Shown: piece after piece, positions 1-42,322 of the stretch
Layout: the number at the start of each line of letters is the position of its first letter
Position numbering within the stretch: position 1 is the first letter of the stretch
Assembly: GCA_019347895.1 (NCBI GenBank)
Contig: JAHWKM010000011.1
Location: 1-42,322, forward strand
Reading direction: 5' to 3'
Length of the DNA: 42,322 bases
Origin: Candidatus Parcubacteria bacterium
GTDB lineage: Bacteria > Patescibacteriota > Saccharimonadia > Saccharimonadales > 2-12-FULL-41-12
Translations under genes and position numbers: made by a program
Notes under the pieces: generated by a model
Told to the model about the DNA's origin: nothing
Database searches by the model: none
What the model saw: the letters and a program-made list of their open reading frames with translations, nothing else

Positions 1-186
1 GGAGCTGACTTGACTATTTAATCTTGTAACATTCTTCTTTTCGCGGTTCCAGGCGTACAGCCCAAAGGCACTAGAAGAAAGCGAAAGTATAAAAAGAAAG
101 GCTAGCCCGCTATACATTATTTTTGCCTTGCGGGCAGCCGATGAATTAGCTGGGGGCAGTTGGCTGTTAAGGTTTTGGTTTTCCAT
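1..186 (-). CDS. Membrane-anchored protein, N-terminal part (truncated by window edge)
   Basis: An open frame starts at an ATG at 186 on the minus strand and runs without a stop through the left edge, giving 62 residues. Residues 1-23 are polar and rich in Asn, Gln, Pro and Ser, residues about 25-46 form one hydrophobic membrane helix, and the last part is polar with a spacing that could begin a coiled coil. This predicts an inside-to-outside single-pass protein whose functional domain lies beyond the window. A promoter lies about 30 bases upstream. The family cannot be named from the piece present. Confidence 0.6.
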   Translation of the reverse strand, partial: MENQNLNSQLPPANSSAARKAKIMYSGLAFLFILSLSSSAFGLYAWNREKKNVTRLNSQVSS

Positions 187-217
187 ATTGGTTATCTTTT
201 TATTATTTCACAGCTTA

Positions 218-245
218 AGTATATCATGTCCAAAAACGAGAACAA
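218..245 (-). promoter_or_regulatory. Promoter of the truncated membrane protein gene
   Basis: On the minus strand a -35-like TTGTTC (240-245) and a -10 TATACT (218-223) are separated by 16 bases. The start codon follows after about 31 bases, so this transcript should carry a short leader. The call is by eye from hexamer match and spacing. Confidence 0.4.
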
Positions 246-292
246 TTAATAAAGTGATTTCTTGTATCTCGCTTACATGTGTAGATAGCGTG

Positions 293-298
293 TATAAT
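293..298 (+). promoter_or_regulatory. -10 element of a leaderless promoter
   Basis: A consensus TATAAT ends 7 bases before the ATG of the phosphatase gene at 306, so transcription should begin at or next to the A of the start codon. No ribosome binding site fits between them. The -35 is weak (CTTACA at 272-277 with a short spacer). The same 7-base layout occurs before trpR, pyrB, pyrD and trmD. Confidence 0.5.
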
Positions 299-305
299 CT
301 AATAT

Positions 306-1079
306 ATGTTCGACAAAGAGTTGGAAATCGCTAAAAACATCGCTTACTTATCAGGCAAGATAATGCTTGAGTACTTTGACGGCGACCAGCAAAGAGAGCA
401 TAAAGCTGATGGCAGCGAGGTTACTATTGCCGATATAAATATAAACCGGCTGGTGATCGAAGAATTAAGCAAGCATTTCCACGATGGAGTAATCGGCGAA
501 GAAGAAAGTACTGCCGAATACGGCGGCGGCCGGCGCTGGTTTTGCGACCCGATCGATGGAACCAAAGCCTTTGTGCAGGGTTTGCCCACGGCAACTTTTT
601 CGCTGGCCCTCGTAGAGGACGGCAGGCCGGTCGTCGGCGTTGTTTATGACCCGTTTTTGGATAAGCTGTACTACGGGCAAAGAGGACAAGGCAGCTATTG
701 CAACGCCGTAAAACTTGAGGTTTCAAAGCTCGGCATTGACGGCAGTTTTGTGGGAATAAACAACCACTTCGAAAAAATTATCAAAAACCCCGGATATTTT
801 GAAAAATTAGTGGAAATGGGAGCCAAAACCACGCCGATCCACGGTACGGTTTATAAGGGAACTCTGGTTGCCAGGGGAAAATTTGTCGGTTTTATTGAAC
901 CGGGCACAAACGCGCACGACGTAGCTGCCATAGAAGTCATAGTCGAAGAAGCCGGCGGCAAAATATCAGGCGTAAACGGCGAAAGTCTGGATTACAGCCA
1001 GCCCTTTAGAAACGCTATCGTGTCCAACGGCGTAGTCCATGAGCAAATGGTTAACTGCGGCAAATTGCTTAACTTTTAA
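306..1079 (+). CDS. Inositol monophosphatase-family phosphatase (HisN/CysQ/IMPase superfamily)
   Basis: This 257-residue protein has the metal-dependent phosphatase signature in order: GEEES near residue 64, WFCDPIDGT ending at about 86 with metal ligands Asp81 and Asp84, and HDVAA with Asp205 near the C-terminus. The length is normal for the family. The DPIDGTKAFV stretch resembles histidinol-phosphate phosphatases of the HisN type, but IMPase or 3'-nucleotidase activity is equally possible and no his or sulfur genes are nearby. The ATG at 306 gives a natural N-terminus and lies 7 bases after a TATAAT, so the mRNA is probably leaderless. Its 3' end overlaps the convergent response-regulator gene by 11 bases. 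Confidence 0.85.
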   Translation: MFDKELEIAKNIAYLSGKIMLEYFDGDQQREHKADGSEVTIADININRLVIEELSKHFHDGVIGEEESTAEYGGGRRWFCDPIDGTKAFVQGLPTATFSLALVEDGRPVVGVVYDPFLDKLYYGQRGQGSYCNAVKLEVSKLGIDGSFVGINNHFEKIIKNPGYFEKLVEMGAKTTPIHGTVYKGTLVARGKFVGFIEPGTNAHDVAAIEVIVEEAGGKISGVNGESLDYSQPFRNAIVSNGVVHEQMVNCGKLLNF

Positions 1080-1437
1080 AATTATCCAGTTTTTCTGTCA
1101 GCTGCGAAGGTGTATTTTCGGCTTTGATCAAATACTTGTCAACGCCAAGTTTTTTAGCTTTTAAGATAGTCTTATCATCGCTGAAGTCGCTCAGCACGAT
1201 TATTTTGGTTTTCTTGGGACGATTTTGAAATTTTTCGAGAAATTCTATACCGTTTACGTTTGGCAGCAACAAATCAAGCAAGATAAAATCATAGGAATTT
1301 TCCGCCACCCGCTCCAAAGCGGCGGCGCCGTCGCTGGCTATATCGACGTCATAACCGTGGCTTTTCAGCGGCTCGCTATATAGGGTTTGTATGATCGGGA
1401 AATCTTCTATCAACAGTACTTTTTTATGGTTACTCAT
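1069..1437 (-). CDS. Receiver-only response regulator (CheY-like)
   Basis: The 122-residue protein is a single receiver domain with nothing attached. It has the acidic pair Glu11-Asp12, the phospho-acceptor Asp55 in ILLDLLLP, the switch Ser83 in IVLSD and the conserved Lys105. There is no DNA-binding or enzymatic output domain, so its effect should be through protein contact or as a phosphorelay intermediate. The start overlaps the end of the upstream kinase gene by 8 bases, so the two are translationally coupled and very likely cognate. The second receiver in the window, at 18566, shares the same architecture. Confidence 0.88.
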   Translation of the reverse strand: MSNHKKVLLIEDFPIIQTLYSEPLKSHGYDVDIASDGAAALERVAENSYDFILLDLLLPNVNGIEFLEKFQNRPKKTKIIVLSDFSDDKTILKAKKLGVDKYLIKAENTPSQLTEKLDNFKS

Positions 1438-2692
1438 GGTGCTTGCCTCTTTTTAATTTAATCATTACTCTGGTACCTATATTATCACTAAATAAATGCA
1501 GCGACCCGCGGTGAGCTTGGACTATTTTTCGGGAAACATAAAGTCCCAGCCCGAGGCCTTTAACACCAGCCGCATTGTCAAACTTAACATTATACTTATG
1601 AAACATTTGCTTTTGTACGGCCTCATTAACCCCGGGGCCATTATCCTCCACTACTATTAGCGCGTCAGTACCCGAGCGTCTAAGCGTAATCTTTACCGGC
1701 AGACCGGATTCACTGTATTGAAAGGCGTTGTTAATTATGTTGACCAGGGCTGTCACCAGCTTTTGTTTTACGGCAAAAACATAAACCTTTGTTTTGCTTA
1801 GATCAAGCCGCAAATCATTTGGCCGATTATAATTTTCGGCGATTTTAAACGCCACGGCCTCAAGAAGAGGCGCCAGTTCGATTTCTTCTTCGCCGATTAT
1901 TTTATATTCGGACGAGGTTTCCAGTAAATTATTTAAAAGCTGCAGCAAGTCATTATTCTCGCGCTTTAGCATGTTTATATATTTTTTGATTTCCGCGTGA
2001 GAACCGCTCGGCGTCCGCTCCAGCTGATCAATAATTGCCCTGACTGTCGACGCCGGATGTATCATTTGATGCGAAAGGAGAGCTAAAAAAGAATCGTAAG
2101 CCTCGTCTCTGGTAGATATAGTAGCTATTTTCATAAGGTAAACTACCAGCCGGGCTAACAATATAAAAAGTGCCGGGTAAAAAATCACGGGAACTAAAAT
2201 TTCTGAAACTTCCTGCGGATTTACTGAAGTTAAGTTAGTCAGCCATAAGGTAGCAATGTAGGCCGCGCCGCTTAAAAAACCCACCAAATAAACTATTTTG
2301 GCGGCAAAAATTAAACCGGCCGCAACGATTGGAATAGCAAATAATACAGTCGTGCGCGCTTCCACTCCTCCTTGCTCATAAGTCACAAACGACGCAACTG
2401 CAAGATCTAAGGCCAGCTGGAGAATCATCAGCGCATACGTCCCCCGGATTTTGAAATATCTAAGCCGGTTAATCAAATAAAAAATCGCGTTGAGAACAAA
2501 TACGACCAAACCTATGGCCACGTATTGTTTTGCGGCCGAACTTGGCAGGCCGGCTATTATACTTGATATGGCCGCGATAAGCGTAAGCACGCCTATATAA
2601 AACCAGCGTAATTTGATTAACCGGCTGTTTTGAAGTTTTAAGTGATCCAGCCTGTCCGTGCTGCCTGAGATTTTGAAACGGCTTAAATCCAT
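1430..2692 (-). CDS. Membrane sensor histidine kinase
   Basis: This 420-residue protein has about six membrane helices between residues 30 and 190 with very short loops and no extracellular sensor domain, so it probably senses through the membrane part. A dimerisation/phosphoacceptor segment follows with His208 in LLSHQMIHP, a variant of the usual SHELRTPL box. The ATPase domain has an N box (NIINNAFQYS), a G1 box (EDNGPGV) and a G2 box (GVKGLGLGLYVSRKI). It is the middle gene of a three-gene minus-strand unit: the start lies 10 bases after the preceding membrane protein gene, and the end overlaps the receiver gene. Confidence 0.88.
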   Translation of the reverse strand: MDLSRFKISGSTDRLDHLKLQNSRLIKLRWFYIGVLTLIAAISSIIAGLPSSAAKQYVAIGLVVFVLNAIFYLINRLRYFKIRGTYALMILQLALDLAVASFVTYEQGGVEARTTVLFAIPIVAAGLIFAAKIVYLVGFLSGAAYIATLWLTNLTSVNPQEVSEILVPVIFYPALFILLARLVVYLMKIATISTRDEAYDSFLALLSHQMIHPASTVRAIIDQLERTPSGSHAEIKKYINMLKRENNDLLQLLNNLLETSSEYKIIGEEEIELAPLLEAVAFKIAENYNRPNDLRLDLSKTKVYVFAVKQKLVTALVNIINNAFQYSESGLPVKITLRRSGTDALIVVEDNGPGVNEAVQKQMFHKYNVKFDNAAGVKGLGLGLYVSRKIVQAHRGSLHLFSDNIGTRVMIKLKRGKHHE

Positions 2693-2702
2693 TGTGGTCT
2701 TT

Positions 2703-3602
2703 CTATTTTAGCTGAAGGCTTTTTACAATGTCTATTGCTGTTTTGTAAGCTTGCTCAGACGCATAAGAATCCACGGCTAGAAGTTCCGTGTCCAATGGAG
2801 CCTCTGAGTCAGCCGAAGCAAACCCGCCTGCTATTAAAAACGCGTCCGGTTCGCGAGCGAACTTCGGTCCCAGTGTTTCACCTTTTTTTAACTCAAAGTT
2901 GCCCTGGATTACAAAATAAGCGAAATTATCCGGACTATCAAGCCCGAAGTCGGTAAGAAATGTATCCGATCTCTGCCCGGGCTGAGGATCAATGTAAGTA
3001 ATCTTTTTAGAGGGAGCGGCGGCATATCCCCGGCCTAAGTACTTGCCGTCCGCCGGGGTTGCCTGCTGCTTAATGTAAATTTTAAAGAACCCTTCTTTTG
3101 GTCCGTCCGCCAACTGATATGAAAAAACGGGCGACTTCAACAATATGACGTCGTTTTCATCGCTAATTTGCCATCCTTTTGGATACTTTAAAGTTAGCCT
3201 GAGAAAATCATTGGTATGGCTTTGGGTAAGCTCCTGGCTGGGCAAATTATCGCCGTCCCCCTGTGTCTGGCTATTTTTCGCCGGTTCTTGATTATTTTGC
3301 TCTGGGCTGCTTTGACTTTGTTCTTTGGAGGGAACAAATACCCAAGCCAGCCCGCCAATTAATAATACGAGCGCCAAAATAGCGGACCAGATCCACACTT
3401 TTTTACTTAGAAATGATTTTTTTGGTCGGAATTTGGCGGCCGGCGAATTATATTCCCCGTCGCCGGGAAGCTCCATTTGCTGGCGGGTAGGCGGGTTGTC
3501 TTTTGACAAATCAGCCCCTGGAAACTGCTGATTTTGGTCCGGCTGTCCTTGTCCGGTATTTTTATGGTGGTTTACTTCTGGACTATCTTCTTGGTCTGGC
3601 AC
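2703..3602 (-). CDS. Single-pass membrane protein of unknown function
   Basis: The 299-residue product has a disordered, Gln/Asn/Pro-rich cytoplasmic head (residues 1-65), one membrane helix (about 68-90), a low-complexity Ser/Gln/Asn linker (about 91-125) and a C-terminal extracytoplasmic domain beginning near a LTLKYPKGW motif of the kind found in PsbP-like and other small beta-rich cell-surface domains. Translation starts at a GTG at 3602, supported by a GGAG five bases upstream; no ATG fits better. It precedes the sensor kinase by 10 bases, so it may supply an input or partner for that system. I do not recognise the family with confidence. Confidence 0.7.
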   Translation of the reverse strand: MPDQEDSPEVNHHKNTGQGQPDQNQQFPGADLSKDNPPTRQQMELPGDGEYNSPAAKFRPKKSFLSKKVWIWSAILALVLLIGGLAWVFVPSKEQSQSSPEQNNQEPAKNSQTQGDGDNLPSQELTQSHTNDFLRLTLKYPKGWQISDENDVILLKSPVFSYQLADGPKEGFFKIYIKQQATPADGKYLGRGYAAAPSKKITYIDPQPGQRSDTFLTDFGLDSPDNFAYFVIQGNFELKKGETLGPKFAREPDAFLIAGGFASADSEAPLDTELLAVDSYASEQAYKTAIDIVKSLQLK

Positions 3603-3625
3603 GTTAACTCCACGCTAATAAAGTT

Positions 3626-3654
3626 ATTATGCGCCGTCGATTAGGCTTATGCAA
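3626..3654 (-). promoter_or_regulatory. Promoter of the membrane protein/kinase/receiver unit
   Basis: On the minus strand TTGCAT (3649-3654) and CATAAT (3626-3631) are 17 bases apart. The -35 lies inside the last codons of trpDCF. The start codon at 3602 follows with a GGAG ribosome binding site. This would separate the two-component unit from the trp operon upstream, although read-through is possible because no terminator is visible. Confidence 0.4.
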
Positions 3655-5860
3655 ACAATTCCCCGAAGGCTCTGATCTTTTCTAGGTCAACTTCACCGTT
3701 AGTTTCAATGGAGCTTGCCATGTCAAAACCCAGCGGGTTCTTGGCAATTTGTATTTTTTTGGCAGTTTCCGGAGTAGTCCCCCCGGCTATCAGGCTGGTT
3801 TCACGGCTTCCTATTTGCGAATGCTCAAACGCCTGGCCGCTGCCTGGAATATCTGAGTCAATGATGGATAAAAAAGCTTGTTTCGGCCTGGTCTGGCCAG
3901 GTTTAATGGTTTTTATCATTGGCAGTTCATAGCCATCCAGGTATTCTTCCCGGCCTGACAGCTGAATTGCGTCAACACCTACTTCTTTGGCCAGCTTATT
4001 TACTTCCACCGGAAGCTGGTTTTCGAATATGCCTACAGAAATTGTATCCTTGCACTGCAGGGCAATATCCCGGGCGGTTTGCAATGTAACCTTTCTTCGG
4101 CTGCGCCCTACAAGGTTTATTCCGACCATATCGACGCCAAGTTTTTCGCAGAGGGCCGCTTGCTCAGGCGCGCGGATACCGCAGAGCTTTATAATTGGCT
4201 GGCTCGATAGTTCTTTTATTTTAAGTTTAGGAAAAGGATGTTTCATCAATACCGTACCTACCAAGATGCCGTCAAATTTATCGGGTACGCCGGCTGAATT
4301 CTCTATCCCGCTCTCCGCAACTACCGTTATCTCTTGCGGTATTTGAGACCGCAGCTTTTCAAACACCTCAGGGTGGAGTGAAAAATCATGCAGATTGCGG
4401 CTGTTAATTCCTATGATTTTTGGATTTAATGCTAAAGCTTTATTCAGGTCAGATTGGTTATGTATTTCAACTAAGGCTTGCAGCTTGGCAGCTGCCGCGT
4501 AATCAAACAGTTCTTTTAATTTTGCACGGGGCAGCATGGCGGCAATTAATAAAACCATGTCCGCTCCGGAGTTTTTAGCGGCGTCTATATGTTCTTTGCC
4601 GACGATAAAATCTTTGCATAAAATCGGCAGCTTGACTGCTTTTCTGATTTTCGCTAAATCATCGAAACTACCGCCAAAATAATGCGGTTCAGTTAGGACG
4701 CTAATCGCCGCCGCCCCGGCTTTTTCATACTCTACAGCTAGTTTAACTATGTCTTTGTCGGGTGCTATTTCTCCCTCGCTGGGGCTGCGTTTCTTGATTT
4801 CCGCAATCAATCCCCCCTTATACTTATAGCCGTGCTTATAACCGTGAAGGGTTGAACCCTTCACGTTTTTAGTTTTGAAGGTTCTTTTTTGATTGATTAT
4901 TTTTGTTAATACGCTCGGCCGGCGATAATTTTCCAGCGTTTCATAAGCCGATCCCGTTTTTAGAACTTTTTTGGCCAGCCGATAGCCCGCCCGGTAATCC
5001 CCGGCTTTGCCGGCAAGGCAAAGGGCCACGGCAGAGTTGATTAAAACCAAATCAGTTCGCCTGGACTTGTCGCGTCCGGATAATATATTTTGCGCAAAGA
5101 CGACGTTTTCCTGCGGGGTTTCGCTGGCAATTTCAGAAAAATCAATTGCCGGCTCTACACCGAAGTCAGCTGGAGCAATGTCATACTCTGTGATTTTTTT
5201 ACCGTTTAATTCCACTACGTGGGTGATGCCGCATAAAGTAATTTCGTCTAGACCGTCGGAGCCGCTCACAACAATTACTCTATCTTTCCCCAGCTCCTTG
5301 GCAACCTCAGCTATTAGCCGGGCATTTTCAATTTTTGGCGTGCCGATAATTTGATTTTTGGCGTCAACCGGACTTAGCAGCGGTCCTAAAATGTTAAAGA
5401 ACGTCGGTTTTTTTAACTCTGCCCTTACCGGACCAAAGTGGCGCATCACAGGGTAAAAACTTTTAGCGTATAAAAATGCCAGATTATATTCATGAAACCT
5501 AAGCTGCAATTCCTGCGGCGACAAGCTTGTCGGCACATCAAGCACTTCTAACAAATCAAAGCTTCCGAATTTACCGCTAGACGCATTATTGCCATGCTTG
5601 GCGACCGGAACGCCCGATGCCGCCAGTAAAAACGCACTGATGGTACTGGTATTTATTCGCTTCAAGCCCGAACCGCCCGTTCCGCAAACATCAATAGCTC
5701 CGGGCAGGTTGGGCGCGGAGGGCATCTGAGCCCTCAAATATAAAGCAGCCTCGGCTAATTCAGCAGGTTCCGGAAACGGCTTTGTTTTTAGATACCTTTT
5801 TTGCTCGGACAAGGTAAGCTTGCCGTCAATAGTTTTTATAAAAAAGTCTATAACCTTCAT
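3647..5860 (-). CDS. trpDCF: TrpD-TrpC-TrpF trifunctional fusion: anthranilate phosphoribosyltransferase / indole-3-glycerol-phosphate synthase / phosphoribosylanthranilate isomerase
   Basis: The 737-residue chain carries three consecutive tryptophan enzymes. Residues 1-314 are TrpD, with the PRPP loop CGTGGSG (59-65), KHGNNASS (88-95) and NILGPLLSP (156-164). Residues about 315-551 are TrpC, with Glu354 and Lys356 in EIKKRSPS, Lys416 in CKDF, Glu465 in VEIHN, Asn486 in INSRN and Ser517 in ESGI. Residues about 554-737 are TrpF, with the catalytic Cys560 in KLCG and the probable catalytic Asp668. All active-site landmarks are present, so each part looks functional. A basic GYKHGYKYKG stretch near 340-349 precedes the TrpC barrel. 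The start overlaps the trpG stop by 4 bases. TrpC-TrpF fusions are well known; having TrpD in front is uncommon. No trpB or trpA follows. Confidence 0.93.
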   Translation of the reverse strand: MKVIDFFIKTIDGKLTLSEQKRYLKTKPFPEPAELAEAALYLRAQMPSAPNLPGAIDVCGTGGSGLKRINTSTISAFLLAASGVPVAKHGNNASSGKFGSFDLLEVLDVPTSLSPQELQLRFHEYNLAFLYAKSFYPVMRHFGPVRAELKKPTFFNILGPLLSPVDAKNQIIGTPKIENARLIAEVAKELGKDRVIVVSGSDGLDEITLCGITHVVELNGKKITEYDIAPADFGVEPAIDFSEIASETPQENVVFAQNILSGRDKSRRTDLVLINSAVALCLAGKAGDYRAGYRLAKKVLKTGSAYETLENYRRPSVLTKIINQKRTFKTKNVKGSTLHGYKHGYKYKGGLIAEIKKRSPSEGEIAPDKDIVKLAVEYEKAGAAAISVLTEPHYFGGSFDDLAKIRKAVKLPILCKDFIVGKEHIDAAKNSGADMVLLIAAMLPRAKLKELFDYAAAAKLQALVEIHNQSDLNKALALNPKIIGINSRNLHDFSLHPEVFEKLRSQIPQEITVVAESGIENSAGVPDKFDGILVGTVLMKHPFPKLKIKELSSQPIIKLCGIRAPEQAALCEKLGVDMVGINLVGRSRRKVTLQTARDIALQCKDTISVGIFENQLPVEVNKLAKEVGVDAIQLSGREEYLDGYELPMIKTIKPGQTRPKQAFLSIIDSDIPGSGQAFEHSQIGSRETSLIAGGTTPETAKKIQIAKNPLGFDMASSIETNGEVDLEKIRAFGELFA

Positions 5861-6486
5861 CGGTGCCTCTTGATAGTATTGATGAAATTACTGGCAATTT
5901 TGTCGCCTAATTCAGTGGCGAAACTTTCCGGATGGAACTGAACGCCGTAAATAGGCAGCGAACTATGCTTAAGAGCCATAATTTCCCGGCCATTCGCCTC
6001 GACGGTTTTGGCTCGTTCATCAACCTCGGCCGTGATTTTAAGTTCCGGCGGTATATTTCCATCGGCATTTATCATCAAGCTGTGATAGCGCATAACCTCA
6101 ATACTCTGGGCCACGCCGGTAAATAAATCGCTCTCATCATGTATATAGAGTCGGGACGTTTTACCATGCTGAGGCAGTTTTGCCTGTTTTAACGTGGCCC
6201 CGTATGCAATTGCTATCCCCTGGAAACCTAAGCAAATTCCAAGAATAGGCAGTCCCTGGCTGCCAAAGTCCTTTATAACCTTCATGTTTTCCCCGAAATA
6301 TTCCTGGTCGCTTGGATCGCCCGGCCCGGCACCGATTATTACTCCGGCATATTTTTGGTTTTTTAAATCATCTATAGGCACGGCGTCGTTTCGTACTACA
6401 TTAATGTCGACATCATTATTTTTGGCAAACAAGTGCAAAAGGTTATACGTAAAACTGTCGTAATTATCAATCAAAAGCAATTTCAT
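5857..6486 (-). CDS. trpG: Anthranilate synthase glutamine amidotransferase subunit
   Basis: This 209-residue class I glutamine amidotransferase begins with the typical MKLLLIDNYDSFTYNL. It has the oxyanion region GAGPGDP, the nucleophile in GICLGFQ and the His-Glu pair in GVQFHPES. It would release ammonia from glutamine and pass it to TrpE to make anthranilate from chorismate. Standing alone it could equally serve a PabA role in folate synthesis, as some bacteria share one subunit, but its place between trpE and trpDCF with 4-base overlaps on both sides fixes the main role as tryptophan synthesis. Confidence 0.92.
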   Translation of the reverse strand: MKLLLIDNYDSFTYNLLHLFAKNNDVDINVVRNDAVPIDDLKNQKYAGVIIGAGPGDPSDQEYFGENMKVIKDFGSQGLPILGICLGFQGIAIAYGATLKQAKLPQHGKTSRLYIHDESDLFTGVAQSIEVMRYHSLMINADGNIPPELKITAEVDERAKTVEANGREIMALKHSSLPIYGVQFHPESFATELGDKIASNFINTIKRHR

Positions 6487-7859
6487 GGTGAAGCTTCCAA
6501 TATGGTTTTTTCCATAGCTTTTAGCTTATTGCTTACTTCCGTGTATTCATTCTCGGGTACGGAATCGAAAACAATGCCCGCGCAAGCCTGCGAAAAACAT
6601 TTATTTCCGGCGCAAAACAAACTCCTAATGGGCATGGCGAACACACAATCGCCGTTAAAGCTTAGCCTGCCCACGCCTCCGCCATATGGTCCCCGCGGAC
6701 GTCTTTCATTTCTGGCAATTATTTTTATGGTCTCGATCTTTGGCGCGCCGGTAAGTACGCCGCACGGCAGTATGCTATTTAAAAGATCAAAGCTGTCTTT
6801 GTCCTCTTGCAGTTCTCCTATAACATCGCTAACAATGTGCTGTACGTAGCTGAATTTCATCAAATGCATCAGCCGGCTTATTTTAACGGATCCCGGCTTG
6901 CAGACCTTGGAAATGTCATTGCGGTGCATGTCTACCAGCATGGCATGTTCGGCTATTTCTTTGGGGTCATTTAATAATTGACGGGATAATTCTTGATCTT
7001 CTTCATGCGTTTTACCGCGCTTAATCGTGCCGGCCGCCGGAGTAGTTAAAATGCGTCCGTCAGTGCAGCTGCCAACCAGCTCCGGACTTGCTCCGAATAG
7101 CTCGCGCTCGCCGAATTTCAAGTAATACATATAGGGGCTGGGGTTGATCTCGCGCAGCTTTTGATAAATAGCAAATTTATCGCCTTCAATATAATAATAA
7201 TTTTTAAAGCCAACTTCCACCTGAAAAGTATTGCCTCTTTTTATCTCATCGAGCGTAGAGATAACCGCTGATTTAAATTTGCCGGCGCTGACGGGCCGGC
7301 CTTGATTTTTAACTGACTTGAGCGCAGTCGGTATATCCAGACTGTCTAGATTATTTATGGCGTTAAGCACAACATGGCTGCGGTCCTCATGGAAAGTATA
7401 GTACGTCAGCTCGGCTGTTTCACTATCGTATAACAAGCCATCCACATACAAACCTAGTTCAAACACAGGAAAATCCTCATGCTCGGGCAAGTTTAGTTTG
7501 GGCTCAAAATAATTAACAGTCTCATAAGAAAAATAACCGATCAATCCTCCCTCATGAGTTTTTGACATTGGATATTTTGGCAGTATGCTTTTTAAGCTCA
7601 AATAAGGATTTTCTACTTGCCGCGTTATTTCGCCGTCAGGACTTGAGATTGATAATTCTTTGCCCCGGGCGGAAAAGACATACAAAGGATCAAAGCCAAA
7701 CGTATAGTAGCGATCCTGCTGTTTGGGCAATGCCAGCGATTCAAACAAGTAAGAACGGTCGAAAGATTGTCTCAAGCAATAAAATAATTTCAGATAATCC
7801 GTATTAGCCGGCAGTTTAATTTCGCTGGGCTTTGACTTTAAAAACCCTAGATCAATCAT
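6483..7859 (-). CDS. trpE: Anthranilate synthase component I
   Basis: This 458-residue chorismate-utilising enzyme carries the expected C-terminal motifs: LTTPAAGTIKRG, AEHAMLVDMHRND, the FSYVQHIVSDV segment with the active-site His, and LTGAPKIE. PAAGTIKRG and the operon position favour TrpE over PabB. The N-terminal YLFESLA matches the position of the LLES element that binds feedback tryptophan in known TrpE proteins, so end-product inhibition is likely. The ATG lies 8 bases inside the end of trpR, and the stop overlaps trpG by 4 bases, so the chain of genes is translationally coupled. Confidence 0.92.
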   Translation of the reverse strand: MIDLGFLKSKPSEIKLPANTDYLKLFYCLRQSFDRSYLFESLALPKQQDRYYTFGFDPLYVFSARGKELSISSPDGEITRQVENPYLSLKSILPKYPMSKTHEGGLIGYFSYETVNYFEPKLNLPEHEDFPVFELGLYVDGLLYDSETAELTYYTFHEDRSHVVLNAINNLDSLDIPTALKSVKNQGRPVSAGKFKSAVISTLDEIKRGNTFQVEVGFKNYYYIEGDKFAIYQKLREINPSPYMYYLKFGERELFGASPELVGSCTDGRILTTPAAGTIKRGKTHEEDQELSRQLLNDPKEIAEHAMLVDMHRNDISKVCKPGSVKISRLMHLMKFSYVQHIVSDVIGELQEDKDSFDLLNSILPCGVLTGAPKIETIKIIARNERRPRGPYGGGVGRLSFNGDCVFAMPIRSLFCAGNKCFSQACAGIVFDSVPENEYTEVSNKLKAMEKTILEASP

Positions 7860-8121
7860 ACTTCAAAGCTTTAACTACGCCAGTTTTGCCATATTTTAGT
7901 TCTCTGCTGCCGCGGCTGATAGTGGCCAAGCTTACATTAAGTTTTTTAGCTAAATCCCGCTGGCTTTGGCCGCTGATCAATCCTTTAAAAATTTGCAGCC
8001 TTGCTCCCAACTCTTCTCTTTCTCCAGGAGTCAACAAATTAGATAGTATGGCCGACATCGTCTCTTGATTGACAATTTCGCTTAGGAGCTTAACCAGCTC
8101 CTTGTCATATTTATCATTCAT
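7852..8121 (-). CDS. trpR: Trp operon repressor
   Basis: The 89-residue protein aligns by eye along its length with Escherichia coli TrpR: the NLLTPGEREELGAR segment (28-41), then a helix-turn-helix at about 53-72 ending in LATISRGS. Arg41, Arg70 and Gly71 match the tryptophan-binding Arg54, Arg84 and Gly85; the position of Ser88 is Glu74 here. One residue is missing before the helix-turn-helix. TrpR acts as a dimer that binds operator DNA when tryptophan is bound. It is the first gene of the trp operon, has its own consensus promoter overlapped by a perfect dyad, and appears to be made from a leaderless mRNA, so autoregulation of the operon is the natural model. Confidence 0.88.
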   Translation of the reverse strand: MNDKYDKELVKLLSEIVNQETMSAILSNLLTPGEREELGARLQIFKGLISGQSQRDLAKKLNVSLATISRGSRELKYGKTGVVKALKYD

Positions 8122-8128
8122 AACCGTT

Positions 8129-8157
8129 ATTATATATGTATCATTGTACTATTACAA
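8129..8157 (-). promoter_or_regulatory. trp operon promoter (leaderless)
   Basis: On the minus strand TTGTAA (8152-8157) and a consensus TATAAT (8129-8134) are separated by exactly 17 bases, and the trpR ATG follows the -10 by 7 bases. Transcription should therefore begin at the start codon, with no room for a Shine-Dalgarno sequence or a trp leader peptide, which argues against attenuation. Confidence 0.65.
8144..8157. promoter_or_regulatory. Candidate TrpR operator
   Basis: A perfect dyad TTGTA-CTAT-TACAA covers the -35 hexamer and the start of the spacer of the trp promoter. Its central GTACTA resembles half of the enterobacterial trp operator (GTACTAGTTAACTAGTAC). Binding here would block RNA polymerase, consistent with TrpR autorepression. 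The assignment is from position and symmetry only. Confidence 0.45.
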
Positions 8158-8171
8158 TAGAACAAATGATC

Positions 8172-8295
8172 TTTCAATCGTCACACTTGAGTGTCGGGTG
8201 AGATTTCTCTTTGACTGACGGAGTGCCTGATGCCAAGAAGCTGGCAGGGTTTCGGGCTCTACCCGAAAGCAGGCCAGCTGGTGTGGCGATTGAAA
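8172..8295. repeat. Structured intergenic element D (nested inverted repeats)
   Basis: The 124 bases between the purH stop codon and the trpR promoter form nested stems. The outer arms 8172-8186 and 8281-8295 pair over 15 positions with one T/G exception. Inside, AGCTGGC pairs with GCCAGCT, and TTTCGGG pairs with CCCGAAA around a CTCTA loop. A competing stem (GCCA with TGGC) shares one arm, so two folds are possible. The right arm ends exactly at the purH stop. It could be a purH 3' structure, a small RNA or a mobile hairpin repeat; part of its apex resembles the core of elements A and C. Confidence 0.5.
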
Positions 8296-9909
8296 TTAAT
8301 GGCCGAAGAAACCGCGGCATATAGCGTCAGGCAAAGTCACAAATGAAGCGCCAGCCTTATTGAGCACCTCAATGACCTCATTGTCGCGAACCGACCCCCT
8401 GGAAGTAATTATTGACCTGATCCCCGCGTCAACCAGCATCTGAGGGCCGTCAGTAAACGGAAAGAAACTGTCGCTATAGGCAGACGCACCCTTAAGGTCA
8501 TGCCCCGCGTTCTTGGCCCTCATAAGAGCCAGTTCAGCTGCGGTTACTCTGTCTTGCTGCCCCGCTCCATTGCTTAAAAGCATTCCGTTTTTGAATAGAC
8601 AAATAGTATTGCTATTAGTGGTGGAGCCGACAGCCCACGCGGCAATCATATCCATTTCTTGCTGTTTGGTTACTTTTTTGCCCGCCCACTCTATCTGGGG
8701 ATGGTTAAGATCATAGATAAACGTATAATTTTGTTGGCGGAGCCGTCCGCCCCGGATACATTTAACCCTTTCGGTTTTTTCCAGCGAATCTTCCGTCAAA
8801 TTTCCTAACTCCGGATTCACTAGAACGCGGAGTTTGCCGTTTTTGCGCTTTAAGATTTCTAGCGCGTCTTCGTCTACCCCCGGGGCCATGACTACATCAA
8901 GAATTCTTTTTCCTTGCTCAACTTTATATTTCATTAACGTACGAGCTGTATCTTTATTGATCCTGAAATTAACGGCTACCGAACCGCCGAAAATCGCCCG
9001 CTGATCACCACTGAGCATTTTTTCTATGGCTTTACCTGGGTTGCTATCGATTCCAGCTCCGCAAAGGTTTCCATGCTTGGCACCCAAAGCGATAGGTGGC
9101 ACTTCGTTAAAATTTCTCTCAAAACCAGCTGCCACGTGCGTTATAGTTTGAAGTATCCTGTCTACGTCCGTGTAATTGTTGTAGCTTACTCCCACGCCTT
9201 CAATTAGCTTAAATTTTCCTATAGCAAGAGGATCGTCATTATGCCTTAGAGTAAAAAAACCAGCACCGCCCTGCCAAGGATTTTCGCCGTACTTTGGGCT
9301 TTCTAAGCGCTCGCTAATATTTCCGGATACCTTACCGGGATTTAGGTATTTGGCAGATTCCAGCATATAATCAGCCACCTCTAACTCCGCTGCGGCGGCT
9401 AGTGCGTACTTAAAGCTTTTTTCATTTGGCTTGCCCGCCTTCAGCCATTTTATAACCTCAGTCCGCTGGGAAGCCTTTGATAATACTATTCTTCGGCCTT
9501 TAGCGGCCGCGTGCAGCAAGCTCGGTCCCCCAACATCTGTTTTCTCAATAATTGACGCTTCCGTGCTGCTGGATTTATTAATTTCATCACGCAAAGGGTA
9601 CATATCAACGCAGACTAGGTCTATCCTTGGAATTTTAAGCTTTTTCAATTCTGCTTGATGTTTGCTATCGTCGCTCGCTAAAATCCCGGCGTATATTTCT
9701 CTGGATAGCGTTACCACCCTATGGTCCAGTATCGGCCCGCTCTTGCTTAACTCGACAGTATCGATGACTTCAACCCCGGCCTTTTTAATAACTTCAGCCG
9801 TACCGCCGGAGGCATAAATAGTCCAGCCGAGGTCAGCTAATTCGCGGGCAAATTCCTCAATGCCTGTTTTATCAAACACCGAGATCAACGCGTTCCCCGC
9901 GGTTTTCAC
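8296..9909 (-). CDS. purH: Bifunctional AICAR formyltransferase / IMP cyclohydrolase
   Basis: The 537-residue protein has the two PurH halves. The N-terminal cyclohydrolase part shows SVFDKTGIEEFARELADLGW, LDHRVVTLSREIYAGILA, VDMYPL and the GGPSLLHAAAKG loop. The C-terminal transformylase part shows YGENPWQ, AKHGNLCGAG, SNGAGQQDRV and SDSFFPFTDG. The usual KHANPCG is KHGNLCG here, keeping the catalytic Lys-His. It would carry out the last two steps of de novo IMP synthesis. No other pur gene is in the window. The start is a GTG at 9909, supported by GGAG seven bases upstream. Sequence spacing is divergent but all landmarks are present. Confidence 0.88.
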   Translation of the reverse strand: MKTAGNALISVFDKTGIEEFARELADLGWTIYASGGTAEVIKKAGVEVIDTVELSKSGPILDHRVVTLSREIYAGILASDDSKHQAELKKLKIPRIDLVCVDMYPLRDEINKSSSTEASIIEKTDVGGPSLLHAAAKGRRIVLSKASQRTEVIKWLKAGKPNEKSFKYALAAAAELEVADYMLESAKYLNPGKVSGNISERLESPKYGENPWQGGAGFFTLRHNDDPLAIGKFKLIEGVGVSYNNYTDVDRILQTITHVAAGFERNFNEVPPIALGAKHGNLCGAGIDSNPGKAIEKMLSGDQRAIFGGSVAVNFRINKDTARTLMKYKVEQGKRILDVVMAPGVDEDALEILKRKNGKLRVLVNPELGNLTEDSLEKTERVKCIRGGRLRQQNYTFIYDLNHPQIEWAGKKVTKQQEMDMIAAWAVGSTTNSNTICLFKNGMLLSNGAGQQDRVTAAELALMRAKNAGHDLKGASAYSDSFFPFTDGPQMLVDAGIRSIITSRGSVRDNEVIEVLNKAGASFVTLPDAICRGFFGH

Positions 9910-9953
9910 TCTTAATCTCCAATACCTTCTTTAGTAATTTTTAGTAATTGTCC

Positions 9954-10016
9954 TTCTTAATTTTTTAAGAAAAACCTGTTACTGAATTATTTTACACCTT
10001 ACACCGATTTTTACAA
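9954..10016 (-). promoter_or_regulatory. purH promoter and leader hairpin
   Basis: On the minus strand TTGTAA (10011-10016) and TAAAAT (9989-9994) are 16 bases apart. The roughly 75-base leader contains a perfect TTCTTAA/TTAAGAA hairpin with a four-base loop (9954-9971), then a duplicated TTAGTAATTT-like 10-mer (9931-9950), then the ribosome binding site. No known purine riboswitch pattern was recognised. Confidence 0.4.
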
Positions 10017-10101
10017 ACCTTCTATAAAATTGGTCCACCTATCCACCCCTTAAGTCAGCATCAGGTATTGCTGCTGGAAATTTTCCATTACTTTAAGTTA
10101 A

Positions 10102-10107
10102 TATAAA
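10102..10107 (+). promoter_or_regulatory. -10 element before the zincin gene
   Basis: TATAAA ends 5 bases before the ATG at 10113, and no Shine-Dalgarno sequence is present, so this is another candidate leaderless start. The -35 is not clear. The promoter diverges from that of purH. Confidence 0.3.
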
Positions 10108-10112
10108 CACTC

Positions 10113-10487
10113 ATGGATATTCCAACCGATGCAGAATTTGAAGAGTGGGTGAATCAAGGAATTAGCGCCATTCCTCAGCTTTACCAGGATTATTTAAATA
10201 ATGTGGCGATCGTAATCGCCGACGAACCAACCCCTGAGCAGCGCGAAAAACTAAAACTTCGCTGCGACCAGACTCTGTTTGGACTTTACGAAGGCATACC
10301 GCTGACTAAACGCGGTACGGGCTACAATTTGGTGCTGCCGGATAAAATAACAATCTTCAAACTGCCCATGGCCAGCGCCAGCCGCAACGCCGCTGAACTG
10401 CGCGAGCACGTCAGACACACGGTCTGGCATGAAATCGCCCATTTTTACGGCCTAAACCACGAACAAATCCACAAACTGGAACGGTAA
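10113..10487 (+). CDS. Small zincin-type metallopeptidase family protein
   Basis: The 124-residue protein ends in HTVWHEIAHFYGLNH, a clear HExxH zinc site (HEIAH) with a following His at the distance expected for a third ligand. Size and motif place it in the widespread minimal zincin family often annotated as metallopeptidase family protein (Zincin_1). It has no signal peptide or membrane helix, so it should be cytoplasmic. Its substrate is unknown. It stands alone on the plus strand, and its stop codon lies 5 bases from the end of the convergent ndh gene. Confidence 0.82.
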   Translation: MDIPTDAEFEEWVNQGISAIPQLYQDYLNNVAIVIADEPTPEQREKLKLRCDQTLFGLYEGIPLTKRGTGYNLVLPDKITIFKLPMASASRNAAELREHVRHTVWHEIAHFYGLNHEQIHKLER

Positions 10488-10492
10488 TTTAA

Positions 10493-11689
10493 CTAAGCTT
10501 TGGCGGGTTCCGGGTCGCAGAGGGGGCAGAGGTCTTCTTCTTTTGATTCGGCCAGCCAGCGCTTGGTGGCGTTAAACCACGGTTCATAGTCACGATAAGC
10601 CAGATAGTCTGCAGCCCGCCTAAGCCACCAGCCCAGGCGTCCGAAAATAAATAGCTTGCCCCAGACTACCGCCGCCCAGTCAGGACCGGCCGGCAACACG
10701 TAAACTGGCCTTTTGGAAACATATGGTTCAGGCTTTTCGTCATTAGCCAGGCGCTTAATGTTTTTCGCGACATAAACTCCGTCATAAAGGGCGGTCTGAG
10801 CCAAGCCGCTATATGGCGTGTCGGCATTGTCGCCTATCACGTAAATTCCCGGCTCGGCTTGCAAGAACTGATCGACCCTTACTTTGCGGTTCTTGGCCAG
10901 CTGAAAATTATTATCGCTGAAAAATTTGTTGTTGGACATGCCGGCAGTCCAAATAACCGTATGGCTGCGGATCGGCTTGCCGCTGACCATTAGCTCGTCT
11001 TTAGTCTGCCCCGTCACTCTGGCATTTAGATATAATCTGACGCCGCGCTTTTTAAGCTGCCTCGTAATTCGCATTGACACCATTTTCGGCATTGTTGAAA
11101 CAAGCCGGGGAGAGGCTTCTACTAAATCTACATGGATAGAGCGGTTGGTCTCGCCGTGCTCTCGACAGATTTCATGCACGTATTCGCCCAGCACGCCGGC
11201 CAGCTCTACCCCGGTAGGTCCGCCCCCGACAATAACATAATTCAGATCAGGGTGCTTATGCCTGACCACGTGCTTGTGAAGATGCTTTTTCAAGCGCTCA
11301 GCCTCAGTATTGGTTTTTATGCCGTACGCGAACTCCTCCAGTCCGGGTATGCCGAAAAAATTAGTGGTCATGCCTAGCCCTAAAACAAGCACGTCATACT
11401 CATACTCATCGCCTAAGTCCGTCTTAACGATTTTTTTCTCCCGGTCCAGTTCGCGAGCTCCGTCAATAATAACCTTTACACCCGGAAAGTCTGCAAAAAT
11501 ATCCTTCAAAGGAATACTGGAAACCTCGCTGCTGCCGCCCGTAGCCGTGTGGTATAGCGTCGGATAAAACCGAAAAGTCGGTTTGTGGGTAATCAATCTT
11601 ATTTCAAACCGGCTGTCACGCGCCAATTCCAAGGCTGTTTTTATACCCCCGAAACCGCCGCCAATTATAACTACTTTGTGTTTTGCCAT
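10493..11689 (-). CDS. ndh: Type II NADH:quinone oxidoreductase (NDH-2)
   Basis: The 398-residue flavoprotein has two dinucleotide-binding glycine motifs, GGGFGG at 10-15 for FAD and VGGGPTGVELAG at 154-165 for NADH, plus the late FAD motif VIGDNAD followed by the AQTA segment typical of NDH-2. It would pass electrons from NADH to membrane quinone without pumping protons, acting as a peripheral protein through its C-terminal helix region. It ends in a CPLCDPEP tail whose Cys pair is unusual. With the cyo operon at 19245-23921 it makes a minimal aerobic chain. Other pyridine nucleotide-disulfide oxidoreductases cannot be fully excluded. Confidence 0.85.
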   Translation of the reverse strand: MAKHKVVIIGGGFGGIKTALELARDSRFEIRLITHKPTFRFYPTLYHTATGGSSEVSSIPLKDIFADFPGVKVIIDGARELDREKKIVKTDLGDEYEYDVLVLGLGMTTNFFGIPGLEEFAYGIKTNTEAERLKKHLHKHVVRHKHPDLNYVIVGGGPTGVELAGVLGEYVHEICREHGETNRSIHVDLVEASPRLVSTMPKMVSMRITRQLKKRGVRLYLNARVTGQTKDELMVSGKPIRSHTVIWTAGMSNNKFFSDNNFQLAKNRKVRVDQFLQAEPGIYVIGDNADTPYSGLAQTALYDGVYVAKNIKRLANDEKPEPYVSKRPVYVLPAGPDWAAVVWGKLFIFGRLGWWLRRAADYLAYRDYEPWFNATKRWLAESKEEDLCPLCDPEPAKA

Positions 11690-11721
11690 TCCAACATAAT
11701 TTTAACATAATTAAACGAGTG

Positions 11722-11840
11722 CTTATGACTGTCCAGTGCTGTCTTTTTGCCTCTAATGAGCTCTCTACGGGGTTCGCTTTGCTCTCGCCCGTGGCGCCCA
11801 GCGACTCAAACGATTCAAAAAGACAGCACCTAGTCTTATG
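11722..11840. repeat. Hairpin repeat element A
   Basis: Perfect 14-base arms (11736-11749 and 11816-11829) enclose 66 bases. The conserved core at 11758-11796 starts GAGCTCTCTACGGG and ends GCCCGTGGCG, and forms an ACGGG/CCCGT hairpin. The same core, with 4 mismatches in 39 bases, occurs on the opposite strand in element C at 29855-29893. The element is bordered by short direct repeats CTTATG (11722-11727 and 11835-11840), which could be a target-site duplication. It lies between the divergent ndh and lactate-dehydrogenase genes. Confidence 0.6.
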
Positions 11841-11846
11841 GTATAA

Positions 11847-11982
11847 AGACGCTTAGGCTTAGCCACCCACGCTTTTCGAAGGCGCAAGGGTTGCAAATGG
11901 AGAATGGACGAAATCGGCCATAAGCCGATTTCTCCTTCGCAATGCCTGGAGTGGAGAAAAGCGTGGGTGGCTCAGACGCTTA
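11847..11982. repeat. Hairpin repeat element B with terminal inverted repeats and flanking direct repeat
   Basis: Perfect 17-base inverted arms (11861-11877 and 11956-11972) surround an imperfect long hairpin with an apical GAAATCGGC/GCCGATTTC stem (11910-11932). The whole unit is bordered by an exact 9-base direct repeat AGACGCTTA (11847-11855 and 11974-11982). This is the anatomy of a small non-autonomous mobile element (MITE-like). It has no coding capacity. Together with element A it fills the 315-base gap between ndh and the lactate-dehydrogenase gene. Confidence 0.6.
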
Positions 11983-12004
11983 TGATAGACTAAAACTAGT
12001 AAGT

Positions 12005-13657
12005 ATGAGCGACATAAAAACCGATATTGAAAAATTAATCGAAGGTGAAGTTGACGACTCTGCCAAAGCCAAAGATTACTACAGCCACGACGCTTCTATG
12101 TTTGAGCTGCGGCCGGAAGTTGTAATCTCGCCAAAAAATTCAGCCGATATCCAAAAGGTCGTCAAGTATGTTTCAGCCAACAAATCTGCCAATTCTAACC
12201 TGTCAATCACGGCACGCAGCGGCGGAACCTGTATGAGCGGCGGGGCTATCAACCAGTCAATAATTCTTGACATGACCAAGCATTTTAACAAAATAAAACA
12301 GGTTGACAGCCATGAAGCCAACGTACAACCCGGCGTTTATTACCGGGATTTTGAGAAAGCTACGCTAGAGTGTGATGCTTTAATGCCCTCTTTCCCGGCC
12401 AGCCGCGAACTTTGCACGGTCGGAGGCATGGTCTCCAACAATTCCGGCGGAGAAAAATCATTGGAATTCGGTAAAACCGAAAATTTTGTACAGGAGTTAA
12501 AAGTTATTTTATCCGACGGCAAAGAATATACTATAAAGCCTCTCAAACAAGCGGAGCTGGAAGAAAAAATGGCGCAAAAAAACTATGAAGGCCGGCTTTA
12601 CAAAAAAATCTTTGATCTGATCAATGACAACTACGATGAAATTAAAGCCGCCAAACCAAAAGTGTCAAAAGATTCCACCGGTTACCACTTATGGAATGTT
12701 TGGGATCGCAAAAAATCTATATTTGACCTTACGCATTTAATCGTTGGTTCGCAGGGCACTCTAGGCATCGTAACCGATATTAAGTTCCGTCTAGTCCCGT
12801 GCCCGAAAGAATCCGGCAGCTTGATAATATTTTTAAATCACATGGACAATTTAGGCGAAGTAATCAACAAAGTGATGGAGCATAAACCGGCGACATTCGA
12901 AGGTTTTGACAACTACACTCTAATGCTTAGCTTTAAACTATTTTTTGAGTTTAGAAAAACTCTGGGACTCAAAGAAACTGCTAAATTAGGCCTCATGTTA
13001 TTGCCGTCGCTGTTAAATTTCCGCCGCGGCATACCCAAAATGGTATTGATCGCCCAATTTACAGCCGATACGGATGAAGAAATAGTCGCAAAAGTCAGAA
13101 ACTTGCACAAGGATATGTCCGAATTCGGCCACGAAGCGCTGTTTGAAGAGAGCGAAACCGAAGATCAAGAAAAGAAATTTCAAATCATGCGCCGCGAAAG
13201 CTTTAATCTGCTTCGCAAAAAAGTTCATGAAAAACACACCGCGCCGTTCATTGACGATCTAATTGTTCCTCCGCGCTACTTGCCGGAATTTCTGCCTGAG
13301 CTTAGAAAAATAATAAATAAATACAAGCTCGTAGCTACGGTAGCCGGTCATATGGGCGACGGCAACTTCCATGTCATCCCGCTTATGAAGATAGAACTAC
13401 AAAGCGAGCGTGCCAAGCTAGAGCCGGCCATGCGTGAAGTCAATGCGCTGGTACTGAAATACGGCGGATCGATGAGCGGAGAACATAACGACGGAATGAC
13501 CCGCGGCCCCTGGCTGGATCAACAGTACTCAGAAGAAATAATGGACCATTTCAGGTCAATTAAAAATATTTTTGACCCTAAAAATATTTTTAATCCTCAT
13601 AAAAAAACCGATGCCGACTGGGACTTCTCCATGGCCCATATCCGCCAGCACTTTTAA
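12005..13657 (+). CDS. FAD-linked oxidase, D-lactate dehydrogenase/glycolate oxidase (GlcD/DLD) family
   Basis: The 550-residue protein has the PCMH-type FAD-binding motif RSGGTCMSGG (71-80), the second FAD segment TVGGMVSNNSGGEKSLEFG, and the C-terminal FAD-oxidase motifs HMGDGNFHVIP and SGEHNDGM with the metal/substrate His residues. It probably oxidises D-lactate or a related 2-hydroxy acid and passes electrons to quinone, which fits the adjacent NDH-2. I chose ATG 12005 because the longer frame from 11942 reads through the right arm of element B. There is no Shine-Dalgarno sequence; a TATGAT at 11981-11986 is a possible -10. Confidence 0.85.
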   Translation: MSDIKTDIEKLIEGEVDDSAKAKDYYSHDASMFELRPEVVISPKNSADIQKVVKYVSANKSANSNLSITARSGGTCMSGGAINQSIILDMTKHFNKIKQVDSHEANVQPGVYYRDFEKATLECDALMPSFPASRELCTVGGMVSNNSGGEKSLEFGKTENFVQELKVILSDGKEYTIKPLKQAELEEKMAQKNYEGRLYKKIFDLINDNYDEIKAAKPKVSKDSTGYHLWNVWDRKKSIFDLTHLIVGSQGTLGIVTDIKFRLVPCPKESGSLIIFLNHMDNLGEVINKVMEHKPATFEGFDNYTLMLSFKLFFEFRKTLGLKETAKLGLMLLPSLLNFRRGIPKMVLIAQFTADTDEEIVAKVRNLHKDMSEFGHEALFEESETEDQEKKFQIMRRESFNLLRKKVHEKHTAPFIDDLIVPPRYLPEFLPELRKIINKYKLVATVAGHMGDGNFHVIPLMKIELQSERAKLEPAMREVNALVLKYGGSMSGEHNDGMTRGPWLDQQYSEEIMDHFRSIKNIFDPKNIFNPHKKTDADWDFSMAHIRQHF

Positions 13658-13661
13658 ACTA

Positions 13662-14816
13662 CTAGTACCTGTTAATTGAAAGCTTGAAATTATTACCCGG
13701 CATTTCATCCAAAGATATATTGATAATTTTTCCGCCATTACTAACTACCAGGCTGGAAATATAATCCAGACTTTGGCTTTCAATATCACCAGGGAATATA
13801 ATTTTTCGTACCTGCTCTAAATTGTCACGGACGGTGTCGCGCGTTTTCTTACTCATACCGACCAGCAAAGTTCCCACCCGCCCCTTTTCCGCGGCGTCCT
13901 TGATGTCGGCCGTACGCTCGGAGACTCTGCCGGGACTTCCTCTAAGTTCGCTAAGCCGGGCTAAAACTTGTTTATGAGGCTTGTCTGAAACTTCTTGTAA
14001 AATCACAGCTTTGGATAACTCGTGCAATTTAGCCGTCTCGCTAGCCGGGTAGTGTCCTTCGACAGATTTTTCTAATATTTTCGGATAACGGCTCAAGGAA
14101 CGATATTCGCTTATTTCACTGTCAACTCCGGCTAATATTAACGGCAGTTTCTTATCTGCTTTTTTGCAAACGACCTCATCAATTATTCTAAAGTAACGCT
14201 GTCGCTCCGGATCGCCAGTATCTTTTCCCCCTCCATGCCCATGAAATTCCGCGCCTTTCGGACCGCTTACGGAATGGTGCTGAACGCTCTTTTGATGCAT
14301 TTCGTCAATATTAAGCGCAATTTCCAAGCTCTCAGGCAGCTCAATTCCAGACTCTTCCAGCCCATACGCGTCGCCTTTTAATAACCGTGGTTTATTAAGA
14401 GAAATCTGAAGCACGTAATATACTACGAACTCGTCTAATAATCCTAAAACCGGCGCCAAAAAGAAATGATTCGAGACGCTTGCGTGCTCATCGCTGTCTA
14501 TCGGTAGATTAAAATACTCAAAAGTATCAGGCCGGGCGCACAGCAGCTTGCTTTCGCTAGAGTCTTCCCAAACCGCCCTGTTCTCTAAGAGCTCTTCGCA
14601 TTTCCGGGCAAATTCTTTGTTAAATTCATTATGCTTATCGCGATTATCTAAAATTTCCAATGCTTTTTTGTAAAGGTTTTTAAACCGGGTTTGGTCTTCA
14701 GACATATTAGGCGGCGTTGAAGCCTTATGTGTAGGTAAATATATGGTAACTGCCGGTGCTTTGGCTCCAGTAGTATTTATAAGTTTAAAAAGTTCAATAA
14801 AACTAACTTTATGCAT
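13662..14816 (-). CDS. Bacterial eRF1-like (baeRF family) protein
   Basis: The 384-residue soluble protein begins with a peptide-rich domain containing VTIYLPTHKAS. Its middle has the His/Gly cluster FHGHGGGKDTGDPERQRYF, followed by an IIDEVV...LPLILAGVD core and a C-terminal L7Ae-like region with GTLLVGM. This order is typical of the baeRF proteins, distant bacterial relatives of eRF1/Pelota thought to act on ribosomes; the exact subfamily is not certain and no GGQ motif is seen. The ATG has GGGAG six bases upstream. A 10-codon reading frame overlaps the start (see the uORF). It converges on the lactate-dehydrogenase gene with a 4-base gap. Confidence 0.65.
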   Translation of the reverse strand: MHKVSFIELFKLINTTGAKAPAVTIYLPTHKASTPPNMSEDQTRFKNLYKKALEILDNRDKHNEFNKEFARKCEELLENRAVWEDSSESKLLCARPDTFEYFNLPIDSDEHASVSNHFFLAPVLGLLDEFVVYYVLQISLNKPRLLKGDAYGLEESGIELPESLEIALNIDEMHQKSVQHHSVSGPKGAEFHGHGGGKDTGDPERQRYFRIIDEVVCKKADKKLPLILAGVDSEISEYRSLSRYPKILEKSVEGHYPASETAKLHELSKAVILQEVSDKPHKQVLARLSELRGSPGRVSERTADIKDAAEKGRVGTLLVGMSKKTRDTVRDNLEQVRKIIFPGDIESQSLDYISSLVVSNGGKIINISLDEMPGNNFKLSINRY

Positions 14817-14841
14817 ATTTTACTCCCTTACCCGCAAACAT
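14809..14841 (-). CDS. Short upstream ORF overlapping the baeRF start
   Basis: An ATG at 14841 has a strong GGGAGG six bases upstream and encodes MFAGKGVKYA before TAA at 14809-14811. The frame overlaps the first codons of the eRF1-like gene by 8 bases and lies one base out of phase with it. It may be a leader peptide that couples or regulates translation of the downstream gene. No sequence conservation can be judged here. Confidence 0.35.
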   Translation of the reverse strand: MFAGKGVKYA

Positions 14842-15048
14842 AGTAATCCTCCCGCGGTTCATAAACTATGCAATATCTCACACCAGCTAAGGTTTAGGAT
14901 CAGCGCTTAACTTCTCAAAAGCCACGGCTCGTTACAAAATTATAATTTTATTTTTTATCTGTGGGATTTTTTACAAAGACTAATCAGACAAGATGGTAAT
15001 TTTAATAGATAAATAGTAATAAATAAGTGTTAAAGGATACAAAATATA

Positions 15049-15966
15049 GTGGGTCAAAAAAGAGTTTTTTGGTTGTTTGTTGTTCTTGCGCTGGTTTACA
15101 TCTTGCTTAATGTATTTAGGCCGCCGGAAGCATCAAGTCTATCGCGCGGCCAAATAACGCCAGATCAAGTGCGGCTGCTTCGCTTAACGCTAACTATACC
15201 AATAATAGCCATCATGTTTATCGGCTTTTACGGCTTTAGCAAGGTCAAGAGTTATGCCGAGGCCGTCGCTGAAAGCAGCGAAGGGCCCGCGTTTAATAAA
15301 ATAGCGCAAGGTTTATTAATTCTGGCTCTATGGATTCCAATCACAGCCATAGTTAGAAACACCGCGTCTTACATCGCCTATAGCAATCCCAACTATACCG
15401 AAGCAGCTATAATAATTAGAAATTATATTAATGTAGCTATGGTCTTATTGTCGCTTTACCTCCTGTATCAAGGTTCAAAATTATTAATTCGTAGAGCGAA
15501 AAAAGTTTCCCTTCCCAGCCGCGGTGTCTTTAATGCCATATTTTTTATTTTAAGCGTATTTTTCGTCTATTTTACGCTGGCAAATCCAAACCGTCAGTTC
15601 CCCTCCAAGGCAAACTCCGTAGCCGCCTACTACCTGCCTGACTGGCTGCTTATACCGACTATAATCGTTCCGTACTTGGCGGCACTTTATTTTGGTTTGC
15701 AAGCCGTCCAAAATATTCTACTCTATCGATACAAAGTTAAGGGAATTCTATACAGGCAAGCGCTTGCTAGGCTCGCAAATGGTATGGGTGTAGCTGTTTT
15801 GGCATTGATAGCTGTAGGCTTCTTGTCAGCTTTTACCAATTTTTTTAATAACGTTAATTTAAAAGTATTACTCTTGATTTATTATGGTTTACTCATCTTT
15901 GTTGCGATCGGTTACGTGCTGATAGCCTTGGGCGCCAAAAAACTACACAGGATTGAAGAGGCTTAA
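15049..15966 (+). CDS. Eight-helix integral membrane protein, unknown function
   Basis: The 305-residue product is almost entirely hydrophobic, with about eight membrane helices near residues 6-23, 46-63, 86-104, 122-143, 160-180, 198-222, 246-267 and 275-295 and a short charged tail. No catalytic or transport motif is recognised. The start is a GTG with AAAGGA nine bases upstream. The next gene begins 1 base after its stop. It heads a plus-strand cluster that continues with the MASE1 sensor, the PAS kinase and a receiver protein, so it may provide sensing or be the regulated function. Confidence 0.7.
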   Translation: MGQKRVFWLFVVLALVYILLNVFRPPEASSLSRGQITPDQVRLLRLTLTIPIIAIMFIGFYGFSKVKSYAEAVAESSEGPAFNKIAQGLLILALWIPITAIVRNTASYIAYSNPNYTEAAIIIRNYINVAMVLLSLYLLYQGSKLLIRRAKKVSLPSRGVFNAIFFILSVFFVYFTLANPNRQFPSKANSVAAYYLPDWLLIPTIIVPYLAALYFGLQAVQNILLYRYKVKGILYRQALARLANGMGVAVLALIAVGFLSAFTNFFNNVNLKVLLLIYYGLLIFVAIGYVLIALGAKKLHRIEEA

Positions 15967-15967
15967 A

Positions 15968-16225
15968 ATGGTTAAAAACGGCGTGATTTACGACCAATTA
16001 ATTGATATCACTGAAGATTACCTGGGCCCGGCAGCGGAAAGATTTATTGACCGGCAAATAGAGAGCCACCTGGATAAACATCCCGGGAAGTTAACCCGCG
16101 AAGATCTCAAAAAACTGACAGAATGGATCCGCTTATCCGTTGCCATCTTAACAGACGACGAAAAAATAATTGACGGCCTTACATTGAAATTGCGGGAATT
16201 ATCGGTTAATAATAGTGGGGGTTAA
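15968..16225 (+). CDS. Small helical cytoplasmic protein, unknown function
   Basis: The 85-residue protein is charged and predicted almost wholly helical, with no membrane segment, Cys pair or known motif. The stretch RFIDRQIESHLDKHPGKLT followed by EDLKKLTEWIRLSV could form a helical hairpin. The ATG at 15968 was chosen because it follows the stop of the membrane protein by one base and is preceded by AGAGG. It lies between that protein and the MASE1 sensor. A role as an adaptor of the signalling cluster is only a guess from position. Confidence 0.6.
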   Translation: MVKNGVIYDQLIDITEDYLGPAAERFIDRQIESHLDKHPGKLTREDLKKLTEWIRLSVAILTDDEKIIDGLTLKLRELSVNNSGG

Positions 16226-16235
16226 CCTCTAGGAT

Positions 16236-17324
16236 ATGCAATACCAACTATCCACATTTGAGCAAGCTATAAAAAACGAAGGAACACATCGTTACCTTGT
16301 AAAGCTTATTCTTTTAACCGTTGTATACATTGGCCTCGCCCTATTTGGATTAAGTCTGGGAGTCTCGTTCGAGAATATCACTACCATCTGGCTGCCGACC
16401 GGTATAGCCATTGCGGCGCTGCTGTTTTGGGGGTATCAATACCTGCCGGGGATTTTTGCCGGAGCCTTGCTGGCTTATATCCTGAGCGAAACCTCGCCGG
16501 TAATATCCACGGCTCTCGCCACCGGCAATACTTTGGAAGCCGTAGCGGCAGTATTTTTAATCCGCCGGTTTATTAACGGCGGACAAATACTGGAGAAAAT
16601 ATCCCATGTAATAAGATTTGTGGTGCTGGCTGGTTTTTTAAGCACCATAATCAGCGCCACTATCGGTACCGCCAGCTTGAAATTAGGCGGATTAATTGGA
16701 TCGGATGAATTTATTTCTGCCTGGCTTGCCTGGTGGATGGGCGACATGATGGGCGCCTTGCTAGTCGTTCCTTTGGTTGCAGCCTGGCGTGATACGCGTT
16801 ACCGCGAATTTTTAGCCGATAAATTATTCGATGGAATTTTTATTCTGGTAGTTATTGCTACGGCCTGTCTTATAATTTTTAGCCAGTCGGCTAGTATTGC
16901 CCATATTACTTCGCCGCTGGTTTATTTAATATTTCCTCTTATTATGTGGGCCTCGGTAAGACTCATTCAGATAGGAGCGGTTACGTCCGCTGCCGTGGTC
17001 AGCGTTGCTGCCATTTGGGGAACTATAGCTGGAACCGGGCCATACACTAGCAATTCGCCTGATGTAAATCTGGCTTTTTTACATATATTTATACTCACTA
17101 TTGTGATTACCGGACTGGTATTGGCGGTATCCGTCTCCGGACGGCTCCAGGCAGAAGCGGAAGTTAAAACCAAAGCTAAAGAGCTGGAGCAGGCTAAAGA
17201 ACAGATTCTCCACAATATTAAGTGGCGTAAAGATTTACAGAATCAAATGAAAAATGCCACGGATCAAATTAATCAGATACTTAGCGGGGTCTTTGAAGAC
17301 CGCACCAAAGGCCCGCCAAAGTAA
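16236..17324 (+). CDS. MASE1-domain membrane sensor without a catalytic domain
   Basis: The 362-residue protein is a MASE1-type integral membrane sensor: about eight or nine helices to residue 308, with the family landmarks TIWLPTGIAIAALL, LPGIFAGALLAY, ALATGNTLEAVAA and AWWMGDMMGALLVVP. After the last helix it has only a charged coiled-coil segment (about 309-350) and then stops. MASE1 domains are normally fused to a histidine kinase or GGDEF domain; here the kinase is the next gene, 12 bases downstream. The coiled coil could dock onto the helical N-terminus of that kinase. Confidence 0.82.
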   Translation: MQYQLSTFEQAIKNEGTHRYLVKLILLTVVYIGLALFGLSLGVSFENITTIWLPTGIAIAALLFWGYQYLPGIFAGALLAYILSETSPVISTALATGNTLEAVAAVFLIRRFINGGQILEKISHVIRFVVLAGFLSTIISATIGTASLKLGGLIGSDEFISAWLAWWMGDMMGALLVVPLVAAWRDTRYREFLADKLFDGIFILVVIATACLIIFSQSASIAHITSPLVYLIFPLIMWASVRLIQIGAVTSAAVVSVAAIWGTIAGTGPYTSNSPDVNLAFLHIFILTIVITGLVLAVSVSGRLQAEAEVKTKAKELEQAKEQILHNIKWRKDLQNQMKNATDQINQILSGVFEDRTKGPPK

Positions 17325-17336
17325 AGGGCTGATGGA

Positions 17337-18485
17337 GTGATGCAACAAGAAGATCATTACGACCTAATAACAGTAATCAAGCAGCTCCAAGAAAGCGCTA
17401 AAGAAACCGTAGAGGAACGCATTAAGGCGGAAGCGCTTTTCACCAGCATTGGCGACGGAGCTATGGTGACGGATGAAAAAGGACGCGTTACAAAGGTAAA
17501 CAAGACTGCCCTGGAACTTTTGGGCTTTTCCCGGAAAGAACTTATGGGCAAATGGTTCCCGGGGGCAGTTGTTGCCTTAAATTCTGAGGGCGAACCGATA
17601 GAAGCCATGGAGCGTCCGCTAACACTTGTCTTTTTGAGCGGCAAAACCGTATCCCAAAAGGCCCGTTACGTAAAAAAGGATGGCGGGCAGCTCCCGGTAT
17701 ACATAACGGTTTCCCCGATAGTTTTGGAAGACAAGCCGATAGGAGCCATAGAAGTGTTCCGCGATATCAGCCGGGAAGATGAAATCGACCGCCTGAAAAG
17801 CGAATTTATATCTACGGCATCCCACCAGCTGCGTACGCCTCTTTCTGCGATAAACACCTATGCCAATATGCTATCCGGCGGTTTCCAGGGCGAGCTTACT
17901 AAGGGCCAGGAAAAATATCTCAATATAATCATCAAGGCTTCCGCGAGAATGAACGAGCTTATAAGCACATTGCTTGATATTTCAAGAATTGAAGCCGGGA
18001 AAATAAGCCATAATCCTGAAAAAATTGATATTTTGGCGCTAATAAATGGCATAATCACCGAACAAAAGCGGATGGCCGAAATTAAAAAAATTAAAATTAC
18101 CGTACAACATAAAAAGAACCTGCCTGTAGTTATCAGTGATCCTCTGCTGCTTGGAGAAATTTACAGCAATTTAATTTCCAATGCTATAAAATATACGCCA
18201 AAAAAAGGCCGGGTAGATATTGAGCTTAAAGTTTCTCAAAATGAACTCATCTTTAGTGTTAAGGATACCGGCTACGGGATACCCGCTGCCCTGCATAATC
18301 GGATTTTTACAAAATTTTTTAGAGCCGAGAATGCGGCTAGGCATGAAACTACCGGAACCGGCTTGGGGCTTTATTTAGCATGGCAGATTGCTGAAGTTTT
18401 GGGTGGCCGTTTATGGTTCAAAAGCCGCGAGAACGTCGGAAGTACCTTTTATTTTGCGCTGCCGATTGAAGCGGACAGTACTTAA
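17337..18485 (+). CDS. Soluble PAS-domain sensor histidine kinase
   Basis: The 382-residue protein has no membrane helix. A helical N-terminus (about 1-32) is followed by a PAS domain (about 33-145, with IGDGAMVTDEKGRVTKVN), a HisKA domain with His163 in ASHQLRTPLSAI, and a complete ATPase domain with N box NLISNAIKYTP, G1 DTGYGIP and G2 TGTGLGLYLA. GTG at 17337 and ATG at 17340 are in frame and adjacent, so the exact start is uncertain. It probably works as the catalytic partner of the MASE1 protein just upstream, and with the receiver protein 80 bases downstream. Confidence 0.88.
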   Translation: MMQQEDHYDLITVIKQLQESAKETVEERIKAEALFTSIGDGAMVTDEKGRVTKVNKTALELLGFSRKELMGKWFPGAVVALNSEGEPIEAMERPLTLVFLSGKTVSQKARYVKKDGGQLPVYITVSPIVLEDKPIGAIEVFRDISREDEIDRLKSEFISTASHQLRTPLSAINTYANMLSGGFQGELTKGQEKYLNIIIKASARMNELISTLLDISRIEAGKISHNPEKIDILALINGIITEQKRMAEIKKIKITVQHKKNLPVVISDPLLLGEIYSNLISNAIKYTPKKGRVDIELKVSQNELIFSVKDTGYGIPAALHNRIFTKFFRAENAARHETTGTGLGLYLAWQIAEVLGGRLWFKSRENVGSTFYFALPIEADST

Positions 18486-18565
18486 ATCAAGCACTTTTGA
18501 ATTGCATATATGCATTAAGCATAATAGAATTACAGCACAAGCCACGAAGGCGGGAGCAGTTAACT

Positions 18566-18931
18566 ATGTCGAAGGTTCTACTTGTAGAGGATGAACAGGT
18601 TCTCAGTTCGGCCTTTAAGCTGGTTTTAGAAAAAGCCGGTTACAAAGTAAAAACCGCGTCCGATGGTATGCAGGCCCTGGAATTAACAACTGCTTTTAAG
18701 CCTGACTTAATTTTGCTCGATTTGCTTATGCCGGTAATGGACGGATTTGAATTTTTGCGAAAATTTAACATTCAGACCCCTAAGTCCAGGCCGGTTATCG
18801 TAGTTCTAAGCAATCTGCAAGATGATAAAAATATTAAAATGACAAAAGATCTAGGAGTGCAGGAGTATATTGTAAAATCGGAATTAACACCTTCCAGTCT
18901 TGTAGCCATAGTTAGACAGCACACAGCTTAA
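18566..18931 (+). CDS. Receiver-only response regulator (CheY-like)
   Basis: The 121-residue single receiver domain has the acidic pair at Glu8-Asp9, phospho-acceptor Asp52 in LLDLLMP, Ser82 and Lys104. It lacks an output domain, like the receiver at 1069-1437, with which it shares the LLDLL and LGV...Y-(L/I)-(I/V)-K-(A/S)-E patterns. The ATG at 18566 is chosen over an earlier in-frame ATG because the receiver fold begins there and GGGAG lies nine bases upstream. It completes the plus-strand signalling cluster. Confidence 0.88.
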   Translation: MSKVLLVEDEQVLSSAFKLVLEKAGYKVKTASDGMQALELTTAFKPDLILLDLLMPVMDGFEFLRKFNIQTPKSRPVIVVLSNLQDDKNIKMTKDLGVQEYIVKSELTPSSLVAIVRQHTA

Positions 18932-18964
18932 CGCTTATTGATAGCAGTTTTTATCTTTTTAAGT

Positions 18965-19228
18965 TCAGTCGAGACGGCACTGCTGGCTGGCAAGCTTATG
19001 CTTCGCTAAAATAATAACCGCGCAGACGGCGCCAATATAAGCCAGGCCTATTAAACAAGTTTTTAAAATGTTGGCGCCGGTTGTAAAAATCAAAAGAGTG
19101 CCGCTGGCAATAGTAAAACCAAGCATCCAATAAGCCGGAGTAAATTTATTCGGAGCCGGATAAAAATAAAGATATGAAGTATATACAAGAGTCGAAATAG
19201 CGATTAAAACATGGATTAATACAAACAT
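18965..19228 (-). CDS. Small three-helix membrane protein at the end of the cyo operon
   Basis: The 87-residue product has three membrane helices (about 2-20, 33-50 and 57-75) and a short polar tail. It starts 16 bases after the cyoE stop and is therefore probably co-transcribed with the oxidase. I do not recognise the family; assembly factor or accessory subunit of the oxidase is an inference from position. Confidence 0.65.
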   Translation of the reverse strand: MFVLIHVLIAISTLVYTSYLYFYPAPNKFTPAYWMLGFTIASGTLLIFTTGANILKTCLIGLAYIGAVCAVIILAKHKLASQQCRLD

Positions 19229-19244
19229 AATTAATTTAATTGTA

Positions 19245-20111
19245 TCATTTTACGCCCGGTAGGCTATCCAGTGAAATCATGATTGAAAAAACTAACAAAA
19301 CTACCAGCGAAACGCCGAACATTTTACGGGCCCAGCGCAAATCATCGCTGGCTTTAAAGCCTTGCAAGCCTTGCCATAGCCACCAAAAACCAGCGATTGT
19401 GACGACGAATAAATAAATCGTACCGGTGTAACCCAGGCTGCTCAGTAGGCCACTCAGCAAAATAAATCCTAATATATAAAAAATAATTTGTCTTTTGGCT
19501 GCCAAATTACCATGAACCAGGGGCAAAACCGGAATTTTGGCGGCCTTATATTCACGACCTCGGTAAATACCAATGGCATAAAAATGCGGCATTTGCCATA
19601 AAACCAAAATCAAAAATAATAATAAGGCGGCGGCATCGAAGCTATTGCTTGCCGCGGTGTAGCCGGCGGTTATCGGCATAGCGCCGGCAACCGTGCCGAC
19701 CAGCGTAGCGTGGATTGACCGGCGCTTTGTCCAGCCATACAAGACTATATAATCCACATATGCGATTAAGCCGAGAAAAAACGTCAGCCAGTTTACATAA
19801 GATGCTATCAGGCCGAAAGCGGACGCCCCAAGAATAGAGGCAAAAATAAGCGCCTGCTTCGCGGATATTTCACCGGTTACGAGTGAACGTTTTTTGGTCC
19901 GAGCCATTTTGGCGTCAATGTCCCGGTCAATGTAATTGTTGGATACGCAAGCCGAAGCAATCAGCAGGCCGATTCCAGCCAAGGTTGCCGCCAGCAATCC
20001 CAGGTCGACATTTCCTTTGGATGCGAACAAAAAACCCGCGGCAGCTGTAATTAAATTGCCGCGAATAATTCCCGGCTTAGTCAAATAGTAGTATTTTTTT
20101 AATCTATCCAT
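19245..20111 (-). CDS. cyoE: Protoheme IX farnesyltransferase (heme O synthase)
   Basis: The polytopic UbiA-type prenyltransferase has the aspartate-rich motif NNYIDRDIDAKMARTKKR and the second conserved loop with YTKRR-like YGWTKRRS. It converts heme B to heme O, the cofactor of the bo3 oxidase. I place the start at the ATG at 20111, giving 288 residues, because GGAG stands four bases upstream; the longer frame from 20138 has no ribosome binding site and begins in the heptamer repeat separating it from cyoD. It is the fifth cyo gene, and its presence makes a functional heme-copper oxidase likely. Confidence 0.92.
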   Translation of the reverse strand: MDRLKKYYYLTKPGIIRGNLITAAAGFLFASKGNVDLGLLAATLAGIGLLIASACVSNNYIDRDIDAKMARTKKRSLVTGEISAKQALIFASILGASAFGLIASYVNWLTFFLGLIAYVDYIVLYGWTKRRSIHATLVGTVAGAMPITAGYTAASNSFDAAALLLFLILVLWQMPHFYAIGIYRGREYKAAKIPVLPLVHGNLAAKRQIIFYILGFILLSGLLSSLGYTGTIYLFVVTIAGFWWLWQGLQGFKASDDLRWARKMFGVSLVVLLVFSIMISLDSLPGVK

Positions 20112-20140
20112 CCAGCTCCTAAATTCCCAAATCCGCATCG

Positions 20141-20175
20141 ACTATTTACTATTTACTAATTCCTAATTACTACCT
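20141..20175. repeat. Short tandem heptamer repeat between cyoD and cyoE
   Basis: Five consecutive 7-base units read ACTATTT, ACTATTT, ACTAATT, CCTAATT and ACTACCT. They fill the gap between the cyoD stop and cyoE and run a few bases into the end of cyoD. They resemble the short tandemly repeated heptamers known from cyanobacterial genomes. A similar period-7 tract lies in trmD at 41751-41778. Confidence 0.55.
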
Positions 20176-20544
20176 ATAAATAGCTTCTTCTTCCTCTATA
20201 TACTTTCCGATTTCCTCGGGAGAATATGATTTTTCTTGATTGTAATGCAAGTTGGTCATGATCCAAAGGGAACCAAAGACTACGATAATAACTACCAAGC
20301 CGGCAAATAAAAATGTCGTCATTTTCCAGCGCGGCTTGGATTCAGAATCAAGATGCAAAAAGAAGAAAAGCTGAACAAAGGTCTGGATCACCGCCAAAGC
20401 AAAGACTGTGAAAATTAATATCCAATACGGCAGGGCCTCCCGCACAACCAAAAAATATGCTTCAAGCGTTAAAATCACGGAAATAATAAAGCCTGTGATA
20501 TAGGTTGACCGCGGGGCATAATTTGGTTTTTCGTTCTTAGCCAT
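20170..20544 (-). CDS. cyoD: Cytochrome bo3 quinol oxidase subunit IV
   Basis: The 124-residue protein has three membrane helices and the subunit IV pattern with FVQLFFFLHLDSESKPRW between helices two and three. It has no redox centre and supports assembly of the CuB site in the known enzyme. Its start overlaps the cyoC stop by 8 bases. The C-terminus is extended with an acidic tail (EEIGKYIEEEEAIYR) that the enterobacterial protein lacks. Confidence 0.9.
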   Translation of the reverse strand: MAKNEKPNYAPRSTYITGFIISVILTLEAYFLVVREALPYWILIFTVFALAVIQTFVQLFFFLHLDSESKPRWKMTTFLFAGLVVIIVVFGSLWIMTNLHYNQEKSYSPEEIGKYIEEEEAIYR

Positions 20545-21112
20545 GGATTTCTCCCCCGATCAAATAAACAATTGTAAAGATGAATATCCAGACAATGTCT
20601 AAAAAGTGCCAGAACAAACTTAGCATAGTCAACCGGCGTTTAACAGGTGGGATCAAACCGTTTTTAAAGACCTGCCACATAATCGTCGCCATCCAAATTA
20701 ATCCGGCTGTTATGTGCAGTCCATGCGTTCCGACTAATGTAAAAAATGCTGATAGAAAAGCGCTGGCAGTCCAGCTATGGCCGGCGTGAACTAAGTGTGC
20801 GAATTCATAAATCTCCAGCCCTAAGAACGCCGCGCCTAGCGCGAAAGTTACAGCGAACCAAGTTAATACAGCTTGTTTCCTGCCTTGGTAGCCCGCCAAC
20901 AAACCCAGGCCGGCCGTGAAGCTGCTGGTTAAAAGAATCATGGTTTCCAGCAACACAAACGGCAAGCTGAAAAGCTCGCTGCCACCGGGCCCGCCGAACG
21001 TATTGTGATGCAGAATAATGTATGTCGCAAACAGCGTGGCGAACAAAACAATATCAGTCATCAGATAAATCCAAAAGCCCAGCTGGGTTTTATCATCCAT
21101 GGCCTGGCTCAC
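20537..21112 (-). CDS. cyoC: Cytochrome bo3 quinol oxidase subunit III
   Basis: This 191-residue, five-helix protein matches heme-copper oxidase subunit III, with [20 protein letters not shown] at the start, [15 protein letters not shown] in the middle and [17 protein letters not shown] at the end. Translation starts at a GTG at 21112 that overlaps the cyoB stop (GTGA) and is preceded by GGAGG seven bases upstream; an ATG four codons later is less well placed. The subunit has no cofactor. Confidence 0.92.
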
Positions 21113-23064
21113 GTCTTAGCCTCCAGTTCTTTTATTGTCGCGGCCGGAACTTTGTACTCGCTGTCATCATTTTTCGTACGGATTATAAGACTGGCTATTA
21201 TTCCTAACAGCCCCGCGAATGCCAGCCACCAAATATGCCAAATCAGAGCGAAGCCGGCCATAAAAGCGAAGCCGGCGATAATGATCCCTGCCCCGGTATT
21301 TTTTGGCAAATATATGTCTTGGTAATGTTTAGCCCTCAAATCTTGCTTTGTTTGTTTCATTTCCCAAAAGGCATCGCGTTCGTTTACTTCCGGGATTACG
21401 GCAAAATTGTAAAACGGCGCCGGTGATTTGGTGGACCACTCCAGGGTACGGCCATTCCATGGATCGCCCGTGGTGTCCATGTTTTCCCTCCGTTTATAAA
21501 TACTGTAGGCCAGCTGCAAGATCTGCGCAGCTAAACCTATCATTATTACACCCACGCCGATAGCCGCTACTATGAATAAGCCTTGCCAACCCATTGACGG
21601 GTCATAGCTGTCAAGCCGCCGAGTCGCGCCCAAGATACCCAGAGCGTAAAGTGGCATAAAGGCCAGTAGAAAACCAAACAGCCAGCAAAAAAAAGCTACC
21701 TTGCCAAGCGCCTCATTGAGCTTAAAACCAAAAACTTTAGGAAACCAATAGGTCAATCCGGCGAAAAAGCCGAAAACCACGCCGCCGATAATCATATTGT
21801 GAAAATGCGCCACCAAAAATAGACTGTTATGTACTTGGAAATCAATTGCCGGCACTGACATCAAGACCCCCGTGGCGCCACCAATTGTAAATGTCGTTAC
21901 AAACCCTAAAAACCATAGCATTGGCGTAGCGTAATGAATCCGCCCCCGGTACATAGTAAACAGCCAATTAAAAACCTTAACTCCGGTCGGTACGGCGATA
22001 ATCATGGTCATAATGCCGAAAAAAGCATTGACATTGGCGCCGGCGCCCATGGTAAAGAAATGGTGCAGCCATACGATGAATGACAAAAACGTGATAGCGC
22101 CTATCGCCCAAACCATGGAAGTGTAGCCGAATAATCGTTTGCGTGAAAAGGTGGCTACAACTTCGGAAAATATTCCAAAGGCCGGCAGAATCAAAATGTA
22201 AACTTCCGGATGGCCCCAGGCCCAAATCAAATTAATATACATCATAGGGTTTCCGCCGAAATCAGATGTGAAGAAATGCATGCCCATCAGCCGGTCCAAA
22301 GAGAGCATGCCGAGCGTGGCGGTTAAAATAGGAAAGGCGAATATAACCAGTATCATGGAACCCATTACGCTCCAACAAAACATTGGCAATTTCATAAGCG
22401 TCATTCCCGGCGCGCGCATTTTTAGAATCGTAACTAAAAAATTTATTCCGGAGAGCAAGCTTCCCACGCCGGCTATCTGCAAACTCCATATCCAGTAGTC
22501 CACGCCGACACCCGGGCTGTATTCCAGGCCGGAGAGCGGCGGATAAGCCAGCCAGCCGGCTGCTGAGAATTCACCGATCACAAGCGATATATTCATCAGC
22601 ACCATACCGGCCGCGAACAGCCAAAAGCTAACTGAGTTTAAAAAAGGAAAGGCTACGTCCCGGGCGCCGATTTGCAGCGGCAGTACCAGGTTTATTAAGC
22701 CAAACATGAGCCCCATGGCTACGAAAAAAATCATGATTGTGCCGTGGGCGGAAAAGACTTGCTGGAAAAGGTCCGTAGTAAAGATACCGTCACCGCCGGA
22801 AGCCGTGGCTTGCTGCAGGCGTATCATCATGGCGTCCGTTCCGCCGCGAAGCAGCATCAGTAGCGCAACAATAATATACATGATGCCAATTTTTTTCGGG
22901 TCAAGCGACGTCAGCCATTCATTCCAAAGCCACTTCCAGCGTTTTGTATAAATTAAAAATCCGATCACTAAAAGACCTGTTAAGCTCATCATTATTCCGC
23001 CGCCGATAGTTACCGGGTCATCAGGCAGGGCGTCAAAATTCAAGCGGCCTAGTAAATTATTCAT
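21109..23064 (-). CDS. cyoB: Cytochrome bo3 quinol oxidase subunit I
   Basis: The 651-residue subunit carries heme b, heme o3 and CuB. Every ligand is present: His107 and His422 for heme b, His285, His334 and His335 for CuB, His420 for heme o3, and Tyr289 for the His-Tyr cross-link. D-channel Asp136, Glu287 and K-channel Lys363 are also kept, so proton pumping (A-family) is expected. Arg73, Asp77 and Gln102 match the quinone-site residues of the E. coli enzyme, but its His98 is Leu99 here. The ATG overlaps the cyoA stop by 4 bases. It reduces O2 to water with quinol electrons. Confidence 0.96.
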
Positions 23065-23921
23065 GACGGCAAAAGAAAGCTTAATATCACTTCTTTATAC
23101 AATCCTTCTTGGACGGATGAATAATAAGTCGGCGGATGGTCAACTGTCGGTTCGGCAAGTTTTTTATATTCATTTTCGGATAGATTTTTTTGTGATTTTT
23201 TAACCGCTCCAACCCAAGCCTCAAAATCGGAATTTGAGCCGGCGCTGGCAATAAAAGTCATATCAGAAAAACCCCGTCCGCTGATATTAGCTGAGGAACC
23301 GCGAAAATCACCCGGTTCGTCTGCCAGCAAATTTATTTGCGTGGACATGCCTGCCATGGCATAAATCTGCCCGCCCAGCTGCGGTATCCAAAAGGAGTTC
23401 ATAGCGCCATCACCGGTAAGCTGAAAATTAACCGGCGTACCGGCCGGAAATTTTACGTAATTAACAGTAGCAATATTTTGCTCGGGGTAGATAAACAGCC
23501 ACTTCCAATCCATGGCGATGACTTGGATGGTTAAAGGTTTAGTCTCCGCTTCCAGCGGTTTAAAGGGATCTAGCTCATGTGAACTTTTATAAGTAACTAT
23601 CGACAAAATTACAATTAAGGCAAACGGCACGCCCCACCATATCGACTCCAGCAAACGGCTATGATCCCAATCCGGCTTGTACTTGGCTTTATCGTTACCT
23701 TCGCGGTAGCGCCAGGCAATACCGAATATTAACGCGAATACGGGAAGGATTATTATGAGGCTTAAGCCTGAAGCGAAAATCAACAGATTCTTTTCTTTGG
23801 CGGCAACCTGACCCTTAGGGTCAAGGATACTGACCTCGCTGCCTTGGCTCAAAATCAATATTAGCCCAAACAGCCAGAAGCAAAAAATCACCACCATTAT
23901 TATTTTTTCTATGTTTTTCAT
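23061..23921 (-). CDS. cyoA: Cytochrome bo3 quinol oxidase subunit II
   Basis: The 286-residue protein has an N-terminal hydrophobic segment (about 7-26), two membrane helices (about 45-70 and 92-110) and a periplasmic-type cupredoxin domain starting at [17 protein letters not shown]. The CuA-binding cysteines are absent (the loop reads [13 protein letters not shown]), as expected of a quinol rather than cytochrome c oxidase. Unlike E. coli CyoA there is no lipobox Cys after the first hydrophobic segment. It is the first gene of the oxidase operon, with a GGGG-type ribosome binding site and an extended -10 promoter. Confidence 0.94.
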
Positions 23922-23951
23922 TACCCCAGCCTAAGAATAAGCATTGTCTAC

Positions 23952-23960
23952 ACTATATCA
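23952..23960 (-). promoter_or_regulatory. cyo operon promoter (extended -10)
   Basis: On the minus strand TGATATAGT gives a -10 TATAGT (23952-23957) with an upstream TG one base away (extended -10, within 23958-23960). The -35 is poor, as usual for this promoter type. The cyoA start follows after 30 bases with its own ribosome binding site. No clear regulator site was seen. Confidence 0.4.
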
Positions 23961-23996
23961 TTTATGGCGGTGATTTCAGATCAATTTCAGGCGTTA

Positions 23997-24251
23997 TTAT
24001 TTATCCCGGCCGTGTTTATTCTTGGTTTTTTTGTATACGTCATTTAATCTTTTTTTGGCATTATGCAAATGAGTTTTAGCCCAGTCGAATTCGGTGGAGA
24101 GAATCAGCAGGCCCGCCACAATTACCAGCATCCCGGGACCGGGCAGCGGCAGCAATATAATTCCAATGATAATTACAAAGACACCGAAGATGGCGATAAG
24201 AATTTTTTTAAGTGCTTTTAAGGAGTGATTCATGTGCCGGCTGCCTTTCAT
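23997..24251 (-). CDS. PGPGW-family small membrane protein
   Basis: The 84-residue protein has a basic N-terminus, two membrane helices (about 16-35 and 40-52) joined by LLPLPGPGM, then a basic amphipathic tail. The LPLPGPG turn is the hallmark of the small PGPGW transmembrane family, whose function is not known. ATG at 24251 has AAAGGAG just upstream; a second in-frame ATG six codons later is possible. It sits between cyoA and sodA and has its own upstream A/T-rich promoter region shared with sodA. Confidence 0.7.
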   Translation of the reverse strand: MKGSRHMNHSLKALKKILIAIFGVFVIIIGIILLPLPGPGMLVIVAGLLILSTEFDWAKTHLHNAKKRLNDVYKKTKNKHGRDK

Positions 24252-24344
24252 AAGCTCCTTTAGTATATAAAATAGTATTATGAAGTAGGTGCATAATATT
24301 TAACAGAGTTTTATTTATTTGTCTGTAAATATTTATCCAGGCGT

Positions 24345-24350
24345 TATAAT
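24345..24350 (+). promoter_or_regulatory. sodA promoter -10 element
   Basis: A consensus TATAAT lies 21 bases before the superoxide dismutase ATG, leaving a leader of about 14 bases that contains the AAGGAG ribosome binding site. The -35 is weak (CTGTAA at 24323-24328, 16-base spacer). Confidence 0.45.
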
Positions 24351-24371
24351 AACCGTTACAAGGAGAGCACA

Positions 24372-24968
24372 ATGTTTAAATTACCAGATTTACCCTACGA
24401 TTTTAATGCGCTGGAGCCGTATATTGATGAGCAGACAATGCGTTTGCACCACGGGAAACATCACCAAACCTATTTAGACAAGCTAAATTCAGCTATTGAC
24501 GGCCAGGCCGACCTGGAGGAAAAAACCATTGAAGAACTTCTAAAAGATTTATCCTCGCTTTCCGAGGACGTACGTACCCCGATACGAAATAACGGCGGCG
24601 GGCATTATAATCACAGCTTTTTTTGGCAAATCATGGGTCCGGCTCAATCCGGCCGGCCCGAGGGCAAAATTGCTGAGGCTATAGATTCGACCTTCGGTGA
24701 TTTTAAAACATTTCAGGAAAAATTTAGCGAAGCTGCAGTCGGACGCTTTGGTTCCGGCTGGGCCTGGCTGGTAGACTACCGCGGCAACCTGGAAATTACC
24801 TCAACCGCTAACCAAGATAGCCCTATCTCAGATGGCCAAAGGCCAATTCTCGGCCTGGACGTCTGGGAGCACGCCTATTATCTGAAATATCAGAACCGCC
24901 GGCCGGAGTATATAGAAAACTGGTGGAAAGTAGTAAACTGGAGCGAAGCAGAGAAAAGGCTGGTATAA
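24372..24968 (+). CDS. sodA: Superoxide dismutase, Mn/Fe family (Mn-type signature)
   Basis: The 198-residue enzyme has all four metal ligands: His26 in RLHHGKHH, His81 in GHYNHSFFW, and Asp162 and His166 in LDVWEHAYY. Gly77 before the second ligand and Gln147 in TANQDSP are the residues usually found in manganese enzymes, although metal specificity cannot be fixed from sequence alone. There is no signal peptide, so it protects the cytoplasm. It lies beside the oxygen-reducing cyo operon. The next gene begins 10 bases after its stop and is probably co-transcribed. Confidence 0.94.
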
Positions 24969-24978
24969 GTATTAAATC

Positions 24979-26619
24979 GTGAAAGCCGCGGAACTTTTTG
25001 TCAAATGTTTGGAAGCTTGCGACGTCAAGTACGTCTTCGGCGTACCCGGCGAAGAAAGCTTGGATTTGTTAGAGGCACTTAGAAAATCATCTATCGAGAT
25101 GATTACAACCCGCGACGAGCAAACCGCCGTTTTTATGGCTGCGACCGTAGGCAGGCTAACCGGACGCGTCGGAGTAGCTCTTTCCACACTGGGCCCGGGC
25201 GCTACCAACCTGGTTACCGGAGTGGCTTACGCTCAACTTGGCGCTATGCCTGTGCTGGTTATCACCGGCCAAAAACCGATTAAAAACAGCAAACAAGGCA
25301 AGTTCCAAATAATAGACGTAGTGCGAATGATGAAGCCGTTAACTAAATTCACCGAGACCATTATCAGCGCCAACCGCATTCCCAGCGCCGTCTACCATGC
25401 TGTCAGGGTTGCCGAACAGGAGCGTCCGGGCGCCGTCCATTTGGAATTTCCCGAAGACATTGCCCAAGAAGACAGCCAAGCCCGCCCTATAAGCTGGCAA
25501 AAAGTACGCCGGCCCGTACCAGACGAAAAAGGCATAGAGACTTTTGTTGAAACAGTCGAAGCGGCAAAATCTCCGATTATATTAATAGGCGCGGGAGCAA
25601 ACCGCAAATTGATTAGGAAACAGCTGCGCCGGTTTATTGACAAGACAAAAATCCCATTTGTTACCACCCAAATGGGCAAAGGAGTCGAAGATGAAAGTGA
25701 TCCTAACTACATTGGCACCGCCGCCTTAAGTGAAAATGATTTTGTACATAAAGCCCTGGAAAAAGCTGATTTGATAGTTATGCTGGGCCACGATATTACC
25801 GAAAAACCGCCGGTTTTAAGCGAAGGCAGCCAAAAATTTATTCATATTAATTTCTCGCCCGCTGAAATTGACAGCATATACACGCCGGATTTTGAAGTTG
25901 TAGGCGATATAAGCTATTCTCTTTGGGCTTGTACCGAGCAAATAAAAAAACAGGATTGGGATTTTTCAAACTTTTTTGTGGTCAAGCAAAAACTGGCAGA
26001 AAACATCGATTCCAAATCAGACTCCACTGCCTTTCCAATAAAACCGCAAAGATTCGTAAAATCTCTACGGGCAATTATTCCCAAAGATTCCATCTTGTCT
26101 CTTGACAACGGAATGTACAAATTGTGGGTCGCCAGAAATTATCCGGCTTACGAGCAAAACACTGTGCTGCTGGATAACGCCTTGGCTACTATGGGCGCCG
26201 GCCTGGGCGTAGGCATGAGTGCAAAAATCCTGAACCCGGATAAAAAGGTTGTTATCGTCGCCGGCGACGGCGGATTTTTGATGAATGTTGCCGACCTGGA
26301 AACTGCTGTAAGGCTCAAACTGGATTTGACTATTGTAGTCGTGGTTGACGAAGGCTACGGCATGATCAAGTGGAAGCAGCAGGCCATGAAAATGGCCGAT
26401 TATGGACTTAGCTTTTCTAATCCTGATTTTGAGAAATTGGCCGAGAGTTTTGGCGCGTTTGGCCACGGCAAGAATATCCGAACTGTCGCGGAATTTGAAA
26501 AGCAACTTGAAAAATCCATAAACTCCAAGGGTGTTCATATAATTGAACTTCCGGTAGACTATACGGAAAACGAAGCTTATTTTGGCAGCGGGCTTTTAAG
26601 GCAGATAAAGGAGCTATAG
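24979..26619 (+). CDS. ThDP-dependent 2-oxoacid decarboxylase / acetolactate synthase-like enzyme
   Basis: The 546-residue protein has the three-domain acetolactate-synthase fold: N-terminal GVPGEESLDLLEAL and Glu47 in RDEQTA (the ThDP-activating Glu), STLGPGATNL, and a C-terminal ThDP-Mg site beginning VVIVAGDGGFLMN. There is no regulatory subunit gene and no ilvC or ilvD nearby. The GxPGEESLxxLEAL beginning and the partner aldehyde dehydrogenase two bases downstream recall the cyanobacterial 2-oxoglutarate decarboxylase, first annotated as acetolactate synthase. Substrate may therefore be pyruvate or 2-oxoglutarate. The start is a GTG without an obvious ribosome binding site, 10 bases after sodA. 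Confidence 0.8.
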   Translation: MKAAELFVKCLEACDVKYVFGVPGEESLDLLEALRKSSIEMITTRDEQTAVFMAATVGRLTGRVGVALSTLGPGATNLVTGVAYAQLGAMPVLVITGQKPIKNSKQGKFQIIDVVRMMKPLTKFTETIISANRIPSAVYHAVRVAEQERPGAVHLEFPEDIAQEDSQARPISWQKVRRPVPDEKGIETFVETVEAAKSPIILIGAGANRKLIRKQLRRFIDKTKIPFVTTQMGKGVEDESDPNYIGTAALSENDFVHKALEKADLIVMLGHDITEKPPVLSEGSQKFIHINFSPAEIDSIYTPDFEVVGDISYSLWACTEQIKKQDWDFSNFFVVKQKLAENIDSKSDSTAFPIKPQRFVKSLRAIIPKDSILSLDNGMYKLWVARNYPAYEQNTVLLDNALATMGAGLGVGMSAKILNPDKKVVIVAGDGGFLMNVADLETAVRLKLDLTIVVVVDEGYGMIKWKQQAMKMADYGLSFSNPDFEKLAESFGAFGHGKNIRTVAEFEKQLEKSINSKGVHIIELPVDYTENEAYFGSGLLRQIKEL

Positions 26620-26621
26620 AT

Positions 26622-27992
26622 ATGGCGCTTGAATCTATCAATCCAAAAAATAAACAGCTAATTAAAAAATTTGACGAGCTGAGCGATAAACAAATAAAGC
26701 AAAAAGTGGTCGAGGCTCAATCGGCCTTTGAAGCTCACAGGCAAACCGATTTTTCGCAGCGCGCGCAATTAATGCACGGCTGCGCCAAAATTTTACGAGA
26801 TAGGAAACAAAAACTGGCCGCAATAATTACCGATGAAGTCGGCAAAACCCTTACGGCCTCGAAAGCCGAAATAGAGAAATGCGCCAACGTCTGCGAATTT
26901 TACGCGGATAATGCCCGGGAATTCTTATCAGAAGAATATATTAAAACCGATGCCAGCCAAAGCTACGTACGGTTTGACCCCATAGGAATTGTTTTGGCCA
27001 TAATGCCCTGGAATTTTCCATTTTGGCAAGTATTTCGTTTCGCCGCTCCGGCACTGATGGCCGGCAATGTTGGGCTGTTAAAGCATGCCGCCAACGTGCA
27101 GTTAAGCGCTTATGCAATCGAGGAAATATTTGAATCAGCCGGTTTTAGCAAAGGTTGTTTCTTGAACTTAGCGATTAGTTCCGGAGCTGTAGAGAAAGTA
27201 ATTTGTGATGAGCGGGTAAAAGCCGTTACTTTGACCGGCAGCGAAAAAGCCGGCTCAGCCGTAGCCGCTACCGCCGGGCGGGAACTTAAGAAAACCGTGC
27301 TGGAACTAGGCGGCAGCGACCCGTATATAGTACTGGCCGACGCCGATATTAAGGCGGCAGCTGAAGCCGCCGTTATTGCCAGACTGCAGTATAACTGCGG
27401 GCAAAGCTGCATAGCAGCTAAGCGTTTTATTATAGAAGAGCCAATTGCCGATAAGTTTATCGAAAGCTTGAAGGCTGAGGTTAGCAAATTAAAAATTAAC
27501 GACCCCACTGAAGCGGAAACCGACGTAGGGCCAATGGCTAACGAGAAAATGCTTTCTGCTATCCAGCGGCAAGTTGATGATTCTCTTAGCCAGGGCGCCG
27601 AGTTGGTCGCGGGAGGTAATTCAGACGACAAAAACGGTTATTTTTATAACCCAGCAATTGTGGTTGGCAATGACGTATCTATGCCAATATTTTCCGAGGA
27701 AACTTTTGGACCGGTGTTTGCCGTCATAAAAGTCAGGGACGCCGAGCAGGCCGTAAAAGTCGCCAATGACAGTCCTTTCGGTCTAGGCGCCACCATATTC
27801 ACCTCCGACAGTGAAAATGCCATCAAAAATCTAGCTCCTAGCATAGAATCAGGCTCGGTTTTTATAAATGGGCCCGTCAAATCTGATCCGAGGCTGCCCT
27901 TCGGCGGCGTAAAAAATTCCGGTTATGGCCGCGAACTGTCTGAATATGGAATAAAAGAATTCGTCAATATAAAAACCGTCTGGGTTAAATAG
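26622..27992 (+). CDS. NAD(P)-dependent aldehyde dehydrogenase, succinate-semialdehyde dehydrogenase-like
   Basis: The 456-residue enzyme has the family active site: Asn131 in MPWNFPFW, Glu228 in LELGGSDP and the nucleophile Cys263 in YNCGQSCIAAKRFI, plus the SEETFGPV and PFGGVKNSGYGRE motifs. The QSCIAAKRF context is common in the short succinate-semialdehyde dehydrogenases. It would oxidise an aldehyde to the acid, probably that made by the ThDP enzyme upstream. AAGGAG stands eight bases before the ATG, and the upstream stop is 2 bases away, so the two genes are coupled. Confidence 0.87.
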   Translation: MALESINPKNKQLIKKFDELSDKQIKQKVVEAQSAFEAHRQTDFSQRAQLMHGCAKILRDRKQKLAAIITDEVGKTLTASKAEIEKCANVCEFYADNAREFLSEEYIKTDASQSYVRFDPIGIVLAIMPWNFPFWQVFRFAAPALMAGNVGLLKHAANVQLSAYAIEEIFESAGFSKGCFLNLAISSGAVEKVICDERVKAVTLTGSEKAGSAVAATAGRELKKTVLELGGSDPYIVLADADIKAAAEAAVIARLQYNCGQSCIAAKRFIIEEPIADKFIESLKAEVSKLKINDPTEAETDVGPMANEKMLSAIQRQVDDSLSQGAELVAGGNSDDKNGYFYNPAIVVGNDVSMPIFSEETFGPVFAVIKVRDAEQAVKVANDSPFGLGATIFTSDSENAIKNLAPSIESGSVFINGPVKSDPRLPFGGVKNSGYGRELSEYGIKEFVNIKTVWVK

Positions 27993-28009
27993 CCTAATAA
28001 GCGGCCGAT

Positions 28010-28729
28010 GTGAATTTTTATAAAACCAATTCGCCTGACTCGGTGACTGAAATTATTGCTAATAAAATAGTTTCCCGTTTATCGTGCGGGCAAAAAATTT
28101 TTTGGATTGTTACAGGCGGGTCTAATATCAAAATTCAGGTTGAGGTTAGCCGTTTGCTCAAACCATATGAGCTTAGCAATTTGACGGTTACCTTGACGGA
28201 TGAACGATTTGGGCCGGCTGGACATCCGGATTCTAACTGGCAGCAGCTGATTGAAGCTGGTTTTGACTTGCCAAAAGCCAAACTTTTGCCGGTTTTAATT
28301 GATAGCGACAGACAAAAAACAACTGATGAGTTTGCCAAAAATCTGGAAGCTGGGTTTTTTAAAGCTGATTATTCGATGGGTATTTCCGGCATCGGCCCTG
28401 ATGGCCATACAGCCGGAATTTTGCCGGGAAGTCCTGATATTGATTCTCCTAAACTGGCTGTAAGTTATTCGGATAAGGGAATTGCCGGTGAATCACCCGA
28501 AGGCGTAAAACGCGGCATTGATAGAATAACAATGACAGCCGCCGCAATTGCCAGAATAGACGAAGTTGTAGTTTGCGCCTTCGGTAAAGCCAAATGGCCA
28601 TGGCTTGATAAGTTAGAAGAAGTTTTACCGGTTAAGCAAAACCCAGCCCAAGCCTTAAAAAAAGCTGGTAAACTAGAAGTCTATAACGATTACAAAGGAA
28701 TTCCAGTTGATAAGAGCCTATCCATTTGA
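28010..28729 (+). CDS. pgl: 6-phosphogluconolactonase
   Basis: The 239-residue protein belongs to the 6-phosphogluconolactonase/glucosamine-6-phosphate isomerase family, with FWIVTGGSN near residue 31, LTDERFGP, and the signature GISGIGPDGHTAGILPGSP. It hydrolyses 6-phosphogluconolactone in the oxidative pentose-phosphate pathway; the flanking gnd and zwf genes support this over a sugar-amine isomerase. It starts at a GTG 17 bases after the aldehyde dehydrogenase. Confidence 0.88.
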   Translation: MNFYKTNSPDSVTEIIANKIVSRLSCGQKIFWIVTGGSNIKIQVEVSRLLKPYELSNLTVTLTDERFGPAGHPDSNWQQLIEAGFDLPKAKLLPVLIDSDRQKTTDEFAKNLEAGFFKADYSMGISGIGPDGHTAGILPGSPDIDSPKLAVSYSDKGIAGESPEGVKRGIDRITMTAAAIARIDEVVVCAFGKAKWPWLDKLEEVLPVKQNPAQALKKAGKLEVYNDYKGIPVDKSLSI

Positions 28730-28834
28730 GTATGAAACGACATTTCTCGGCGAGCAACAGATTATAGCTTATGTACAATACGCTGCACGAGTACCGAATT
28801 TAAAAATGTTATTATGTGCCAAGAATAAATTAAA

Positions 28835-28855
28835 AAAGCGAACTTGCTTCGCTTT
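28835..28855 (-). terminator. Hairpin with T-run, minus-strand terminator-like
   Basis: AAAGCGAA (28835-28842) pairs perfectly with TTCGCTTT (28848-28855) around a five-base loop. On the minus strand the stem runs directly into TTTTTTAATTTATT, the form of an intrinsic terminator. Only plus-strand genes are near, so it would stop antisense transcription or has another role in the 150-base pgl-gnd gap. Confidence 0.4.
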
Positions 28856-28879
28856 AGAAAGTTGTGGCGGGTAGTTCTG

Positions 28880-29812
28880 ATGAAACTAGGCTTTATTGGG
28901 CTAGGCAAAATGGGCGGCCGCATGAGTGAGAAACTGCTTAATGAAGGGCATGTCATTGTTGGATTGGATTTATCTGAGGGAGCACGAGAAGCCCTAAAAG
29001 CTAAGTTTCCAGATTCCAAAAAACTGCGCTTAGCCGATAGCTTGCGAGATTTAATCAGCGATCTGCCCGCGCCGAGAGTAGTTTATCTGATGCTTCCGGC
29101 TGGCGATCCGACAGAAAAAACACTGGAACAGCTGGCAAATGCTTTAGAGGCCGATGATATTGTGATCGACGGCGGCAATTCAAAATTTGACGACACTGAC
29201 CGGCACGCCAAAAAATTTGCCGGCAAAAATATTCGATTCCTCGGCATCGGGATCAGCGGCGGAATTATTTCTGCTTACCAGGGCTACCCCCTGATGGTTG
29301 GAGGAGACCGATCCGCTTATGAGCATATTAACCCCGTTTTAGAAAGTCTGGCTAAACCCAATGGCGGCCATGAATATTTTGGACCGGGTGGCGCCGGGCA
29401 CTTCGTTAAAATGGTTCACAATGGAATCGAATATCCATTCATGCAAGCATTGGGCGAGGGTTTTGGTGTAATGGATAATTCGCCTTACGGCCTAGATCTT
29501 CTAAAGGTTGCCAAGCTGTATCAAAAAGGCACGCTGGTTTCAGGCTTTATGCTGGACCGGGTAGTTGAAGCTTTGGAAGATGATACGGTAAGCCAAGTCG
29601 AAGGAGTTATCGGTTCAGCTTCCGGCGAAGCTGTTTGGACAGTTGATGAAGCGAAGAAAAATAATTTGCCGGCCGAGTCAATTGAGCAATCCATAGATTT
29701 TCGAAAGCGCTCGATTAACGACCCGTGGGTACAAAAATCTTTCGCAGCTCGCATGGTGGGCGCGCTGCGTATAAAATTCGGCGGACATCCTGTTAAGAAA
29801 AAAACCGACTGA
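28880..29812 (+). CDS. gnd: 6-phosphogluconate dehydrogenase, short (NAD-type) form
   Basis: The 310-residue protein has the nucleotide motif GLGKMG at 7-12, VIDGGNSKFDD, the substrate segment GIGISGGIISA and the catalytic GAGHFVKMVHNGIEY. It is the shorter form, about 300 residues instead of 470, often specific for NAD. It oxidatively decarboxylates 6-phosphogluconate to ribulose 5-phosphate. The ATG at 28880 begins directly with the MKLGFIGLG Rossmann strand; an earlier in-frame ATG at 28844 would add 12 residues from the hairpin region. No ribosome binding site is obvious. Confidence 0.93.
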   Translation: MKLGFIGLGKMGGRMSEKLLNEGHVIVGLDLSEGAREALKAKFPDSKKLRLADSLRDLISDLPAPRVVYLMLPAGDPTEKTLEQLANALEADDIVIDGGNSKFDDTDRHAKKFAGKNIRFLGIGISGGIISAYQGYPLMVGGDRSAYEHINPVLESLAKPNGGHEYFGPGGAGHFVKMVHNGIEYPFMQALGEGFGVMDNSPYGLDLLKVAKLYQKGTLVSGFMLDRVVEALEDDTVSQVEGVIGSASGEAVWTVDEAKKNNLPAESIEQSIDFRKRSINDPWVQKSFAARMVGALRIKFGGHPVKKKTD

Positions 29813-29821
29813 ACCTTGTGA

Positions 29822-29916
29822 CATATTTATTTTCTGAATTGGAAGCGTTGCAAACGCCACGGGCTTGAGCACAGCGAAACCCGTAGAGAGCTCTTCCAAT
29901 TCAGAAAATAAATATG
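29822..29916. repeat. Hairpin repeat element C
   Basis: Perfect 24-base arms (29822-29845 and 29893-29916) flank a core that, read on the minus strand, begins GAGCTCTCTACGGG and ends GCCCGTGGCG (29893 down to 29855). The core differs from that of element A at 4 of 39 positions, while the arms are unrelated in sequence. An ACGGG/CCCGT stem and a GCGTT/AACGC stem (29845-29857) lie inside. It fills the gap between gnd and zwf and could also act as a terminator. Confidence 0.65.
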
Positions 29917-29943
29917 CTCTTTTGCATGTTAGTATATATTGAC

Positions 29944-31416
29944 ATGAAGCAGGCGGATTCCGATCGCAAATTAAAACCTGAACCGTGCATTTTAATCATT
30001 GCCGGCATAACCGGAAATTTGGCAAAAAAATATTTGCTGCCAGCTCTATATGACTTAATTGTCGCCGATATGCTTCCTGATAATTTTAAAATAGTAGGGC
30101 TTAGCCGCCGCGACATTGAAACTGCGGATTTGCTCCGAATAATCGAAGACGACCTTGGAAACAAACGCCAGAAAGTAAATAAAAAGGCACTTTTAAAGAT
30201 GACCGAAATGCTGCATATATGTCTGATGAACATTTCCAAACCACAAGATTATAAAATACTGCGGGAAGATCTTGATAAAATTGAAGACGATCTTGGGCTG
30301 TGTATGCACCGGCTGTATTACCTGGCAATTCCTCCGCAAATTTTTGGACCTGTGATCGACGGGCTTGGAACCTTTGGCTTAAACAAAGGCTGCCAGCACG
30401 GTTCAACCGAAAGCCGGCTGCTGCTGGAAAAACCTTTCGGCTTTGACCTGGCTTCGGCTAAAGAACTCGTCGGGCGCCTAAATAATTCTTTCAGTGAAGA
30501 TCAAATCTATAGGGTTGATCATTACCTAGCTAAAGAAAACGCCCAAAATATATTAACTTTCAGGTTTGAAAACCCGCTGTTTAGCCGCATATGGGACCGT
30601 AATTCAATCGAATATATTACGATAACAGCGGCCGAGACAATCGGCATTGAAGACAGAGCTGATTTTTATGATCAAATTGGCGCGCTGAGGGACTTTGTAC
30701 AAAGCCATTTGTTGCAATTGCTGTGTTTAGCCACAATTGAAGAGCCGGCGGACCGTTCGGCTGAAAGCCTGCATAAAGAAAAGGTCAAATTGTTAAACAG
30801 CGTGGCAGTAATTAAGCAGGACGAAGTGGCCAGCCGCGCCGTGCGCGGGCAATACGAAGGCTACGCTGCAGAAGTTGGCAATCCGAAGACGACCACCGAA
30901 ACCTTCGCCGCCCTGCGTCTTCAGATTGATAACGAACGTTGGCGCGGCGTGCCAATTTTGCTGCGCCACGGCAAGGCAATGACTGACAAAATCACCGAAA
31001 TAAATTTTAAGCTGCACGATCGGCTTAAAGCCGGCCATCCTCCCAGCATCTTGACAATCCGTATCCAGCCTGATGAAGGAATCGTCCTAAGCCTGGTGGC
31101 TAAGAAACCGGGCTTCGACAGCCAGACACAAACCGCCCAAATGCAATTTTGCTACGACCAGCATTTTGCCGATGCATTACCCAACGCCTACGAATATGTC
31201 CTGGTTGACGCTTTGCGCGGAGACAGGGGGCTATTCCCTACTGCCGACGAAGTCATCAGATCGTGGGAAATAATTGAAAACGTAGTGCAGGCTTGGACGC
31301 ATAACGAACACAAACCTGAGATTTATGAAGTTGGCAGCCAAGGCCCCGAATCTGCCAAAAAACTAGCAATGGAAGTTGGCGCTTCATGGGAAACTCACCA
31401 GCTAAAAGTCTGCTAG
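29944..31416 (+). CDS. zwf: Glucose-6-phosphate 1-dehydrogenase
   Basis: The enzyme (490 residues from this start) has the nucleotide motif AGITGNLAKKYLLPALY, a variant of the usual GASGDLAxR, the substrate signature RVDHYLAKENAQN with catalytic His, GALRDFVQSHLLQLL, and the AVRGQYEGY segment. It oxidises glucose 6-phosphate, completing the oxidative pentose-phosphate branch with pgl and gnd. The start is uncertain: ATG 29944 gives a natural length, while in-frame ATGs at 29914 and 29926 lie at or next to the right arm of element C. None has a ribosome binding site. It converges on carB with a 10-base gap. Confidence 0.92.
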   Translation: MKQADSDRKLKPEPCILIIAGITGNLAKKYLLPALYDLIVADMLPDNFKIVGLSRRDIETADLLRIIEDDLGNKRQKVNKKALLKMTEMLHICLMNISKPQDYKILREDLDKIEDDLGLCMHRLYYLAIPPQIFGPVIDGLGTFGLNKGCQHGSTESRLLLEKPFGFDLASAKELVGRLNNSFSEDQIYRVDHYLAKENAQNILTFRFENPLFSRIWDRNSIEYITITAAETIGIEDRADFYDQIGALRDFVQSHLLQLLCLATIEEPADRSAESLHKEKVKLLNSVAVIKQDEVASRAVRGQYEGYAAEVGNPKTTTETFAALRLQIDNERWRGVPILLRHGKAMTDKITEINFKLHDRLKAGHPPSILTIRIQPDEGIVLSLVAKKPGFDSQTQTAQMQFCYDQHFADALPNAYEYVLVDALRGDRGLFPTADEVIRSWEIIENVVQAWTHNEHKPEIYEVGSQGPESAKKLAMEVGASWETHQLKVC

Positions 31417-31426
31417 TTAAGTCCGG

Positions 31427-34400
31427 TTAATATTCATCCCAAGCTTTTGGCCTCAAGGAATTTAGATCCAGCTCGGTGATTGCCCTCAGAAGTAACCGGC
31501 CGGTTTCGGCATTAGTCATTAATGGCAAATGATGGTCAACTGATAGTCTTCTAATGGTATATCCGTCGGGATCCGGCTGGTCGATCGTAGGAACGCATAC
31601 CAGCAAATCGAGTTTCTGATTAGCTATGTAACTTTCCAAAGACGGTTCTTTTTTATCCTTGATTTTATACAGTTTTACTGTTTTGATTCCGTGACTGGCA
31701 TAAAACTTATGATTGCCGGGTGTGGTAAATAGATTATAGCCCTTTTCCCGGAGTGCTTTGACTTCATCGATAAACTTATGTTTTTGTGAATCAGGCAGGC
31801 TGATGCAAATATTTTTACCGGTGATAGCATGGTCGGCTGCCAGCCAGGAATTGTAAAAGGCTTCTAAGAGATCGTTGCCAAAACAAGCGACTTCGCCGGT
31901 CGAGGCCATTTCTACTGTCGCCACTGGGTCGGCTCCCTTGAGTCTATTATAGGAAAATTGCGGGCTTTTAACCGCCACGTAATCCAGCTCAAGCGTTTGA
32001 TATTCTTTCGTTTCATCAACCCTGCCAAGCATAGCTTGGGTGGCAAGTTCGATAAAATTAACCTTAGTTACTTTAGAAACAAACGGAAAACTTCTTGAAG
32101 CTCGAACGTTGCATTCTATCACTTTTATGTAATTATCTTTGGCTATGTACTGGACGTTGAATGGCCCGGTGATTTGGAGCGCTTCAACGATCTTTTTTGT
32201 GATATTTTTGACCCTGCGGATTGTTTCAAGATATAAGTGCTGTGCCGGCAACACCACGGTAGCGTCACCGGAGTGAACGCCCGCGTTTTCAATATGTTCG
32301 GTGATGGCATAAACCAAAATTTTACCGTTAAGGGCTACGCCGTCCATCTCAATTTCCTTAGCGTTTTTTATGAAATCAGAAATTACCACCGGGTAGTCTG
32401 GAGACAATTTTTTAGCCTTTTGTAAGTAATGCATCATTTCTTGGTCGGAATCAACCACGCTCATAGCACCACCCGACAACACGTAAGACGGCCTTATAAG
32501 TACGGGGTAGCCTACTTTTTTGGCAAATTTAAGCGCATAATTCAGCGTCGTCACTTCCTGCCAATCAGGCTGGTCGATGTCCTTGTCATTGAGCATATCG
32601 GAAAATAGCTTGCGGTTTTCGGCGTTGTTTATATTTTGAGGCGTGGTGCCTAAAATCTGATAGCCGGCTTTATGCAACGGCAGGGCTAAATTGTTAGCAA
32701 TCTGGCCGCCGACCGAAATTATGATCGGCGCGTTCTCAAAGTCTGCTATATCGGAAACACGCTCAGAAGTTAACTCCTCAAAATAAAGCCGGCTGCTAAT
32801 ATCAAAATCGGTTGACACCGTTTCCGGATTCGAGTTAATAATGATTGTTTCTTTGTTATTTTTTTGGAGTGTTTTAACCGTATTTACAGCGCACCAGTCA
32901 AACTCGACCGAAGAGCCAATAGAGTATGGCCCCGAACCAAGCGTAATTATGCAATTTGCCAGAGGTTTTATATCGTTATGCGTGCCCGAATATGTTAAAT
33001 AAAGGTAGTTTGTTTTGGCCGTAAATTCACCGGCCAGCGTATCGATTTGTTTGATAGACGGGATGATCCCCAGCTTCTTTCGCTTGATTCTTATTTCGCT
33101 CTCACTTTGTTTGGTTATCTTGGCAATCGTCTTGTCGGAAAAGCCGGTTTGCTTAGCTTTTTGGAGCAGTCTTTCGTCGAGAACTTTCTCGCTGCCCAGC
33201 GATTTGCCTACGTCAACTATTTCTTTAATTTGGCATAAGAACCACTCATCGATATTACTTAATCTTTTAATCTGTTTGACGGTTTTGCCGGCTTCCAGCG
33301 CTTGGGCAATAGCAAAAATTCTCCGAAACGTGGGGTTTTTTATTTCATCGATATAGTTTTTATCAAAGTCATAATTGTGATCTGTCAGGCCCTCGCACCC
33401 GGTATTTTGCATCCTGACGGCCTTTTGCAGGCCTTCGGTAAATGATCTAGCCAGCGCCATAACTTCACCGACGCTTTTCATATCAGAACCTATCTGGTGG
33501 CTCGAGGATTTCAACTTAGTTAAATCCCAGCGGGGAAGCTTAACCGCGACGTAATCAAGGGCTGGCTCGAAAAATGCCGAAGTTTTACCGGTTACACTAT
33601 TGCGAAGTTCATAAAGTTTCTTACCCATGATAAGCTTGGCCGCTATATAGGCCAGCGGGTAGCCGGTAGCTTTTGAGGCCAGCGCGCTGGATCTGCTCAA
33701 GCGGGCATTAACTTCGATAACTCTATACTCGCCGGTCTCGGAATTTAGGGCGTATTGGATATTGCATTCGCCGACAATTTTTAAATGCTTAATAGTTTTT
33801 ATGGCTACTTCGCGCAAATGATAGTATTCGCTGTTCGTCAAAGTCTGCGAGGGCGCCACGACAATACTCTCCCCCGTGTGGACCCCCATAGGATCTAAGT
33901 TTTCCATGTTGCAGACAGTTATGGTGTTGCCGGCCATATCTCTGACCACTTCGTACTCAATCTCTTTCCAGCCTGTAAGATACTCTTCTATCAGAACTTG
34001 GCTGACTTTATGAAAAATCTCTTTGCAACGGGACGCTAATTCTGATTCATTTTCAATCCTGCCTGAACCAAGACCTCCCAAAGAAAATCCCGAGCGCATC
34101 ATCACCGGATAGCCGATTTTTTTAGCGGCTTTTTTGGCTTCACTAACATTGTAAGTAGCGATACTGTTTGCGCTGTTAACACCGATCTCGTCCAGCGCAT
34201 TTTTGAAAAGCTGCCGGTCCTCGGTTATTTTTATTGATTCAACCGACGTGCCAAGCACTTTGACGCCGTATTTTTTTAATAAGCCTTTGTCGTGCAGTTC
34301 CAAGCCGAGATTTAGCGCGGTTTGCCCGCCAAAGCTCAGTAAAATTCCATCCGGTTTTTCTTTTTTGATAATTTTTTCCGTTTGTTCGATGCTCAGGGGC

Positions 34401-34591
34401 AAAAAATAAACTCTATCAGCCATATCGCTATCTGTCTGTACCGTAGCAATATTAGGATTAATTAAAACGGTTTTAATTCCTTCTTCTTTGAGGGCTTTAA
34501 TGGCTTGTGATCCCGAGTAATCAAACTCGCCGGCCTGCCCGATTTTTAACCCGCCAGAGCCAAGGATTAAAACCTTTTTCGCCGGTCTCAT
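31427..34591 (-). CDS. carB: Carbamoyl-phosphate synthase large subunit
   Basis: The 1054-residue protein is full length, with two ATP-grasp halves. The first begins KVLILGSGGLKIGQAGEFDYSG and the second is introduced by NCIITLGSGPYSIGSSVEFDW; each has the paired RPSYVLSGG- or RSGFSLGG-type phosphate loop. The last about 130 residues form the allosteric MGS-like domain (GYNLFTTPGNHKFY). It makes carbamoyl phosphate from bicarbonate, ATP and the ammonia delivered by CarA. The ATG overlaps the carA stop by 4 bases. Confidence 0.96.
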   Translation of the reverse strand: MRPAKKVLILGSGGLKIGQAGEFDYSGSQAIKALKEEGIKTVLINPNIATVQTDSDMADRVYFLPLSIEQTEKIIKKEKPDGILLSFGGQTALNLGLELHDKGLLKKYGVKVLGTSVESIKITEDRQLFKNALDEIGVNSANSIATYNVSEAKKAAKKIGYPVMMRSGFSLGGLGSGRIENESELASRCKEIFHKVSQVLIEEYLTGWKEIEYEVVRDMAGNTITVCNMENLDPMGVHTGESIVVAPSQTLTNSEYYHLREVAIKTIKHLKIVGECNIQYALNSETGEYRVIEVNARLSRSSALASKATGYPLAYIAAKLIMGKKLYELRNSVTGKTSAFFEPALDYVAVKLPRWDLTKLKSSSHQIGSDMKSVGEVMALARSFTEGLQKAVRMQNTGCEGLTDHNYDFDKNYIDEIKNPTFRRIFAIAQALEAGKTVKQIKRLSNIDEWFLCQIKEIVDVGKSLGSEKVLDERLLQKAKQTGFSDKTIAKITKQSESEIRIKRKKLGIIPSIKQIDTLAGEFTAKTNYLYLTYSGTHNDIKPLANCIITLGSGPYSIGSSVEFDWCAVNTVKTLQKNNKETIIINSNPETVSTDFDISSRLYFEELTSERVSDIADFENAPIIISVGGQIANNLALPLHKAGYQILGTTPQNINNAENRKLFSDMLNDKDIDQPDWQEVTTLNYALKFAKKVGYPVLIRPSYVLSGGAMSVVDSDQEMMHYLQKAKKLSPDYPVVISDFIKNAKEIEMDGVALNGKILVYAITEHIENAGVHSGDATVVLPAQHLYLETIRRVKNITKKIVEALQITGPFNVQYIAKDNYIKVIECNVRASRSFPFVSKVTKVNFIELATQAMLGRVDETKEYQTLELDYVAVKSPQFSYNRLKGADPVATVEMASTGEVACFGNDLLEAFYNSWLAADHAITGKNICISLPDSQKHKFIDEVKALREKGYNLFTTPGNHKFYASHGIKTVKLYKIKDKKEPSLESYIANQKLDLLVCVPTIDQPDPDGYTIRRLSVDHHLPLMTNAETGRLLLRAITELDLNSLRPKAWDEY

Positions 34592-35688
34592 AGGCTACCT
34601 ACGAATTTATCAAATAAATACTCTGTGTCGGTCGGTCCGGGCGATGCTTCAGGATGGAATTGAACGGAAAAAAAAGGTTTTAAGCTGTGGTATACGCCTT
34701 CTACGGAATCGTCGTTGAGATTGTGAAACAGGACTTTCCAGCCTTCGGGCAAAGTTAATTCATCGACCGCGTAGCCATGGTTTTGGCTGGTTATATAGCA
34801 TTTCTTATCCGTCTCGTCCATGCAGGGCTGATTGTGTCCGCGGTGGCCGAATTTAAGCTTATAAGTTTTAGCGCCGGCCGCGAGAGACATGATCTGGCTG
34901 CCAAGGCATATACCAAAAACCGGTTTGTCGCCTTTTAGGCATTTAGCCACAATGTCGATTGCCGGCTTATAGTCAGCCGGATCACCTGGTCCGTTCGACA
35001 ATACCACCCCGTCATAATCTTCCGATGTAAAATCATAGTCATAGGGAACTCTGCGAACGCAAACTCCCCTGGAAACCAGCGAACGAACAATGTTTTCTTT
35101 GGCTCCGCAGTCTAGCAAAACTACTTTTTTTGGAGCGTCCCTATTGTAGATTTTAGGTCTATCAATACTTATAAAAGAGAATTTCACATCTAGAGTATTT
35201 TTTGGGGCATCCATTGTTTGCAGTATTGCTTTCATACTGCCTTTTGAGCGCAAGTGCCGGGTTAGATAGCGGGTATCAACTCCGCTGATGATTGGCACGT
35301 TTTGGATTTTTAACCATTCAAAGAACGACTGGTATGATCTCGGATGGCTCCATTCGTCAATCAAATTAGCCACCACCACGGCTTTAGCATAAATCTTTTC
35401 TGACTCCCATTTGTCTTTATGCACCCCATAGTTGCCGATTAAAGGATAGGTAAAAATAAGTATTTGCTCCGCATACGATGGGTCGGTCAGAGTTTCCACG
35501 TAACCGGTCATTCCGGTATTGAATACAGCCTCGCCGCAGACTGCCCCGTCAAACCAATCGGCAATAGGCGCGATGATTTCGACTCCGTCTTCAAGCCTTA
35601 GGATGCCTTTTTTTTGTACAAAAAAATCGCCCGAGCTTCGGACGATAGTTGATTCATTATCGGAATTATATTTTTTGTTGATTCTCAC
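34588..35688 (-). CDS. carA: Carbamoyl-phosphate synthase small (glutaminase) subunit
   Basis: The 366-residue protein has the CarA N-terminal domain (LRLEDGVEI, EAVFNTGMTGYVETLTDPSY) and a glutaminase domain with the nucleophile in FGICLGSQI and the His-Glu pair in FSVQFHPEASPGP. Translation starts at a GTG; about 27 residues before the conserved domain are extra, so a start further downstream cannot be excluded, although no in-frame ATG is present there. It diverges from pyrB across a 104-base regulatory gap. Confidence 0.94.
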   Translation of the reverse strand: MRINKKYNSDNESTIVRSSGDFFVQKKGILRLEDGVEIIAPIADWFDGAVCGEAVFNTGMTGYVETLTDPSYAEQILIFTYPLIGNYGVHKDKWESEKIYAKAVVVANLIDEWSHPRSYQSFFEWLKIQNVPIISGVDTRYLTRHLRSKGSMKAILQTMDAPKNTLDVKFSFISIDRPKIYNRDAPKKVVLLDCGAKENIVRSLVSRGVCVRRVPYDYDFTSEDYDGVVLSNGPGDPADYKPAIDIVAKCLKGDKPVFGICLGSQIMSLAAGAKTYKLKFGHRGHNQPCMDETDKKCYITSQNHGYAVDELTLPEGWKVLFHNLNDDSVEGVYHSLKPFFSVQFHPEASPGPTDTEYLFDKFVGSL

Positions 35689-35697
35689 ACTCGAAAT

Positions 35698-35726
35698 ACT
35701 CTAGCAACTTTATGCTATCGATGCAA
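35698..35726 (-). promoter_or_regulatory. carAB promoter
   Basis: On the minus strand TTGCAT (35721-35726) and TAGAGT (35698-35703) are 17 bases apart. The GTG start follows the -10 by 9 bases, so the leader is at most a few bases and no Shine-Dalgarno sequence fits. The -35 overlaps a GCAAGA/TCTTGC hairpin (35723-35738). Confidence 0.4.
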
Positions 35727-35736
35727 GATTTTTCTT

Positions 35737-35766
35737 GCCACAATCTACGCACCACGAGATTGTGGC
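35737..35766. promoter_or_regulatory. Perfect palindrome between carA and pyrB promoters
   Basis: GCCACAATCT (35737-35746) and AGATTGTGGC (35757-35766) are exact inverted copies separated by 10 bases. The right arm covers the predicted -35 of pyrB and the left arm abuts a smaller hairpin over the carA -35. This position is ideal for one regulator controlling both pyrimidine units. No pyrR gene or known pyrimidine operator was recognised. Confidence 0.45.
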
Positions 35767-35779
35767 TTAATAGTTGTGA

Positions 35780-35785
35780 TATTAT
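35780..35785 (+). promoter_or_regulatory. pyrB leaderless promoter -10
   Basis: TATTAT ends 7 bases before the ATG at 35793, so the message should be leaderless. A -35-like AGATTG (35757-35762) lies 17 bases upstream within the right arm of the palindrome. Confidence 0.45.
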
Positions 35786-35792
35786 TTTAGTA

Positions 35793-36719
35793 ATGCATGT
35801 TGTTTCAATCGATCAATTCGATACAAAACTGTTAAAAGAAATATTCGACCAAGCGGATAATTTTCAAAAGTTGCTTGACGATAAAGATTCTAAAAAAAAA
35901 CTCAGCGAAAAACATAGTGGCAAACAAATTTGCACCCTCTTTTACGAACCGTCGACAAGGACACGCCTAAGTTTCGAAACGGCAGCCCTAAAACTTGGCA
36001 TTGGAGTAGTGTCGACTGAAAGCGCGGGCCAATTTTCCTCAGCTAGCAAAGGCGAAACCATTGAAGACACTATGCAAGTGCTCAACCAATACGGATTTGA
36101 CGCGATTATTATCCGCCATCCGGAAACCGGGGCCGTTAAACGTGCGGCCAACGTGAGCCAAACGCCCGTCATAAACGCCGGCGACGGCAAAGGCGAGCAT
36201 CCGACCCAGGCTCTGTTAGATGCCTACACTATTAGGAAAGAATTCGGCCGGCTTGATAATTTACGCATCGTAATGGGCGGGGATCTAAAATATGGCCGCA
36301 CCGTCAGATCGCTCGCTCGCCTGCTTTCACAGTACCCAAATAATCATATAATTTTCGTTTCGATTCCTAAACTTATGATGGATCAGGATATTAAAAACTT
36401 GCTTACTAGCTCCGGAACAACTTTTGAAGAATCTACGAACTTAGAACAAGCTTTGAGCGATTCAAATGTTGTGTATTGGACAAGGCTGCAAAAAGAACGG
36501 CTGGAAAAACCTGGCGATTTTGACTCGGCAGGCTTCGACCTAATTAAAGAATCAATCAAGAATCTGCCCCTAGACGCCATCATACTTCATCCGCTTCCTC
36601 GAGTTGATGAAATTGCTGTAGAAATTGACTCCGATCCTAGGGCAAAGTACTTCCAGCAAGCCGGCAACGGACTATACATAAGAATGGCCCTGCTGGATAA
36701 AATAGCCGGCGAAAGCTAA
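35793..36719 (+). CDS. pyrB: Aspartate carbamoyltransferase catalytic subunit
   Basis: The 308-residue protein carries the carbamoyl-phosphate motif FYEPSTRTRLSFE, the aspartate-side GDGKGEHPTQALLD and GDLKYGRTVRSL, and the PLPRVDEI loop. It joins carbamoyl phosphate and aspartate. I use the ATG at 35793, which gives the usual length, instead of one 27 codons upstream that would run through the promoter and palindrome. No regulatory pyrI gene is present. The stop is immediately followed by the pyrC ATG. Confidence 0.95.
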   Translation: MHVVSIDQFDTKLLKEIFDQADNFQKLLDDKDSKKKLSEKHSGKQICTLFYEPSTRTRLSFETAALKLGIGVVSTESAGQFSSASKGETIEDTMQVLNQYGFDAIIIRHPETGAVKRAANVSQTPVINAGDGKGEHPTQALLDAYTIRKEFGRLDNLRIVMGGDLKYGRTVRSLARLLSQYPNNHIIFVSIPKLMMDQDIKNLLTSSGTTFEESTNLEQALSDSNVVYWTRLQKERLEKPGDFDSAGFDLIKESIKNLPLDAIILHPLPRVDEIAVEIDSDPRAKYFQQAGNGLYIRMALLDKIAGES

Positions 36720-37772
36720 ATGATGGCAAGCATAATCTTACCAGGTTTGATAGACCCTCATGTTCATTTGCGCGATCCTGGACAGATCCATAAAGAAGAT
36801 TTTTTCACTGGCACTTCCGCGGCACTAGCTGGCGGCTATACGACTGTCGTCGATATGCCCAATAACGCAGAACCGATTTTTAGCGAAAAAAAACTTGACG
36901 AAAAAATTTCCATAGCCCGTCAAAAAGCTGTTTGTGATATCGGCTTCAATTTCGGTACGCTCGGGGATAATTTTGATCAATTTAGTAATGTCTATGACAA
37001 AGTAGCCGGCCTGAAAGTATACTTAAACATCACGACCGGCGGCTTCATTATTGACAAGAAAAAGCTGGCAGAAATCTATCAAGCCTGGGAATCCGATAAA
37101 CCAATATTCCTGCATGCCGAAGATGATGTTTCTGACTTAGTGCTATCCACGCTTAGATCAATTCCGCGGCGTACTCATATTTGCCATGTCTCCAGCCAAG
37201 CCGAACTGGAATTTGTAATGAAAGCTAAAGATGAAGGCCTGCCCATAACCTGCGGCGTAACGCCGCACCATCTTTTTTTAAATGAGACCGAGGGTGATAA
37301 GCTGGGAGCATTTGGCCACATGAAGCCGCTTTTAAAACCGGAAAAAGACCGACAGTTCCTCTGGGATCATTTAGATGGTTTTGATATCGTTGAATCCGAT
37401 CATGCGCCGCACACTAAACAAGAAAAACAATCTGATAATCCGCCATTCGGCGTGCCAGGCCTGGAAACGACACTGCCCTTGATACTGACGGCTGAGGCCG
37501 AAGGCAAACTTACCCGCAGCCAGCTGCTGGCTAAACTGCACACCAACCCGGCAAAGCTGCTGGGCTTGCAGACTGATCAAACGACCAAAATAGAAGTCGA
37601 TATGAGCGAGTATGAGATCAATAATGAAGATTTAAAAGCCAAATGCGGCTGGTCTCCGTTTGCCGGGCGCCGGGTTATCGGAAAAGTTAAAAAAGTAATT
37701 CTGCGAGGCAGCACGGTTTATAAAAACGGGAGCTTAGCTGCCGAAGCAGGGTCGGGCAGAATAATTCAATGA
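36720..37772 (+). CDS. pyrC: Dihydroorotase
   Basis: The 350-residue amidohydrolase begins with the metal-binding LIDPHVHLRDPG and has the further metal residues expected: Lys in LKVYLN for the carboxylated lysine, His in IFLHAEDD, His in HICHVSS and Asp in VESDHAPH. The HVHLRDPG form and missing E. coli-type features suggest the type I (CAD/allantoinase-like) group, but it is short for that group (about 420 residues). It cyclises carbamoyl aspartate to dihydroorotate. The gene follows pyrB without a gap and overlaps the next gene by 4 bases. Confidence 0.93.
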   Translation: MMASIILPGLIDPHVHLRDPGQIHKEDFFTGTSAALAGGYTTVVDMPNNAEPIFSEKKLDEKISIARQKAVCDIGFNFGTLGDNFDQFSNVYDKVAGLKVYLNITTGGFIIDKKKLAEIYQAWESDKPIFLHAEDDVSDLVLSTLRSIPRRTHICHVSSQAELEFVMKAKDEGLPITCGVTPHHLFLNETEGDKLGAFGHMKPLLKPEKDRQFLWDHLDGFDIVESDHAPHTKQEKQSDNPPFGVPGLETTLPLILTAEAEGKLTRSQLLAKLHTNPAKLLGLQTDQTTKIEVDMSEYEINNEDLKAKCGWSPFAGRRVIGKVKKVILRGSTVYKNGSLAAEAGSGRIIQ

Positions 37773-38335
37773 AATATAAAATTGGGGTTTATGGTTCCAG
37801 CGCCGGCGATATGGATAAGGTTATGCCCAAAGCCTTGGAGCTTGGCAGGATTCTACAAAAATATGCTGATAAAGTAATTTTAATAACCGGCGCCTGCCCC
37901 GGGCTGCCTTTCGCGGTTATATCTGAAGCTGCGAAAGGTAATGTGGAGGTATGGGGTTTTTCATCTTCTGTAGACGTGGCTAGCCAGCGCACCGAGTATC
38001 CGGATGATGACTTGACGATCTATAGCAAAATTACCTACGTCCCGGCCAACTTCCCGGGAGCCGATAGCGACAGGGTCTGCAAAAAATACCGCAATGTCGT
38101 TTCAACTTCAAACTGCGACGCCGGGATTATTATTTCCGGACGCTGGGGCAGCCTAAATGAATTTACAAATCTGCTGGACATGCAAAAAGTCGTCGGCGTA
38201 CTAACTGGAACCAGCGGTATCGCAGACGAGCTGCCAGAATTATCAAAAAAAATATCCAAACCCGGCCAAGGCCAAATAATTTTCGAATCAGACCCTAAAA
38301 AATTAGTAAAAAAAATCCTTGCAACTATGAATTAG
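37769..38335 (+). CDS. LOG-like (SLOG superfamily) nucleotide-binding protein
   Basis: The 188-residue Rossmann-like protein starts KIGVYGSSAG and has TGACPGLPFAV (40-50). Where LOG enzymes have PGGxGTxxE it has SGRWGSLNE (123-131), keeping the Gly and the catalytic-type Glu131. It belongs to the LOG/SLOG superfamily, members of which cleave or bind nucleotides. The start overlaps pyrC by 4 bases, so it is co-translated with pyrimidine enzymes; a role in nucleotide turnover is an inference. Its 3' end overlaps the convergent dehydrogenase-like gene by 11 bases. Confidence 0.72.
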   Translation: MKYKIGVYGSSAGDMDKVMPKALELGRILQKYADKVILITGACPGLPFAVISEAAKGNVEVWGFSSSVDVASQRTEYPDDDLTIYSKITYVPANFPGADSDRVCKKYRNVVSTSNCDAGIIISGRWGSLNEFTNLLDMQKVVGVLTGTSGIADELPELSKKISKPGQGQIIFESDPKKLVKKILATMN

Positions 38336-39188
38336 CTTCTTTTCTACGAACATCGAGCAAATCTTGTAAATGTGATGAGGCGTTAGGCCCCATATGGGGG
38401 ATTTCAATTTTATCTGAAAGACCATGTCTATTAATAATGCGCGGCCAAGTTATACTGAGTCCATCAAAACTCTCATCTGATGCGCTAACACAAAGCACTT
38501 GCTCATCGCCTGCCAAAGCCCGCAATAACCGAGCCAATTCTATGCCAGACGCAAAATTATTAATAATGCCATGTCGCGCCTGCTTGTCTAAATGCCCATT
38601 AATTTCAGAACGAACCTCTTCATAGCACATCTCACCTCTATACACCGGAATCGCTCTTTTGCCATGCTCCCCCACCACATACAAAGGTTCAGGTATTTTT
38701 AATCCTCGCTTTAATAAAGCATAGCGCGCTCGGTTGACATCTAGCTGTCCGCCAAAGCCTATTACCTGACTGCCCGAGAAATGATCTAACCTTGAAAGCT
38801 CTTGATTTAATTCATCAACGGGAGTACCAATTACAACTAAGTTTCGACAGTCACCGACTGATTTTATGCCATTAAATGCAATTTCCAGATTAGTTTTCAA
38901 GAGTTCGCTTCTACTTGTTTGTTCGTCTGGCTGTTTCCCTGCACTAATGACTACAACGTCGAAATCACCCGTTAGTTCCTCGTCAACTTTAAAGGTTGAA
39001 GCAATTTCAGGATAAGCACCGGCAACATCTGAGACAGCAGCTTCGGCACTAGTTTTTCTATTTGACGATACCACAACTTGATTAGCGATAGCTTGAGCAG
39101 CCAATTGCATTACAAGAAACGAGCCAACACTGCCACACCCGAATATGCCTATACGCTCCAGTTGCTCCGGACCCGGACTTTGAACCAT
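38325..39188 (-). CDS. Lactate/malate dehydrogenase-family protein, divergent
   Basis: The 287-residue protein has the NAD motif GCGSVG (17-22), the mobile-loop Arg93 in TSRSELL, Asp150 and Arg153 in LDVNRAR, and catalytic His175 in VGEHG, all matching lactate/malate dehydrogenases. The usual VTNPVD Asn is replaced, as the segment reads IGTPVD (Thr122), and the chain is about 20 residues shorter than usual. It may be a 2-hydroxyacid dehydrogenase of altered specificity. It follows pyrD on the same strand but has its own promoter. Confidence 0.7.
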   Translation of the reverse strand: MVQSPGPEQLERIGIFGCGSVGSFLVMQLAAQAIANQVVVSSNRKTSAEAAVSDVAGAYPEIASTFKVDEELTGDFDVVVISAGKQPDEQTSRSELLKTNLEIAFNGIKSVGDCRNLVVIGTPVDELNQELSRLDHFSGSQVIGFGGQLDVNRARYALLKRGLKIPEPLYVVGEHGKRAIPVYRGEMCYEEVRSEINGHLDKQARHGIINNFASGIELARLLRALAGDEQVLCVSASDESFDGLSITWPRIINRHGLSDKIEIPHMGPNASSHLQDLLDVRRKEANS

Positions 39189-39194
39189 ATGTAT

Positions 39195-39223
39195 AGTTTA
39201 ACATAAACAATATAAATTGTCTA
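39195..39223 (-). promoter_or_regulatory. Leaderless-type promoter of the dehydrogenase-like gene
   Basis: On the minus strand TAGACA (39218-39223) and TAAACT (39195-39200) are 17 bases apart, and the ATG follows after 6 bases. A small perfect dyad ACAAT-TTAT-ATTGT fills the spacer. The -35 overlaps the last codon of pyrD. Confidence 0.4.
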
Positions 39224-40285
39224 TAGTAAAGATTGTTTAATTTCAGCGGCTAGATTCGGATTCCACATAGCACCGGTTACGGACATGACTATGTCGGCTC
39301 CGGCTTGGCGATATTCGTGGAAATCATCAGACGATAAAACCCCGCCCACACCCATTATATTGAATTCATAACCGAATTCCTCGCGGTACTGCTTTAAATA
39401 CCGAGTCATTTCCAGGCCCGCCCATTTTATTGGAGCACCGCTAATGCCTACTTTTGGCCGACCCGGAAATACATTATTACCCGATTTATCTACAACAGGA
39501 ACAGGAATAGTATTTATCATGCTAAAACCGTCAACGATATTACCAACCCTCTTTATCAAATCTTTCATTTGATTATGATCAGAATAATAGGCTGTTTTAA
39601 TGATAAATTTTAGCTGCGGATAGGCCTCACGGACCGCATTGACAATCCGCTCGGTAATGTCAAGATCAAAACAAGCCATTACCGCCTCGCCTTCGTTTGG
39701 ACAACTCAAATTGATTTCTATAACACTCTCATAGCCGGTTTGCTTTATCAGCTCAATCCCGCGCACATGATCTTGGACAAAATCTTCTCGGCCTTTACCG
39801 CGAGCCGTGCCCTGAAACGCTACCAAAACCGCCTGACCTTTTTTTGGTAAAGCTATGGATTCTTTAACAAACGGTTGCCATTTGGCTGGACTAACAGAAG
39901 GAATACCTAGCGAATTTGCCGCCGCCAATGGTTCGGAATATTTATCAGCCACTAAAACTTTTTCAGTATCTGGCCCAACGTTCCCGTCAGTAGTTACTGG
40001 CCGCACATGCGGATATGGATTAATAGGAAAAGTATCAGTCCGAACTGATTTAAGCGTTACTATGTCAAAACCTTTGTCTAGCGCAGCCTTAATGAACCGC
40101 GTCCTAGGCAACGGCCCGGCGGCTATACCGAACGGTGAGTAAACCTTTGTTCCAAAAAAATTATACTGCGGCTGGCCGGTATTTTTATAGGGTTGTTTAA
40201 TATCGGCGTAATCACCAAACGGGCCCTTAGTATTATTCTCATCAAACTCAAGCTGATCGTTATAAAGCTGAACTTGCTGCAACAT
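39221..40285 (-). CDS. pyrD: Dihydroorotate dehydrogenase
   Basis: The 354-residue flavoprotein has the FMN-barrel features SPFGIAAGPL, the active-site loop INLSCPNEGEAVMACFD, KVGISGAPIKWAGLEMTRYL and IMGVGGVLSSDDFHEYRQAGAD. The Cys in the NLSCPN loop points to a soluble class 1-like enzyme, whose electron acceptor could be fumarate or NAD; there is no pyrK partner and no N-terminal membrane helix as in the quinone-linked class 2. The first about 45 residues are not conserved in common class 1 enzymes. The ATG follows a GATAAA -10-like element (40293-40298) by 7 bases. Confidence 0.88.
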   Translation of the reverse strand: MLQQVQLYNDQLEFDENNTKGPFGDYADIKQPYKNTGQPQYNFFGTKVYSPFGIAAGPLPRTRFIKAALDKGFDIVTLKSVRTDTFPINPYPHVRPVTTDGNVGPDTEKVLVADKYSEPLAAANSLGIPSVSPAKWQPFVKESIALPKKGQAVLVAFQGTARGKGREDFVQDHVRGIELIKQTGYESVIEINLSCPNEGEAVMACFDLDITERIVNAVREAYPQLKFIIKTAYYSDHNQMKDLIKRVGNIVDGFSMINTIPVPVVDKSGNNVFPGRPKVGISGAPIKWAGLEMTRYLKQYREEFGYEFNIMGVGGVLSSDDFHEYRQAGADIVMSVTGAMWNPNLAAEIKQSLL

Positions 40286-40323
40286 TTCGTGTTTTATCTT
40301 AACACAGCCCTCTTGTATTAGGT

Positions 40324-40329
40324 TATAAT
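40324..40329 (+). promoter_or_regulatory. Promoter -10 of the CNNM-like gene
   Basis: A consensus TATAAT overlaps an in-frame ATG at 40328, which therefore cannot be the translation start if this promoter is used. The next in-frame ATG is at 40343. The pyrD promoter diverges from the same short gap. Confidence 0.45.
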
Positions 40330-40342
40330 GACATATACCTAT

Positions 40343-41329
40343 ATGACAATAGAACCGGCATTTTTATACGTTTTTTTCTTGGTGGGACTGGCTGCGATTT
40401 GCTCTGGGCTTAATATTTCTTTGATTTCGCTAAACCCCGACGATTTAAGGCGTAAGGCTAATTTGGGCAATGTGCACGCAAAAAGGATATTGTCACTTAG
40501 AAATAATGCCCATCTAAGCCTCGCTAGTATTTTGCTGGTTAACGTGGCAGCGGCTTCAGCCACAGCACTAGTTTTAGGCAACCAATTTAATAGTTTTGTA
40601 GCCGGCGCGATAGCGACACTGCTTTTGGTAATATTTAGCGAGCTGGCTCCTCAGGCCCTTTTTACTCGTCACGCCTTAATTATATGTTCTTACTTTTCGC
40701 CTCTTTTGCGTTTAATGATTTTTATTACTTATCCCCTCGCCAAACCTCTGCAATTAGTCCTAGACCGCATTTTCGGCCGGCATGATGAAAAGAGCAAACT
40801 CCATACCAGACATGAGCTAGCACTAATGATACATGAACATTTGGGCGAAAGAGAAAGCGAGCTCGACGAAGATGAGGTAGAAATCATAAAGGGTGCCCTA
40901 AAACTTAGCGAAACATATGTTGAAAAAATAGTAACGCCGGTTCGGAATGTTTATTGGCTAAGCGAAGATACGGTTATAGATGCCGAGAAAATCGATGAAA
41001 TTAAAGCAGCCGGCTGGAGCCGTATTCCGATATTCAACAAGGAATTGACCAAATGTTTTGGTATTTTACGAATGAAAGACCTAGTAGATATTGATTTTGA
41101 CGGAAGAAGCTACAAGGTTAACGAATTCAAACTATATCCAACAAAAATAGTAGGCAGCCGTACGGCTCTTGACACTATGTTTCGTAAATTTATTGGAGCC
41201 CGCACGCATCTTATGCCTGTCGAAAAAAATGACGAGATCATCGGCATAGTGACAATAGAGGATATCGTGGAAGAAATTATCGGCCACGAAATCATTGATG
41301 AGTCAGATTATGCAGCCAGTCGTACCTAA
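40343..41329 (+). CDS. CNNM/CorB-type membrane protein with CBS domains
   Basis: The 328-residue protein has a DUF21 membrane domain with about four helices (residues to about 145; SGLNISLISL and IFSELAPQAL are landmarks). An acidic linker (ERESELDEDEVEII) follows, with the typical LSETYVEKIVTPVRNVYWL entry into two CBS domains, the second ending GIVTIEDIVEEIIGHEI. Such proteins move or sense Mg2+/Co2+; the CorC-type C-terminal transporter-associated domain is absent. The start at 40343 is chosen because the earlier ATG lies inside the -10. It converges on trmD with a 9-base gap. Confidence 0.85.
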   Translation: MTIEPAFLYVFFLVGLAAICSGLNISLISLNPDDLRRKANLGNVHAKRILSLRNNAHLSLASILLVNVAAASATALVLGNQFNSFVAGAIATLLLVIFSELAPQALFTRHALIICSYFSPLLRLMIFITYPLAKPLQLVLDRIFGRHDEKSKLHTRHELALMIHEHLGERESELDEDEVEIIKGALKLSETYVEKIVTPVRNVYWLSEDTVIDAEKIDEIKAAGWSRIPIFNKELTKCFGILRMKDLVDIDFDGRSYKVNEFKLYPTKIVGSRTALDTMFRKFIGARTHLMPVEKNDEIIGIVTIEDIVEEIIGHEIIDESDYAASRT

Positions 41330-41338
41330 CTGCCGAGC

Positions 41339-41998
41339 TCAGAATTGATCATATTGAGTTTTTTGGTTTTGGCGGCGCCATTTGGCTATTTCAGCATGAT
41401 TTCCGCTCAGTAAGACTTTCGGCACTTTTTGTCCTCGGAAAACTTCCGGCCTGGTATACTGCGGAAACTCCAGTGTTTCGCCGTCACTAAAACTTTCTAT
41501 TTCGGCACTGTTTTCTCCGCCTAAAACTCCTGGCAGCAGGCGTACAATGCTGTCTATCACAACCATAGCCGGTAATTCCCCGCCGGTAAGGATATAGTCG
41601 CCGATTGATATCTGCATATCAACGTAGTCAGTTATACGTTCATCGTAGCCTTCATAGCGGGCACAAAGAAAGACCAAATCTTTCCCATTATCAGCTAACT
41701 TTTCTGCTGTAGACTGCTTAAACTTCTGCCCTTTCGGGGTCATCAATATGACTTTGGATTTTGGACTTTGGACTTTGGACTTTTCGATCGCAGCCACTAG
41801 CGGCTCGACTCGAAGAAGCATTCCGTCGCCGCCGCCGTAAACCGTATCATCAACAGTTTTCCTGGGCCCCAGCCCAAAGTCCCGCAAATTTATATACTCA
41901 AATTCCACAATTCCTTTGTCTTTAGCCTTAAAAAGCATGCTGGTTTCCAGCACCGGAGGAAACATCTCTGGAAATAAACTTATGATCGATACCTTCAT
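41339..41998 (-). CDS. trmD: tRNA (guanine37-N1)-methyltransferase
   Basis: The 219-residue protein has the SPOUT trefoil knot and its SAM loop: VYGGGDGMLL, LCARYEGYDERI, ISIGDYILTGGELP and the substrate segment SFSDGETLEFPQYTRP with the catalytic-type Asp. It methylates G37 next to the anticodon to prevent frameshifting. It is shorter than E. coli TrmD (255) at the C-terminus. Residues in IEKSKVQSPKSKVIL come from a heptamer repeat (41751-41778) in a surface loop. The ATG at 41998 gives the conserved MKVSIISLFPEMF start and lies 7 bases after GATAAT. Confidence 0.94.
   Translation of the reverse strand: MKVSIISLFPEMFPPVLETSMLFKAKDKGIVEFEYINLRDFGLGPRKTVDDTVYGGGDGMLLRVEPLVAAIEKSKVQSPKSKVILMTPKGQKFKQSTAEKLADNGKDLVFLCARYEGYDERITDYVDMQISIGDYILTGGELPAMVVIDSIVRLLPGVLGGENSAEIESFSDGETLEFPQYTRPEVFRGQKVPKVLLSGNHAEIAKWRRQNQKTQYDQF
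41751..41778. repeat. Tandem heptamer tract inside trmD
   Basis: Four 7-base units read ACTTTGG, ATTTTGG, ACTTTGG and ACTTTGG. They encode the KVQSPKSKV-like loop of TrmD on the minus strand. The tract has the same period as the repeat between cyoD and cyoE, and looks like an in-frame tolerated repeat expansion. Confidence 0.6.
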
Positions 41999-42005
41999 TA
42001 CTGAT

Positions 42006-42011
42006 ATTATC
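42006..42011 (-). promoter_or_regulatory. trmD leaderless promoter -10
   Basis: GATAAT on the minus strand ends 7 bases before the trmD ATG at 41998; no ribosome binding site lies between. The -35 is unclear. Confidence 0.35.
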
Positions 42012-42194
42012 CCATAAATAAAACAATCCGCATAAAGGCGGATCATTCTATCACATAAGGCCCCGACTTGATAAATCAAATCGCTCGCAGGTGAGCCTAT
42101 ATTTTTGTTTTTTAGTCATTCGACTTCATTAATATTAACCGACAAGATTCAATAAATCAAACTCTATTTTCTTCCGGCAAATAACTAAGTCATA

Positions 42195-42322
42195 CTTCTT
42201 TAGACAAAGAAGCAAGTCCATTCTTTTGTGCCGACAAAAGAATGCAAAAACTCTTGGGCGTCGAGCGGTCGTGAGTGTCTCATTGTCAAAAGACACAATG
42301 CTCGGCAAACTCACCAATTTTG
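42195..42322. repeat. Hairpin-rich non-coding region at the right edge
   Basis: No gene is supported from 41999 to the window end. Three perfect or near-perfect structures occur in series: CTTCTTT/AAAGAAG (42195-42212), an 11-base stem CATTCTTTTGT/ACAAAAGAATG with loop GCCG (42219-42244), and GTGTCT/AGACAC (42275-42296) overlapped by a competing CATTGT/ACAATG (42281-42300). Outer pairings (GTGAG with CTCAC, CAAAA with TTTTG) suggest one larger folded element that may continue past the edge. Confidence 0.5.

Follow-up and report, generated by a model that had tools for sequence, protein, structure and literature searches.

The 42,322-nt stretch analyzed here (the window) contains two hairpins, designated A and C, which have a common centre and arms of their own. 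The question raised by these elements was whether they represent a selected RNA structure or a mobile family with compensating arms, the two possibilities that had been put forward from the sequence alone. Both were found to hold together, as indicated by further copies, covariation, target duplications, and an empty site. The hairpins belong to a real, mobile, and structurally selected family, which is unnamed as far as Rfam and the literature searched show.

Two hairpins with a common core and private arms

A repeat search recovered the likeness of the two cores as a 39-nt inverted match between positions 11758-11796 and 29855-29893, identical at 35 of 39 positions (90%), the two elements being on opposite strands. 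Element A (11733-11833, minus strand) was matched by positions 1-100 of the covariance model R2 described below (E=8.7e-17). Its core (11758-11796) is enclosed by perfect 14-bp arms, located at 11816-11829 (5' arm on the sense strand) and 11736-11749 (3' arm on the sense strand), for which relatives display compensating arms. Element C (29819-29918, plus strand; R2 E=2.6e-19) is located between gnd and zwf. Its core (29855-29893) is enclosed by perfect 24-bp arms, the longest in the genome (5' arm, 29822-29845; 3' arm, 29893-29916). ORF calling confirmed that both elements are intergenic. The sequence-only reading had also considered the arms to be unrelated. In agreement with this, the arms of C and of other long-armed copies matched only their own partner across the genome, and the short arm of A had only chance-level matches with two mismatches elsewhere in the genome.

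In a scan of the 907-kb genome, the top four perfect hairpin arms by length (24, 22, 22, and 21 bp) all proved to belong to members of the family. The longest perfect arms present in ten Markov-randomized genomes were only 13-14 bp. Thus, the 14-bp arms of A are unexceptional by themselves, and the membership of A rests on the shared core.

Copies, distribution, and covariation of the family

The genome harboring the window (G000) contains at least six copies, five identified by core search and the sixth by covariance model. In addition to A and C, copies were located between pgk and tpiA, upstream from an rfbB-like gene, upstream from recA, and between trpB and trpA (these gene names were read from translations; gnd and zwf were named by NCBIfam). 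Each of the six copies has arms of its own. The elements are about 85-125 nt long and non-coding, within the 500-bp limit set for MITEs. Covariance models were built from the six copies (R1) and then from 26 copies (R2). Searches with R1 and R2 detected the hairpin in 28 of 393 sampled Saccharimonadales genomes belonging to several families. Further copies thus do exist, in the genome itself and beyond it, in additional genera and families of Saccharimonadales. Outside the order, a 380-genome sample of the phylum provided only two weak matches. Within genus g82, the hairpin was present in nine of 28 genomes of the genus, one of which (G307) has at least 17 matching stretches, some of them being two parts of one copy; copy numbers are minima throughout, as no more than 10-13 candidates were scored for each genome. 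Exact-pattern matches in contigs from Kiritimatiellaeota and Myxococcota (L013 and L014) were discarded as unrelated coding sequence devoid of arms. The absence of a named family with such a pattern was also upheld, since no Rfam covariance model matched and none was found in the literature searched.

On the sense strand, the 5' half of the element consists of a variable arm, a short internal loop, the sequence GCTAGCGCCAC(R)GG or one close to it, and a bulged C, followed by a variable apical stem-loop, CC(Y)GTARAGCGC, an internal loop, and the complementary arm. Order-wide, the core conforms closely to GCTAGCGCCAC(R)GG-C-[variable apical stem]-CC(Y)GTARAGCGC, with slight variations. In alignment A2, changes of both partners were found for 28 of the 31 pairs, the 20 arm pairs all being among them, as anticipated for compensating arms. 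Pairing was observed in 91.7% of the cells of A2, compared with 61.2% in shuffles and 37-45% when the partners were slid; this alignment was fitted to the structure, and direct comparisons at shared sites agree with it. In A4, an alignment of g82 copies that was not fitted to the structure, compensating changes were present in 14 of 27 pairs. A nearly fixed centre flanked by arms that change together suggests a requirement for the fold as such, confined to one strand.

The genes flanking the copies have no common pathway, and their orientation relative to the hairpin is inconstant: tandem genes in the same (20) or opposite (15) direction, convergent genes (15), divergent genes (12), and insertions within ORFs (4), one additional in-ORF call being doubtful and four copies being located at contig edges. 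At one convergent site (L074 and L098; G013 C3:25785-26033), two copies on opposite strands are just 48 nt apart. Between carA and carB, the copies of G005 (L073) and G001 (L010) are oppositely oriented, possibly through an inversion of the loop, and the carB start codons are in or beside the arms. In g82 (L177-L206), the hairpin frequently forms the right-hand end of composite repeats of about 330 nt, the left part of which is a module of type X (..GTATCCTGCGTAACTC..) or Y (CGGGTCCTGCCGTCCGG..CACCGAACGTCACCCG), the latter possibly being itself a hairpin.

The copies of G216 (L080, L093, L097, and L101) have perfect arms of about 20-31 bp, some of which end in A-rich and T-rich stretches that could act as two-way terminators. 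These terminator-like ends are what speaks for considering the hairpins as bidirectional transcription terminators, an explanation to which we give hardly any credence, as the copies in the window are not followed by a U tract and many copies are located between divergent genes.

Mobility of the hairpins

The family is mobile. Genome G064 contains at least 11 near-identical copies with ends CTGACCCAC..GTGGGTCAG, and target duplications flank all ten of the complete copies (eight perfect 9-bp duplications, one with 8/9 identity, and one of 10 bp). A second recent burst was found in G307. Inverted terminal repeats are present in the G064 copies and in the G000 copies; they are common within one burst and not between old copies. 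No target duplications were found at old copies, including A and C.

Comparison with a sister genome, G001, which belongs to the genus of the window, revealed an empty site: the recA promoter region of G001 retains both flanks and has neither core nor arms. The hairpin is also missing from the tpiA, rfb, and A intergenic regions of G001. The patchiness of the family leads us to infer a gain at the recA site in G000 rather than a loss in G001. Three independent in-frame insertions were detected in hisF (G005), priA (two species, counted as one ancestral event), and gatB (G359). HisF of G005, a genome of the same family as that of the window, contains in frame 37 residues in place of the 3-4 found in solved HisF structures. 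Together, the HisF comparison and the empty recA site indicate that both arms arrived with the insert. This speaks against two other origins, one in which the element entered the loop of a hairpin already present in the host and one in which a flank was copied by folding back. All in-ORF copies (hisF, priA, and gatB) are antisense to the host gene, plausibly because fewer stop codons occur in this orientation.

The CTGA ends and 9-bp duplications of the G064 copies presumably resemble those of IS10 and IS50. No DDE_Tnp_1 gene was detected in the 28 genomes examined, the positive controls being matched, and mobilization by an IS4-type transposase (IS4, IS10, or IS50 type) was rejected owing to the absence of PF01609 from the 28 genomes. 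In G064 and G307, the ends of the copies were detected on short copies only and not on any longer element, and no autonomous relative was found (the G064 assembly is 63% complete).

An additional hairpin, B, is located beside A (11858-11975, plus strand; fold z = -6.3). It has ends CTTAGCCACCC...GGGTGGCTCAG and belongs to a family of four loci in the genome. B is flanked by remnants of a target duplication, ACGCTTAGG on the left (11849-11857) and ACGCTTATG on the right (11976-11984), which display 8/9 identity. Among the B-related stretches found at three other loci of G000, the copy in contig C24 is flanked by a perfect duplication, ATCATTAGA. The ends of this sister of B, CTGAACCACCCGCACTTTTT, are close to the G064 ends CTGACCCACATGCACTTTTT, and R2 matched it at E=0.042. 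These sequence features are suggestive of a distant relationship of B, as the younger element, to A and C.

For short mobile palindromes, recognition normally depends on conserved ends, and copies decay after insertion; in MITEs, the terminal repeats are the part common to a family. The present hairpins are like MITE-type palindromes, such as Correia, ERIC, and RUP elements (PMC10969869), in being short, non-coding, palindromic, mostly intergenic, dispersed, and hairpin-forming, with target duplications on young copies and occasional in-frame insertions. They differ from MITEs in that it is the centre that is conserved, the arms being unrelated from one lineage to another and among the old copies of a given genome, and in that no autonomous partner was found. 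Rickettsia palindromic elements, of about 100-150 bp, insert in frame into unrelated genes (PMC10969869). The insertions tolerated in hisF, priA, and gatB are comparable to these elements, although in-frame insertions are here a minority, most copies being intergenic, and the arms vary and covary. REP and BIME palindromes, associated with RAYT transposases, are likewise dispersed intergenic hairpins. REPs are 20-40 bp long and grouped in tagged super-families (PMC3733652); the elements studied here are larger (85-125 nt) and have 9-bp duplications.

Selection at fixed sites and the selected strand

Genomes G261 and G169 (genus g104) have common copies upstream from gltX and ftsA. Four-fold degenerate positions of gltX have reached saturation between the two genomes (69% different), and yet a single base, inserted in the apical loop, is all that distinguishes the 42-nt cores at this site. 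Both partners were substituted in eight of the 29 arm pairs, and pairing is retained in each of these eight. The pattern is similar at the ftsA site (four-fold difference of 59.5%). At the priA site of genus g81 (four-fold difference of 49%), the core was kept and the arms and apical stem changed together. The apical stems have remained site-specific, that of the gltX copy being distinct from that of the ftsA copy in each of the two species, so that neither copy has simply been overwritten by the other. Convergent re-use of sites (uvrA, and gltX in G279) implies that some shared sites were not inherited; the selection argument uses only gltX and ftsA in g104 and priA in g81. Conservation at the shared sites thus exceeds the neutral expectation. 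The proposal that the arms evolve faster than neutral was dropped owing to the saturation of the four-fold sites.

These comparisons bear on the possibility that the hairpins are plain selfish MITEs, with arms kept perfect by template-switch correction, cores that are merely young, and no selection after insertion. The recent bursts in G064 and G307 and the patchy presence of the family are in line with this explanation, which is nevertheless disfavored and in our estimation quite improbable. The gltX core differs by one base only while the four-fold sites are saturated, the young G064 copies include single uncompensated mismatches, and correction of the arms would generate no preference for G-U over A-C on one strand.

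Such a preference was observed when the arms were aligned with G-U and A-C mismatches at equal cost. In the sense-strand arms of g82 copies, found by core sequence alone, 43 G-U and 6 A-C mismatches were counted. Outside g82, the counts were 63 G-U and 32 A-C, with nine groups favoring G-U, one favoring A-C, and three tied. The counts, both in g82 and elsewhere, include related copies that are not phylogenetically independent, so that p-values exaggerate the bias, and the set found by covariance model may slightly favor G-U. The G064 burst and the weak or odd model matches in G8_86, G109, G567, and G670 were left out of the tally. The excess was gone when the copies were oriented by neighboring genes (19 G-U and 31 A-C). 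The wobble-tolerant strand is the minus strand for A and the plus strand for C, the opposite of the strand printed in the sequence-only reading.

Wobble therefore follows the strand of the element and not that of the host transcript, which argues against a purely double-stranded DNA signal and against a hairpin acting in cis in the mRNA. The latter would be an attenuator, a ribosome-site mask, or a processing site regulating the neighboring gene. This role is hinted at by copies that abut start codons with an AGAGG-type sequence nearby (rfbB and carB), and it appears very improbable in view of the inconstant orientation, the lack of a wobble bias along the mRNA strand, and flanking genes without a common pathway. 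A 5'-UTR regulator, considered since several copies precede start codons, was dropped in view of mixed orientation, in-ORF copies, and copies between convergent genes.

We infer that the selected form is a single-stranded sense molecule, most likely RNA, with single-stranded DNA as the next reading. According to the latter, the folded sense strand would be recognized as DNA in mobility or replication, the core being the protein-binding part and the arms needing only to pair, without involvement of RNA, in parallel with attC sites and IS200/IS605 ends. The attC sites of integrons are single-strand hairpins recognized by shape on one strand, with conserved ends and a variable centre; the present hairpins share their one-strand character and differ in having a conserved centre and variable ends. 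Wobble tolerance on one strand independently of gene direction fits DNA as well as RNA, and mobility, together with recognition of structure rather than arm sequence, is compatible with a DNA hairpin. The 9-bp target duplications of the G064 copies count against it; to our knowledge, such duplications are not made by HUH or integron-type single-stranded DNA systems. In addition, a mobility signal alone leaves the conservation at old fixed sites unexplained. We regard the single-stranded DNA hairpin as unlikely.

We lean, by a modest degree, toward a MITE-like mobile element bearing a structured RNA specific to one strand; A and C would be old, fixed copies of it. The family inserts like a MITE, and what stays conserved afterwards resembles a structured RNA. 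They would belong to a non-autonomous hairpin element of Saccharimonadales, new copies of which insert as a unit with both arms and generate 9-bp target duplications, as seen in the one clear fresh burst of G064. Insertion would involve a transposase of the cut-and-paste type acting in trans. Some copies would subsequently be kept by selection, as demonstrated at the gltX and ftsA sites and presumed for A and C. Under selection, the core would keep its sequence and the arms would be free to change while still pairing. The wobble test supports the view that the selected molecule is a single strand from the sense strand of the element, regardless of the direction of the neighboring gene. This molecule would most likely be a small structured RNA closed by a long stem and transported as the cargo of the element, between its ends; the core might be bound by a cellular or element-specific protein. 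Since the flanks of the G064 copies differ at every copy, any promoter would necessarily be internal to the element. A more ambitious proposal, which we put forward tentatively and consider possible but doubtful, is a new class of mobile structured RNA. In this view, a functional hairpin RNA, specific to one strand, would be the invariable cargo of a transposon-like element and would be maintained at its sites by hosts whose genomes are among the smallest of bacteria, structure being the sole reason for keeping the arms.

The usual conservation of short mobile palindromes is thus reversed in this family, and it lasts where copies have become fixed, core genes such as priA included, in host genomes which, at about 1 Mb, can spare little space for junk. 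An RNA would be an undescribed structured RNA that spreads by transposition; a DNA hairpin would be a mobility or chromosome signal recognized by shape. Genetic methods exist for Saccharibacteria (PMC10633639), and both readings are directly testable in cultivated, tractable members.

A separate 12-nt motif, TTCTAACGGGAT, occurs at about 22 sites in G000, several of them forming facing pairs. The loci include C3:2405-2480 (L016), C15:3506-3586 (L029), C22:17784-17864 (L052), C22:25158-25243 (L058), C22:53722-53800 (L064), and C26:16443-16517 (L056). An ATG coincides with the motif or closely follows it, a GGAG-like stretch precedes it, and the overall appearance is that of a start-site or operator motif.
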